Assembly: GCA_019677205.1 (NCBI GenBank)
Contig: JAAMXY010001049.1
Location: 62,001-126,000, forward strand
Length of the DNA: 64,000 nt
Direction: 5' to 3'
From: Pinguiococcus pyrenoidosus
Taxonomy: Eukaryota; Sar; Pinguiophyceae; Pinguiochrysidales; Pinguiochrysidaceae
Shown here: positions 1 to 64,000 of the stretch, piece by piece
Position numbering within the stretch: position 1 is the first letter of the stretch
Layout: each line of letters starts with the position of its first letter
Translations under genes and position numbers: made by a program
Notes under the pieces: model-generated
Told to the model about the DNA's origin: nothing
The model's input: the letters and a program-made list of their open reading frames with translations, nothing else
Database searches by the model: none

Positions 1-1
1 A

Positions 2-56
2 ACCCCGCTATAAGAACCACAAGGTCCGCTGTACACTGCGGTTCTTAAAGCGGGTG
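2..56. repeat. imperfect inverted repeat (hairpin) at window edge
   Basis: Bases 2-21 and 37-56 are imperfect reverse complements (16 of 20 positions), sharing the core TAAGAACC/GGTTCTTA and CCCGCT/AGCGGG. The spacer is 15 bases. This could be a terminal repeat or the stem of a small non-autonomous element. No protein-coding signal accompanies it. Confidence 0.45.
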
Positions 57-521
57 CTGACTGTAGCAATAAAGTAAGTTTCAATGAAAAACAGATAAAC
101 CCCTAAAATAGAAGCATTTGATTTTATGGACACCATGATTTGCACTTGCGGTAAAAACACATTTTACGGTGTGTTTGTAATGTACTATTTATCCTAGGCC
201 ATTCGAATTTTTCTTGTTTAAAGAGGAAAGTATGACTGTAGAGACAGACGCCTGCAAAGTGTGGACAGAGTCCTCAAAAGAGTCCGATCCTCTGATATGA
301 AATTTGCATTAATGTTTTCTACTTTAAGAGCATATTATTTTTCGCTGGACTTGGTGCTCAAAGTTTTAAGAAAAGTACAGTGAAAGGGGCAGTCTTGGGA
401 CAACAAAATCAATTACCAAGACTCCCAAAAGTGAGGAAGAGAAAAACGTAAGAGGTTTTACTATGAGCATCTTGCACGGATGCGTCAACCTTCCCAAGAA
501 AAAGTCTGCTGTTGGCGTGGG
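57..521. other. non-coding, AT-leaning stretch before the transposase remnant
   Basis: No convincing coding frame. Composition is richer in A and T than the genic parts of the window. It probably belongs to the flank of the transposase remnant that follows, but I see no terminal repeat that would define its edge. Confidence 0.4.
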
Positions 522-1769
522 TCAGAAGCGCCTGTATTGCAGAAAATGCTGCAGGTCTGGGATCGCCAGTTGGGGCAGTAATGGGACGCTCAACAACGGA
601 GTCGGCTGCCGCGTTCGTACCGTCATTTGTGACGCCAGGTCACTCGAGCTCTCAATCACCCTCGATCTCGACCTTTTCTGACCTACTCTAGCGTCTCTGC
701 GCTCTTTGCAGGCCTTTTTGGTGCACTTTCGACAACAGATCTTGCCGCAGAATTCGCATCGAGCGTACTTTGCCAAAGGACAAGGCTGCACACCGCATGT
801 ACAGGTGTGTTCGCAACGCTCAAAAGCTTTCTCCAACTGCTCATGGACTTCCTTCTTTTTTGCAGCCCTCGAAGTTTTTTGGTGCTCTTCTTCGACGGCC
901 TTGGCTTCGACCTGCGCAGCCGCCTTTGCGAGCTCACGAAGGGTCTGCGAACCATAGCTGTGTCGAACTCGGCGTTTCTTCCTGCGCGACTTCTCCTGTT
1001 CCGTCTCTTCAACGTCTACTAGTCCGGCTTCATCTGGTAGCAGGGGGATCTCCTTGAGCTTTGCGATGATGTTCTGAGCTGTCTTGCATTTCTCTCTCCA
1101 GAATGCCACGGAGCCCTTGCGAAGATCCACCGGCGAAAGGACCTCCGTTGCTACCCTCTGCAAGGCTTGCTCTGGAGTCGGAGCTCTCACGATGAAGCTT
1201 GTTCGGTTCACATTCTGAGGCTTGAGGCCGCCAGATTCAAGCCCAACCAGTCGAAAGGACTCGCGACGATCGAGCGGACTAGCCCACCACGGCCAAATGG
1301 TGAGGACGACGTCGATGAAGTCCTTCAGAGAGAGGGCCTTCTCGCCATTTCGTTTCTTCCAGCGCTTGACTTCGGTGTGGTAGGCCTTGTGAAGCATGCG
1401 ATTATACTGATCCAAGGCCTGAAGGAAGGCACTAGTGTTCGGAGGCTCAAAGTGTAAGCGAATACCTCTCCGGAGGCAAAACTGCTTCGTCGCCTCGTCA
1501 TGATGAGACTCGTGGTTGTCGAGGCAAATCACCACTGGCCGCGGGATTTCGCGTTCTTCGAGCTCTTTGTCCAACATCTGCATCCGTTTGAAAAAGGTCT
1601 CTGAAGTCTGAATGTCTCTCTCAGTCGTACTAAGCAAGGAGAAAAATGAGCACTTCATCCTCTCTTCGATGGAGTTGTCGTACTCCATGGTCCTCTCAGA
1701 GGAAATCAGCTCTGTGTCCACTGTCTGGCGCGCCACTATCAGATGGACGCCGTATTGAAATCCATCCAA
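522..1769 (-). pseudogene. DDE-superfamily transposase, 5'-truncated remnant
   Basis: The frame has no ATG at its 5' end (it opens at TTG) and reads as the catalytic half of a DDE endonuclease of the pogo/Tigger-jerky type. It contains a short strand ending VICLDNHESHH (second Asp), then about 25 residues later EPPNTSAFLQALDQ, the family pattern around the third acidic residue. A helical region and a long basic stretch follow, then a Cys-rich tail (CTCGVQPC, CEFCGKICCRKC) that probably binds zinc, then a basic Ser/Arg end. The N-terminal DNA-binding part is missing. A matching upstream stretch (HAALRFPPYDAGDW, about 1739-1850) lies in another frame, suggesting a frameshift. I infer an inactive copy. 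Confidence 0.7.
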
Positions 1770-2224
1770 TCCCCAGCGTCGTAAGGGGGAAACCGTAACG
1801 CCGCATGGCCCTCGTAGGCGGTGGCGAAACCTAAATCAAGAATAGCGCGTTCATCCTGCGCGATCGTCTCCTCGGAAGGTGTTGACAGCGGCCCGTCGGG
1901 ATAAAATCCTTCGAACTCCTTGCGTAAGCCCACCACCGCAGATGGCAACGCGACAGAATCTGATTACTGACGGAGTGGACGTCAAGATCCGTCGTACTCG
2001 CATCCGCGCGATTCGCGGCATCTTATTCGCTGGCCTTGATTCAAATTGATTTCGTCCGAAAAGGTTGGAAGCGTTTAGGCTCTCATATTCAGAAGCTGCA
2101 GGACTACTGTCACGAGCATTCACCTAGATTCAGGGAGGCTCCCGCCCGGAAAATGCTGAGAAGTCTAAGCCAAGAAGAGGTCGTGGCTGTCGCTCGTGCA
2201 GACATGTCGAATCCTTAGTGATTT
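1770..2224. pseudogene. decayed upstream part of the transposase
   Basis: Short fragments in different minus-strand frames (about 1739-1948 and 1851-2123) lie directly upstream of the transposase remnant. One of them abuts it in sense with a single frame change. No intact reading frame or terminal repeat is recognisable. Confidence 0.35.
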
Positions 2225-2263
2225 ACGTCAGATTGACATGTCTCAGACATGTCAATCTGACGT
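2225..2263. repeat. perfect 19-bp palindrome with 1-bp spacer
   Basis: Bases 2225-2243 and 2245-2263 are exact reverse complements around a single C at 2244 (arm ACGTCAGATTGACATGTCT). A second small hairpin follows at once (GTGTCA-ATC-TGACAC, 2263-2277) and repeats part of the arm. It would form a strong cruciform or RNA hairpin. It lies between the transposase debris and the first host gene. Confidence 0.85.
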
Positions 2264-2277
2264 GTCAATCTGACACG

Positions 2278-2987
2278 CCGAACTGCGCCATCGACGCAGC
2301 TAGGTAGCATGCTAGAACATCCAAGTAGCTTTTCTCTTGATTTGACGTTGATCTGCCTGTTGCCGAAGCTCTCCAGCTGACCCCAAGCTTTGGAAAAAGC
2401 TGGGCTTCAGTTTGCGCCATTGATCTCCTCAAACCGTGCAGATCTGCAAAAGTTATCAACAGGAAAGCACTCGGAATGCTTTTGCTCACATACCGGTGCA
2501 ATTTCATGTGCGTCTGCGCCACGTGTGAAGAGAAGGAGGCTGCCGAAGTCGACGCAGACTATGGGGAGATTGAGAGTCAGCGAATGGAAGGACCGTAAGC
2601 CTTTTGCATCGGTTTATTGAACAAGCGCCATTCCTTATCCATAGTAAACCTTCTGAGGCGTTATTTTAATTTAGTATTATATATAATCCAGAAGACCCTG
2701 ACTGTACAGATGCTGGCTGGAAAGCGGTGTTCACCGTTTGCGCCGTAGATAGAACCTTTCCCGCGTAGAAAAGCTCGAGTCTGTCACATGTCCATCCGTC
2801 ACAAAGACCAAGCACAATTCAGAATTACGCAATGGCCAGCCGCAGTCGCCTTGGTTCTCATCCTTGGGCTTCCTTTTGAAGTTGCAAACATTGCACTCAG
2901 CCGGACTTGGTTTCGAGCATCGCACTTGCTGCTTCGCCAGCGAAAGAGGTCGCTGTTGCCCGTCGCTGGTGCCGAAAAGCGCTTGCC
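2278..2987. other. intergenic, includes AT-rich island 2650-2695
   Basis: No supported gene. About 2650-2695 is strongly AT-rich, with a TATATAT run, and lies roughly 300 bp upstream of the next plus-strand start. This resembles other promoter-side AT islands in the window. Confidence 0.4.
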
Positions 2988-4364
2988 ATGGAGCTTCCTT
3001 GGCAGTCCAGACGGCAGCGGAAGAGCAATCTGCACTCGGAGCTGCACCAGGCGCTGATGGACGACTTCCAAACGTTAGAGGGCCGCTGGGTCAGTGCGGC
3101 TTCGAAGGATTTTGCCTCTCTGCTCGCTCTCTTTCACGATGCTGGACTCCACCGCCTGGAGTGTCTTTGGCCAAAGCGCATTTCTCGTCGCCAAGGGCTG
3201 CAGATCGCTTTCTCGGCGGCACTGCACTGGGTCGAAGGGCAGCAAGATGATCGTTTTGCAGTGCTGTTGCTTCTCATGCTCCATCGATCCCAGTCCCTAG
3301 CACCACCAGAGCCAATTCGGGTTGACTTGACCACCTGGTTCCGCCTAAGAGGCCTTGCCCTGCGGGATCCGGAGTGTGCCAGGGTACTGCGGCTCCTATG
3401 GAGCGACCGTTGCTTCACTTTCGCTTCATACACTGGCGCTACGTCACTCGACGCGGCTGCGGCGGCGGGAGACCACGATGCTTCAGGCATCAACCGAGTC
3501 GGCCAAGTCGGCCAAGTCCGCCAAGCGGCGGCATCCGAGGGTGACCTGGACGAAGTAGAGGAGGCGTGGCAGCGCCTTCGCGACGGCGCAGACTCTCTCC
3601 TCCAGGCGCTGCGGCTTCAAGAAGGCTCTTTGCAGTCAGCAGAAGAGCTGCTACGGGTGGAGAGAATCCTGAGGGCAGCGAAGCGTTCTCTGCCGCCTTC
3701 CTTCGTCGTCCCGCCTTCTCTCGTCCCGCCTTCCTCAGTGCCAGAAGCGCGATCAGGGACGCCCAGCTTGGCCACGATGTTGCTTGCCGACTCCGACTCC
3801 GAAGGAAACGTTTCGGAGCATGAGCCAGACCAGTGGGAAGATCCGGGCGCGGCGGCGCCCATCGCTGAAGTCGTGCTTGGGCCAGAACACACAATGGAAG
3901 CACCCCTTCTTGGGACCATCCCCGATCTTTCGCTTGAACTCGTGCCGGAAGAAGAATCGGATTCCATCGCAGAGCTCATCTTTGGAGCCTCGCCCGAGCA
4001 ATCCGCAGAGTCGTTGCAAGGGCGAAGAGCCGAGGACGCTCCAGAGGAAGCTGCGGAGGAAGAGACTTTTGCACACCGTGAAAAGAGGCGGCGAATGAAT
4101 CGACTGCACAGAGAGCGACAGAGAATCGAAGCAATGCGCAAGCAGGATCGCAACCCCACTGGCGTGCGTCTGCCGTCGAGGGCAGATAGAGGCAGGCTGA
4201 GAAGCCAGCAGACGGAGAGAATGCAGAATCGAATCAACGCCATGAGACGAGGAGCCGGCCTTCGTGCCGCAGATCGGCGTGCAGTCGTCGAAGCAGCAAG
4301 GGCAAGAGCGGAGACGGCGGAAATGAGAGAAGCTTCTGAGGACGCATCGAAGGACCCACGATGA
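2988..4364 (+). CDS. hypothetical protein, 458 aa, Ser/Glu-rich with basic coiled-coil tail
   Basis: I do not recognise this gene. The open frame begins earlier at a TTG, and the first ATG is at 2988 (MELPWQSRRQ). The N-terminal ~150 residues are compact and mixed, with several aliphatic helices and one very hydrophobic stretch (VLLLLMLH). The middle is acidic and Pro/Ser-rich. The last ~100 residues are Arg/Glu-rich and predicted helical (RRRMNRLHRERQRIEAMRK), as in coiled-coil or RNA-binding tails. A short tandem GGCCAAGTC-like repeat sits near 3500. Its stop is only 57 bp from the convergent LeuRS stop. An upstream exon is possible. Confidence 0.55.
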   Translation: MELPWQSRRQRKSNLHSELHQALMDDFQTLEGRWVSAASKDFASLLALFHDAGLHRLECLWPKRISRRQGLQIAFSAALHWVEGQQDDRFAVLLLLMLHRSQSLAPPEPIRVDLTTWFRLRGLALRDPECARVLRLLWSDRCFTFASYTGATSLDAAAAAGDHDASGINRVGQVGQVRQAAASEGDLDEVEEAWQRLRDGADSLLQALRLQEGSLQSAEELLRVERILRAAKRSLPPSFVVPPSLVPPSSVPEARSGTPSLATMLLADSDSEGNVSEHEPDQWEDPGAAAPIAEVVLGPEHTMEAPLLGTIPDLSLELVPEEESDSIAELIFGASPEQSAESLQGRRAEDAPEEAAEEETFAHREKRRRMNRLHRERQRIEAMRKQDRNPTGVRLPSRADRGRLRSQQTERMQNRINAMRRGAGLRAADRRAVVEAARARAETAEMREASEDASKDPR

Positions 4365-4421
4365 ACAACACGACGTTCCGAAGAGCTCGTCTCCAAGGTT
4401 CTCCACAAGGCCCCTATACGA

Positions 4422-7061
4422 CTACTTCGCGACGATGTTCAGGATCTTGCCGGCTTTGTAGATGACCTTCTTCACCTCCTTGCCATCTAGCTGTGCCTCG
4501 ATCTTGCTCTGTGCCTTGGCGAGGGCCATCGCCTCTTCTTCTGAGGCGTCCGGGGCGAGCTCAATCTCCCCACGCACCTTTCCATTCACTTGCACGCCCA
4601 TCTTGATGACGTCGTCCTTGCAAAGCTCCTCGTCGTACTCCGGCCAGGGATGCAAAGCGAGACTCTCCTCCTTGCCCAGAAGCTGCCAACACTCCTCACT
4701 CAGGTGCGGCGCGAACGGCGACAGGAGCAAAATCAGCGCCTCGACAGCCTCGCGGTTGGGATTGTTGTACAGTTCGTTGACCAGCACCATCATGGCACTG
4801 ATGGCCGTGTTCAGCCCTAGCACCTCGACGTCTTCCGTCACCTTCTTGATGGTCTTGTGCTGGATGCGAGTTGCCGCCTTCGGATCCGGCCCCTCCTCGC
4901 CTTCCGCAACGCGCTTGACCAGGTTGTACACGCGGTTCTGGAAGCGCACGACGCCCGCCAACTGCTCGGTCTGCCAGGGTTTCGTCGCCTCCAGCGGTCC
5001 CATGAACATCTCGTACAAGCGCAGCGCATCGGCACCATAATCACGGACAATGTCGTCCGGGTTGACCACGTTTCCCCGGGACTTGCTCATTTTCTCACCA
5101 TCGGCGCCCAGAATCATTCCCTGATGGATGAGCGCATTGAAGGGCTCCGGATGCTTGGTGTATCCCAGATCATACATGACTTTGTGCCAGAAGCGAGCGT
5201 AGAGCAGGTGCAGAACTGCATGCTCCTGGCCACCGACGTACAGATCGACGGGCATCCAGTCCTCGTCAGCTTGCGCTGAGCAGGCCGCCTCCGGGTTCCT
5301 GGGGTCGCAGAATCGCCAGTAGTACCAGCAGGACCCGGCCCACTGAGGCATCGTGTTCGTCTCGCGGGCATACCACTTCCCATCCTTCTGGAAGAAACGC
5401 CAGTCCACCGCCCTGGCAAGGCAGCCCTGCGGATCATCCCCGGGTTCGAAGTTATCCATGTCCGGCAACGTCAGCGGTAGGTCCGCCTCGTCCACGGCGA
5501 TGGGCTCATCAAAGCGAATCGTGTACTCTTCGCTCCGGCGCGGATCGACGTCAGCACCACATTCGACGGGGAAGTAGATCGGGATGGGTTCGCCCCAGTA
5601 CCGCTGCCTGCTGAACACCCAGTCCCTCAGCTTGTAGTTGACTTGCTGCCCTCCACACTCCTTGTCCTCTAGGGCCCGCACGACGATGTCTTTCGCCAAC
5701 TTGCTTTCCGTGCCGGTCGGGATGATGGGCTCGCTGTTGACTGCGACTCCCTCGCTGGTCATCGCGCCTTCCGAGCCGCTTGCGTCGTCGCCCTCAACGA
5801 CCACTTTCACCGGCAGGTCGAATTTCTCGGCAAAGGCAAAATCCCTCGTATCGTGTGCCGGAACGGCCATCACCGCTCCCGTTCCATATCCGCCCAAGAC
5901 GTAGTCCGCGACCCAGATTGGGACCTTCTCCTGGGTGAGGGGATGCGTAGCGTAGCTCCCCGTGAACACTCCGGTCTTGCCCGCATCGGTGCCAGTGTCG
6001 GTCCGCTCGAGGTCGCTCTTCCTCTGGACCTCCTCCTGATACTTCTGAACCGCCTCCTCGTTGTCCGCGGAGGTCAGCGACGGGAGCAGTGGATGCTCGG
6101 GCGCCACGACGACGTAGGTGACGCCCATGACCGTGTCCGGTCTCGTCGTGAACACCTCGATGCTGGAATCGCTCTCCGCCACGGGGAACTCTATCTTCGC
6201 GCCGACGCTCCGCCCGATCCAAGACGTCTGCGCCGAGATGGTCCCCTCTGGCCATCGGAGGCCGGCCAAGCCCGCCTCCAGCTTGTCGGCGTATTCGGTG
6301 ATCCGCAGGATCCACTGCCTTAGGGGCAAGCGCACGACGGGGTGGCTTCCGCGCTCGCTAAGCCCGTCGATGACCTCCTCGTTCGCGAGCACGGTGCCAA
6401 GTGCGGGGCACCAGTTGACGAGCGCCTCCTCCTGGCGCGCGAGGCCCCGGTTGAAGAGCTGCAGGAAGATCCACTGCGTCCAGCGCACGTAGTCCGTGTC
6501 GGTCGTGGCGATCTCGCGATCCCAGTCGTAGCTGAAGCCGAGGCTCTTCAACTGCTTCTTGAAGTTGGCGATGTTCTCGCCCGTGGTCACGGCCGGGTGC
6601 GTCCCGGTGTTGATGGCATGCTGCTCTGCGGGCAAGCCGAAGGAGTCCCACCCCATGGGATGCAGCACGTCGTAGTCCCGCATCCGCCAGTAGCGCGCCA
6701 TGATGTCGCTGGCGGTGTAGCCCTCTGGATGGCCCACGTGCAGGCCGGAGCCGGATGGATAGGGGAACATGTCCAGCACGTACTTCTTGTCCTTGCCCTC
6801 TCGCCGAACTGCGCGAAACAGCTTCTTCTCCTCCCACACCGCCTGCCACTTCGCCTCCACCTGCGTGTAGTCGTAAGTGCTGCTGCTGCGCACTTCTGCT
6901 TGGCTCGGGCTCGCAGACATGCGCCCCCCACGCCCGCCAGCACCACCCTTGGCCATCGCAGACAGCGGACGAACGCTGCGGCGCACAAACGCCGCGGCCT
7001 GCGGAGTCCACATGGTAGCGAGGCCCAGGAGACAAGCACAGGTCGTCGAGGCCGGCCGCAT
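4422..7061 (-). CDS. leuS: leucyl-tRNA synthetase, bacterial/organellar type, plastid-targeted
   Basis: Charges tRNA-Leu with leucine; this is the bacterial-type class I enzyme used in organelles. It is a single exon of 879 aa. The ATG at 7061 is chosen because an upstream in-frame GTG has no support and this Met opens a clean signal peptide. Motifs: HVGH (the HIGH signature) near residue 108, TTRPDT of the CP1 editing domain near 305, GTGAVMAVPAHD of the editing pocket, KMSKS at 657-661, then the anticodon-binding C-terminus. The leader has a hydrophobic core ending QAAA followed by FVRRSVR, the Phe(+1) junction typical of plastids of red secondary origin. Dual mitochondrial targeting cannot be excluded. 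Length agrees with bacterial LeuS (~860) plus the leader. Confidence 0.95.
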   Translation of the reverse strand: MRPASTTCACLLGLATMWTPQAAAFVRRSVRPLSAMAKGGAGGRGGRMSASPSQAEVRSSSTYDYTQVEAKWQAVWEEKKLFRAVRREGKDKKYVLDMFPYPSGSGLHVGHPEGYTASDIMARYWRMRDYDVLHPMGWDSFGLPAEQHAINTGTHPAVTTGENIANFKKQLKSLGFSYDWDREIATTDTDYVRWTQWIFLQLFNRGLARQEEALVNWCPALGTVLANEEVIDGLSERGSHPVVRLPLRQWILRITEYADKLEAGLAGLRWPEGTISAQTSWIGRSVGAKIEFPVAESDSSIEVFTTRPDTVMGVTYVVVAPEHPLLPSLTSADNEEAVQKYQEEVQRKSDLERTDTGTDAGKTGVFTGSYATHPLTQEKVPIWVADYVLGGYGTGAVMAVPAHDTRDFAFAEKFDLPVKVVVEGDDASGSEGAMTSEGVAVNSEPIIPTGTESKLAKDIVVRALEDKECGGQQVNYKLRDWVFSRQRYWGEPIPIYFPVECGADVDPRRSEEYTIRFDEPIAVDEADLPLTLPDMDNFEPGDDPQGCLARAVDWRFFQKDGKWYARETNTMPQWAGSCWYYWRFCDPRNPEAACSAQADEDWMPVDLYVGGQEHAVLHLLYARFWHKVMYDLGYTKHPEPFNALIHQGMILGADGEKMSKSRGNVVNPDDIVRDYGADALRLYEMFMGPLEATKPWQTEQLAGVVRFQNRVYNLVKRVAEGEEGPDPKAATRIQHKTIKKVTEDVEVLGLNTAISAMMVLVNELYNNPNREAVEALILLLSPFAPHLSEECWQLLGKEESLALHPWPEYDEELCKDDVIKMGVQVNGKVRGEIELAPDASEEEAMALAKAQSKIEAQLDGKEVKKVIYKAGKILNIVAK

Positions 7062-8205
7062 GGCGCAACGACAACCAAGCGACACGGCTCCAAAAGCGGC
7101 GAACACACACTGACGCCAAAGTACAACTCAGAAGCAGCGGCTCTCGCTCGTCAGCGAATTAGAGAACTTGGTCACTTTGGTGTATGGTCAAGACCATGAT
7201 TCAAACAATGATAACAAGATGCCCGGCCACGGGTCGTTCCAAAAAAGTCGAGGTTACGACGAACCTGGGTAAGAAATGGGCTTGCGAGCGGCGTTTGGCA
7301 ACAAACACTGGAATAATGAGAGCCACCAGGAGCAAAACGTCCAAGGAGCAGCTGGTACAACCCGCTCCTCTTCAACCCGTCGCAGACCAACGTATGCGGC
7401 GCTCCGGACGACAACCGAGCGAAGCGATCAGCGTCTATGCAGACGAGGACGCGAACACCAGTCTTGGCTTCCAAGCAAGGAGGTCACCACGTGGACCCAT
7501 TTACCATCGTCAAGACGTCCAACCTCTCGAGCAGGATCTTGCTCTGCCCGTTCTGCTATCCACAGGCCGCCCGTGATGTCCAGCACAAGAACAGCGGATA
7601 CTTTGTGTACTACGAGTAGCACAACCCGGACACCCAGGACAGTGGCTGCGACCTCTGGCTGGCTTTTACCATCATATGCACATGTACCATGGCGAAGGTT
7701 TTGCGAACGACGACAAGACCCTCGTGAAGAAAGCGAATTATAGAGAAGTTCGGACCTGCGACCCGCGCAACTTCAAGAAGCAGGACCTATTATGCTGCAT
7801 CGCTCACAGCCATGATCATGGCTACTGGTTCTTGCGCAGGCTCGCTCGGACGCAGTCGCAAATGCGGAGAGGGCAAAACAGTCGCAACTGTGTGCTACAA
7901 CCTAGTTCCGGACCTCATCTGTAGCCCACACGAGAGCAAGAGAGTGCCTTGATCATATGATTCCGGCCAAAGTCGCATCTACAGGAAGGACATCACAAGC
8001 GAGAAAATCGCCCCTGTCAAGGATCCGTCTGTCCCATTTCCTCCTCCCCAAGTGTCAAAACAAGAAGAGACCAAGCTCCTCCGCGTTGTTCTGCCTGCGA
8101 AACCGTCCGAACGCACGCAGGCGAAACTTCCCGAGTCTCGGATCCATCCGGCGGTGCCCCTGCCACCCGCCACCGCGTCCAGCTCTGCGTTGAGCACCAT
8201 CTATC
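7062..8205. other. divergent intergenic region between LeuRS and CFAP45
   Basis: About 1.1 kb separating two 5' ends. Several short plus-strand open stretches (7184-7576, 7437-7619, 7676-7924) do not join into a protein I can recognise. It may hold 5' UTRs, an upstream CFAP45 exon or a decayed gene. No clear repeat or RNA gene. Confidence 0.4.
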
Positions 8206-9782
8206 ATGAGCCTGCAGACGCCGGAGGTCGATGACGGCCCTCTCAGCAGCGGCGGAGGATCAGGTGAGCTGTCCCGAAAGGACTCTGGCAGCTGACAAGA
8301 GAGGGCTCAGACATGGCCTCTGCGTCGCCCATCAGGCCGCCGTCGCGTCCGTCGCAGCGACCTCGACTCCAGTGCCATCGTCATCACCAAGGCGGAGCTA
8401 GCCCAGATCCGGGCACGAGTTGTCGCAGACGACGCGCTGTCGGCGAAGCAGCAGGAGCTGCAGAGGGCCCGCGAAGAGCGCGAGCGCAAGGCCAAGGAGC
8501 GTAAGGATCGGATGAAGCAACTGGAGCTCGAGGCCAAGTCGAAGGCGCAGCGCAGCGATATGGAGATCGAGGAGGAGGCGCGGAAGCAGGCTATCCGTGA
8601 CTGGGCTCGCGACAAAATCGACATGAACAACGACTTGGTGAAGATGCTGTCGTCCCTCGGCAAGAGAGCAGCCATCTTCACGGTCCGCGACCGGCAAGTG
8701 AAGGAGAAGAAGGAGATCGAAGAGAACGCCAAGGTAGAGCGGCGCCCTGAGCACTCATCTGGGCCTCCAACGCGTACTCATCTCGAGACACTCTTTGGCA
8801 GGAGTACGAACGGAAGATGGAGTCTCTCATGGAGCAAGCTCGCGTGGAAGACATCAAACGGCGCGAGGCTGTTGAGGTGGCCAAAGTAAAGAAGCGCGTG
8901 GAGGACCGAAAGGTCATTGAGGAGCAGATTCGCGCGAACGCGCTCGCCCGGCTCCTCGAGGAGCAGGCTCGGGAGCAGGAGAAGGCTCAGCTGAAGGAGA
9001 CAGTCAAGAGATACGCCGAGGAGGAGCGGCGGGCGGCCGTGCGGCGGCGGGAGGAGATCATTCGAGCTCGTGATGAGGTGCTCGCAGCCAACAAGGCCGC
9101 GGTGGAGCGCAAGCGCGCGGCGAAGCAAGCAGAAGTCGACGCCGTCCAGGAGATTCTTGACTACCAAGCGAAGAAGGACGCGGAGCTCAAAGCGCGAGAG
9201 GATCGGGAGGCCGAGATACTGCGGGCCAAGAAGGAGCACCAAGCGAGGCTTCTTGCCCAGCAAGAGCGCGCAATGGACAACCAGCAGGAGGTGGATGAGC
9301 TTCGTGCAAGGCGAGCTGCCGAGGAAGAAGAGCGGCGTCAACGCAAGAAGGAGCGGGAGAAGGAGGAGCAGCGCAAGAAGGAGCAGGGCGAGCTCAACGA
9401 GTACCGCAAGTGGCAGGCCGACCAGCGTCGCAAGAAGCAGGAGGCGTCGCAAGACTCCCAGCGGGCCGACTACGAGGCGGCTCTGGAGTACAATCGCATG
9501 ATGCAGGAACGGGAAAAGAACGAGCGAGAGGAGCGGAAGCGCGCAGCGCAAGAGCACCGAGACGCTCTGGCGGTGCAGATCGCGGAGCTGGAGGAACGCA
9601 GGAGGAAGGAGCGCGCTCAGAAGTACGCAGAAGGCGAGCAGCTGAAACGGGAGTTTGCCGCCGAGCGTGCCAAGCTCGAAGCGATTCGCGACTCGATGCT
9701 GCAGAAGATGGAGCAGGAGGGATACGATCCCCGATACTTCTCGGAGATGCGGGCCGTGGACCTCAAGCAATTCTTGCGCTAG
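8206..9782 (+). CDS. CFAP45: CFAP45, axonemal microtubule inner protein (TPH domain)
   Basis: A cilia- and flagella-associated coiled-coil protein that lies inside the doublet microtubules. Exon 2 (ending 8733) carries the diagnostic N-terminal part: AIVITKAELAQI, then KERKDRMKQLELEAK and DMNNDLVKMLSSLGKRAA, which match the conserved region of FAP45/CFAP45 as I remember it. A 68-nt intron (8734-8801) leads to exon 3 (8802-9782), an almost pure Glu/Arg/Lys helix of the trichohyalin-plectin-homology type that ends with YDPRYFSEM. The first exon is uncertain. I place the start at ATG 8206 with a donor near 8264, but the phase to exon 2 does not close cleanly, so the real N-terminus may come from further upstream. 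Convergent with the next gene. Confidence 0.85.
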
Positions 9783-10098
9783 CCTCGGTGTCCTTCCGCG
9801 TCTCTTAACCATGTCGGGCGGTGCGCGTTGCGTTGGGTAGTAGCAGTACCACAGAGACGGATGCGAACAGTGTCGAGTTGACCTAAGCTTGGTTTCTTTT
9901 TGGGGGGGAGGGGGGGTTGGGAAGCTTTGCAGTACAGTGGTGGAGGATCCGCCGAGCACTGGAGACGGGAATGCAAACAAGACTATTCCTCATGCTTTCA
10001 GACCAGAGCAGACCCGAGCAGCGCCCCGAACTCAAGAATTCGCTGTGATGTATTATCTATACAACAAGTGGCACAATCTGGGCCGTCAAGTTCATTCC
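9783..10098. other. convergent intergenic region with G-run
   Basis: A 316-bp tail-to-tail spacer. It contains a T-run followed by two long G-runs around 9893-9920, which may form a G-quadruplex on the plus strand. Nothing else is supported. Confidence 0.5.
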
Positions 10099-10789
10099 TT
10101 AGACGTTTGCCAGGGGGTTGACCTTCTCTGGCTCCTCTGTCACATGCAGGAAAGCACTAGCCATGAACTCCGCTTCCTTGTTCACCACCTCGTTGATCCT
10201 CGCGAGCTTCAGCGTGCGGCGGCGAGACTTGCCGTTGGTGCCCGATCCGCGCGTGCGGTCACGGCGCGCCGCTTCGCGGTTACGGGCACGCTTCTCGTCC
10301 TTGGTGTTGCGCTTGCAGGACATCTCAAGAGAGCCGACAGCTGGAGGAGGCAGCGAGACCCGTCAGAAGCTTCCCAGAGGGAAGCGGAACAGAACTCGAT
10401 GCTCACCTGAACAGCGGCCTCCAGCGATGTGCTGCACACCTCTCACTGCTGTGAAAGCCTGGTGGGGCACTTTTCGTTAGACATGTGGTGTGTGGGCACC
10501 GATGAGGCTGCTTCTACGATCCCGAGGACACGCAAAACGAGTGCTGCCCCCCACTCCGCCCAGCACTCGTCGGCATCGATCCAAATTCTTCCCTCCGCGA
10601 AAGCGAGCAGACTCTTCGTGCATTTCTAACGACCGAGTGCCTCTGCGGGACGCGATGCGCTCCCATGCTCGCGCGTCGAAGCAAGTCCTGCCCATTGAAG
10701 TTCCCGGACCAAACCCGGAATACCTGCGCCGTCTGCGCCAAAGCAAAAACCACGAGCGCCACCACGGTCGCGATTGCAGAGAGCTTCAT
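10099..10789 (-). CDS. small basic protein with bipartite plastid-targeting leader, 119 aa
   Basis: Rebuilt from three exons: 10789-10724 (a signal peptide, MKLSAIATVVALVVFALAQ), 10458-10407 and 10340-10099. The introns are 265 and 66 nt, with CAG|GT donors and AG acceptors, and the phases close exactly. The exon 1/2 join reads TAQ-AFTAVRG, a hydrophobic signal followed by Ala-Phe and basic residues: the leader for import into a red-derived secondary plastid. The mature part is very basic (KDEKRARNREAARR, KSRRRTLKLAR), then a short acidic helix ending PEKVNPLANV. I do not recognise the family. Size, charge and location would suit a plastid ribosome- or nucleic-acid-associated protein, but that is inference. 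Confidence 0.7.
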
Positions 10790-11259
10790 ACTCGGGGGGA
10801 AACAGGACTCTTCGGAAGGAACTGAACACTGCGCTGCGTTCTCCTGTGGCGCTCGCCGTCACCTGTCGCCATAGCCACCTCAGTTGGAGAAACCGTTGGG
10901 AAATCATTATGAAAATATTTAGGATTAGATTTATTTAAATTTTACATATATATTCTAAAGTGCACTGACGATTTTGTCCTGCGTTGTCAGCGACGTGACA
11001 GAAGGAGTCTTTGAGGTCTTGAGGTCTTGAGGTCTTGAGGTCTTGAGGTCTTGAGTTCTTGAGATGAGGGATCAACACAACACGGAATCACCCACGGCAG
11101 GATCGAAATGGCACGTGCGCAAGGCCATCTTTTTTGAGCGCGTGGGTTTGGGGAGCCTTGGGGGGCGCAGCGGCACTTGGGCGGCGTGATTCTTAGTTCC
11201 AGAAGGCCGCGAGAGATTCCAAAGGATCGCAAGTGGTGTAGACATTGACCAGTCGTAGC
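10790..11259. promoter_or_regulatory. divergent intergenic region with AT island 10908-10965
   Basis: A 470-bp spacer between two 5' ends. An AT-rich tract (about 10908-10965, poly T/A with TATATAT) interrupts otherwise GC-balanced sequence, followed by an 8-bp tandem repeat (separate entry). It is probably a shared promoter region. No sequence-specific site is identified. Confidence 0.4.
11011..11064. repeat. 8-bp tandem repeat (TTGAGGTC)n
   Basis: About seven head-to-tail copies of TTGAGGTC, the last ones diverging (TTGAGTTC, TTGAGATG). It lies about 200 bp upstream of the PRP4 kinase ATG. Confidence 0.9.
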
Positions 11260-13539
11260 ATGGACGATTATCGCAGACGGGCGCGCTCGCGCAGTCGATC
11301 ACCGGATGATGAGCGGCGTTCAAGGAAGGTTCGTTGCTGCTCCCGGAGGCTTCAGAATGCAAGTGGAGGCGTCGTCGACTCACCTTTCCGGCCTTTTCCT
11401 GTCCCTCCAGGTCCGTAGGCGAGAAGGCCGCCAGGACAGAGAACGGTGGCGCGACGAACGGCGAAGCAGGGATTTTCCGAATCGCGAAAGGGATTGGCGC
11501 GATTCCCGCGACTCTCGTGCGCCTCAATCTCATGGGGGCCGGGGGGCAAGGGACTATGCGTCCTTTGCGTCTGAAAAAGGTACGTCTGTGTCCAGCGCGC
11601 AAACAAGTTGCAGCAATCATCTTCTAACATGTCGCCGTGATGCTGGCGTGCTGGGGTAGCGAAGGACCGCCAGCGGCGTTCGGAGCCGCCACGGACGCAG
11701 CGCTTCCACAGCAAGGACGACAATCGAGAGAACGAGCACGAACGGAGGCAAGGCCGCAGCTCGGGGAAGGGCATAGATTTGAGGACTCAGCTTGACTCGA
11801 CGGGAAGCGGGAGACCGGCAGTACACCGGGAAGCGGCGCAAAGCGAGGAGGGCTTTGCGAAGCACGGGCCAGATCGCTCTTCGGAGAAGCGCGCCGACAG
11901 CTCGGACGATGACGAGCCCATCGACATCGATGCCAGCTCTCTGCTGGCGGAGGCGCTTGGACAGAAACCCGTTGAGGATGACGAGGAGCGTCGCCGGGAG
12001 GAAAGAAGGCGGAAGAGGCAAGCGCGATACGCGAGTCTACGAGCTCAGGAGGACGAGTCGGGAAGCACTGGTCTGGATCCAGTCGACCAACCTTCCCATG
12101 AGCCTCCCGTCCCAGCACCGGCCTCGGAGGAGGAGGGGAAGCCGGCGCCGCCTCCGCACGACGGGACGCCTCGAGAGGAGAAACCGAAAAGGCTGCACAA
12201 TCGCTTTGCGGAGCTAAGGGAGCAGGAAGAAGCGAAGCGAGAGGCGAGGGGCCAGGAGGGCGAGCCGGAGGAAGACCAGGATGAGCCTGACGAGAGAATT
12301 GCGCAGAACGCGCTGGCCTTGTTTGGGAACAACGACGTGGAAGGAGCTGGAAATGCCGTGGCTCCGGCTCCGGCCGTCTTCGACATGTTCGCGGAGGAGG
12401 ACAACATTCCGCTTCCGGCGAAGGGTTTCCTTGGCGGGGACGCAGCGAATGGCTTTGATCGTGGCGAGGGTGGCGGGCTGCAGGACAATTGGGACGATGC
12501 GGAGGGCTACTACACGTTCAGGGTCAACGAGGTGCTGAACTCTCGCTATCAGGTGATCAACAGCTTGGGACGCGGCGTCTTCAGTTCCGTGCTGAGGGCC
12601 TACGACCGGCAGAAGAGCAACGAGATTGTCGCGGTCAAGGTGATTCGCGCGCATGACATCATGTATCAGGCCGGGATGAAGGAGCTGCAGATCCTCCGCG
12701 AGCTGACAGAAGAAGACGCGGAGAACCGGCGCCACTGCATTCGCATCTTGGACCACTTTGAGTACCGAGAGCATCTCTGCATTGTTATGGAGGCCATGCA
12801 CCTGAATCTTCGAAAGCTTGTCAAGAAGTACGGCAAAGGCGAGGGAATCAACTTGAAGGCCGTGCGGTCGTACGGAAAGCAGCTCTTTGTGGCCCTTCGG
12901 CACATCTCCCGCTGCGGACTCGTCCATGCGGACCTAAAGCCTGACAATATGGTGGTGAACGATGGGCTGAATCTGCTGAAGATTTGCGATTTCGGCTCCG
13001 CATATCGCCTGCATGAGCTTCCCGAGCTAGACGGCACGCCGTATGTGGTCAGCAGGTACTACCGCGCTCCGGAAATCGTGCTGGGCTACGGTCCCAAGTG
13101 CGCAGCCATGGACATCTGGTCCGCAGCAGTGTCCTTGGCGGAGATGTTCACGGGAAAGCTCCTGTTCACGGGGAGGGACAACAACGCCCTCCTCCGCAGT
13201 ATCATGGACCTTTGTGGGAAGGTCCCCAAGCGCATTCTGTCGCGATCCAACTTCCGTGAGGACCATTTCGACGAGCGCGGCTCGTTCCTGTCAAGAGAGA
13301 TTGACCGCGTGACTGGGGGTGAGGTCACTCGCTCGTACTCGAATCTTGCCCCGTCGCGTGACCTCCTGCAGGAACTGTCCTCATCCTTGACACCCCAGGT
13401 GGCAGAGAAGCTGAAGCCCGAGCTCGTTCATTTCAAGGACTTCTTGGAGAAGTGCCTGAATCTCGACCCGTCCCGGAGGATGACTGCCGAGCAAGCTCTG
13501 TCCCATCCCTTTCTGAAAGCGGGTGGTCAGGGCGCGTAG
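11260..13539 (+). CDS. PRPF4B: PRP4-family spliceosomal protein kinase
   Basis: A dual-specificity kinase of the CMGC group that phosphorylates pre-mRNA splicing factors. Three exons: 11260-11328, 11411-11579, 11660-13539. The introns are 82 and 80 nt and the phases close, giving 705 aa. The N-terminus is an RS-like, Arg/Ser/Asp-rich region (MDDYRRRARSRSRSPDDERR), then a long charged linker. The kinase domain runs from about residue 375: glycine loop LGRGVFSSV, VAVKVI lysine near 406, catalytic loop HADLKPDN near 504, DFGSA near 523, and APEIVLGYG. HADLKPDN and DFGSA are the PRP4K forms of these motifs. The family normally acts in nuclear speckles. The stop lies just before a long GT repeat. 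Confidence 0.93.
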
Positions 13540-13546
13540 CCCGCTT

Positions 13547-13921
<375 letters not shown>

Positions 13922-15306
13922 TCACTGAGCTGCCTGTTGCTCCCCCTTGCTGCCCACTGGGGCTGCCCCGAGCGGATTGATCTTTAGCCGGTGCTCGGGC
14001 GCCACGGTCGTTTCCGCAGGAAGGAAGTTGCACTGCGCATGGTCGCACAGCATCGCATCAGCGACGGTCAGAGCTACCATGGCTTCGACCATGGGCACTG
14101 CCCTCGGCAGCACGCAAGGATCGTGCCTGCCCTTGCCCCTCATCGACACTTCTTCTCCGTCCCGCGTGACCGTTTGCTTCGAGAGTTGAAGAACAAGTGA
14201 GTCAGCGAGATGTCTGCTTGGCACGCTCTGGGATGCCGTGAACGCCTTACCTGCTCGCGTCCGATGGTACTTGTGGGCTTGAACGCAACGCGCACAACGA
14301 TGGTCTCGCCATTGCTGATGCCGCCCTGGATCCCGCCACTTCTGTTGGTCTTCGTTCTGGTGCGGCCGTTCTCGTCAATGTAGAAGGCATCGTTGTGCTC
14401 AATGCCAGTGAGCTTCGTCCCAGAGAAGCCGCTGCCGATCTCGAAGCCCTTCGTTGCCGGGAGGGACATGCAGGCCTTCGCCAGCTCCGCCTCCAGCTTG
14501 TCGAAGACGGGCGATCCGAGGCCCGCAGGGACGTTTTGCACGACACATTCCACGACCCCGCCAATGCTATTGCCGCTCTTGCGCACTTCGTCGATCCGGC
14601 TGATCATGCGCTCAGCCGTCTCCGCGTGAGGACAGCGCACGATATTCGCCTCCACATCCTCCAGGGCCACCGAGTTGTGGTCGACGCTGCCCTCCGGCAT
14701 CTCCACCTCTCCCACGGACTTGACGTATCCCACGACGCGAGCCCCGCTGGCAATGCTGATCAGCTTCTTCGCCACCGCCCCAGCTGCCACGCGGCCGATG
14801 GTTTCCCGCGCGCTGCTGCGTCCGCCACCGGCCACGGCGCGAATGCCATACTTGGCGTCATACGCGGCATCTGCGTGAGAAGGCCGGTACGCCACCGCGT
14901 TGGTGTCGTAGTCCTGCGAGCGCTGGTCCTTGTTCCGCACGAGCATGCCGATGGGAGTGCCCAGCGTGTATCCGTCGGGAGAGACGCCCGACAAGATCTC
15001 CACCGTGTCGGTCTCATTCCGGGGCGTCGTCAGACGACTTTGGCCTGGACGGCGACGGTCCAGCTCCGCCTGCACCTCCTCAAGCTTTAGGGGTAGACGA
15101 GGCGGAACTCCGTCCACCGTCACGCCCACTCCGCCGCCGTGAGACTCGCCCCAGGTACTGATGCGGAATATCCGCCCGTAGGAGTTGCCGACGCCCATCT
15201 GCAGCCCCCTGCTAGCGACGCGACCGGAGCGGCCCCAGCCCACACACCGGCCTGGCCCCCGGAGCGCAGAGGCGGGCACGAGCAGCAGCAAGAGGGCGGC
15301 GATCAT
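13922..15306 (-). CDS. CS: chorismate synthase, plastid-targeted
   Basis: Last step of the shikimate pathway: EPSP to chorismate, FMN-dependent, feeding aromatic amino acid synthesis in the plastid. Two exons, 15306-14251 and 14176-13922, with a 74-nt intron (GTAAGG...AG) in phase 0, giving 436 aa. The ATG at 15306 opens a signal peptide ([14 protein letters not shown]) followed by a basic leader ([15 protein letters not shown]). This fits a bipartite plastid presequence, although the cleavage site is followed by Leu, not Phe. The mature enzyme begins [18 protein letters not shown]. Signature blocks: [45 protein letters not shown], and in exon 2 [19 protein letters not shown]. All family blocks appear intact. 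Confidence 0.96.
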
Positions 15307-15502
15307 GGCTCTTCGTGGCGCTTTCACGCGACTTCACTGGCGATACCGAAATGCAAGCGCCGCCTGCGGGCGCACGCAAAGCGCAACTCGTATCGATACC
15401 GAGCGTTCACCTGACGGGTCTGGAGTCTGGTCAGCTGATCGCCGGAGGACAGGGCGAAAAGCAACGCCGCAAAAGGGGGGGCTGCGAAGCAGAACGCACA
15501 TC

Positions 15503-16029
15503 ATGTCCACGTGGTTGCGGCGCGTGGAGCGTGGGATCCTCATGCTGCCTGTGGCATGGCTGTCACAGCGCTTCGGCGTGTCGTTGGAGTGCGTGGACGG
15601 AGGGTACGAAAGGGCCAACGGCGTTTTCCGCGGATGAAAGTGCGCAGAGGGACTGATCAGCCATTTCTTAGGACTCCCGAGAGGAAATTTGTGCTGGTGG
15701 ATCGTTTCAGCACAGCTTTCCTCAACGAGTACTACAACAAGGAGCTGTACTCCCTCTTGTACGTTTGCAATCCGCCTCCAAGAGACAAGAGCTGCTCGCT
15801 GAACGCCGCCAAACCTGTTCCAAGGTGTCCGGACCAGCCCAGCGTGCGAATAGTGAGGAATTTAGTGAACCAAGACGGCAGCTGGGTGCCCGCGAAGAAC
15901 AACATGAGCGTTTTCATACCCGGCGGTACGACAAACCTTGCCGCGGGAGGCCAGAGCGCAGCCGAAGCAACTCATCTGACAGCACGGCCCTCGTGTAGGA
16001 TACTGCTGGCTAGCAAAAGACGAAGATGA
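15503..16029 (+). CDS. hypothetical small protein with N-terminal hydrophobic segment
   Basis: Not recognised. Exon 1 (15503-15603) encodes MSTWLRRVERGILMLPVAWL, a basic then hydrophobic start like a signal peptide or anchor. A 68-nt GT-AG intron (15604-15671) joins in phase to exon 2 from 15672, reading TPERKFVLVDRFSTAFLNEY and then a Cys/Pro-containing stretch (CNPPPRDKSC). The 3' end is uncertain: a possible donor near 15926 (GTACGA) could remove the poorly structured tail. It is divergent from chorismate synthase, with 196 bp between their starts. Confidence 0.45.
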
Positions 16030-16274
16030 CGCATTGTCTGATAGTAACGACTTTGGTGAGAGCGGCCCGTGGCGATGTCTCCCGCGTAGCTTCTCCTGGG
16101 CTAACCTAAGGGATTTCATTTTGCGCCCACGTGATAGGGCCGATGCCGCTGGCGCTGCTGGATAGTCGCGTTCTGGCGGTCTGCTGGCCACCGTCGAAAG
16201 CAAGATGGGAGGCTGGCAGAAAGCGATGAGATCAAGTGACTTCACTTTGCGAGCGGTTCTGTGAAACGATCATC

Positions 16275-19200
16275 TCACAGCTCATCGACATCCGCTGCCT
16301 CCCTCCACTGCGAACGGGTTTTCGGAACGACGACGCATTGGCTCCCGGGACGCTTCGCTAGCGACGCAGGATCGGCGCGCAGGGCCGCCTCGCTGGAGTC
16401 GGGAGTTTCCTTAGATCTACCGAGCCCCTCGCTGAGGGATCCACCCAGGTCAACGTGCGACAGCGCTTGTATCGTGGCCGCGTCCCGCACGGTCGGGGCG
16501 CTCGGCCGAACCTGCACGGTCTTGGTAGCTGGTCGGAAGCTCTCCAAGGAGACCCGCCGCCGTCGCACGAGGGGCTTCTTCCGCTCTGTTCCCAGAAAGC
16601 CTGCTCCGAGGGCTTTTGATGTTTTGGATCTCGAGATGAAGCGTGTGAGCGCGGATTCACGCTCGTCTTCCCCCGGCGCTCCGCAGCCCACCGAGGCCTG
16701 ATTGCGATTCACCTCCTTCGAAGGGGATTCTCCTTCTTTGCTTCGCAGTCTCGTCCCTTCCGGCCTGCGCTGCACCGGCTCTGCCGGCTCCACGCTCAGT
16801 GATCCAGACGGCGAGGAAGGCGGACTGGCCAAGCTCTCGTTGGTGTTCTTCGCGTCCACGGCGTACGCAACATGGCGTATGAGCTCCCGCATGACCTGGC
16901 TCGAGACTCTGTAGAGCTGGCAATGGGACGTTGAGACCATCTTGCTGACCCAGACAGACGGTCTCTCCTTCTTCGTCAGATTGGTGGTGGCCAGCTCGAG
17001 ATCAACCGCACACGCGACGGATCCGTCTTGCCTCTGCAACGACAGCTTCACCTGTGTCGCAGGAACCCCAACGTCCGGGACACGTGTAGAAGCTTTGGCG
17101 ATGCAGATCTCCTTCCGGGCTGGCGTCTGCACCCACAGCTCCGCGGCGACGGTTCGAAAGTCCGGCGACACTTTGCAGCGATAGCACTCATCAACCGGAA
17201 TCGTGTTCGCGAGCTGCAACGGCGCAGTGTGCCAGTCCTTGGGCCCCACACGGATTCGAAGGAAGCAGCGCACGACTCCCTTCTGACTGCTCACGACGTC
17301 GTTTGTCTTCTGGAGACCGCTGATTCTCATCACGTTCGCCGTGAGGCGAAGCGTGGGGAACTCAGCGGCGCGCAACAGAGGCACGTAGTGACCACGGCCG
17401 ATGACGGAGCCGGTGACCACCGGCTCGAAATCTCCGACGTCGTCGACAGCTCTGACGTGGCCGCTGCAGAGCACAAACACGGTGTCGGCGTCGTCTTGCT
17501 GCAGGTCGATCAGCACCTCGTTGGGTACGGACAGGTACAGTTCCATGCGCCTGAGCATGGAGCGCAGGAAGCCATCTTCTCTGCCAGCCGAGATGGCCGA
17601 GCGCTGAAGCGGTGCCAGACACGCGTCTTCTGCGAGACGCATCCGGGTCTGCGTGGAGAGGCTCTGGAAGACGTTGGGCAGCCAGATCCCCTCCAGCTTG
17701 GAGTCGATGTGCTTGAAGAACTTCAACGTCGTCTCGCGGATCTCCAGCCCGTAGCGGTGCGAACGCATGTAGCGCCTGATCACGCCATGCCGCCGCCGTC
17801 GAGTCGCCGTCTCGTGCTCCCGCGCTTCGATGGCAGAGCTCATCACGGCCGTGATGCAGGCGTCGCACAAAACGGCGCCGAAGACCATGACGAAGATGGC
17901 GAACACGCGCTCGGCGTCCGTGACAATCTGCACGTTGCCATATCCCACGGTGGTGAGCGTGTAGAGCGCCCAGTAGTATGCTCTTAGGTACAGCTCTGCC
18001 TGCGTGAGACACTGCCGACGCGAGTGGATTTCACAATCGATGGCGTCCAGCCAGTTGGGACTGCTCTCCACGCGGCCCAGGCACAAGAACACACAGGCCG
18101 CCGTATGCGCAGACAGTATCGTCAACAGCATCATCTTCGCCGTGCGTCGCAGGCCGCTGGCGCCCGTCGCGAAGAACTCCAGACTGTCCATGTAGGCGGC
18201 AAGTCTGGCAACCCGCGCCCACTGAAAGAGCCTCAGGAGGCCCCGGAGCGAAGCCCGGTAGCCCGCCGCCGACGCCAGCAGCGACACGGGCAGCGTGGCC
18301 ACGGCGTCGTACTTGAAGTCCTTGGCCAGGTACAGCTTGGAGAAGTCGCGATACCTGTTGAGTAGAATGCCTTCGTGGACACGCGCGAAGCAGCGCAGGC
18401 GCAGGAAAATGTCCACGAGGAAGAACAGCTCCGCGGCGCTCTCCGCCACCACGGTCGCCGTGGAGTCGGGAACATCGAAGGCCAAGCCCAGCGGGATGAG
18501 CAGCAGCAGGGCCGAGGTGAGCAACAGCGCCAGCGCATCCCAGGCGACTCGTTGGACACTGTGCGGCTCCACCACGAAGCGGTCTCCCGAGGGCTCCTCG
18601 TCCACGTGGCCCGCCATCAGCTTGCGCATCTTGGAGTTGTGGAGGTTGTCCGCGACCTTTGCGATCATGGACGACGTGCTCTGCGCCAGCAGCTCCACCG
18701 CGTGCTGCTGCACGTAGTGGTCGAAGTGCTCCACCTGGTCCAGTTCGCGAAGCAGCATGACGAAGTCGTCCTTGTGCAGCGTAAAGCACAGGCTGTTGTC
18801 GTCGGCTATGGCCAAGCAGGGCTGCACCAGCGCGCCGAAGAACTCTCCCTCTCCGAAGGAACAGAATTCCAGCGTCGTGAACGTGGTCTGGCCGTCCGCA
18901 CTGCTGAGACGCACCCGCCCGCGGAAGAGATAGTACAGCGTGATGGCCAGCTCGTTGTTGTAGAACACCACGTCGCCCTTGAGATACGTCTCGATCTTGA
19001 GCTTCTCCACCAGGCGCACCAGCTCGGTAGTCCCGTAGCTGCGGAAGAAGAACTGCTTGCTCACGGACGGTCCGATGAGATCCAGCACCAACTCCGTGCG
19101 CAGCTGAGACGGCAGGTAGCCCAGCAGCTCGGTGCCCGGGACGCCGCGCTGCGTGGCCCAGATCGCAGAGAAGTACTTGCGCATATGCTCCGTCTGCTCG

Positions 19201-22200
19201 TGCCTGGCGTTTTGGAGGCGCAGGAAGGCCCCGATGGTTTCCTTCTGGTTGGCGAAGAGGCTCACGGTGACGTCCACCTGCGTCACGATGTCCTCCAGGT
19301 TCGCCACGCAGAACGTGAAGATGAGCGTGCCAAACACCAGCACCACCACGTTAAAGAGGATCTCCGCGTCGGATACAGCCGCGATGTCTCCGTAGCCCAC
19401 CGTAGTGAGCGTGGCCACGGCCCAGTACAGCGCGTGGATGTATTGCGACGGGTAGCTGGCGTCGGGCAGAATCCCCGCCTGCGCGGCCCAGTTGGCGTCG
19501 CTGCCGCTCTCAAAGTCTTCGAACGCCAGGAGGAAGAAAACGCACGCGAAGAAGTGCGAGCCCAGGAACAAGAGAAACAAGAGCTTGCCCATGCGAAGGC
19601 TTCCCTTGCCCACGGTCAAGCCTTGCTTGGCGCCGAAGTCCTCCAGAGCACCCACGTGGAGCCGCAGGTCCACGGCACGAGCCAGCTTGGGAACCCGCAG
19701 CACCGCGAACAGCTGCGGCGCAGTGAGGCCGTCCGGAGAGACCAGGAACGCCACCACCTCGATGGGCAGCAGCCCGAGCATGTGGGGCACCAGGCGACCA
19801 GTGCGGATGGAATACTGGAGCCGCGGCCAGAAGGCGTCAGCAACGACGGCGCCGTCGTCGTCGACGTCTGTGAAGCGCAGTCGAAGAATCACGTCCAGCA
19901 GAAAGACGGCGTCGCCCAGATAATCCACCACGAAGTATCGAATGCGACTCTCCTGCCCAAAGAACGCCAGACGGAACGGCACTGACAATACGTTCCACAC
20001 CACACAAAGGAGCACCAGTGCATTCCACCAGCTGTAAGAGGAATACTTCCCACCCAAGCGCTTCTCTCTGGCTTCCGACGCGGCCTCTCCTGCCTCGGCC
20101 ACCTGCACGACCGATCGCTGCCGCTCCGAAGCGAACGCGCGAATGTCGTCAAGACGCGCTTCGTCGGCAGAGACGCGCAAGAGGATCGAGTGAAACGCAG
20201 AGCGCTCCAGCAGAAACAGCTCACAGTCGGTACAGGCGCGCGCGTGTACCTGATCCAGCGAGGCATCAACACGCTCTTTATTGCCCCCATTCCCAGCATC
20301 GTTGTCGTCGTTGGGAAGTATCTGCCACTCGTAGAAAGTTCCGCCGGGTGCCGCAGACGTGGTGTTGTCCCTCCAGATGAGGTCCACGAAGCCAGAGTTC
20401 ACGAAGAACATGCCAGGCGCCGGCTTGTCCGCAGCCACAATCCAGTCATGGCGCCGATAGAGGCGTTCCTGTAGATTTACCATGAGCAAGCGCCTGACAC
20501 CGCCACTGCAGCTGCGAAAGGCGTCGCAGCCGTCTACCAAGGTATGGCTGATGGCTAGACGAACGTCGTTGCGCAAGTTGTGCGGCAGCCGATTTGCCCA
20601 CAGCCGCTGCTCGTCGACGCCGTTGGCCTCAGTCTCCACGAAGTCCAGGAAGTGTTTGACTTTGTCCTGCACGTGGTGCGACACAGACTGCTCCGTCATG
20701 AACACGCTGAGCGCTTCCCTCTTGTGCACCACGTTGTTGGGCGACACTTCCACATTCCGCACGAACGATGCCACATTCGCGACGACCGAGGCCGAGAAAA
20801 TAGCTCCAATACCGCCCACGAAGAGCGCATACACCGTGGAATCGATGGCGTCGGGAGAGATGTCGCCATAGCCCACGGTGGTGAAGGTGGTGAAGGCCCA
20901 GTAGAGTGAGCGATGGTAGCCCTCGTCGTCGTAGAGGACCAAAGACCACCCGACGCTGGCCCAGTGGATGATCACCAGAGCGGCAAGAACCAGCTTGGTG
21001 ACCGCCATGGCGCTAGCAGACACCACCCAATTGAAGGCATCCGCTAGGTGTATCTTGAAATCGTTAACATACGCTGACAGCAGGAGCGTGCGTAGCAGCT
21101 TAGGCAGCCGCAGCAACGCCAGCGTCCGCGTCGGATTGTCGGCATCGACGAGGAGTAGGAATACACGGCCCAGGTACTCCAAGGGCAGCACGCAAAGCAG
21201 CTCCAGCTTGAAGCGCAGGGACGACTGGTAGCGGAGGCGGATGGCGTCCAAGTCGTACACGACATCATGGCGGCCCGTCTCGATGTCTCGGAAGGCGAAG
21301 AGTCTTGCCTGCGCCAGCATCTCGCACAGATGCACCACTTCCACAAGGCCGTTGAGCGCGAATTCCGTGGCCGTCAAGTCGGCGTCGGTGCCGCCCAGGA
21401 AATACGCCGGGATGCTGAGCGCGACGTACAGCGCGCAGGACGCCAACAGTGCGTCCCAGTATACTCTTAGCGGCGAGTCGGGCTCGATCAAGTAGTCGTC
21501 TCGCTTCAGCACGGTGTCTTCCATCATGGACTTCACCTTCGCCGTGGTATTCTTCTGCGCCGCCAGGCGCTTCTTGTGCTGCTCGATCTCCGTACGATAC
21601 GCCTTGATCGTGGCGGCGATGCCTTTGTCCGTGGACTTCCACGGCTCCAGACACTCCGTGCGAAGCTCCGGGAACGCCGGCAGCAGGCGCTGCCAGTCGG
21701 CGTAGACGAGCACGAAGACCTCGCAGAAGGACGCCGAGGACGCGCGGAGGCCCACGGGATGGTTGGTGCCGAACAGCAGCTGGAAGTCGCCGACAAAGTC
21801 TCCTGGTAGCATCGTGCTCAAGGGATGCTCGTTGCCTTCCACCACCACTTGGATCTCACCGCTCCTCGCAATCACCAAGTCGCGCTGCGGCTCACCGCAC
21901 TGCACGATCGTCGAAGCCGGCGCGTACACCAACGGCTGCAACGCCGCGGCGGTCTGGAGCAAAAAGTCGCGGCTGCGAAAGCTGGGGTTCCAGAACGGAA
22001 TTTTCTCCAGCAGCAGACACCGCCGCTGCCACAGCTTGAGCCGCACGTCTTCCGGCAGCTCCGCCAGGATCTGGTGCTCCAGCACACCGAACTGCTTGTT
22101 GTAGATGTAGTCGAAGATGCCGTTGATGCGCGAGCGCAGCTCCTCCGACAGCTGCCGGAAGTCCATGTACAGCGCCAGCTCGTCCATCTCGCTGCGGAAG

Positions 22201-23370
22201 CGCATGCGGATGACGTCCAGGTTGGCCAGCGCAGAGATCATGCTGGCGATCAGCAACGAGTACAAGAAGGTACAAGCCACCAGGACGCAGCAGGTGAAGG
22301 CCAACTCCGCCTTACTCTGCGGTACTACGGAGTCGCCGTAGCCGATCGTGAAGCTGCTTTGCACCATGAAGTACATGGAGCGCACGTAAACCTCGGCAAC
22401 CAGCGGCTTCCGCCGGGGTTCGTACTCATCGTTGTAGTGCGCCAGCACTACATCTTCACCCGTCCAGGTGAAGCGCTCGTTGCAGAAGGTGCCGGGACAC
22501 GAGATGCGGTAGTACACACAGGCGGCAGCGTTGTTGATAAGCAAGATGACGAGGACGATACCAGAAACGCGGACGACACCGGAGTTCGCTACATAGCCCC
22601 GCGCCTCGAAGGCCTCCCAAATCGCACGTACCTGCTTCTTGACGCGAAGCAGGCGGGCAACGCGGAGGAGCACAAAAGCATCGGGCCCCAAGAAGGGGGG
22701 GAATTGCACGCCGCTCAGGAAAAGCACCTCCAAGACCGCCGGTGCGGAGGAGATGATGTTGACGACGAAGTCCATGCTGCGGAAGTAGGCGCTGCGGATC
22801 TCCGGCAGCGAGACGATTGTGCGCTGCGACAGTGCGTCTCGGTATGGCAGATTCGCCAGAAGAATCACGTCGATGAGAAAGACGCCATCGATGAGAAGAT
22901 CCGTCACGAAGACAGCTCTCCGGCTGGCCTGCAGAGAGACTCATTCAGTCCATCGTCGTCGAACGCCGAAGAGCCACCAAGGGGGTCAGCTCTCTCATAC
23001 CTCGTCTTCCTTGAGCACGGCGAAGCGGATGGGAATGATCATCAATGTGTACACCAGCAAGACCAGAAGCAAGGCGTCCCAGAGCGCTCGCTGGATACAC
23101 AGAGGTTGCCATGACGCCAGCGGAGTGATTCTCTAGAACGCCGGAGTCACAATCTATGAAAAAATGCCTCACGTCATTCGCTGGCGCCGCAGCGCGTACC
23201 TTGGTACGACCAGAAGACTCCAAGGCGAGAGCCACTTGCTTGCTGAAGTCCTTCTGCGACTGCGTCGGCACCTGTGCTAACGCCTTTTTCCATCTGCGGC
23301 GCAACGAGGTCAACCTTAGCTTCCGCTCGGATCGCGAAGAGGTGGATACTTGTGTCGCAATATCCTGCAA
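16275..23370 (-). CDS. giant four-repeat cyclic-nucleotide-type potassium channel
   Basis: One uninterrupted exon of ~6.6 kb (22928-16275) plus 5' exons. It encodes four consecutive channel units, each with six membrane segments, a pore and a C-terminal cNMP-binding-like domain, as in KAT/HCN/EAG channels. Pore filters: TIGYGD (22332-22343), TTVGYGD (20862-20873), TTVGYGD (19386-19397) and TTVGYGN (17934-17945), spaced about 490, 492 and 484 residues apart. Unit 1 has an S4-like RVARLLRVKK. The first S1 helix (ALWDALLLVLLVYTLMIIP) lies on an upstream exon (23090-23001), joined by introns 22929-23000 and 23091-23139, both in phase. A C2-like stretch (~residues 1740-1850) and a disordered Ser/Arg tail end the protein. 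The true start is unresolved, with an exon at least to ~23360. The long frame itself opens at GTG and is not a start. Likely a plasma or ciliary membrane K+ channel. Confidence 0.88.
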
Positions 23371-24515
23371 TCCAGATCACCAGTACCTGAGGGCTGCCTG
23401 CTGTGGACTAGAAGTGCTGCTGCCGGGACCCTTCAAGACGTCGACTTTGGCAAACTTCTTCATTTACGCAATCGTCCACGGACCAAACGGGCTCGTCTGG
23501 CAATTTCCTTCGCCGCTTCAGCCTCCCGAGGTCGATCTGCAATGGCGGCGACCAGAGGAACCAAGGATTTCATCCTCTTCGTCTTGTGCCTGATGCAGCA
23601 GGAGCTCTTGCTACTGGCGTCTAGCTCGGAGCCGGTAGCTGCAAGCAAAGACAAATGAAGAGCGAAGGGCGCGATGCCGAAGACTCGGCTTGCAAGCGTT
23701 TTGTCTCCGCAGCGGTCTCCGCCAGCCTGGCAGAGGGCCATGTATTTGTGTTGAGCCACCTCTGCAAGCTTGTAACCTTCTGGCGAATCTTGCGGCTTGA
23801 GCGGGACTCCCCACGAAGCCAGAGCAAAGCAGGAGGGAGAAAAGAAAGGTTACATCCAGAGGACGGATGGAACTTGACAAGCCAAGCCAGGCCAAGCAGA
23901 GCAGCGATATCAGACAGTAACATAAGTAATGCATACAGCTGACGGCGGCCAAGCAGAGTAACATCAGGAGCTCTAAGGGAGCTCTATAGCCTTCGGCGCC
24001 GGATTCCGCGAGCTCTAATTCCCTTCCCGGACCAATCGTCTTCCTTCTACGACTAGAGTTTCAGCTGCGTATACTGTAATATGTACATACCGTACGACTT
24101 TGAACGCGGCTAGTCTAGAGCACGTAATAGGGCATACTGGGTAGGGCCCTTTCTCTCAAGCCCCGAGGCGAGGAGAATTGGGTCAAAGCTATAGTGCTTT
24201 ACTGTAGTGATGATAAGCATTGCAAAGCTTTCAGGCAGAAGGAATGCTTTGCTTGAGTGAAGCCGCGGCTAGAAATCCCAGCGTGAAACTATGGCACTTT
24301 GCATCTCTTCTTGCTTGGCTAAGCGCTCTTGATGTCCCAGTCATTCGGCTTAGACTCCGCGGGGAGCGCCGCGCTCTCCGTGTGGCACTTCGCATCGGCA
24401 ATGAGAGCGGTCTGCAAGGCAAGAACCTGGTTGACTCGAACTCGCGTGTGTGATCCATTCGCAACTTGTCACAGAGCCGTATCCTTGATCATCACTCCGT
24501 CTCTTGCCGCAGCAT
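23371..24515. other. region between two minus-strand genes; possible 5' exon of the channel
   Basis: A minus-strand stretch beginning MKSLVPLVAAIADRPREAEA (start near 23575) could be the channel's first exon, but its splice phase does not join cleanly. About 24060-24100 contains an AT-rich ATGTACATACC patch. Otherwise nothing is supported. Confidence 0.35.
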
Positions 24516-24534
24516 TCAGCTTCTAGCCTCCTTA

Positions 24535-24570
<36 letters not shown>

Positions 24571-27500
24571 CTGTCTTTAGGCTGTTCAGAGCCCAACAGC
24601 ACCAGCAGGAAGTCCCTGAGGCCCAAGTCGCTTATCCCCATTCCGTTGCAACTGCTCTCCAAGATCGCATAAAAGTCCCGCCAACACAGCTGCTGTCGCA
24701 GGAGGAGGAGCGCCTTCTCCTCGTTGAGCAACTCGACGTGGACGCCGCCCTCGGCGTTCTGCGTTGCTTGCACCAAGAGCATCATGTCGCCGAGTTTGCA
24801 CGCGCCTTCGTACCTTTCCGCGTCCGGCATCGTCATACAGCGCACAAAGCGCTGCATCTCTTCGTCGCGAATGTCCGCAGCAGCTAGGACACTGTTGATG
24901 ATCAGCACTGCAAACGGTAAGCTGCTCCCATTCGCCCGTCTCCGCCGCAGATACTCCAGTACAATACGACCGTTGAAAGCTGCGCCATCGACCTCCACAA
25001 TCTTCGCCTCTTCCTCCTCGGGTCTGATCGCCGAGTCTGCGTCCGCTACACTTCCCCGGGCCCGTGATACTGCGGTGCCCGAGTCGATGCCATCGGAAGG
25101 ATGATGCCGCCAGTGTACATGAATGCGACACTCCTTCAGGACGGGGAGCCTCACCGCGAAGCGCCTTGATTTGCGAGGCGTGCCAGAAGGGACGAGCTGC
25201 CAGTAGGTCGGGAAGGCGCTTCCTGATACGGCGCTGGGCTGAAGCGACGCTTTGTGAAAGTACCAATCCTCCAAAAGCCCGTGTATGACTTGCAAGTCCT
25301 GTAGAACTTCGACGGAGTCGCTCTGCAGCAGCGCGGTGGCCCCGACGGAACTTAGGGTGGTCTCGTCATCGACATCTGGCAGAGATCTCGATTGGCCTGC
25401 GACCTCCGGGCTCTCAGACAAGGGCGCAACGACCGTCAGGAGAGGCGCCTTGGCGAGGGCAGCTTCGTTGTCGTCGTCGTCCTCGCCGTCGTCGTTGTGG
25501 TCAACATCAATGTCATCGTCAACATCCTCATCCTCGACATCGTCAACATCCTCATCCTCGACATCGTCCATGTCCTCATCCTCGACATCGTTGTCATCTT
25601 CATCATCGCCTTCATCTGCGGTGTTCTGATCGTCGTCACCGAAAGTGCTCGTAGCCCCATCACCACCGTCATCGCCATCAACATCGGTATGAATATCCGC
25701 ATCGTTGTCGAGATCAGCGTCTCCGACGTCTTGATCATCATCTCCGACGTCTTGATCATCTCGCGTATCTTGATATGCGACGAGGGGTGCTTCGTCATCG
25801 TCGTTCTCATCCCGCAGCACCGTCATCGTCTGGGCACGGGGCGTGTGTTGCCTGCAAATGACGGCGTTGTGGTCAATCGTTCTCGCGAATGGAGAGATCT
25901 GCACTTTTTTCGAGACTCGTGTTGGCAGCTGCGACGCTTCGTGCTGCCCCTGTCCCTTGCTTCCCTTCGCAGTCGCCGATAGAAAGCTCTTCCCTGTCTC
26001 TGGACTCTTCATTTCCGTATGCGGCTTTTGAACGCCTTCGTATGCACCTTTCCTGCTCATCGCTTTGGCCCGCCCATCATCCAAAGGACCTCCAGCGGCA
26101 GAATGCCTATAGCGCTCAGTGTCATCCTCTTCAGACAACGGCGACACCGGCTCCAGCGTCGCTTGCAGCGTGCTCACTTCGTCGCGGACGTCTCGTTGCT
26201 TGTTGCCGCTGAATCCTTGAGACTGTGGTCTGTAGAGGTTGGAAAGAGACGAGGAACGATATCCACCTCCTTCCTCGAACATGCTGTCGTCGCTGCTTGG
26301 CCGTACCGGCGGTGATGTCCGCCTCCCGCGCCCTGGCCCTGCGATTTCGACAGCGAAGGGCCCAGCTGGACTGTCGGCATCTGAATTGTTCTGTTGGAGC
26401 CTCCTGGGCTTGTCCGGCGATGCGGGTCGCACCTCCAAGTGGGAAGTGTCTATGGCGCCGGGGGACAACCTAGCATGACCTCGCTCGTGCGCTTCGCGGA
26501 CGATTGAGTTGCCAGGCTCCACGACGTGAGGAAGGGCAGCAGTTGCTCCAGGGCCGGAAGACTTTGTGTTGCTGGGGCCGAAAGATGGCGGAGACCAGTC
26601 TCTATCGCCGTCGGACGACTGGCCGAGGCTGGAAAGTATCCCCGTGAGGCGTTCCACCTTGCGATGCATTCTTCGTTGCTCGCTCGCAGCTCGTTGCTGC
26701 GCGTCCCGCAGCACCGCGATCGCCTCGCTGAGCTTTTCGGCGCTCAGGTTCGCGTCAGTTGACAGAGGATGCAGGACCAAGGTAGGCGACCCGGCGTCCG
26801 AGGGCGCCATCATGGGCAGAGCGAAGGTCACGGGCATCATCGGCACACCGTACGATCTGCTGGGGAAGCCGTTCTGATGGAGCATCCCAGCATGCGCAGT
26901 TTTCTGCTTGGTGCCTCTCTCAGCTCCTCGATGCTCTCCAGAATCGCCCTGGCCATCATGCTTCTGCTCCTTCTTTCCTTCCTCAGAAGGAGCGAGCGGC
27001 TCCGTCTGCGTCGTCTGAGTGGTCTGGAGCGCGGATGTCGTCGTCGATCCGGCGAGTTTAGGCGTTGCGTAGGGGAAGTTCTGGACATCCTGCAGATTCG
27101 CGGGCTGGAAATCGGTGACAAGCTTCTCTCCTGCGTCCATCACCTCCCGAGGCCAATCTCGAATGTGTGTGGGAGACTCGGACGGCGTCGCCGAGTTGAA
27201 GCGCACCAGACGACTGGGAAGGTCCAGGCGCTCCAGCCCCTGCAGGAAGGTGGACGACTCCATGTCTTCGGCCTGTGGTACAGCGACTTTCCTGCTCTTG
27301 CCTTTCGTTTTCTTGGGCCGCCGGAGCTTCCTTAGCCGTCTTTTGCGGCGCTTCTTGGTTGCTTTCCGTCGGAAGAGCTTGCCAACCCTTGGCCGTTCAG
27401 GAGCATTGAGCGTCATCGGTGCCTTGTACGGCCCCAGCGTCGGCAGCTTCTCTTTCCTCTGCATCTGCTTCCTCGGCAGTCCGTCGGGCTGCCTGAGCCC

Positions 27501-27608
27501 GGTGCTGGGGTCATAACCCAGCACGCGATGGACGATACGAGCGACGTATTCGTCCGCTTGCTGCTTGCGATGCTGGCGCTTCCGCACCGCGTCGACACCA
27601 GCATCCAT
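24516..27608 (-). CDS. hypothetical protein, ~1030 aa, with acidic Asp-repeat domain
   Basis: Not recognised. The frame stays open upstream without an ATG. The first ATG is 27608 (MDAGVDAVRKRQ), and an upstream exon is possible because the in-frame region to about 27830 is also open. Order: a very basic N-terminus (KKRRKRRLRKLRRPKK), a long Ser/Pro-rich disordered middle, and an extremely acidic block from repeats of DVEDEDVDD-type units (about 25490-25720). Last comes a structured C-terminal ~260 residues with aliphatic strands (FAVRLPVLKECRIHVHW, FAVLIINSVLAAADI) that looks like a real globular domain. The last residues are an Ala-Gly repeat encoded by (GCGCCC)n. The architecture suggests a nuclear or scaffold protein; no function is assigned. 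Confidence 0.6.
24535..24570. repeat. (GCGCCC)n hexanucleotide repeat
   Basis: About six copies of a GC-only hexamer in frame with the hypothetical gene. It encodes alternating Ala-Gly just before the stop on the minus strand. Confidence 0.9.
25490..25600. repeat. 24-27 bp coding minisatellite (acidic repeats)
   Basis: Tandem copies containing CATCCTCATCCTCGACATCG on the plus strand, encoding VEDEDVDD-like units on the minus strand within the acidic protein. Confidence 0.85.
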
Positions 27609-28135
27609 GCTCACTGGCCATAGGCGCTTCCTACTCTCCCAGAACCTTCCCAGCGTTGAAGCGTCGTGCGAATCGTACAAAATGGCGCCATGAAAGCGGT
27701 GCAGAGACCGCGCAAAGCGCTCGAAGGCAAGGGGCAAATCTCCCAGCAGAGCTCTGCTTGCAGCTTGATCAGAGTCTCGTGGCAGGGGCCATGCTTCAAC
27801 GCCTCGCAGCTCTCACAAGAGAGTGCCGCGTCGAGAAGAGCGTCGAAACTTGGCGCTCTGGAGGCCCTTTTCCCCTCGATTTTTCAACCAAGAACCTTCA
27901 GGTCCGGAAGGGGTCCGGAAGGGGTCCGGGAAGAGGTCCGGTAGTCCGGAGCCGGACCCGAAAGTAGTACCTACTTCTGTGGAGTACTTTGCGGCCCTGA
28001 TGACAGACGGACAACGGCGCTCTCCGAGATTCCTTTTCGTGGGTTTTCGTCGGGGCTTTGCTCGCATTTTAGCGCCTTTCCTTACGTGTTTGGTGCGGTC
28101 TGAGCCGTACCTCTGCCGCGTTGCGAAGCGCCAGG
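27609..28135. other. divergent spacer with GGTCCGGAAG tandem repeats
   Basis: 527 bp between two 5' ends. Around 27898-27958 the motif GGTCCGG(A/G)AG recurs several times in tandem. The part next to the minus-strand gene may include an unrecognised first exon. Confidence 0.5.
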
Positions 28136-29056
28136 ATGCTCAGGAGAGGAAGAGCCGGCCTGGGGGGCGTGATCAAGCGCAAGGAGGATCTGAAGGCGCT
28201 GAAGCGCAGAGGCGCCGACTTGGAAGCGGCGGAGTTATCTCACGCCGCAGAGCTACTTGACACGTTTAAAGAGAGTCTGACGCGCTTCGCTGAGGAGCAC
28301 AAGACGGAGATCAGCTCGGACCCGCAGTTCCGGAGGCACTTCCACACGATGTGTACGCGCATCGGCGTGGACCCGCTGAACTCCCAGAAGGGCTTCTGGG
28401 CGGAGTATCTCGGCTTCGGGGACTTCTACTACGAGCTGGCGGTGCAGATCACCGAGATCTGCATTTCTACGAGGCCACTGAATGGGGGCGTGATCTCTCT
28501 CTCGGACTTGCTGGAGCACCTGAGGAGCAAGCGGCGGAAGCGGTGAGGAGTCGGATAGAAGAAGAAGATCGCATTCTCGAAGGTTCTTTGACGATCTGCG
28601 CAGGACTGGGCAGGGCGCAAATGAGAAGGACATCGGTGGAGATGATGTGCTGACGGCGGTGTCGAAGCTGAAGAGCCTTGGGGGCGGCATCCGCGTCCAA
28701 AAGGTCGGGGGAAAGCACCTCGTCCTCAGCGTTCCGCAGGAACTTAGTGGGGACGAGGTCGCCGCGATGGTCCTCGCGGAGAACGGCGACGGATCGTTCA
28801 CTCGTCGGCTGCTGCGGGAGCAGGGTTGGGAAGAGGTGCGCGTGGGGTCCGGCCCCAAGCCTTTCCCTATCGCGCTGACGCTTCGTTGCGCGTTCTTCAG
28901 GAGCGGATCGACCGATGTACGCAGACGCTGCTGCAGCAAGAGATGGTGTGGCTGGACGCTGGCGCCAATGGACAGGAGGAGATTTTCTGGTTCGTGAGCC
29001 TGTGGAGCGATGCACATAGGACCGAGGACGACTCCGACGACGAGTCAAAGGCATGA
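28136..29056 (+). CDS. SNF8: ESCRT-II subunit SNF8 (VPS22/EAP30)
   Basis: A winged-helix subunit of ESCRT-II, which bridges ESCRT-I and -III in endosomal sorting. Three exons, 28136-28542, 28583-28835 and 28901-29056, give 271 aa against ~258 for the human protein as I recall it. The N-terminal [12 protein letters not shown] matches the family start. Conserved blocks are [13 protein letters not shown] and [13 protein letters not shown]. The second exon carries [13 protein letters not shown], and the third ends with [18 protein letters not shown]. The first intron is only 40 nt. It is the one that keeps phase and restores family alignment ([10 protein letters not shown] at the join). The track-like start two codons upstream is a TTG and not used. 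Confidence 0.95.
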
Positions 29057-29219
29057 GAGTCTCACGTAGACAACAAGCGGCCGCCCCGGCCCTCGCCGCC
29101 GCACGAAAGGAAAGAAACCAAACACGGACGCGTTCGCGTTCGCGTTGTTGCGGCATGCCCTTCGTTCCTCAACGGCCATGGCATCTGAAGCTGCGCTGCC
29201 AGGTCTGCTACGGCTATCG

Positions 29220-31128
29220 CTATCGAATCGAGCACCAGTCGTCCTCCACGTCTTCCATCACGCGCACGCCATCTCCGTCCCAGAGGTCGTTGTCGCCGTC
29301 AAGGGCGCTGGCACCATCGGAGAAGTCGTAGGACATGGGGGCGAACCGCGCCGCGGATACTAAAACTTTGTCCGCGGACGAACGGCCTGCGGATCCGACT
29401 CTGTCTAGCAAATCGAGCAGCTCATCTCGGCTCTGCACGAGGAATCCCAGGGCCAGGCTGGGGTCCAAGAGCGACGCGGAGAGGGTCGCCGGCTTTTCTC
29501 TCCGCATCGACTTCACAAACCGAAGCAAGATCGCCTCGTCGTCCTCTCCCTCCCCTTCTGGACCAGTAGGCGTCTCCGATGCGAAGCGTGCCGAGGGACT
29601 CGGGCGTGAGCTATACGGCGCGGGCTGGACGGTGTGCGGATCAAGCCCGATGAACGCCGGTCCTGCCACCATATCCAGGGCCAATCCCAGTTTCAAGCCC
29701 AAGTTGACCCCGGACGCAAGAGCGCTGCTGAACGTGGCGGACGAAGACGGCTGGCTGTCCTTCTCTGGCCCGACACCGTGCTCAGCAGCGCGTCCACTTG
29801 TGCTTGGGGGCCCCGTCGTGTGGCCGAAGAAGTAGATGGCATGATTCGGCCTCCCTCCGACGAAGCCCACGGACTGCGGCCATTCCAAAATCGCGGCCAG
29901 CGCCGTCAGGTAGTCCGAGTTGATGAACGAACCAAGGCCCAGCCGAAGGGGCAAAAGAATCAGCACGGAGCGCTTCCAAGGCAAGCTCCAACGCTCTGGA
30001 TCCTCTTCCGGCTTGCTAGCCGCATCTCCCTTATCGGCCGACTCTGCAAGATGCCCGTTCACGAGTCCCTCGTCGGCTGACAAAGCGTCCCGATCTTCCT
30101 TCCCCATCCTAACTTCTTCCTCTTGTTCTTCTTCGTCTTTGTCTTCTTGTTCTTGCTGTCCTTGTTGTTCTTGCTGTCCTTGTTGTTGTTCCTGTCCTTG
30201 TTGTTCTTGCTGTCCTTGTTGTTCTTGCTGCCCTTCTTGTTGTTCTTGCTGCCCTTCTTGTTGCTCATCTTTGTCCTTGTCGTCTTCCTTCTTCCCACTT
30301 GCTCTAATGCTCTTCTCCTCAGCTTCTAAATCCCCGGGGTCTCCCGCAAGCTTCTCCGTCGCCACCTTCTCAACCTCGTCTCGATAGATTTCACCGCCTT
30401 GCACCACCATCACCGCAACGTGGATGCCAAGCTCGGCGCTCCCCACAGTCGCCAGGTCCCGTAGCACATACGAGGCAGTGCTAGGCCCATACCACTCGCC
30501 GGGCAACTTGTCATAGTTCATCCCCATCTGCACCATGTTGTGTATTGAGAAGAGGTTGGCGCTGCCCGGAAGGTCCATGAACTGCCTGACCACGCGGACG
30601 AACGCTCGATCCTTCACGCATTCTTCCGCCGTCGTCGGGGCTCGCCACTCCCGGCCAAAGCTGTGTCTGTGCATACGACGACAAGCAAGGTGTGGCGAGT
30701 CAGCAGACGGTTCTTTTGAGAACGTGCTCGGCCACTGAGAAGCGCACTTGAAGCCTCAGCTGCTGAATAAACCACGAGTCACCTGAGGAAAGCGGTCGCC
30801 AGCAGCATCTGCGCACTGCGCAGCATGCAGCCCCACCCGGCGTCGCTACGCAGGTCATATGGCACGAAGGCTGGAAAGTGGCGGCGGTACGTCATCCAGA
30901 GAAAAGAGCGCAGATGCGCATTGTACGCCTCTTCATCGCAGTCCTGGGGTGAACCAAGGTTCAGAAACGGCGCTCAGATGCATTTTTACCAGCAAAGGAG
31001 CGTAGCGGCGCTTGTGAAGCGATCGATAGTATGACTGAACGAGCGAAGGGGCGGGAGATCTGTGCAGAAGAGCGTGAGACAGGCGGACTCACCTCGTAGA
31101 ACTCGCCTAAGATCCAGCAAGACGCCAT
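29220..31128 (-). CDS. ATG4: ATG4 cysteine protease (autophagy, peptidase C54)
   Basis: Processes and delipidates ATG8. Three exons: 31128-31093 (MASCWILGEFYE), 30943-30783, and 30666-29220, giving 547 aa. The phases close at CAG acceptors. Exon 2 holds the catalytic Cys in DAGWGCMLRSAQM (about C51). Exon 3 has HSFGREWRAP, SIHNMVQMGMN, WYGPSTASYVLRDL, LPLRLGLGSFINSDY, QSVGFVGGRPNHAIYFFG, and the Asp-His pair in GLDPHTVQP (about D408, H410). So the triad appears complete. Between the two conserved halves is a long Gln/Glu-rich insert (QQEQQGQQEQQG-like, coding repeat 30130-30270). The protein ends with an acidic segment and DDWCSIR, which resembles an ATG8-interacting motif. Divergent from the CRAL-TRIO gene. 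Confidence 0.95.
30130..30275. repeat. coding minisatellite in ATG4 (Gln/Glu-Gly repeats)
   Basis: Tandem copies of TTGTTCTTGCTG(C/T)CC(T)-like units on the plus strand, encoding QQEQQGQQEQQG on the minus strand. This is the source of the lineage-specific linker in ATG4. Confidence 0.85.
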
Positions 31129-31589
31129 GGCGCCTTCCGCGGCTTGCCTCCGCTTGGCCTTGAAAGCTCCGGTGCCAGCGAGGTGACGGCGCTTGTGGGA
31201 TATCAAACGGGACTCAGCGGTCCAAAGGCGTTTTCTGCGGCGGCGCTGCGAGCTTCAGATTCGGGCCGATGGGATTGGAAGGACTGAAAGGAGTCCACAC
31301 ATTCATATATCATGAATACTAAAATTTATTATTAAAATTTTTACGTAATCTGATCACAAGATCCTATTGTACATGGACAGTATTATTTACACGAAACGTA
31401 ATTTTCAAAAGGTATATATATATTGAAAAGTATAATTGTTTACTATAACGTATTTGTATATATTTATATGGATTTAACTGCCGTATCACAAAGTTCAGCC
31501 ACAGCTAAGGAGGCTGTTTGTTCCCGCCACTTTTCCCGCGCTTTCTCCCCCCCCATCCCCACTTTTTGCTTCATTCCGCCGTTTTGAAC
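31129..31589. promoter_or_regulatory. divergent spacer with strong AT island 31300-31480
   Basis: 461 bp between the ATG4 and CRAL-TRIO starts. About 180 bp (31300-31480) is almost entirely A/T, with TATATATA and AATTT runs, in sharp contrast to the genes on either side. A short C-run follows just before the plus-strand ATG. Probably the core of a bidirectional promoter. Confidence 0.5.
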
Positions 31590-32612
31590 ATGTCGGAGCT
31601 CAGAGAAGAGACTGAACCCCCTGAGGGACACATCTCATCCTGCAGGTCAGTCTCAGCATGGCCCTCCATCCTCCGCTCCGCCTCATCCGCCTTTTCTCAG
31701 CTTGGAGGGCGCTTCAGAAGTGCCCCGGGTCCTTATACAGCGCCCATCTGTTGCGGAACTGATCAAGTTGGAAGAGCTGGAGATCGCAGAAGTCACATCG
31801 GAGCAAGTCGACGCCATATATGAGGAGTTGGTGGCCTGCCAAGAGGCGGATTTCCCTGAAGTGAAGGTCACCAAGCTCATTGCGCGGCGTTTGGCGGTCG
31901 CGAATCCGGGAAATCCAGCGGCAGCGGTTGAACAGTGGCGCCAATCACTTCTGTGGAGACAAGAGCGCAAGGATGCAATTGCAGGTGCGCTGTCGAGTCA
32001 CTGTAGACCTCAGCTGCGACACCCTATGACCTCGGTGCCTTGGACAGCGCATGACTGCACCAAAGAGACCTTGATTTTCCGGAGGGGATGGGACCGCCTT
32101 GGTCACCCAGTTCTCATCTGGAACGGGAGAATGCATCGGGCGGCAGACAGGTATCTGAGAGCATCGCCGAGGGCGATGCTCGTCCGGCCCAGCTTTTGAC
32201 TCAGGTTGCACGCCGCAGGACTCCCGAGGAGGTCACGATTGCCATGGCCGCCGCGACGGAGGAGGTCGCTGCTGCGCTGCAGGCCCAGGGCTTGGAGAAG
32301 TGTACCATCATTGTGCATCTGCCCGCGGGAACGGAATGGGACTGGCGAATGGGTCGCGAGGTCATTTCTTTCCTGCAGCAGAGCTTCCCGGAGCGGCTCT
32401 ATCGCGCGCTCATCTACCCGTGCGGCTTCTGGACGCAAGTCGCCTGGAGTATGCTCTCCGTGGTCGTGCATCCGCGCACCGTAAACAAGCTGCGCTTCGT
32501 GGCCAAGGATCAGCCGGAGGACTTCCTCGAGTTTATATCTCCGGAGCAGCTGCCGGAGTGTTTTGGAGGGACAGACGACTTCCAGCTGCCCACGGCCCCT
32601 GAGAAGCGATGA
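31590..32612 (+). CDS. CRAL-TRIO (Sec14-like) domain protein
   Basis: A lipid-binding or transfer protein of the Sec14 type. Three exons: 31590-31645, 31701-32150, 32219-32612, with 55- and 68-nt introns. All phases close, giving 299 aa. N-terminal helices (ARRLAVANPGNPAAAVEQW, the CRAL-TRIO-N region) precede RRGWDRLGHPVLIWNGRMH, the first strand of the lipid pocket. Exon 3 follows with CTIIVHLPAGTEWDW, FLQQSFPERLYRALIYPCG and HPRTVNKLRFV, the usual helix-strand order, and ends in FISPEQLPECFGG (family: LP.E.GG). The acceptor at 32218 was chosen over the nearer CAG at 32204 because only it preserves frame and joins DR-TPEEV. Cytosolic; the ligand is unknown. Confidence 0.9.
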
Positions 32613-32743
32613 GACAAAGTCAAGAAGATGTAGCAGGGAGGTGCCGAAGGAGGAACTGCAGTCCAGCGTGTGATAGCGCTGCAGTATTGGAATGAAGCTG
32701 CGAACCGTTGTGAGGCACTCGCCTTCCGCTTGCCCTTCACAAC

Positions 32744-34508
32744 TCACAACTCATCCCTACTCGGTGGTCCCTCCCCTGCGCTCGCAGACGGCGGGGCAAA
32801 GAGACGAGACAGCTCGACACCCAGCCACTCCGCCAGCGGCTGACTACAGTGCTCATCGTAGAGCGCCTTCAGCGCCCTTTTGTCTTCCGCGTTCACGCCA
32901 ATCGCCGTCAATCGTCGCGGTTCCGTCTTCGGAGGAGTTTGCGTCCCATCTTCCATCTCCTTGATGACCTCTGCTGCAATGCTCCTCTCGCTTTCGACAC
33001 GGGCAGCCCATTCAGTGGCGCAGGGAGCTTCATACAGCGTTTTCCCCCGAACGCCGTACGAGCTGTTCAAGTGGAGAGTCAACTCCTCTGGCCTGCAGCG
33101 CAAGGCGGCTCACGGTCAGGCACCCCAGCCTCGATCAGCCGAGCGGAGTCAACACCTACGTGAGGCCTGTCTCCATCGAAGCCGTCGACCCGAGCCGCGC
33201 GCCCACTCCCGCCAGCTCGGCGATCTCCAGCAGCATCTTTTCTTTCCTGGTCACGTTCTGTGAGCGGACTTCGAAGGTCGGGAGGAACGCAAAGTGTTTG
33301 GGCTGCCATCCCGCTCGTAGCCACTCCTGCAGTCCTACGCGAGGCGGTGAACATGTCATGACTACGAAGCCATGGGTTCAGTGAACGAAGCGGGTGCGCT
33401 ACCTACAATGGGACAAGCGCTCACGAATCCGCGGGCGCTTTGAATGAGGTGTTTGCCGCAGTCCTGTTGTGCAAGGGTCAATGAGGATTCCGACCGGCTT
33501 GACTGGGCTCAATACGTGACTGGGCTCAATGCTTGAATGAACTCAAGCCTTGACGGAGCTCAGTGCTTGACTGAACTCAAGGTTCAGTACTAAATACTCC
33601 ATTTGCAAGCATCGCACCTGAGGCACCGTCTGCCGAAACCTTGTGGGGGATCCAATGCAAGTGCGGAACCACGCCATGACATCGCTCGGGATCCAGCAAT
33701 CATTCTTGGAGCTCGACCGCTTGCAAAACTCATGCAGCGACTGATACAGGTCCACCCCCTTCTCCAAGCGGCGCTCGACGTACTCCACCGGCTCGGGCAC
33801 CAGCGCAAGGAACGTGGGATTCGGCTTCAACACCTTCCTCGCCAGTGCCGCGGCTTTGGCCGGGCTTTTCTCCGACAACAACCCTAAGCATCAATCCGTT
33901 CCCTAAGAGAGACTGTCCAGGATCCTTGCAAAGCAGCTGGAGTGAGGAAAGTCTCTGTCACCTGGAGTGAAATCGAAGCCGATCTCATCGTGACACAGGG
34001 GAAAGCCAGCGGCGTACTCCAGCGTCGTCGGCGGCCTCCTCCTGGCGTCCTTCCAAGGCAGCGGAATATCAAAGTGGGGAAAGTCCAGTGCATGGTGCTC
34101 CTTCGCCACTCCTACAACGCCGCAAAGCAGCATGAAATCCCCTCTCGCGGCCCCCGGAAGCTCGCTTTGCCCTCTCTCACCGTAGCTCAGCTGCGGCAGA
34201 CGGTCCAACATGGTCGCCAGACTGGTCGACATGCAGCGGATGCAGGCCACGCCGATCAGCAAGGGCACGCACAGCCTCCGACTCGCGTGCACGGGCCCTG
34301 GGAGGGCCAGTTCTGCAGCAAGGCACGAAAGATCGCCGAAAAATCGCCGAAGATCCTGAGGCAAAGGAGAGAATCTTGCGAAGAAAAGACACGTCAGCGC
34401 CGCACCGGCCAGAACTTCGCTCGCGTCGTAGCAGAGGGCGTCGAAATTGGTGGTGGCATGGTACTCTTCGGGTGGCGGTCTTGACGGGTGCAGTAGGACG
34501 GTCTCCAT
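32744..34508 (-). CDS. unidentified multi-exon gene
   Basis: Not recognised. At least four coding blocks run in one direction: 34508-33962 (start METVLLHPSRPPPEEYHATT; probably split by a 46-nt intron near 34370), 33883 to about 33603 (LLSEKSPAKAAALARKVLKP, FVLALVPEPVEYVERRLEKG-like), about 33353-33164 (MTCSPPRVGLQEWLRAGW), and 33101-32744 (PEELTLHLNSSYGVRGKTLY). The joins 33962/33883 and 33164/33101 close in phase with GT-AG. The middle join is unresolved and its intron contains a decayed tandem repeat. The protein is soluble-looking, with aromatic and Pro-rich blocks (FPHFDIPLPWKDARRRPP). Its 5' end is only ~77 bp from transposon sequence, so the promoter may be disturbed. Confidence 0.55.
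33497..33590. repeat. decayed tandem repeat (TTGACTGGGCTCAATGC-like)
   Basis: Four to six diverged copies of a ~16-22 bp unit built on TTGACT-GGCTCA/GAACTCA. It lies in a probable intron of the unidentified gene. Confidence 0.7.
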
Positions 34509-34584
34509 TGCGGCGTTTTCCGCCGCAGATGCGAAACCCCTGAGAATCTCGTGGTCTGTCACAGCGCGGCGTGGATGGCTTCGT

Positions 34585-34745
34585 ATGGATCAGGACGTTC
34601 AAAACGATCTCTTTCGAAATAGAGCATTTTTTGAACGGCGGAAGACTTCAATGCTGCGCGCTCTCTCCCTGCCGAAGGAGGCCGTCAAAGGCAGTGCGCG
34701 CGCAGAGGGTGCCTCTCGATATCAACTGCGTCCGCTGACTGCGCG
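34585..34745 (+). repeat. inverted-duplicate arm A (transposon ORF N-terminus)
   Basis: About 160 bp nearly identical to the reverse complement of 36253-36090. Both copies start exactly at an ATG and encode MDQDVQNDLFRNRAFFERRK, then ALSLPKEAVKGSARAEGA, before diverging. Arm A runs, with a frame change at about 34785, into a transposase N-terminal region. Confidence 0.88.
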
Positions 34746-34786
34746 GATGCACTCCAGACACGCCATCAAGGTCACCAAAGAGGTCT

Positions 34787-35385
34787 ATGGATTCTGTCAG
34801 AGCAGCTTGGCTTGCAGAGCAGGCGACGGCTGGCGTCCAAGGACGTAAACCGTCTAAAAAAAGGGTCGCCGAGATGACAGGACTCCACTATTCGAGCGTG
34901 CGGCGACGTCTGCGAGCGGATTGGACACCACGCCAAAGGGGAGGTGCGATGAACAAGAAGCTTTCTGAAGAAGCCGTAGCACTCCTTGAGGTCTACGTCG
35001 CTCAAGGCGTCTACAGCCGAGATAAGTACTATCGGAACGCTCTTGAAGAGGATCTTAACATACAAGTGAGCACGCGGACCGTCAGTCGCTGTCTTAGAAA
35101 CCAAATCGGAAGCACAATCGTCAAAGCGCAGGCAGACTGCCTCGACAAGTGGTCGGAGGCTGGTGAGGCGAAGCTTTGGGACTTCTTCTCCGACATATGT
35201 GACGCCCCAAGAGCATGCATGCGTTTCTATGACCAAACTGGCGCCAGTTTCAACGAGTTCCAGGAGCTGAAGCGCAGAAAGTTGCCTAGTCATCTTCGCG
35301 GATGGCACTACGACCTCCATCGCCGGCAGCGTTACTCTCGACGTGTGTATGCACCAGTTTTCGTTTTCATGGACCTTTTTCATCC
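34787..35385 (+). pseudogene. transposase N-terminal half (HTH) truncated by a retroelement scrap
   Basis: Starts MDSVRAAWLAEQATAG and contains a helix-turn-helix (KPSKKRVAEMTGLHYSSVRR) with a second helical DNA-binding unit (DLNIQVSTRTVSRCLRN). It then reads FYDQTGASFNEF, which may be the first acidic position of a DDE fold. Coding similarity stops near 35385, where sequence resembling a gypsy protease takes over. The catalytic second half, as seen in the 522-1769 remnant, is absent here. I infer a broken DNA transposon. Confidence 0.6.
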
Positions 35386-35387
35386 TC

Positions 35388-35480
35388 GACAAGTTGACCG
35401 AGGACATCATTTTGGGACTGGACTTCTTACGAGCCTACAATCCCACCGTAGATTGGCATGAGGAAACCCTCAACTTTCGC
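35388..35480 (+). mobile_element. Ty3/gypsy retrotransposon protease fragment
   Basis: Encodes DKLTEDIILGLDFLRAYNP followed by TVDW and a short strand, the C-terminal part of a retropepsin (pattern ILGxDFLxxxNPxIDW). Only ~30 codons remain. It abuts the broken transposase upstream and an opposite-strand frame downstream. Confidence 0.65.
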
Positions 35481-36253
35481 CAGCTTCTTGTTTCTTCTCG
35501 GCGAGGGCCAGTCGCAACTGTCCTTTCACCTCCTCCGAAAGCTTTGTTGTGGAAGCCTTCGTAGCTTTGGCTTCTTCCGCCAGGCGTCGCTCCTGCTGGA
35601 GCTGAATTTGAAGACGAAGTTGCTCGCAGAACATTTCGTGTCTACGCTCTTCGGAAAGCGCCCCTGAGCTCTTCTTTTTGCGCTTCGAGCTCCTGATTGT
35701 CAATGGACTCTCCTGCGAGTCTTCTCCGGTTGAGCCCCGCTCCTCGTTCTCAGATTCTTCGCCTGGGAGCTGCACCTTCCGCACTTTCCGTGGGCGAGGC
35801 GACTTTCGCGGTATGGGGGAGTTGTCAGCGGGCAGCTTCTGGTGTAGAAAGAGGTCGTCCTGCTCATCATCGGCCACCTCTACTTCGACCTTCTTGTAGC
35901 GTTTGTTGCGATTCGTGACCACTGGCCTCCCTTCTCTGATATTCCGCTTGTCGGCATTCGTGCTTGTGTCCAAAAGACTTCGCAGATCTCTAGATCCCTT
36001 GCTTCTCGTCTGCATGTTGCTTGATGATGCTCTTCGCCTCCTGCCCTCCATGGCCTGCGTTCGCGGGATTAGACGGAACGGCCGACTGCACTCGCGCAGT
36101 CGGCGGACGCACCTGACACTTGGGGGCACCCTCTGCGCGCGCACTGCCTTTGACGGCCTCCTTCGGCAGGGAGAGAGCGCGAATCCTGAAAGGCTTCCGC
36201 CGCTCAAAAAATGCTCTATTTCGAAAGAGATCGTTTTGAACGTCCTGATCCAT
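35470..36253 (-). pseudogene. transposon-associated ORFs with inverted-duplicate arm B
   Basis: Arm B (36253-36090) begins MDQDVQNDLFRNR, like arm A, and its frame runs to 35990 (87 aa). An overlapping frame begins at ATG 36051 (MEGRRRRASSSNMQ) and runs 193 codons. It is highly basic then acidic, with a Gln/Arg-rich helical end (RLQIQLQQERRLAEEAKA), like a nuclear or gag-like accessory protein. A frameshift probably links the two. Part of the nested element at 34.6-36.3 kb. No function assigned. Confidence 0.5.
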
Positions 36254-36522
36254 AGTACGTGCATTTGCGGCGGCTGACGAAAGGCCTTTTTTTCATCTGC
36301 GCGGTGGTGATAATGATGTCTCATGGGCTTGTGAGATGAGGAAAGAGGCGAGTATGAGCGAAATAGAAGTGAAGCTGGCTTAAGGCGCTTCAGCAGGTAC
36401 AGGCACACATGTTTTGGTGTGAGCAGGATAAGCCACAGAATAACGCCATCTGATGATGATGATGATGCTTTCGTCCAAATCATGCTACATTTGCTCTTCT
36501 GTGCCTGTCGTCAGCAGCTCTT
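36254..36522. other. spacer between transposon debris and ZC2HC1-like gene
   Basis: Contains a short (GAT)n run near 36452-36467. Otherwise nothing is supported. Confidence 0.4.
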
Positions 36523-38831
36523 CTACCTCCTGACTTTGCCGCTCGAAGCGTTTTTGCCGCCGCCCCTCATCAGCCGCGTAGGCTTCGCCCTCTGATGCTT
36601 GCATTTGGGGATATGGCGCTCGGCCGCCGTCTCATTAAACGTGCGGCCACAGTGCGGACAAGGCACGAGGCTGGGATCTGGCGCGGACGGCATGGTTGGG
36701 GGCAGCTCGCTGAGCGGCACTCCCTTGTCCTGCAGTTGCTTGACCATGCGAGCTTGTCGGATCGCGTCACGGAAAGCATTGCTTTGCTGACGCCACTTGG
36801 ACTGCTTCGTCGGAATCGCGCGGCCCTCTCTACCTCCAACATTCCGCGCGCCCTGGCGCTTCTTCTTGGTGAGCAGGCTGCCTTGCTCCGTGCCTTGGAC
36901 GCGCATCTTTTGACTATCGAAGGCCTTTCGCTTGGAGCCGAATACTTTCTGGCAGACGTTGACGTGCTTCGCAAAGGCGCTTGCGCCGAACTTGCGTCCG
37001 CAAGATGGACAGGGCCTGAGATCGTCAGCTTCGTTGACCATCGGCGCCGCAGCTCCCATGGCTTGCTGCGCAGGTCTTAGCGGACGATCCTCTTCAGCTT
37101 CCAGGGCTCGCTCCGCGGGCCTCAGAGGGCGGTCCTCTTCAGCTTCCAGGGCTCGTCGCGCGGGTCTCAGGGGTCGTTCCTCTTCAGCGGTACTCCTTGT
37201 AGAAAGACTCGTCCGCCGCTCCGCGGGTACCGCTGCTCTCGTCGGACGCGGCGCTCTTGGAGCTTCGCCATTCCGTCGCGCCGAGGAGCTGGAGCCACTG
37301 CGCAACGATCGACTGGAACGGCGGCGCATCTCCGCCAGGCCTGGCTCAGGCCTCGCCTCAGGCGTCGCTTGCCGAGTCCTTCTATCTATTGGGAAACTAT
37401 CTGTGGCTTGCTCCTGCTGCACAGCATCTGGTTCATCATGCTGCGATGCTTGCTGCGATGTTTGCTTCGATGCGTGCTGCGATGCTTGCTGCGGTGGCCG
37501 CTGCGGTGTACCCTCCCAGTCTGAGTGCCATGGTGGACGCGCATGCGGCTGGGCGCGGCGTATCTTGCCATGGTCAACGTTCTGAGACTGTTGGACAAGC
37601 ACGGTGCCTTGCTCGGTTTGGCCGTCATCGTCGTCCTGGACTTCGGGGGAGTCGCCTTCGTTGTCTTCCGCCGGCTCGACGGTGGTGTCAGAGTTCCACT
37701 CCGGTCTGCTGACGTCTCGGCGCCTTCCTCTTTGCGGCTTCGCCTGAGTCTTTGCCTTCAGTTTTCGCAGGTGTGCCACCGGCGGCTCGATTGGTCGCGT
37801 GTTGCGATGCGTCCATTGCGGTGAAGCCGCGACGCTCTCCGTTGCGAAGCTTCGATCCTCCTCTCCGCCGCGCCAGCGACGCAGCTCACCCGCTGGGAGA
37901 GTCCGGGAGCCTCTTTCTCTGGATATCTCGTGTCGCGGCGGCGGAGTCGATCCCACTTGCGGAGAGCCCGGGTCCTCAAATCGCATGTGCGAGCGTCGCC
38001 TCGTCACTTGGTAGCCTCGATCAGCTCTGTGCGACACAGCACGCGGGTATGAAACCAGCGACACATCCGCGGAGAGAAACTCCGACTCTGACTCAAGCTC
38101 TCCAAAGCATTGTGGCGACGTCGCGGACCTCCGACTGCCTTCCACTCGAGGCGACGGCGTGCCGCGCGAGTGCCGACTTCTCCGGCCCGAACTCACGCGG
38201 CGCAAGCTGTTCTCCACGGGAGTTGGCCGCACTGCCTCCGCTCCTGTCCTCGAAGTCGCTCTCCCTGCAATGTGGCCGCGGAATCGCCCACCAGAACTGG
38301 GCGACTTGGGCAGATCGGGAGCAGCGGTGTCCGAGGATCGGGTCTGCGACTGATAAAACGCCTCCAAAGAGTCAGTCTTGGGCCCTCCGAAGTCCGATTG
38401 CGGCCGCGTGCCCCCCGAGCGCTCGTCTTGCGAGCCTCGACTCCGAAAGGCCTCCTGATGAACGCGCGCCTCATCGCCAAACTCCGCGGACGCCTGCGGA
38501 GCAGTACAGACTTTGAGACGAAACCCTTGAAACGCCAAAGGTATCGGAGCGTTTGCGGCAATGTGGCACCTCTCCAGAATCGTCTTTGAGTAAGGAATGC
38601 GCTGACCCCTTCGGAATCAGCTTCGGTTGGAAAGTGCAGTTCTCATCGACGCTGTCTCCTGTCCAAAAGTGCGCGCACGGACTGAAAAGTGACGAGAGAA
38701 CTTTGAACCGCAGAGCGGAAGTGCAACGTACCGCGCTTTCGCTCCTCTCTTAGGGCCTTCGCCCTGGCGATCTGATCCTTGCGCTTTTTGGCCCAGTCGT
38801 TGGGGTCGTAGCGCTTAGGCGCGCGGCTCAT
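36523..38831 (-). CDS. ZC2HC1-type C2HC zinc-finger protein, probably ciliary/basal body
   Basis: Exon 1 (38831-38732) encodes MSRAPKRYDPNDWAKKRKDQ and a basic helix. A 206-nt intron leads to exon 2 (38525-36523), chosen because the phase closes (R-G-FRLKVC); an alternative acceptor further upstream does not keep frame. The long frame itself opens at TTG and is not a start. The middle is a long disordered Arg/Ser/Pro/Gln region with a tandem ALEAEEDRPLRPAER unit. Near the C-terminus are two C2HC fingers: CPSCGRKFGASAFAKHVNVC and CPHCGRTFNETAAERHIPKC, the hallmark pair of ZC2HC1 proteins, often found in ciliated organisms. The last residues are basic and Gly-rich. The molecular role is unknown. 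Confidence 0.8.
37078..37190. repeat. 45-bp coding tandem repeat in ZC2HC1-like gene
   Basis: Two full copies and one partial copy, sharing CTCTTCAGCTTCCAGGGCTC on the plus strand, encode ALEAEEDRPLRPAER-type units. Confidence 0.85.
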
Positions 38832-39301
38832 ACCGCAAGATGGGGCACAAAAAGATGCGCTTTCAAAACCCACAGCGTTTCCCACAGCAATCAAATTCCC
38901 CGGAAGCGTTGAAGGAACTTTCGGATTGGATGGTGATCTTATATGGTGGAGTGATGAGGATCTCATGATCCGGCAAACATCCAGTCTTGTTGTCATAAAT
39001 AATGGACAAATAGTGAGAATATCTCTGTAGATTATGCTGTGACATGGAGATCGCGCACATCGGCGCCACTGTTTGGGAAAGCGCTCTGCGCCGCTTGGTC
39101 TTGAAAGTCTCCCGTGGCGTTTGGCGCTGTCGTATGGCGACTCTAGCGGCTCGGACGCTGCGGTGTCGCGCCAGCGAAGTGAGATTCGCTTCCTCGTATC
39201 TCCGTCAGCACTCGTCAAATGCAGTGGAACGCCGCTTCACTCCAAGGTACAGATCCCTTCGCAGTGAGCGTTTCTTTCCCAGGTTTTGGGCCGACAAAAA
39301 T
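38832..39301. promoter_or_regulatory. divergent spacer, AT-leaning core 38930-39030
   Basis: 470 bp between two start codons. The centre is AT-leaning (ATAAATAATGG and similar). An in-frame ATG at 39044 extends the next gene by 86 codons, but the extension looks non-conserved and lacks a targeting signal. Confidence 0.35.
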
Positions 39302-40096
39302 ATGGCTTCTTGGCGTGTTCATCGCCTGTTTGCCCCTCAAACGTTCAGGGTTCTGGCGCCAAGACGCGCTTTGAGCGCCGAAGTGGCGACGGAGGAAGAG
39401 GGTTTACGCCAGCGCTTTTCCTTCCGACTGCGCAGACTGGTGGAGCCGCGCTCCAAGCAGAGCATCGTCCAGCCCATTATCAAGCAGGTGGTGCCCGTGG
39501 AGACATCTCAGGAGACGTGGGAGCTGGACAGCCCCATCGAGCGGGAGAAGGAGCTGAGAGGCCATGCGGCGCTCTCTCGGCGGCCGCCGGAGCCTTTGCA
39601 GGAGTTTTTGCAGTTGCTGGCTTTTGCGCCGCCGGAGCATCGGGAAAAGATGCTGAACGAGTACGCCGAGAGGGGCGCGGAAGGGCTGCAAGACTTGCAT
39701 CTCGTGAAGACCGCCACGGGCGAGCGGGTCCTCGTCGTGTCGCCAAGTGGCTGCCTGGGCGTTCCTTACGTGCCCAAGCCGGACCCGATCCTGGCCAGTA
39801 CGGACTTCTTGAGGAAGAAGGTGCACTACGGGAAGATGCTCAAGTATCTCGACGCCATCGGCGCGTCCAAAACGGAGAGATTGACGGTGTACTGGTTGTT
39901 TCCGAAAGATCTCTTCGAGCTCTATCGCCTCCGGCGCATCAGACGGGCCAGAGTACTGGGCTTCCCACCCAGGAGCAGCCGCCCTGTCCTCCTCAGAGCA
40001 CTCCGGGAGAGGTACCAGGAGTATCTTGTGTGCATGGATCCCGAAGAGATGCAGGCTTTGGAAGCGGCGGCCGAGAAACACCTGCACTCAGCGTAG
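39302..40096 (+). CDS. probable mitochondrial protein of unknown function, 264 aa
   Basis: The frame is open from an ATG at 39044, but I start it at 39302. From there the sequence MASWRVHRLFAPQTFRVLAP then RRALSAEV is a textbook mitochondrial presequence (basic, amphipathic, no acidic residues). The body is helical and charged. It contains QPIIKQVVPVETSQETW, RPPEPLQEFLQLLAFAPPEH and a C-terminal Arg-rich helical region (ELYRLRRIRRARVLGFPPR). No cofactor motif or membrane segment is visible. It could be a mitoribosomal or assembly protein; this is a guess from size and charge. Same orientation as PIG-U downstream, one of only three same-strand neighbours in the window. Confidence 0.65.
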   Translation: MASWRVHRLFAPQTFRVLAPRRALSAEVATEEEGLRQRFSFRLRRLVEPRSKQSIVQPIIKQVVPVETSQETWELDSPIEREKELRGHAALSRRPPEPLQEFLQLLAFAPPEHREKMLNEYAERGAEGLQDLHLVKTATGERVLVVSPSGCLGVPYVPKPDPILASTDFLRKKVHYGKMLKYLDAIGASKTERLTVYWLFPKDLFELYRLRRIRRARVLGFPPRSSRPVLLRALRERYQEYLVCMDPEEMQALEAAAEKHLHSA

Positions 40097-40303
40097 TCCG
40101 ACGCGGGCTGCGCTGACGGCGTAGCGCTTTCAGAAACCCCTTCTTCTGCAAGCCAAAGAATAATTCCAGAGATTTCCTGAGCATGTGTCCCTGCTTTGCG
40201 TTTCCACTGTCCCGCACATGTGCATCGCGGCATGTGGCGGCCGCGAGGCCGGGATCTTTGAAGGAGAAGCTGTTCTATGCTTCCATAAGCTCCGAGAACC
40301 TTG

Positions 40304-41623
40304 ATGCAGAGCCCCTCGATTCACGCATGGCGCGCCATGCGCCTTGGTCTCACCTTCGCACTCGGTGCAGTGCTTCGCTGCGTCGTGTTTCTGCTGGACA
40401 ACAATGGCCTGCTGTCGACGTTTCGCAAGGATGCCTTGTTCCTCTTCGGCGCCCAGCTCCCGCACCTCCCTTCTCCGAGGTCCCGTTTCGCAGTGCTCTT
40501 GGCAGCAGATGCGATACATTCCACCGCGTTGTACGCCACTGGCCGCACCGCCGCGGTCGCGTCTACGGCACTTGGCGAGGCGGTCGGCTGGCAGCTGCTC
40601 AATCCGATCAGCGTGATGTCCTGCGGACTCGGCCGCACGTGGACGATGGAACTCAGCGCTTTTGCTTTGGTCATGTCGGGCGTGAGCACCTGGGATGAGA
40701 GGCAGACGCTCTTTCCAGCCACTTTGAGTCTGGCTCCAGTGGTTCTCGGCTTCGCCGTACTGCTGCGTCTGTCGCTGACGTACGTGCCTCTGGCCCTCCT
40801 GTGCATCCTGCTCCTCGTGGCCCGGACGAGGCGCAGGCCGCTCAAGAGTGCGGCGGAGACGGCAACAGACAACATCAGCTCTGGCATGAGCCGATGCCTG
40901 GCAGGGCCGCTTACCATCTTGGCAATCATCGGTCTCCTGGTGGCAGCTTGGGCGTCGCTTGATAAAGAGGCTCTGATGGCGTCCCTCGGCGCGAAGCGCT
41001 CGGAAGCCGGCGTCAACCTGGGCTTCCGATGGTACCTTGCAGCTGAGATGTTCCCGGAGTTCTCCGCCTTCTTCGAGGTCATCCTGGCTGGTCACCTGTA
41101 CCTACACGTGTGGCCCTTGTACTACCGTCTGTCAGAGCGTCCGGGAGCCGCGGTAGGTCTTTTGCCTTGATCCGCGATACCCTGTCTGAACAGGGATGAC
41201 GCAACACGGCTTCCAGGCTTTGGTCATGGGAACGTTCATGCTGCCATTTCGGGACAATCAATCTCCGGCGACCTTGGTGACTATCGCGGCTTTCTGGTGG
41301 CAGCGGCAAGAGGCTGTGAAGCAGATGCGTCGAGGGGTGCTTCTCTTGGTCGTGCTGCTTGCTAGCGCTTCTCTCCCCTTCGCTGTGGTCTCCCGATCTC
41401 GGTGGCTCTACTACGGCGTTGCGAATGCCAACCATCTGTTCAGGTGAGTCTGGTGGATCCGTTGGGAACGCGACCGCGCCTCAGCTGTGCTTTGTGACAC
41501 AGCGCCGCTGGGCTCTACAATCTGGCGCTCGTCCTGTTCTCCTTGGAGGCCGCGGGCGCGGAGCTCCGATCGCAACTCGTGGAGTGCAGTGCCGACGAGA
41601 ATACGGAGAGAAGAGGAGAGTAA
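40304..41623 (+). CDS. PIGU: GPI transamidase subunit PIG-U (CDC91)
   Basis: A multi-pass ER membrane subunit of the complex that attaches GPI anchors to proteins. Three exons: 40304-41156, 41194-41443, 41503-41623. The introns are 37 and 59 nt, in phase. The first ATG is used (an upstream TTG is ignored); an alternative Met lies 11 codons on. Family features: LLNPISVMSCGLGRTW (family LLNPYTILSC), many hydrophobic helices, FRWYLAAEMFPEFSAFFEV (family FWYFFxEMF..F..FF), YYRLSERPG, and near the end LYYGVANANHLFS-AAGLYN (family AGSANSNFFYA). The C-terminus is short and soluble. The N-terminal third is diverged. The stop lies 31 bp from the convergent CFAP263 stop. Confidence 0.85.
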
Positions 41624-41654
41624 GGAGCGTTTTTGGATACATTGCGCGTACAAT

Positions 41655-42753
41655 CTACGCGACTGGGCCGGTCTGAATTCTCATGCGGCTTCGCTTCTCT
41701 TCCTGCTGCACGCGCTTCTTGGCCATTCGAAGGATGTCGATCTTGCGCTCCCAGTTGCGGAGCTGATCCTGGAGCTCGTAGAAGAGCTTCTTCTGGTTCA
41801 CGTAGTCTAGGATCTGAGGCGCGGCTCCCGTATCTGCCTGTGCCTGGCTCATCCTCTTGCGCAGCCTCTTCTCGCTTGCAACCTCGTCCACCACGAGCGC
41901 GTTCTCGTCTTGAAGCCTCTCCAGCATCTTCGTCTGCATCCGCAGCTCTCTTTCTATTCTATCCTGCTCCTCCAGGACCTTCGCCAGCATCGACTTTTGG
42001 GTGTTGAGATTCTGGAAAGTGCGCCCGGTGGTCATCTTGATGCGCAGCAGCTCCGCATTGCGCTCCTCGATCTTCTGCAAGTACTGCTTGTTCTCGATCT
42101 GCAGCTGGTGGAAATCGATGTAGTGCAGCACTTCTCCCATCTCCTCCTTCTGCCGCAGCTGCGTCTCCGCCTTGCTGATCTGATTGCGCAGCGTCGCATT
42201 CCTCAGGCGCAGCTTCTCGAGATGAGCGTCGCGCGCGCGGAGCCGATCTTCCATGTGCCGCACAACTTTCTCCGCCATGGTCCTGAAGAGAGACGAAACA
42301 TCAGAACTTGCGTCGTGAAAACGCGCGCAGAACAGCAGAGGTCCGGAAGCAGGAATCGTACACTCACTTTCCCGTTCGCGGGTTCTCTGCGCCAACGACG
42401 ATGTCGCGTTTGAACTCATATGCGTCTTTCTTTAGCTCCACGATGCGCAGGTCCGCTTGCTCCAGAAACGCGCGCAGGGCGTCCAAGAGCTTGTCTGCTT
42501 TCAGCGCCTCTGCGTCCGCCTCTTTGGCCATGACTTCCAGTTCGTAGTTGGCCACTTCGAGCTTCTGGTCCATGGTCAGACTTTGAGGCGCGTTGCGCAT
42601 TCGGTGCTTCTTGCGCGTGTTCGCCTCTTGTGCGGCGGCATGCTCGTGGTGTGACAGATACGACTCAAACGTGCCGTTTTCCACCTCCAAGCCCTCTATC
42701 TGCTTCTTGTACTGGTCAATCTCGGCCTCGAGGGCCGAAAGATCCGTCTGCAT
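41655..42753 (-). CDS. CFAP263: CFAP263 (CCDC113), axonemal coiled-coil protein
   Basis: A coiled-coil ciliary protein of the DUF4201/CCDC113 family, located near radial spokes and the nexin-dynein complex. Exons 42753-42368 and 42282-41655, with an 85-nt intron (GTGAGT...AG), phase 2; 337 aa. The ATG at 42753 is the only good start. Exon 2 has the family core YIDFHQLQIENKQYLQKIEE followed by RNAELLRIKMTTG, and near the C-terminus LRNWERKIDILRMAKK, matching the conserved WERKVEIAEM-like segment of CCDC113. CCDC96/CFAP184 shares part of the core but is usually longer, so CCDC113 is preferred. Divergent from TTLL9, with 235 bp between starts. Confidence 0.85.
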
Positions 42754-42988
42754 GCTCTCTGTGGCGCAGAAAGTCCCGCGAGAAACGGCTTGATGCGGAA
42801 AGCATTCTCAGAACTGAGCGGTTCTGGATCTTCAAGATCGATAATAGCGTTGGGGAAGTTGCATCATTATCGATATGTAGTGACGGAATCGAGGTCGATC
42901 GGTTCGACGTTCAAACCCGCCAGTTTCCCGCGCTTTTTCAATCTGCGCCTCTGCGTGCGCCCCTGGGCGTTTCCTCTCCTCAGACGCG

Positions 42989-44708
<1,720 letters not shown>

Positions 44709-45097
44709 CGCAAGACAGCTTCACGGCAAACTTTCATTCTCCACGCAACACTCGAAACTGAAGCCACTCTTCGCGAAGCGGATGTTCCGCTGAACAGGAT
44801 CTTACTTTTTTTTCCCATTTTCCATACGACTCTCTTGACATAAACACAATCACGGCTTTACAATTTTCATACTCCTTACTCTCACGAAGCGATTCCCAGG
44901 ACGTCACGCGGTCTCCATCCCAGTCCCACGGCCTGGCGCGGATATTCTCGCACGCCAGCCTCGGGAGGGATGCACCTTGTTCACCAGGGTGTGGGGCAAA
45001 ATCGGCACGCTCGGTACACAGGATCACTGAGAAACACTTGGCCAAAACTTCTATCCGAGGAACACTGCTTCCATCCGAGGAATGATACTTCCACCCG
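44709..45097. other. convergent spacer TTLL9/apyrase
   Basis: 389 bp with an open minus-strand frame (44734-45120, opening at TTG) that overlaps the apyrase end. It contains RARPWDWDGDRVTSWESL but has no supported start or homology that I recognise, so I do not call it a gene. Confidence 0.45.
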
Positions 45098-47082
45098 TCA
45101 AGTCGACGGCTCGGCTGCAAGGGCTGCGGACCCGATGGCGGTCACCTTCGCTACGTCATCCTGGGTCGCATTCACGGTGGGCAGGCGGCACGTCCGGACC
45201 TTGTCGGTTCTGGACACCAGGCTGAGGATGAACCCGAGCGTCCACTCGACCTCCATGCCGGACAGCTTGAAGGCGTACGTTATTGATCGCGCGTCATCCG
45301 GAATCGCGTACCCGCTGCTGAGCATCTCCACAATCCAGTTCACTTCGACGCAGCGATGGCTCAGCTGGTCCGGCGCGGTGAAGCCGTGCTTCGGGAGCTC
45401 CTTCAGGGTGGCCCAGTTGATCGCGCAGAAGTCGTCGATGATGTTGCGCAGGTCGGTGATGCTTGGGTTAGGCCATCTCTCGATGATCTCGTCGACCTCG
45501 GCGTCTTCCTTGCCTTCGTGCTTGAGCTTCTCCGGCACCAGCGTGAAGACCGCGTTGAGCGCGAAGAAATAGACGCTCATCGCGTAGAACTCCATCCCTC
45601 TCGTAGACGGGACGACAATATCGTCCATCTCGCAAGGGGGGTACTGCTCGCTTGCCAACTTCTTCGGCCGGGCAACGGGCTCCACCGCCTCAAGCGGATG
45701 GCTCGGAGGTCCCAGGTTGACGACGCGCCTCACCCTCTTGCAGCTCTCCCCGAAGACCAGCTTTCTGAGAAGGTCCGAGCACGCTTCCGAGTCGCCTGTC
45801 CCGTGCAAGGCGACGGCTTCCCAGTGCTGCACGTGTCCCCGAAAGCCGCACGGGTTTTGCACGATTGGCAGAGGCTTCCCGTCCGTCTCCGCGGCCGCTG
45901 TCGATCCCAGTTGCGGAGCCTGGTCGGCCTTGTAGTCCTCGGCGAGGAACGCCCAGACCAGCAGGCGGATCTGGTCGACCCCGTAGCCCAGGTAGGAATG
46001 GCTCCAGAAGTTGTCCGTGGACAGTCTATTGGACTTCGAGGAGACGTTGCGAGGCTGGAAGACGATCTGCGAGGATCCGCCTCCCATGTCCAGCGCTCCG
46101 AGCGTGCCATGACTGCGGAACCCCTTGTCCGTCAAGTCCCCGGCGACCCGGTTTGCCAGGTAGTTGACGCTAATGCCGGCGAAGAGCCCCTCGCTGTCGC
46201 CGCTGATGGTGCCAATGTCCGCTCTGTCCAGCGAGAAGGTGAAGTTCTCGTGGGTGCTCACGCCCTCGTAGATCTGGTCGTAGGTCTTCTCTTGGTTCTC
46301 CACGCTCGTGAGTCGCATGCCAGCGGTCGCCTTGATGTAGACTCGCGTCTCGCGGTGAAAGCGCTCCGGAATCAGCGGCTTCGCCTGCATGAAGAGGTCC
46401 ACGAGGTACTCGGTCACCTTCGTCCCCGTGGTCTCCCCGACGTACGCCGACAGCCCTGGCGTTACTTTGGGACCTGCGCACCCGACGAAGGAGACGAAGG
46501 AACGGCGGTCAGCATGGTTCATCCTGTTTCGCTGCTCCAGAGCTTCGGCGCTCCTGGGCGTGGTCCCACCTTTGGTCGGCCGCACTTCAACTGGTTCATC
46601 GCTGTAGGAGATGTTGAACACGAAGAGGCGGGAGCCCGTGCTGCCGCCATCGACCACGATGGCGTACTCGGAGTACGGGTAGCTGCATGGAGGTCGGTCG
46701 CGAATCTGAGGGAGCCGGGAGAAAGGCCGTTAGCATGCACATCGATCTCTCGGATCGCAGGTGAACTGTCGCCAGAAACTCCACGACTTCGCGCGCGGGG
46801 TTGCGCTTTGTCCCCAAAAATTCCGCCGCAGCGACACTCTCGCCACTTCGGCGCTCCTCCCTTCCTCCGATACAAAGCGCCGCACAGCCATTCGCGAAAG
46901 CGCGCGCTCGTTTTTGGGCCTGAAAACTCAAACACCGCCCGGCGCACAAACGACTAGTCCGCGTGTCACGTGTCGCGCGGCTGACGCCGGAGCCTTTTTA
47001 AGCGATCGGCCGTTACCTGAAACGCCCGTCCCGCGCTCAGCGCGCTCACTGCCAGGACGGCAAGCAGACAGCGCCGGTCCAT
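45098..47082 (-). CDS. apyrase / nucleoside triphosphate diphosphohydrolase (GDA1/CD39)
   Basis: Hydrolyses NTP/NDP to NMP in the secretory lumen or outside the cell. Exon 1 (47082-47017) encodes a signal peptide, MDRRCLLAVLAVSALSAGRA, ending FQ. A 311-nt intron leads to exon 2 (46705-45098), in phase 0; 557 aa. The long frame opens at GTG inside conserved region 1 and is not the start. Apyrase conserved regions: ACR1 VVDGGSTGSRLFVF (~39-52), ACR2 IKATAGMRL, ACR3 EGLFAGISVNYL, ACR4 GALDMGGGSSQIVF, and SYLGYGVDQIRLL. There is no C-terminal membrane segment, so the protein is probably soluble and secreted or Golgi-lumenal. Acts in nucleotide salvage or glycosylation support; which cannot be decided here. 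Confidence 0.92.
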
Positions 47083-47746
47083 CGTGGTGGACGGAAGCGC
47101 GCGCCGAAAGGACGCACGAGACTGCGTCGGCGTGCTCTCCGAATTGCCGCCCCAAGCGCGCCTCTAGATCCGTCGAAACGCGCGTCCTTCGCCACTGGTC
47201 CGCCGCGGAAAGGCCTCGAGCGCTTCAGGGGAGCGATGTGCGGAGAGGCAGCGCGACGGGCTCACACGGAGAGGGCGAGCGGCGCCGTCTCAAATTGAGG
47301 GGGTTTTCAGGGCAGCGGCTCATGGGACTGCAATTGAGGTTCCTCGAGATCGCTTGCGTGGCCGTGCTAAGGCGGACTTGTCGCCCACACCACAGATTAA
47401 AATGTCTTGCCACGTCGACAGCTGGCGACATGGGACTTTCAATTATTTCTGAAACATATTCATGTTCTGCACTGCATAACTTGCACGCAAGTATGGCCTT
47501 GATATTGAAAACTCCAATCCCCAAACTAAATATTCAAAAATGGAAACTCCAGCCGAACACGCGCCACTACAGACGACTCCGGCCACTACAGACTACTCCG
47601 GCCACTACAGACCCCCCTCAGCTGACGCCGGCTGGCACCGGCCGTTACGCGTTCCGTTACCAAGGCCTAGTGCCTCGTCTTGGTCAGCTGACCGCCAGAG
47701 TCCGCCCCGAAGGATCGAAGAAAGGCCTCTGGGGCCCGTGCCACCG
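47083..47746. promoter_or_regulatory. divergent spacer with AT island 47395-47545 and 19-bp tandem repeat
   Basis: 664 bp between the apyrase and BART gene starts. AT-rich around 47395-47545. From 47562 to 47614 three tandem copies of GCCACTACAGAC(G/T)ACTCCG follow. No other element is recognised. Confidence 0.45.
47562..47614. repeat. 19-bp tandem repeat, three copies
   Basis: GCCACTACAGAC(G/T)ACTCCG repeated head to tail. The third copy is truncated into a C-run. Confidence 0.9.
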
Positions 47747-48315
47747 ATGTGCGCCGCGGACTACCAGGCCATCACGGTGGACTTCGAAGAGTGCGTCGTG
47801 CCTGGCGTGGTGGCGCGGCTGCTGGACTATCTCCAGGACGATGTCTCAGCGATTGCCGAGGTGCCCCGCTGCTCTGCGCACTCCTGCAAGGGCCTTCCTA
47901 AGCATCGATGGCCAAGCAGGACACGGTAGAGGCCGCCGGCCAGCTTCTTGCTGACAGTGCAGACGAGTACAGCCACTCCTTTGCCGAGAAGGTACGCGGG
48001 TGGCGTGCTCGAAGCTCGAAAAGGCCATGGAACACAGCCTCGTGCAAACACGTAACTTGTTCTCCACACCAAAAGCACGCGGAGTACAAGGCGGCTGTGG
48101 ACAAGCTTCTGGACGAGTTCCTGGCGGGGGAGCAGATCAGCGAGGCCGACTTCATGCGGGTGATGGAGGAGACCTGCCGGACGCAGCCTCTGGCATCCCG
48201 AAGGCTGTCGTCCGTGCTGGCGGCCATGGACTTGGATGCCTTCGCCAGGATTTGCCGAAAGCACAAGGGGGAGTACAAGGCTGCTGTGGATGATGCGGAC
48301 GGTATGGGCCTCTGA
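47747..48315 (+). CDS. BART-domain protein (CFAP36/ARL2BP-like)
   Basis: A small helical-bundle protein of the family that binds ARL2/ARL3 GTPases; CFAP36 and ARL2BP are ciliary members. Three exons: 47747-47860, 47920-47991, 48076-48315, with introns of 59 and 84 nt, all in phase 0; 141 aa. The ATG at 47747 precedes CAADYQAITVDFEECVVPG. The diagnostic part is in exon 3: HAEYKAAVDKLLDEFLAGEQ with ISEADFMRVMEETC, then SSVLAAMDLDAFARICRKHK. These follow the BART pattern (EYxxLVexLLexyLxexGI..eqF..AC ... pvLAaeDF..Fk.mM). Length suits ARL2BP, while sequence is closer to the CFAP36 N-terminal domain, so the paralogue is open. Confidence 0.75.
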
Positions 48316-48465
48316 GAGCAGCGCTGAGACAGGCGTGTGCGCAGATTGTTGGCGCGAACAGCACAACGATGAGAACAAAAAACGCTAAGAACGAATAACG
48401 CTAAGAACGAATATCAACAGTTCTTGGGAGTAACATCACAAGCTCGTCAAAAAGAAAAGAGACCA

Positions 48466-50247
48466 CTACTTGAAGGGATCCTGGCCATCGCCGAATCGAT
48501 CGTCGCTCTTCGGCGTTGCGCTGAGAAAGTTCCAAGAATCCAGCGTCCGAAGGAGCTTGGGCGAGCCTGATCGTCGGTGCGCGTGATGTGTCTCGTCGGA
48601 GACCGAGCGCGTGGCCGCTTCGTGCCCGGTTATGCACGGGACGCGGCAGAGCGGCTGACCGTCCAGGGCTGATCTCAGCAGGGACCCACTTGGCATCGTG
48701 CTATCATGCGCCGGCACCTCCTCCATCAGATCGCCGCTGGGTTCCGCACAGGGCCGCGCAGCTTCCGCCTCATGCTCGCTTTTGCAGAGGCACTCCATGA
48801 GGCCGCACCCCATGCATGCTCGCCTCGTCGCCTTGGGCTCCTCCGAAGCGGATCTCCTACCGCCCCGGGCCTCCCTCGCGGCCTGGGCTTCGTCTTCTAG
48901 GGGCGCGTAGGCGCTTTGGGATTCGAAGGAGTTCCGAACCCTCTCGAGGCCGCTGATCATCCACTTGAGGATTTGGCCCACGGGACATTCATGACCAGCG
49001 CACGTTCTAATCGTCTTCTTTGGATTGTGCGCTCCGTACATCCTGCCCTTCTTCTTCAGCCCCTTGCAGCCGGAGCACAAGGCCCGCTTCGCCTCCGCGC
49101 TGCCTCCAATCTTCGTCCCCGGCGTCACCTTGGGAGGCTCGCAGATGGTGGGCTTCGCTTCGCAGAGGTCCAGACGCGATGCGCTGGATAGCTTTCCCCG
49201 CCCTCTACATGCGGCCTTGCTCTTGCTGGTCGCCCGTGCCGGACAATCGGCGGGCAGCCAGCTGCTACTTCCCCATGCACACGTCGACGCGGGGCAGGGG
49301 TCTCTCTGGGTGTCAAAATTGTAGGACGCAGCCCTCTGAAATCCGCGTACGGAGGTGGTGCGTCGCAACCTAGTCCTATCATCGTCGGCGAACGATCTGT
49401 CCGCGCTCGCGGTCGCCGACGCCGCTGCGGCTGGCCCTGCGCCGGCGCCGGCTCCGGCCGCTACCGCCGACTGGCTGTGGTGCTGCGGGGCGGCCGTCGT
49501 TGCCGAAGGCGGCCGTGACCGTGCCCTTCTTCTTGGGGGCGGCGGTCCCATGGCCCCTCGCGGCTGCGCCGTCTGCACCGCTTCCCTCCCGCGCTCGCCA
49601 TCGTCGGGCTTTCGCGCGTCGATGTGCATCTGGTCCAGCGTGGGCGAGTGCGACTCCCGGGACGTCGCCTGCGACTGCGTCTGCGGCGTCCCCATGGTGA
49701 AGTTGCCGTTGCGGTTGCGCCCGCTGAACACCGCGTAGTAGGGGTCGAGGTAGGCGCCGTGGAGGTAGCAGGACGGCGCGCTGGCGATGGACGACAGCGT
49801 CGGAGACGATTCCGACGTGGCCGGAGACGCGGCAGACGTCGTGCTCGAAGCCGAAGTCTGTGCGTCGCTGTGCTCGTCCCGCTCGCCGCATCCGGCGCCG
49901 GCCTCGCTCGCCCGCGAGCGGCTGAACACGTCCTTAAACATGTCCATGGGGTGGCCGTGCTTGGCGGCCGTGGGCGGATGGGCGGCTCCGGGCACTCGCA
50001 AGTTTGGATACGAAGTGTGCAAGCCGATGCGTCGGCTCTGCTCCAGTCTGCGGTCGTACACGCGCTTCTTGTCCGGGTCCTTGAGCGTCTCGTACGCGTT
50101 CTGGATCTGGCGGAACTTGATGGTGGCCGCCACGCGGTTCTTCGGGTTCTTGTCGGGATGGGTCTCCTGCGCGGCGCGGATGTAGGCCGTCCGGATCTCC
50201 TCGGCCGTGGCGCTCTGCGAAATCTTCAGCAGCCCGTACAGATCCAT
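48466..50247 (-). CDS. DnaJ (Hsp40) domain protein with long disordered tail
   Basis: Single exon, 593 aa, ATG at 50247. An N-terminal J-domain occupies residues 1-70 (MDLYGLLKISQSATAEEIRT, HPD at about 30-32, then KFRQIQNAYETLKDPDKKR), so it can stimulate an Hsp70 ATPase. There is no classical zinc-finger or CTD client domain. The rest is low-complexity: Ser-rich, Gly/Ala-rich (GAGAGAGPAAAASATASA) and Arg-rich. A Cys-containing segment (LCSGCKGLKKKGRM, CAGHECPVGQILKW, later CMGCGLMECLC) might bind metal. It belongs to the J-protein class defined only by the J-domain; the client is unknown. GC-biased repeats give long antisense open frames, which are ignored. Confidence 0.85.
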   Translation of the reverse strand: MDLYGLLKISQSATAEEIRTAYIRAAQETHPDKNPKNRVAATIKFRQIQNAYETLKDPDKKRVYDRRLEQSRRIGLHTSYPNLRVPGAAHPPTAAKHGHPMDMFKDVFSRSRASEAGAGCGERDEHSDAQTSASSTTSAASPATSESSPTLSSIASAPSCYLHGAYLDPYYAVFSGRNRNGNFTMGTPQTQSQATSRESHSPTLDQMHIDARKPDDGERGREAVQTAQPRGAMGPPPPRRRARSRPPSATTAAPQHHSQSAVAAGAGAGAGPAAAASATASADRSFADDDRTRLRRTTSVRGFQRAASYNFDTQRDPCPASTCAWGSSSWLPADCPARATSKSKAACRGRGKLSSASRLDLCEAKPTICEPPKVTPGTKIGGSAEAKRALCSGCKGLKKKGRMYGAHNPKKTIRTCAGHECPVGQILKWMISGLERVRNSFESQSAYAPLEDEAQAAREARGGRRSASEEPKATRRACMGCGLMECLCKSEHEAEAARPCAEPSGDLMEEVPAHDSTMPSGSLLRSALDGQPLCRVPCITGHEAATRSVSDETHHAHRRSGSPKLLRTLDSWNFLSATPKSDDRFGDGQDPFK

Positions 50248-51256
50248 GTGTGGCCGGCGTGCAACTCCCGCCGCACTTTTAAGTCATGCCGGACCGCCGT
50301 CCGACTTTTCAAAGCGCTCGACGCGCGAGGCAGCAGGCGCGTCCGTTTCGCGCGCGCGCCCGCTCGCTTGGGCTGGGGGAGGAGATGGGGCGCTTCGTGC
50401 GCCTCTCGTGCGCCGCCACACGTCAGACGGGGGCCACGATTGGGGCCGCGCCAGATGCGCTGAAGTACAGCGGTTGCAAGAGCGTCGAGACTTTCTCTTT
50501 CGAACGCCGCCGTCGCGGCCTTGCGAGGCTGAAGGATGGGGGCAGCGGGGAGGCTGTCGCGTGAGGGATCGTCATAGGACCCGGCAGCCCAAGCGAAGAA
50601 GCACCCGGAAATCTCCAGATGCGCCCAGAACAGGTGAACCCTGCCAGCGCAGTTGAAGCCTGGATTATAGCCGAGCAATCAGCAGCTCGCTGAGGCCGGC
50701 CTTCAGAGCGGATTGGCTCGCGGACTGGAAGTGACAATGCGGCCTGTGTACGTGGAAAATAGAAAATCACTTTGGACGGTCTTGGAGCATCCGATAGACG
50801 CTCGTGGAAGAAGGCGCCTCGTAAAGTCTCAGCTGACAGCTGTTCTCGACTTCTCGACGCGTCTGCCACTGCTGAACGGAGGCACGGGAAGCCTCCCGAT
50901 TTCATTCGAATTGCACTGCACCCACTGCACATTGCAATGCACAGGTCACAGTTCGAAACAGTGCGCAACGGTGCTGGATTGTGGTCCCGCTGCGCCAGCG
51001 CCGACGCCGCCGACGCGGACAGCCACCCCGTCAGCCGGACACCCACGACCCTCCGGGACGTCCCGAAACCGCGCGCGCCTCCCAAGAGAGCTCAGCTGAC
51101 ACACAAACATAGACACGCACACACAAACACGAGCCTTCCCATACAGTAGTAGTACTTCGAAAGTTAAGTACCCTCCCGCTCGGCCTCGTACACGAAGCCG
51201 CCCTCTCTCCGTCTCTTTGGAAGGCCGCGCTCCGACGCCGGCGGCAGGGCGGTACC
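50248..51256. promoter_or_regulatory. divergent spacer DnaJ / PH-DUF1336 gene
   Basis: 1.0 kb, the second-longest divergent gap. Contains an AT-leaning patch near 50750-50765 and a CA-rich stretch at 51100-51130 (ACACACAAACA-like). The open frames here are GC artefacts. No further element is recognised. Confidence 0.4.
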
Positions 51257-53055
51257 ATGGACACGAACGGCTCCAAGGACAGCTTCGAGACGCCGAAGTC
51301 TCGGCGGTACTCGGACACGAAGTCCCCGATGTCCGATGAGAAGGTGCGCGGGTTGTGGCGCGGTGGCCCCGGAGGCCTACGAAGTCGTCACACGCAGTGC
51401 GCGCGCAGGTGTACGTGCTCCAAGGACCGCTGTACAAACGCCGTGGAGGCCTGGGCAGCATGAGCATCGACCGCTGGCAGCTGCGCTACTTCGCGCTCAG
51501 CGACGACGGCCGCCTCAACTACTATGAGCAGAGCAAGGAAGAGCTGGTGAAGCTGAAGGAGCCGCGCGGCAGCATGCGCCTGGGCCGCTCGTCGTCCTCC
51601 GTGTCCACCGCCAAGTACCCGCAGGCGCCGCACGAGTTCGGCTTCGAGGTGCGCGGGCAGAACGGCGACATCTGGTACATCGCGGGCAAGTCCGACGACG
51701 AGAGGGACGAGTGGGTGCAGAAGATCAGGGAGGTAACGGCCGCGGAGGTGGAAGCGCTTGCGGAGCAGGGCGCCCGGCCGCCGGCGCACTCGGTGCCCAA
51801 GCAGGCGTTGACGGTGAAGACGCTGCTGAGCGATGCGGAGCCCAAGGCCACGGCGCCGCCGCCGCTGCCCACGCCCAAGGCGCTTCCCAAGGCGCCCAAG
51901 AAGATCCAGACGCTTCCGGACGCGGCCAGGCAGGCCGGCAAGCTGGGCGCCGTGCTGGCCTCCGTGACCATGGCTTGCATCTTCGTGCGCTCGCTCACGC
52001 CGGACTCCTTCGTCAAGTTCATCGCCCTCGTCAACACGGGCGTCGCCGTGCTCTTCGCGCGGAACCTCTTCCGGGAAGCCAAGCTGGAGCGCGAGCGGGA
52101 GCTCGCGGCCAAGCGGGAGGCGGATCGCGCCGAGCTGCGCATGGCGCTGGCGGCGAAAGGGCTGACGGACGAGACCGGAGACGTGGTGCCGGTGCTCAAG
52201 GCGGGCTCCACCTTCGAGGAGGCGCCGCACAACGACGACCCGAGCGTGGACCCGCTCGCGGACGGCAAGCGCTTCGTGCACCGGTGGCGGAAAGGCATGG
52301 GCGAGCACTTCCGCGTGCGCCAGCCGGGCTACAGCCAGACGAGGGCCAAGGCGGCCTCGGGGCCCTCGCTCTACGAGTGCGTCGCCATCGACGTGATTCG
52401 CTCCGCGTACCGCCGGGACCACATCGCCTCGGAGATCCAGCTGCCCAAGTGGGACGTCACGGAGACCGGGGATCCGGCGGTGCCGCCGTTCTTCATCATC
52501 AACGTGCAGCTGCCCGAGGAGGCTCCGTCAGTGTTTGCGTCGGCCGGGGATGGGCCGACCGTGTGTTTTGCGATGTGGCTGGCCATCCGGCCGGAGACCG
52601 TGGCGGCTCTCAGGGGGGAGGCGCCGATGATCCCGGGCCTGCGCTGCTTCCAGCGCTGGTGTCGGAACGCGGAGACCGACAGCTCGTGGATGACGCGCTT
52701 CAAGGCGATCGGGGTCATCCAGAATTGGGAAGACGTCGGCTCGAGCTTTGGGTCCTTCTCGGGCAAGGTGGAGAAGCTCAACGGAAAGCCGGTGCTCATC
52801 CGGCGCAACACCAAGATCATTCGGGGGGAGAAGTACATGGAGTACGACGCGAATGTACACAACTTTGGCGTGGTCTCGCGGCAGGCGCTGTGGGCCGTCC
52901 AAGGGCAACTCATGAACATTAGTATGAATCTCGCGTTCCTTATAGAATCGAGAGACGAGGACGAGCTGCCGGAGGTCATCGTCGGGTGCGCGCAGTACTG
53001 CCGCCTGAACCTGTCCCTCGGAGTCGACGTGTTCCACACCTACAAGGAGGCGTAG
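51257..53055 (+). CDS. PH-domain protein with two membrane segments and EDR2-type (DUF1336) C-terminus
   Basis: Exon 1 (51257-51343) and exon 2 (51409-53055) with a 65-nt intron, phase 0; 577 aa. A pleckstrin-homology domain follows the short Ser-rich N-terminus (VYVLQGPLYKRRGGLGS to DEWVQKIREV, ~30-135), which would bind phosphoinositides. Next come a Pro/Ala linker, then a membrane hairpin (LGAVLASVTMACIFVRSL, VKFIALVNTGVAVLFARNLF, ~205-250) and a charged helix. The C-terminal ~240 residues match the EDR2 C-terminal domain (FRVRQPGYSQTRAK, PSLYECVAIDVIRS, FFIINVQLP, RFKAIGVIQNW, YMEYDANVHNF). The START domain of plant EDR2 is absent and the hairpin takes its place. Probably acts at membrane contact sites; inference only. 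Confidence 0.85.
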
Positions 53056-53283
53056 CTTGACGCCATCGTCGCCGTTCCTGCCCACAGGAGCAGAGAAGCT
53101 GGTTGAGAGGTGTCAGTAGGAGGACACGAGGCGCCGAGCGCGCACAGCTCCCGGCCGATGGTGAGGAAGCTCCAGGCGCACCAAGAGAAGGCAAAAGCGT
53201 CTCGCAACGATGAGTAAATAGCCCGACCAGAACTTGCTGCGTGGGTCTCGAGCTCCTTCTTGCCGATCCTGCCGATGCTACCG

Positions 53284-54174
53284 CTACGAAGCGCTCGTCA
53301 CCCGACCGCGCCCGACGTTCATGTACCGGTACGGATCGTACAAGCGGTACCCGTCGGGCAGGTGCTGCCTCGCGATGTCGCAGTCTTCCAGCCACCACGC
53401 CTGGACGCCCTTCGCCGGGTCACTCGGCGTCTCCAGCTCCTTCGCAGCGTCTCCCACGGCAAAGGTCCTCGGAATCCTGTCGTCCAGGCTCCCAAAATCC
53501 GGCAGCTTCGCGGCATCGGGATCGATGCCGAACTCGAAGTGCACGATGCGGCCATAGGCCTCCTTATCTCCGTCCAGCGTGGTGCCTCCGGGTCGGTACG
53601 CTCCGAAGAGCCGCAGGCGTCTGGTGGCCACGAAAGGCCGGTAGTACTTGAGCCGCGTGCGCGTCGTCTTGGACAAGCGGAAGAGCTGCTTTCGAAACAA
53701 GTCGTCGACGTTGTATCCGCGGAGCAGAATCTTGTCGGACGGCTTCTCCAGACCCCACACGTCGTTGAGCACGAAGCGCACCCACTCCAGGCCCCACCAG
53801 ATCGCGCGAGGCACCCAGCGATTCCCATCCGGCCACTGGGCGGCGCGAGAGCCCACGTCGTACACGCAAACGTAAGAGCCCAACGCCAAGCGGAAGAGCA
53901 GCGAGTGGTCCAGCTCGGTCAGAATCTTCTCGAACGCCTGCGCCTCACAATGCGAACTCTGGAGGCGCATGACACCAACAAGCTCCGGCGGAATTCCGCT
54001 CTCGCGAAGCGCGGGAAGCGCTTCCACGCCGTTGGACAAGTTGATCACATGATACACGCTTGCCTTGGGCGCGGACGCACCGAGAGAGTCACACCCATGC
54101 GGCAGGTGGAGACATGCGAGGAACAGGAGAGTACTTGAAAAGGCTTGAAGACGGGGAGACGCGCGGCTCAGCAT
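53284..54174 (-). CDS. unknown protein with N-terminal signal peptide, 296 aa
   Basis: Single exon, ATG at 54174. The N-terminus is a clear signal peptide (AFSSTLLFLACLHLPHGCDS), so the protein enters the secretory route and possibly the plastid by a bipartite leader (SLGASAPKAS follows). The body is well-composed and globular. It contains YHVINLSNGVEALPALRESG, MRLQSSHCEAQAFEKIL, ELDHSLLFRLALGSYVCVYD, WWGLEWVRFVLNDVWG and YNVDDLFRKQLFRLSKTTR. I recall similar sequences only as conserved uncharacterised proteins of photosynthetic eukaryotes, and cannot name the family. No catalytic motif is evident. Divergent from ubiquilin. Confidence 0.75.
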   Translation of the reverse strand: MLSRASPRLQAFSSTLLFLACLHLPHGCDSLGASAPKASVYHVINLSNGVEALPALRESGIPPELVGVMRLQSSHCEAQAFEKILTELDHSLLFRLALGSYVCVYDVGSRAAQWPDGNRWVPRAIWWGLEWVRFVLNDVWGLEKPSDKILLRGYNVDDLFRKQLFRLSKTTRTRLKYYRPFVATRRLRLFGAYRPGGTTLDGDKEAYGRIVHFEFGIDPDAAKLPDFGSLDDRIPRTFAVGDAAKELETPSDPAKGVQAWWLEDCDIARQHLPDGYRLYDPYRYMNVGRGRVTSAS

Positions 54175-54863
54175 GTCTGTGAGCCTGCTCCCTTGTGCCT
54201 TTCTCTCTTCCTCCCTCTCTTGAAGGTTTTGGCGCCAGAAACTTCGACCCGAACTTCAGAACTTCAGAACTTCAGCTTTGAACGCTGAAGACAAGAGTGT
54301 GTTGAAAATGACGTTTGCTATAAATTTTGAATATTATGGTGAAGTATGATATGGAAATGATATCTTCGTAAAAGTTAAAATATTTTTGACATAAAATTTA
54401 TATATATAGTATATTTAAAAAAAACTCTAGACAACGTCTGTTTGCCGCAGGAAAAGCTAGCTCAGTTCGGGGTTCGGGGTTTGCTTCGTTCCATATCGAG
54501 TTGTAAACCCACGCTCTGTCGTGGACACATTTACACCCCAAATCGATATTTAGCGTTTCAGTCTCTCAATAAAATTTTAGAATATATTGTATCGTATTAA
54601 ATCAAATACATAATTTTAATTATTATTTTACCGTACATGTCTCCCAGAAGTTCGAAGACTACGGGGGTTCAGCCCTTTCTTTCGTCCTCTCTTGTGCTTG
54701 TGATCTCCGTTCTTCGGCCTCTCGCGCGCTTGGCAGGCAGGCAGCGGCGCGGTGGCCTCGTCTCGGGCGCAGGCAAGGCGTTCAGCTGCGAGGCATCGCG
54801 TGTGCAGCCCGACTTTCGGGCGGCGTGGGCTGTGCTCCCCGAGTTCTGCGGCGCTCTCCGAAG
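54175..54863. promoter_or_regulatory. divergent spacer with two AT islands
   Basis: 689 bp between two start codons. Strong AT islands at about 54310-54425 (TTTATATATATAG-type) and 54560-54635. A short CTTCAGAA tandem repeat lies at 54252-54275. Probably a bidirectional promoter region. Confidence 0.5.
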
Positions 54864-56488
54864 ATGGTCGTGGTGCGAGTTTCGTGTAGCAACGCCCGCA
54901 AGTTCAGCGCAGAAGTGGACGTCAGCACCACCATCGGCGACTTCAAGGCACTCATCGCGAGCGACGCGGACTGCCCGCCTCCGCAGCAGCGCTTGGTGTT
55001 TCAGGGCCGCATCTTGGCTGACGAGAGGACGCTGGAGAGCTACAATGTGCGAGAGAACTGCACCATCCACTTGGTCAAGGCCGTGTCTACGTCGGGCAGC
55101 CCTCCAGCAGCGCCGAGAAGCCGCGGGGCGGAGGCGCGCGCTCCGGCGGGCGCTGGCGTGGGAGATCCGGCGCAGCTGCAGACGCTCCAGCAACAGCTCA
55201 TGAACAACCCGGACATGATGCGCGACATCATGAACAGTCCCATGTTCGACTCCTTCCTGAACAACCCGGAGATGCTCACGGCGGCCTTCCAGGCCAACCC
55301 GCACATGCGCAGATTGCTAGACAACAACCCGCACCTCAACCACCTGCTCAACGACCCCGCGCTGCTGCGCCAGTCCATGGAGGCCATGCGCAACCCCAAC
55401 GCGCTGCGGGAGATGATGCGCTCGCAGGACCTGGCGCTGTCGCATCTGGAGACGCATCCGGAGGGCTTCAACGCGCTCCGCAGAATGTACCAGGACATCC
55501 AGGAGCCGCTCATGGAGGCCACGGCCGGGGCGGCACGGCCGGCCGCGCCGGCCGACGCGCGGGGAGCGGCCAACAACGCCGCGGCCACGCAGGGAGGGGC
55601 CATGCCGAACCCCTGGGCACCGCCAGCCGCGCCACAGCAGAACGGCGCGGCGCCGCAGATGCCCTTCGGAGCGATGGGCGGCATGCCCGGAATGGGCGGC
55701 ATGCCCGGCATGGGCGGTATGCCCGGCATGGGCGGTATGCCCGGCATGGGCGGGGGGATGGGCTTGAATCCATTTCTTGAAGGCATGGGTGGAGCCCCCC
55801 CGGGGTTGAATGCGGAGATGCTGCGCGATCCGCAGTTTCAGCGAATGATGCGTGAGATGATGGCGACGCCGGGGTACGTACGCTAGCTGTCGTTTGAGCT
55901 GCGACGGTGCACTTCGTGCAGATGATTCTCACGCTTCTGTCTTTCTGCTTGCTTCTTTGGTTTGCTTCTTCGGCTTGCTTCAGATTCATTGATCAGATGG
56001 CGGGGATGAATCCGATGCTGCGACAGATGCTTGACGCCAATCCGCAGCTGGGGACCATGCTGCAGGATCCGGCCTTCATCGCGAGCATCACCGATCCGGC
56101 GAGGAACCCCGCGCTCGCCGGCCTGCAAGGGCAGGCGGCAGGACCGGGAATGTTCTCCCCCCCTCCTCCTCCCCCGAATCCGTGGGCGAACCTGGATGAC
56201 AATGGCAATCCCATGCCCACGCCGGATGCGACTCGAGGGGCGGGCGCGGGCGCGGGCGCGCAGACGATGCCGCTTGCAGCGATGCTCCAGCAGCAGCTTG
56301 CGGGCATGACGCCGTTGGCGGACACGGCGCCGACTGCGCCGCAGGAGCAGGATCCACGAGAGCGCTACGCGACGCAGCTGACTGCACTTCGAGACATGGG
56401 CTTCTCAGACGATGAGCGGAACCTACAGGCGCTCATCGCGACGCACGGGGATATCAATGGTGCTGTGGAAAGACTGCTGGGAGCGTAG
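54864..56488 (+). CDS. UBQLN: ubiquilin / DSK2, UBL-UBA shuttle factor
   Basis: Carries ubiquitinated clients to the proteasome. Two exons, 54864-55873 and 55984-56488, with a 110-nt intron in phase 2; 504 aa. The ATG at 54864 starts directly in the ubiquitin-like domain ([40 protein letters not shown], ~1-76). STI1-type Asn/Met/Pro helices follow ([39 protein letters not shown], then a second set [16 protein letters not shown]). Between them is an MPGMGG repeat. The C-terminal UBA domain ends the protein ([19 protein letters not shown], ~460-503). All hallmark domains are in the standard order. Works with the proteasome, one subunit of which is encoded at the window's end, but the two genes are not adjacent. 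Confidence 0.95.
55679..55756. repeat. coding tandem repeat in ubiquilin (GMPGMG units)
   Basis: Five tandem copies of an 15-18 bp unit GGCATGCCCGGCATGGGC with synonymous differences, encoding Gly-Met-Pro-Gly-Met-Gly. Confidence 0.85.
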
Positions 56489-56775
56489 CTGTAGCTGAAG
56501 CTCCCAAGGCAGGTTCCGTCTCGCACGTCACTTTTGAATCAGAGATGTCATTTTGCTGTCCCTCTCGCCCCTCCGTGTGCGAAACCCAGCGTGTGCGATT
56601 GCTTGTGGATTGTGGTGGACTGGCATGATAGTAGCTGGAGATAAGATGTCGAACACCCCTCGCCGCCCCGAGCGGGAGGCGGAGCTCCGACCATCGAAAA
56701 CCTTGACAGGAGAGTCATTGGATGTAATTAGAGGACTTTCATTTCCTTTCTCTCCGTGCCGAGGCCCATCAGAAG

Positions 56776-59700
56776 TCAGGCTGGTGCCAACGGCGCTCCA
56801 TCACTGTTCGCGCGGCATCGGCAAAAGACGTCGGCAACGAAGTGGTACACCCGCGGCGCATAGCTTTTCACGCGCTCAACGTGAGGGCATTCGATCGTCC
56901 AGCGCTTCGCACCACTGCCCTCCTCCCCACCGGCAAGCCCTTGCTGCCGCAAAAGCGCTTCCTTCTCCAGCAGCAGGCTCTCGACCCGCTTCTTCAAGGC
57001 TGCGATCCAGTCGTCAACCTCATCTTCCCGAACATTCTCATGAACGTGCAACCATCCCCCGGTGGCCTTCAGCGCCCAGGCGCCAAGGTCCAGGCCAGTC
57101 TCTGAGCTGGGGAGGAGTCCCAGACAGACGCGATCCGCAATGCCAAGAAGCCCACGGTCTTTCGGTCTCGGCGCCATTCCGTCGTCGGCAGATTCCGTCA
57201 GGGCCTTGTCGACGAAGCCGCCCAAGACCGTCCTTCGATTGTCACCGGGGTGGATGATCACGCACTCGTCCGACAGCCCATTCACGAGGACGTTGTTCCG
57301 CAGCGCCAGCAGTGAATTTGGATTCCACTCGCACGCGTGGACAACCTCGGCACCGGCGTGCAGGCTGAAAGGGATGGTGTAGTAGCCGATGCCAGCGTAG
57401 AGATCCACGACGGTCTCGCCGGCGGCCTCGACTCGCCCCATCCGCATTCTCTCGGTGACGTTGCCACTGCAGAACATGACCCTTGTGAAGTCGAAGCCAT
57501 ACGTCACGCCGCCTTCGCGCACTTCGACCCAACCCAATCCGCCGGTGCCCGTCCGCTTCGGAATCCAGCCCTCGAGGAGCAAGGCAGACGCCTCAGAGGC
57601 GGATTCAGGACGCTCCCGAATCGCCGCCACAGAGTCGGCGCGATCTTCCCTGAGAAGGAACCCGTCCGGGGAGACGCCGTAGGACAGCTTGAGCTTTTCG
57701 TCCAAGCTATCTTCTCCACGCGCATCGCCTTGGGTCGGAATGATCAGGCGAACGCGCGATTCCCTCTTCGGTCCCGGATCCACCGCGGCCGCCAACGCAA
57801 CTCGCGAGCAATCCAGCGCCTGTGCTATGGCACTGAGGACAGCCTGCTGCAGACGCTGGGCACGCCCGGCCATCGCAAACAGAGCACTCCACACGGGGCC
57901 TGAGAAGGTGTGCGGCTGCAGGAGCAGCACATCTCGGCCGAGCACCTCGAAGCGCCCAGGAAACAAGTCCCTTTCCTTCGCCAAGAGGGCCTCGAACGAA
58001 GACGGCACCACGCCTTCACTCTGGAGGTAAGTCGAGATTGTCCGGTTGGCGCTGTTCAATGCCCTACGGTTGGCGCTCCGCTCGTTGGACGAGCTCATGG
58101 GAGTCTCCATGGCACCGTCGGAAGCCTGCTCCGAGGAGTACTTGAGAATGACGCAGGACTGGGATTCCAGCGCCGCCTTCAGGGTAGCAACGGCGACTGC
58201 TGGAGAGAGGTTTCGTGCCTCGTGTTGCTGTCGTCGTTTCCTCTCCCTCACACTGAGGGCCTCACCTGCAACTCCTTCGGCTTCACGCACACCTTCGGAT
58301 GCCTGCACAGACGGCAGATCCGCCAGAATCTCGGATGTGCGCGCGCTGATTGGCAGCGCAAGGAGCTTGGCCTCGCCCTCACTACCTTCCAACCGCAGTC
58401 CGAACTCCTTGGCGACGCTACCATGGAACGGGTGTATTCGCCGCGATTTCTGCAGCAGATCTAGGCGCTCCAGGCAAGTCTTCATCGACTTGGTTGCTGC
58501 CGCGGGTGAAACAAGGACGGTGAACCCTTTGCTGGCGGATCGTTCCGCAGAGCGGTCATGGCGCATGCTTCCCAATGCCAACCGGGAGTCTTTCTCAAGG
58601 CGCTTCTCGTCCGCGCTCCCTCCACCATTCAGTAGCGGACGAGGCAGCGCCGCGCTTGAGTTCAGGTCCTGTGCCGGCTCTTTTCCCTCTCTCTCCTCTG
58701 AGACGGTGATTGAGAGGTAGGCCGTTGGTGAGAACACCGGGCCGAAAGCGAATGTTTGCTGGCCCCCTCCAAGGAGGCCGACCACGTGCGTCTCGCCATC
58801 CGCGTGCAGTTGGACACAAGCACCAGACGAGAAGAGTGACAGGTCACAGGCCGCCCAAGGCGAATCCAAAGCTTCTGGCGGGAGGCGAACCCTTCCCGTG
58901 ACGCAGTCGACCACGGCGCCGTCCTTGCCCTCCAAGTTGCTCACATCCAGGACAGCTATAGAGGGAACGGCTCCGCCACCTTCTTGGTCCGGATCGAAGC
59001 ACCCACCGCAAATCAAAAGAGAGGTTCTTCCTTGATCTGCAGCATCCAAGGGCGTCATGGTGTGTCCGAAGCGATTGAAGATGCTCGTCGAAGCCACGGA
59101 GTGCCGCGAGTCGTGGAACTGAAGGACCGCAACTTCAGCATCGGACACGGGCTCAGCCTCCAAGCTTTTCGTGATCCTCGGAGACACCTCCACAACAGCG
59201 GGGCCCTGAGGAGCTTGGCCGAGCCTATCCACGCAAGCGGCCACATCGATCTGGATGAGGCTCGAGACCGGCTTCACCACGGGACTTGTGCTTGAAAGCC
59301 CGCCGGAGACGAACACCGCCTTGCCATCCGCGCTGCCACAGGCCGCGTGCAAAAAGCGCTTGGAAAGCTGCTCTCCTCCCAGGTTTAGCCTGGTCCAGGC
59401 GATGGAAAACGAGTCGCCGCCGCTGTCTTTCAAGACGTGTCCGACGAAGGCATCGCAGAAGACGGTGGTGCCGTCGCGTCCGCCGTAGAGGAGAAACGCG
59501 CCTTCGCAGCTGTCCGTCGGCACCTTGCAGCTCCGCAGCAACGACTCCACCGGCCGGATGCTCGCGACCGCCAAGGCCCATCTAGACGCGATCGGTGATT
59601 CGACGCTGCGCACCTGCGCCCCTTCTATGTCAAGCTCGGCATGCTGGGCGCACGTGATCCCCTTTCGCTCCAGGTCCAGGACGAAGAAGTCGTGCGACGC

Positions 59701-60714
59701 ATCTTGGGGACTATTGCGCCCGCAGCAATACAAGAAGAGCTGCGTCGAGGTCTGCCTTGGTCCCGTCAACTCCTCGAGGCGACGCAATCTGCAACCCGCA
59801 GCCTGCTCCCGTAGAGGCAAACTATCGCTCATGTCAAGCAGTTCCCAGCGACCGCTCGCAGGGCGCCACAGGAGCACATCGCCTCTTCGCCGCCTGGACG
59901 GATCTGCCCCGCTTGCCGTGCTCGGCACCTCGCCGAAGCCACCTACAACGAGGACAGCGTCCTCTCCAGACGCTAGCCTAACCCGTTCGGCCACATGGCC
60001 CCAGCGCCGAAAGCTGCCTGGCGCGTCCCGGCCGGAGAACGCGAGCTGCCTGGGCTTCACCACGTCACAGAAAGCTGGAGCGAACGCCTCTCTCGCCGCT
60101 CTAAAGAGCTCTTGCGTGCGCTTGGCATTCCTCTCAAAGGCCGCGTTGCAGAGGCAGACCATGGCTACGACGGCGTCGTCCGGAACGCGGCAGCCGGACA
60201 GGATCACGGGCGCGGCGATGATGTCGCTGGTGGTGCGGATCGCAACCAGATTCCTCGCCGCACTTGGGACCATTCCGGACTCCCGAAAGCCCTGCGAGAT
60301 CGCCAGCTTCAGCAGCTTGTTCGCCGAGGCGAACGTGCGGCACTGAACATGCAGGATCATCGGTTCGTGGCGCAGCGTCGCTCGCAAGCTGGACACGTCA
60401 TCGCTTCCCGCCTTCTGAAGCACCCTGAGCACTTCCTCCGGCTCCACCTGTCGATGCTCCACGAGAGCCCAGTTGCCACGGCCTTTGGACGAGTCATTCG
60501 GCGTTGCGGAGTTCTCCTCGAACACACAGATGCGTCCGGAGCAGGAGCTCGTGGTGACGAAGTCGCTTTGGGCGTTGAGGAAGTGGACGAAATCTGCGAT
60601 GGGCGCGTCCAAGCTGCCCTTGGGGGACTTATCCTGCTCTGCGAGCTTGGAGAGCGCCAGCGCCTTGAACTGCGGAAAGCGTCGCGACCATTCCGACGCG
60701 ACTGTGGAGAGCAT
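56776..60714 (-). CDS. TYW2/3/4: tRNA wybutosine-synthesizing protein 2/3/4 fusion (TYW3-kelch-TYW2)
   Basis: Makes wybutosine at position 37 of tRNA-Phe. Single exon, 1312 aa, ATG at 60714. Residues 1-215 are TYW3, the N4-methylation step: DKSPKGSLDAPI near 27, FVTTSSCSGRICVF, EPMILHVQCRTFASANKLLK, FRESGMVPSAARN. A kelch propeller follows (~235-690; RWGHVAERVRLASGEDAVLV, RFLHAACGS, RFGHTMTPLD), equivalent to the TYW4 propeller. The last ~430 residues are TYW2, the aminocarboxypropyl transferase: YGFDFTRVMFCSGNVTERMR, VVDLYAGIGYYTIPFSLHAG (~1100), VHACEWNPNSLLALRNNV. The order is that of the plant TYW2/3/4 protein. The TYW4 methyltransferase half is absent. Confidence 0.93.
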   Translation of the reverse strand: MLSTVASEWSRRFPQFKALALSKLAEQDKSPKGSLDAPIADFVHFLNAQSDFVTTSSCSGRICVFEENSATPNDSSKGRGNWALVEHRQVEPEEVLRVLQKAGSDDVSSLRATLRHEPMILHVQCRTFASANKLLKLAISQGFRESGMVPSAARNLVAIRTTSDIIAAPVILSGCRVPDDAVVAMVCLCNAAFERNAKRTQELFRAAREAFAPAFCDVVKPRQLAFSGRDAPGSFRRWGHVAERVRLASGEDAVLVVGGFGEVPSTASGADPSRRRRGDVLLWRPASGRWELLDMSDSLPLREQAAGCRLRRLEELTGPRQTSTQLFLYCCGRNSPQDASHDFFVLDLERKGITCAQHAELDIEGAQVRSVESPIASRWALAVASIRPVESLLRSCKVPTDSCEGAFLLYGGRDGTTVFCDAFVGHVLKDSGGDSFSIAWTRLNLGGEQLSKRFLHAACGSADGKAVFVSGGLSSTSPVVKPVSSLIQIDVAACVDRLGQAPQGPAVVEVSPRITKSLEAEPVSDAEVAVLQFHDSRHSVASTSIFNRFGHTMTPLDAADQGRTSLLICGGCFDPDQEGGGAVPSIAVLDVSNLEGKDGAVVDCVTGRVRLPPEALDSPWAACDLSLFSSGACVQLHADGETHVVGLLGGGQQTFAFGPVFSPTAYLSITVSEEREGKEPAQDLNSSAALPRPLLNGGGSADEKRLEKDSRLALGSMRHDRSAERSASKGFTVLVSPAAATKSMKTCLERLDLLQKSRRIHPFHGSVAKEFGLRLEGSEGEAKLLALPISARTSEILADLPSVQASEGVREAEGVAGEALSVRERKRRQQHEARNLSPAVAVATLKAALESQSCVILKYSSEQASDGAMETPMSSSNERSANRRALNSANRTISTYLQSEGVVPSSFEALLAKERDLFPGRFEVLGRDVLLLQPHTFSGPVWSALFAMAGRAQRLQQAVLSAIAQALDCSRVALAAAVDPGPKRESRVRLIIPTQGDARGEDSLDEKLKLSYGVSPDGFLLREDRADSVAAIRERPESASEASALLLEGWIPKRTGTGGLGWVEVREGGVTYGFDFTRVMFCSGNVTERMRMGRVEAAGETVVDLYAGIGYYTIPFSLHAGAEVVHACEWNPNSLLALRNNVLVNGLSDECVIIHPGDNRRTVLGGFVDKALTESADDGMAPRPKDRGLLGIADRVCLGLLPSSETGLDLGAWALKATGGWLHVHENVREDEVDDWIAALKKRVESLLLEKEALLRQQGLAGGEEGSGAKRWTIECPHVERVKSYAPRVYHFVADVFCRCRANSDGAPLAPA

Positions 60715-61414
60715 TGGCGACGATGTCGAAGGCCTGTCGATGCTACTGCGCCATACGGACGCCAGAGCACCAACTCTTCCTCTCTCACCGCAGTTCAGCT
60801 GTGGCAGAGCGCTATCTGGCGCGGCTCATGCGCCTCCGCTCAAACGGAGGGCCCCGCATGTGAACGGCCAAATCAAGATTTGCGCGGGAAAAAAAAAGCA
60901 AAAAGGAGGTGTCGATGGTTTTTGGGGATTCGATCTGGAGTCGAACCAGGTAACGCAATTTTCTGTCAGGTGCGTCGCCACCAATGGAAGAACCCCTTGT
61001 GGCCTCCTGGGAGAGTAGCGAGGAGAGTAACTATATGAATCGCCAAATGGCGCGGGAAAATCCTTTGGCTGCGAGCGAGCGAGCGACAACACGACTCGCG
61101 CAGAAACCGATACTCGCTTCCCGGGGCGGAAACAGGTAACGTGTCCCGCTGTGAAGATACCAGATCTATCGTATCACACAGGTTCATCAAGAAACGTCGA
61201 TGTGATAGGATCCATCAAGACCTGTTTCTCTGTTGTGTATTTCATTGAGTATTGAATTTGAAAATGCCCTTTTCGCAATTCAGGTGGCCGTTGCCTTCTT
61301 TGCCCGTTTTTGACGCCAGCGTCGCACCGAAGCCACACGCGCGTTTCTCCAGAGTTACGGCGCACCTTTCCCCCAAAGAGCTTTCGCTGCCCTCCAAACG
61401 CTACTCGAGACATC
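60715..61414. promoter_or_regulatory. divergent spacer TYW / cyclin B
   Basis: 700 bp between starts. AT-leaning from about 61150 to 61270, with an A-run at 60890-60906. A tRNA-like pattern on the minus strand near 60935-61005 was examined and rejected. No other element found. Confidence 0.4.
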
Positions 61415-62818
61415 ATGTTCGGAAAAAGCAGTCGCAGGTGCCCGGAGATGCTGCGCGCGCGGCGTGTTCCTTTGGGAAATCCTATGGAGTTCCATTTGCT
61501 CACGCCGCCTTGGCCTCGCTTCCATCCGCAGAGACGCCGTGGTCGGGGGCCGTCGTGGTCTGCGAGACATCACAAACAATGGCAGCAGCAACGCGGCCGC
61601 CGGCAAGGACGCGTTCAAGTCTTCCAAGCTGCAGCCGCGGAAGTCCGCCTCCGACGAGGCGGAGAGTCAGACGGCCAGTCTCTCCAGTCGCACGTCTTCC
61701 ATCTCCAGCGTGTCCGAGCTGAGCAGCCGAGCGAGCGGGGCGGAGGTGCGGAGCAGGCAGGCCAGCTCCGGCATTGGAAGCCGCACGTCTTCCATCACGA
61801 GCTCTGGCGCCACTCGCCGCGTGGATGACATCGACTCCCGCGACAAGGAGAACCCGCTCGCTGTGACGGAGTACGTGGAAGACATGTTCTCCCACTTCCG
61901 CGAGAGGGAGTTCCACACGGGGGTCAACCCCAACTACATGCGCCAGCAAGTGCACATCAATGAGCAGATGCGTGCGATCCTGGTGGACTGGCTGGTAAGG
62001 CGGATTCTCGCCTAGGCGGGCCGAGGCTCTCAAGGGGGACAAGGCCCGTTGGGTGGTTTTATCTTTCCCTTCTGGTTGCTCATCTGTGGTCTTTTTGCCT
62101 CTGCCTTGCAGGTTGAAGTGCACCTGAAGTTCAAGCTCTACCCCGAGACGCTCCATCTTTGCGTTACGCTGATCGACCGTTACCTTGAGATCAAGCAGGT
62201 GACGCGCAATCGCCTGCAGCTTGTCGGGGTCACTTGCCTTCTCCTGGCGAGCAAGTACGAAGAGATCTATCCGCCGGAGCTGCGCGACCTGGTCTACATG
62301 ACGGACCGGGCGTACACCAAGGACGAGATCCTCGAAATGGAGACCACCATCCTGCGCGCGCTGCAGTTCAGGCTGACGCTGCCCAGCCTGCAGTACTTCC
62401 TCGTCCGGTACCTCAAGGCCGCTCACGCCGATCGCCGCATGGTGCACATGGCGTCCTTCATTTGCGAGCGCTGCCTGCTGGAGTACAGCATGTTGAAATA
62501 CCTGCCGTCGACGGTTGCCGCCGCCGCGATCTATCTTGCGCGAGAGAAGCTCGGACGTCATGCCTGGTCGCCGACGCTGGTCCGGTACACGAACTACACG
62601 GAGGAGGCGCTCACGCCGTGCTTGAAGGTAAGATCGCTCTGGGCTGCGGAGATGCAGTTTGGTGGATTGTCGCGCTCACCAGCCGCCCTGGCTTGGTTTG
62701 CACAACTGCTTCGCAGGACGTTACCACCATCCTTGACACCAAGACGACGCTCAAGGCCGTGTTCAAGAAGTACAGCAGTAGCAAGTTCTCCTCTGTCGCC
62801 TTCGAGTTTGACTTGTAG
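61415..62818 (+). CDS. CYCB: B-type mitotic cyclin
   Basis: Activates CDK1 at mitosis. Four exons: 61415-61437, 61532-61994, 62112-62627, 62717-62818, with 94-, 117- and 89-nt introns, all in phase; 367 aa. The tiny first exon gives MFGKSSR. Exon 2 holds a perfect destruction box, RRGLRDITN (R15xxL18xxI21xN23), and a KEN box at about 113 (SRDKENPLAV), so it should be an APC/C substrate. Cyclin box: EYVEDMFSHFREREFH, MRAILVDWL then VEVHLKFKLYPETLHL, KRLQLVGVTCLLLASKYEE-type core (here RNRLQLVGVTC), and DRAYTKDEILEMETTILRAL. The C-terminal cyclin fold ends with KAVFKKYSSSKFSSVAF. Confidence 0.95.
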
Positions 62819-63068
62819 ACGAAGGGTCGGGATGTAGGAGGTGCACGGTGCGCCGTGCTTGGCTGCGTTTGCATGTTTTTGTTGGTTGGAAGAAGATCTT
62901 GTCGGTCTTCTTGCAATTCCCGTATGGTGTGTCTTTAAAGCGTAATCAAAAGACTTCCATTCTTTCATCCGCTCGTCCCGGCAACGGCAACTGTCCTCGC
63001 CGCCGCCGCCACCGCCTTGCGCAGCACGAGACTTTCTTGTACCACGAACGGAACTGAACAGACCAGAC

Positions 63069-63886
63069 CTATCGTGCTTCGTCGAGGAAGTCTTGCACCT
63101 CCTCCTCGCTCAGGACGCGGAACTTCCTCGTGGAGTCCACCACCGCGACCTGGATGTTGGAGCGGGTCATCTCCCCCTCGACGCCAGTTCGCAGCGTCTG
63201 CAGGGCGTGGTGGATGGCATCGTCCAGGGTCATGTCATCGAAGGAGATGCCGGCCGTCGCGCGGCGCTCCAGGTCCGACTTGGCATTGGCGTCGCCCTTG
63301 CCGATCGCCGTGGCCTTCCACTGGATGTACACCCCACTCGGGTCGATCTGGTAGAGGTGCGGCCCGTCGTCGTCGTAGCCCGCCGCCAAGACAGACACCC
63401 CGAAAGGCCGAACGCCGCCGCTCTGCGTGTACTCCTGCACTACCCGCGCTGTTCCCTACGGAGGAGTGCGTTTAACCCATGTCAAAACCAAGCCTCTCCG
63501 CATTCCCCCCCCCGTAATCCACACAGAAGAAGTCAAAAGCTTCAGCGCACCTTCACGAGCTCGCGGATCGGCTGGTTCTCGCCGTAGGTGAGCTTGTAAG
63601 TCTGCGCCGTTTTGCGACTGCGGCGCACGAGCACGCGGAAGTCCGCCATGAGGCCCGCGAACACCATGCCGCAGGACGACGTGATCGGCTCGATCTTCGT
63701 GACGTCCTTGCTGTCAAAGAGCACCGAAGGCATCTTCTTCTCCGTCACGATGACCACTCCATCTGTGGCGCGAATGCCCACGCTGAGCTTGCCGTTGCGC
63801 ACCGCGTTCAGCGCGTACTCGATCTGCAGCAGCCGGCCGCTGCGGTTGAAGGTGGTCAGCGAGAAGTTGAAGAAGTTGTCGCCCAT
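63069..63886 (-). CDS. PSMA2: 20S proteasome subunit alpha type-2
   Basis: A structural alpha-ring subunit. Two exons, 63886-63551 and 63455-63069, with a 95-nt intron in phase 0; 240 aa. The ATG at 63886 gives MGDNFFNFSLTTFNRSGRLL followed by the alpha-signature QIEYALNAV. The long frame upstream opens at GTG and is not used. Type-2 markers are the short N-terminus, VEPITK-like KIEPITSSCGMVF, and across the intron VVQEYTQSGGVRPFGVSVL, a run nearly specific to alpha2. DPSGVYIQWKATAIGKG and FDDMTLDDAIHHAL complete the fold. The length is close to the human subunit (~234). Confidence 0.95.
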
Positions 63887-64000
63887 GGTGATATGAGACT
63901 CTTCTGAACGCACTTAGGACGGCTCAGGAGAGCGCCGAGAAGATCGAGTTCGAAAGAAAACTTTCAATGGATCTTTGTGCTCCGTATTGCAATAAAGCAA
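63887..64000. other. 5' flank of PSMA2 at window end
   Basis: Presumed promoter/5' UTR. It becomes AT-richer toward 63960-64000. Too short to judge further. Confidence 0.4.

Follow-up and report, generated by a model that had tools for sequence, protein, structure and literature searches.

A Four-Repeat Gene of Pinguiococcus pyrenoidosus Predicted to Encode a Single-Chain Potassium Channel with a C2-Like Domain inside Its Fourth Cyclic Nucleotide-Binding Domain

Introduction

Does one open frame in a 64,000-nucleotide stretch of Pinguiococcus pyrenoidosus DNA (the window) encode a whole K+ channel in one chain, and how have its four pores and ligand domains changed? A four-in-one K+ channel would show the consequence of freeing four pore positions from identity. 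The order and fold of its parts (S1-S6, C-linker, cyclic nucleotide-binding domain or CNBD) are those of SthK, CNGA1, TAX-4, HCN, KCNH and KAT/AKT/SKOR. To our knowledge, all of these have one repeat per chain and no C2 domain inside the CNBD. Taking into account the analyses described below, the product of the window gene is probably a K+-selective channel of the CNBD class, pseudo-tetrameric and made of a single chain, with a gating ring that would be lipid-tuned and no longer respond to cyclic nucleotides (cNMP) in the ordinary manner.

Gene Model and Repeat Layout

A single open frame of 2,221 aa runs on the minus strand (16275-22940). A chance frame was ruled out by 20 mononucleotide shuffles of the window, in which the longest stop-free run was 340 aa. 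GC at codon positions 1, 2 and 3, assigned by hand, was 0.62, 0.42 and 0.81, as expected of coding sequence. The spliced model joins exon A, exon B and the long exon through two GT-AG introns of 67 and 72 nt in phase 0; it is open throughout and gives 2,316 residues. Exon B matched, by eye, the N-terminus of relative P0001. In the search for the first exon and start codon, no acceptable ATG exon was found upstream of exon A. The upper end at 23370 given in a first-pass annotation of this DNA is about right, as exon A reaches up to 23364. The C-terminal tail had no Pfam match and is probably disordered. The parts of the gene model, all on the minus strand, are the following.

23200..23364, minus: exon A, cytoplasmic part at the N-terminus (splice model with GT-AG introns in phase 0)
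23001..23132, minus: exon B, S1 of repeat 1 (splice model with the 67-nt and 72-nt introns)
16275..22928, minus: long exon, from the rest of repeat 1 to the stop codon (open frame, Pfam)
16278..16850, minus: C-terminal tail, rich in Ser and Arg (translation)

Four repeats, each formed by six transmembrane segments (6TM), a pore, a C-linker and a CNBD, follow one another in this frame. The T(V/I)GYG motifs are at residues 198, 688, 1180 and 1664 of the open frame, with spacings of 490, 492 and 484. Pfam detected Ion_trans in four stretches, Ion_trans_2 in four and cNMP_binding in three only; CNBD4 was probably missed because a C2 domain splits it. The limits of the CNBDs given here are approximate.

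21651..23132, minus: repeat 1, 6TM and C-linker, with an intron inside at 22929-23000
22332-22349, minus: filter of repeat 1, TIGYGD
about 21651-21953, minus: CNBD1
20166..21476, minus: repeat 2, filter TTVGYGD at about 20862-20882
about 20166-20498, minus: CNBD2
18741..20042, minus: repeat 3, filter TTVGYGD at about 19386-19406
about 18741-19043, minus: CNBD3
16905..18560, minus: repeat 4, filter TVGYGN at 17934-17951
from about 17537, split by the C2 domain, with the remainder at 16949-16905, minus: CNBD4

By Pfam, by sequence matches in the PDB and by Foldseek, the repeats belong to the CNBD-channel superfamily (6TM, K+-channel-type pore, C-linker and CNBD), with CNBD4 recognised by alignment to relatives only. 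CNG, SthK, TAX-4, HCN, KCNH and plant Shaker-type channels were among the matches listed by sequence and fold (the best 60, 50 and 50, the structure searches giving 1,025 and 1,177 matches overall). The AlphaFold2 model of repeat 4 had a mean pLDDT of 76.4. Global confidence of the structure models was modest (pTM 0.52 and 0.47), and they are silent on the closure of the four repeats into one ring.

Relatives and Position-Specific Conservation

In 21 relatives, each of the four repeats is present in whole or in part and their order is unchanged, which rules out a chance pattern. The five named relatives of the window gene's type (family A) are all ochrophytes. The order of the A repeats was kept in 44 of 44 proteins having at least two A positions. 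All four positions were present in 22 of these 44, the window included, and 13 of the 22 contributed no sequence to the position profiles. Position by position, identity to six relatives was 26-48%, and among the window repeats themselves 17-24%; with repeats this divergent and matching the relatives by position, four gene copies or a recent tandem duplication were ruled out. The filter, S6 and CNBD showed position-specific conservation across relatives.

We also considered that the frame could yield four polypeptides, by internal starts, proteolysis or a 2A-like skip, which would assemble as an ordinary heterotetramer. The linkers between each CNBD and the next S1, of about 40-60 residues, could hold a cleavage site. 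However, there is no stop between repeats, and 2A-type skipping is ruled out as there is no NPGP motif. The repeat order is fixed in relatives, and one assembled MMETSP transcript (P0006, 2,272 aa) spans all four repeats, observations with which proteolysis would still be compatible. Separate polypeptides are thus highly improbable, and the gene product is predicted to be one pseudo-tetrameric channel. Such a single chain with K+-type filters had been proposed in the first-pass annotation, and the frame, filters and relatives agree with it. Its description of one frame with four filters and C-linker/CNBD blocks was equally borne out by the frame, Pfam and relatives, for CNBD4 by alignment.

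Filters and Phosphate-Binding Residues

The four filters of the window channel read GYGD, GYGD, GYGD and GYGN, all of K+ type, and the gene is predicted to make a K+ channel. Across family A, counting only repeats whose filter columns were free of gaps, the filter ended in D in 26/26 copies of A1, 37/37 of A2 and 44/44 of A3 (107/107 together). In A4 the Asp was kept in 5/39 and lost in 34/39. Repeat 4 alone carries the S6 family motif CDAG(I/L)TAVL, which in the window is CDACITAVM.

Using SthK as a ruler, the column of the phosphate-binding Arg contained R in 1/27 A1, 1/38 A2 and 3/44 A3 copies (5/109), the A2 alignment being gappy around this column. R was located within one column of this place in 3 A1, 4 A2 and 3 A3 copies. 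The window has H in CNBD1, N in CNBD2 and Q in CNBD3. The Glu preceding the phosphate place was kept in 34/38 A2 and 35/44 A3 copies, and 25/27 A1 copies had Asp. With so few of the CNBDs at positions 1-3 retaining the phosphate-binding Arg, ordinary cyclic-nucleotide gating seems unlikely. CNBDs can bind ligands other than cyclic nucleotides.

The claim of the first-pass annotation that each pore and ligand site can evolve separately is sustained in part: position-specific conservation favors it, but the idea of an own ligand site in every repeat needs revision, with the Arg missing in repeats 1-3 and a C2 domain in repeat 4.

C2 Domain inside CNBD4

Alignment to relatives located the following insertion.

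16962..17354, minus: C2-like domain in CNBD4, at the phosphate-binding cassette

A C2 profile built from 14 sequences, the window being one of them, recovered the window segment at 3.1e-30. It matched 30/39 A4-bearing proteins, including the 14 in the profile itself. Individually, 13 of the 14 aligned segments matched PF00168; the window's own did not, giving 0 Pfam family matches. Compared with the PDB, the profile found ferlin and synaptotagmin C2 domains (best E=2.9e-25). The structure searches returned channels only among the best 50 of 1,025 and of 1,177 matches; as there was no C2 domain among those listed, the case for it rests on sequence. By eye, the Ca2+-ligand Asp residues of loops 1 and 3 are absent in the window and largely present in P0001 and P0003. 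We take the C2 domain to be a feature of the family that has apparently replaced the ligand cassette and decayed in the window. Its location inside CNBD4 at the ligand cassette is new for CNBD channels in the literature searched. Four A4 copies (P0018, P0019, P0024 and P0025) had neither the filter Asp nor a match to the C2 profile, so Asp loss and C2 are not tightly coupled, unless the C2 domain has diverged past detection.

The proposed mechanism is that repeats 1-4 would line one pore in fixed order and the four CNBDs would form a gating ring. Lacking the Arg that contacts the phosphate, this ring would no longer answer cAMP or cGMP in the ordinary manner. One of its four arms bears the C2 domain, which may tether or tune the ring at the membrane, through phospholipid and, in some relatives, Ca2+; the C2 domain of the window, having no Ca2+ ligands, would serve independently of Ca2+ as a lipid, protein or structural module. 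The S4 segments, sparsely charged, may add weak voltage sensing, and opening would release K+ and hyperpolarise the cell. If C2 does replace the cyclic-nucleotide pocket, it would be a link of gating ring to membrane unreported in the literature searched.

It could be argued instead that one CNBD of the four-repeat channel, most likely CNBD1 or CNBD3, binds a cyclic nucleotide or another small ligand and that C2 is only a trafficking tag. In the window, three CNBDs match Pfam, the GD..L core is retained in CNBD1, and GE in CNBD3. However, the phosphate Arg place has H in CNBD1 and Q in CNBD3, and R occurs there in 1/27 and 3/44 copies, which makes this reading rather unlikely next to a lipid-tuned ring.

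Family B and the Origin of the Chains

A second four-repeat family (B) was found in this genome and in Phytophthora. Its third filter was non-GYG in 10/10 copies, mostly VVV(I/L)GD. In metagenomic frames (P0011, P0015 and P0020), families A and B are joined, with seven repeats seen and perhaps eight. The first-pass annotation had missed family B, the A+B fusions and the C2 domain.

In constrained trees (IQ-TREE fast search, site-homogeneous LG+G4, long branches), a shared four-repeat ancestor of A and B was rejected (p-AU 0.002), and independent chaining (p-AU 0.457) and a shared two-repeat ancestor (p-AU 0.252) both survived. Considering that the four-repeat ancestor was rejected, A and B were probably chained separately, so that chaining happened twice. 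The best tree of family A had supports of 97 for 2+4 and 78 for 1+3. Quartets 13|24, 12|34 and 14|23 had p values of 0.88, 0.18 and 0.054 in family A and 0.957, 0.028 and 0.075 in family B; these favor two rounds of doubling without proving it.

A broader scenario is tentative, with chances that we place slightly short of even. Stramenopiles would on repeated occasions have joined CNBD K+ channels into chains of 2, 4 and 8 repeats (the last being two pseudo-tetramers end to end), reaching the four-repeat state at least twice within the lineage. Single pore positions would then have diverged. Family A would have lost the repeat-4 filter Asp and gained a C2 domain in place of one ligand cassette, becoming a K+ channel tuned by lipid and Ca2+, and family B would have fixed a non-GYG filter in repeat 3, giving an asymmetric filter. 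Natural chains with one, two or four repeats, and some with seven or eight, whose filters and ligand domains diverge position by position, offer a K+ channel in which to test directly how Cav/Nav-like asymmetry arose.

Comparison with Known Channels

The four-domain Cav/Nav channels and TPC differ from the window channel in filter chemistry, in having no CNBD and in their cytoplasmic linkers. They too carry several repeats within a chain, which probably arose by doubling (see PMC6259924, consulted in part).

The first-pass annotation held that four-in-one pores are not the rule for K+ channels. This needs correcting: the parts consulted of PMC7576140 and PMC4749565 describe the sperm channels CNGK (tetraKCNG), of animals and choanoflagellates, with four 6TM-CNBD repeats in one chain. 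The window channel has in common with them this architecture, K+-type G(Y/F)G filters in all four repeats (the fourth ending in N, not D), in its best but not its only surviving tree the repeat grouping 1-3 and 2-4, and some apparently non-functional CNBDs (same sources). The repeats of CNGK are nearly identical and unspecialised according to the portion consulted of a review (PMC6259924); unlike them, those of the window are 17-24% identical, with filter 4 lacking Asp and C2 in CNBD4. The named relatives also differ, being ochrophytes and not animals or choanoflagellates. In the literature searched, which took in few subscription papers, descriptions of four-repeat CNBD channels were confined to animals and choanoflagellates, and those of two-repeat channels came from oomycetes and dinoflagellates (PMC7576140, PMC4749565 and PMC6259924, each in part). 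The four-in-one design is thus already known from animal sperm; the C2 insertion, the filter-4 change, the Arg loss, family B and the A+B joins are new here.

Taking into account this likeness, the window gene could be a CNGK orthologue that goes back to an early ancestor of eukaryotes and is gated by cyclic nucleotides. Architecture and best repeat grouping (1+3, 2+4) coincide, and eroded CNBDs occur in CNGK as well: in the part consulted of PMC4749565, the zebrafish channel is not cNMP-gated and that of sea urchin uses CNBD3 only. However, the protein searches, those with the pore region included, which were word-limited and with many hits lacking names, gave no match named as animal or choanoflagellate CNGK. 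The architecture can arise anew, as family B shows, with which a shared four-repeat ancestor was rejected. The phosphate-binding Arg is missing, also at CNBD3, where the residue proxy for cGMP gating of the sea-urchin style was absent (Q in the window, R in 3/44 copies). We therefore regard orthology with CNGK as quite improbable.

Two-repeat CNBD channels are likewise joined head to tail, presumably with two chains per channel. Relatives of this T1-T2 type are also present in this genome (C246, C47 and C364), and in the one pairing examined, a tree with T1 beside repeats 1+3 of A and B, and T2 beside 2+4, was rejected (p-AU 1.7e-56).

Gene Model and Integrity of the Chain

The minus-strand gene at 16275-23364 is likely a separate-looking, strongly asymmetric four-in-one K+ channel in which a C2 domain replaces the expected ligand pocket. 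Most of it lies in a frame of 2,221 codons without stop, which looks coding by its GC content by codon position (0.81 at third positions against 0.62 and 0.42 at the others), its strong family matches and the existence of relatives elsewhere. Two GT-AG introns of phase 0, 67 and 72 nt long, join two upstream exons to it in the gene model; a first coding exon was looked for and no placement was found.

23364-23200, minus strand: basic N-terminal exon
23132-23001, minus strand: exon with S1 of repeat 1
16275-22940, minus strand: open frame with the four filters

The observation of the first-pass annotation that one open frame carries four filters 484-492 residues apart was borne out, with the filters at residues 198, 688, 1180, and 1664 of the 2,221-codon frame. 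Pfam found four Ion_trans stretches, four Ion_trans_2 and only three cNMP_binding domains. Of the four cNMP-binding-like domains claimed, the last (CNBD4) carries a C2 domain in place of the cassette.

The first protein search, in which a capped number of 7,988 candidates was scored, gave at least 79 matches, and the best were mostly single chains about as long as the window protein. The named members of this family (family A, repeat positions A1-A4) were Phaeomonas parva (Pinguiophyceae), Triparma strigata (Bolidophyceae), and the diatoms Conticribra weissflogii, Cyclotella cryptica, and Thalassiosira profunda; the others were metagenomic or without name. Among the matches listed, the closest named protein was that of Phaeomonas parva (43% over 62%), which would point to an ochrophyte host. 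For one relative, P0006, an assembled MMETSP transcript (2,272 aa) spans all four repeats; this speaks for a single mRNA in that relative. Another MMETSP sequence, P0002, breaks off inside repeat 3, where it runs into low-complexity residues, and seems to be incomplete.

Repeat Order and Identity

Profiles of the repeat positions were searched against all collected proteins. The order A1, A2, A3, A4 was unbroken in all 44 proteins that have at least two A positions. All four were present in 22 of these 44, the window protein and 21 relatives, and 13 of the 22 had given no sequence to the profiles. In an IQ-TREE analysis of 85 repeats every A position formed a clade with support 100, A2 grouped with A4 (97) and A1 with A3 (78). 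Constrained-tree tests also favoured the 13|24 pairing, and neither 12|34 (p 0.18) nor 14|23 (p 0.054) was rejected. The window's own repeats are 17-24% identical to one another, against 26-48% when compared position by position with six relatives; judged by sequence, the A repeats keep a position-specific identity across relatives. This strong asymmetry differs from the four-repeat CNGK channels, whose repeats are described in a passage of PMC6259924 as without specialisation.

Filters, S6, and S4

Counting repeats with ungapped filter columns, the filter ends in D in 26/26 A1, 37/37 A2, and 44/44 A3 copies and in only 5/39 A4 copies. S6 likewise differs by position: in an alignment of 14 relatives the motifs of the successive repeats, with variation, were IANMTS, IANVTS, IANLED, and CDAGITA; those of the window are IASMIS, VANVAS, VANLED, and CDACITA. 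The S4 stretches of repeats 2-4 have some three basic residues, and that of the window's repeat 1 has more; voltage sensing is therefore probably weak.

AlphaFold2 models of repeat 4 including the greater part of the C2 region (mean pLDDT 76.4, pTM 0.52) and of repeats 3+4 (mean pLDDT 72.9, pTM 0.47) were compared by Foldseek. CNG, AKT1, KAT1, HCN, and EAG channels were among the matches listed, and no C2 domain stood in the best 50. These results back the channel fold of the single units but do not speak for a closed ring.

Ligand Sites in CNBDs 1-3

The CNBD channel SthK was used as residue ruler, its PRTATVRA aligning with NHPVGLRA of the window; the ruler position is the Arg that holds the phosphate. 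R occupies it in 1/27 A1, 1/38 A2, and 3/44 A3 copies, and within one column in 3 A1, 4 A2, and 3 A3 copies, the A2 alignment being gappy there. In the window, repeats 1, 2, and 3 carry H, N, and Q at the ruler position. The preceding Glu is retained in 34/38 A2 and 35/44 A3 copies and is Asp in 25/27 A1 copies.

C2 Domain in CNBD4

In repeat 4 of the relatives the phosphate-binding cassette is replaced by an inserted domain of about 118-189 residues where complete. It lies between a strand that ends close to GSVIGRGH (in the window) and STSHCQLYRV, the final strand of the CNBD. Of 14 aligned insert segments, 13 matched PF00168 with E values no higher than 1 (5.7e-21 at best); the segment from the window, searched alone, matched no family. 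Against the PDB, the profile of the 14 segments retrieved C2 domains of ferlin, synaptotagmin, Munc13, PKC, and NEDD4 among the best 60 of 121 matches, the best listed having E 2.9e-25. By eye, P0001 and P0003 keep most of the Ca2+ ligand pattern (TDLIGFCDPY; DWNRVEED), which the window has lost.

The profile matched 30/39 A4-bearing proteins (weakest E 0.0011), 14 of the 30 being themselves in the profile. Of the nine without match, five retain the filter Asp (P0011, P0015, P0020, P0083, and P0026, which ends before the C2 region and is uninformative on it); P0018, P0019, P0024, and P0025 have neither filter Asp nor match, and P0018 may by eye hold a divergent C2. In the tree, the A repeats of P0015 and P0020 branch outside all remaining A repeats. 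Since CNBD4 in these outlying proteins is closed up without insert, the C2 domain was probably acquired within family A.

Family B, Tandem Pairs, and Longer Chains

The same genome holds at least one further four-repeat frame, C264 (2,236 aa, minus strand, 1395-8102), and likely a second, C235, where two frames cover positions B1-B4. Both belong to a second family, B, which is shared with Phytophthora, where the repeats again follow in order (P0031, P0037, P0057, P0094); all 13 frames that have at least two B positions kept the order. Descent of A and B from one four-repeat ancestor was rejected (p 0.002); independent origins and a common two-repeat ancestor survived the same test. The B3 filter is without GYG in 10/10 readable sequences, eight being V-V-V-I/L-G-D-like and two, from Phytophthora, GSRE. 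As a separate observation, three of four filters are off GYG in the four-repeat oomycete chains P0031 (Phytophthora infestans) and P0094 (P. rubi): TAGFYD, TVGYGD, LVGSRE, and TVFYGD.

Three metagenomic proteins join both families: P0011 (3,834 aa, A2-A3-A4-B1-B2-B3-B4), P0015 (3,590 aa, A3-A4-B1-B2-B3-B4), and P0020 (2,262 aa, A2-A3-A4-B1, with the end of another repeat ahead of A2). Their layout suggests chains of eight repeats, that is, two putative pseudo-tetramers. No single frame has all eight, seven being the most, and the A+B junctions may be fusions made by the gene caller.

Comparison with Known Channels

Fechner et al. 2015 (PMC4749565) describe CNGK as a pseudotetramer; the sea-urchin channel is gated at CNBD3, that of zebrafish by pH. 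Pozdnyakov et al. 2020 (PMC7576140) place four-repeat CNGK in metazoans and choanoflagellates, and report that oomycetes and dinoflagellates have tandem CNBD channels of two repeats, the same type as the three T1-T2 frames (C246, C47, and C364) of this genome. The four-in-one mechanism put forward for the window gene is likely right, but it is not the first K+ channel of this kind. Four-repeat CNBD channels in stramenopiles, and a C2 domain inside a CNBD, were not reported in the literature searched.

The three diatoms among the family A matches (P0008, P0082, P0098) belong to centric genera, none being known as pennate. Excerpts of a 2024 survey of Ca2+ channels in diatoms (PMC11085791), which make no mention of four-repeat CNBD channels, note that flagellated gametes are confined to the centrics within the diatoms. 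Taking both into account, there is a weak hint that family A may be linked to flagella or motility, as CNGK is.

Elsewhere in the window, a weak DDE-superfamily endonuclease match (transposase-like, under Pfam's cut-off) lies at 522-1769, minus strand. A frame of 1,312 aa at 56776-60714, minus strand, carries TYW3 and TRM5/TYW2 methyltransferase domains of wybutosine synthesis.
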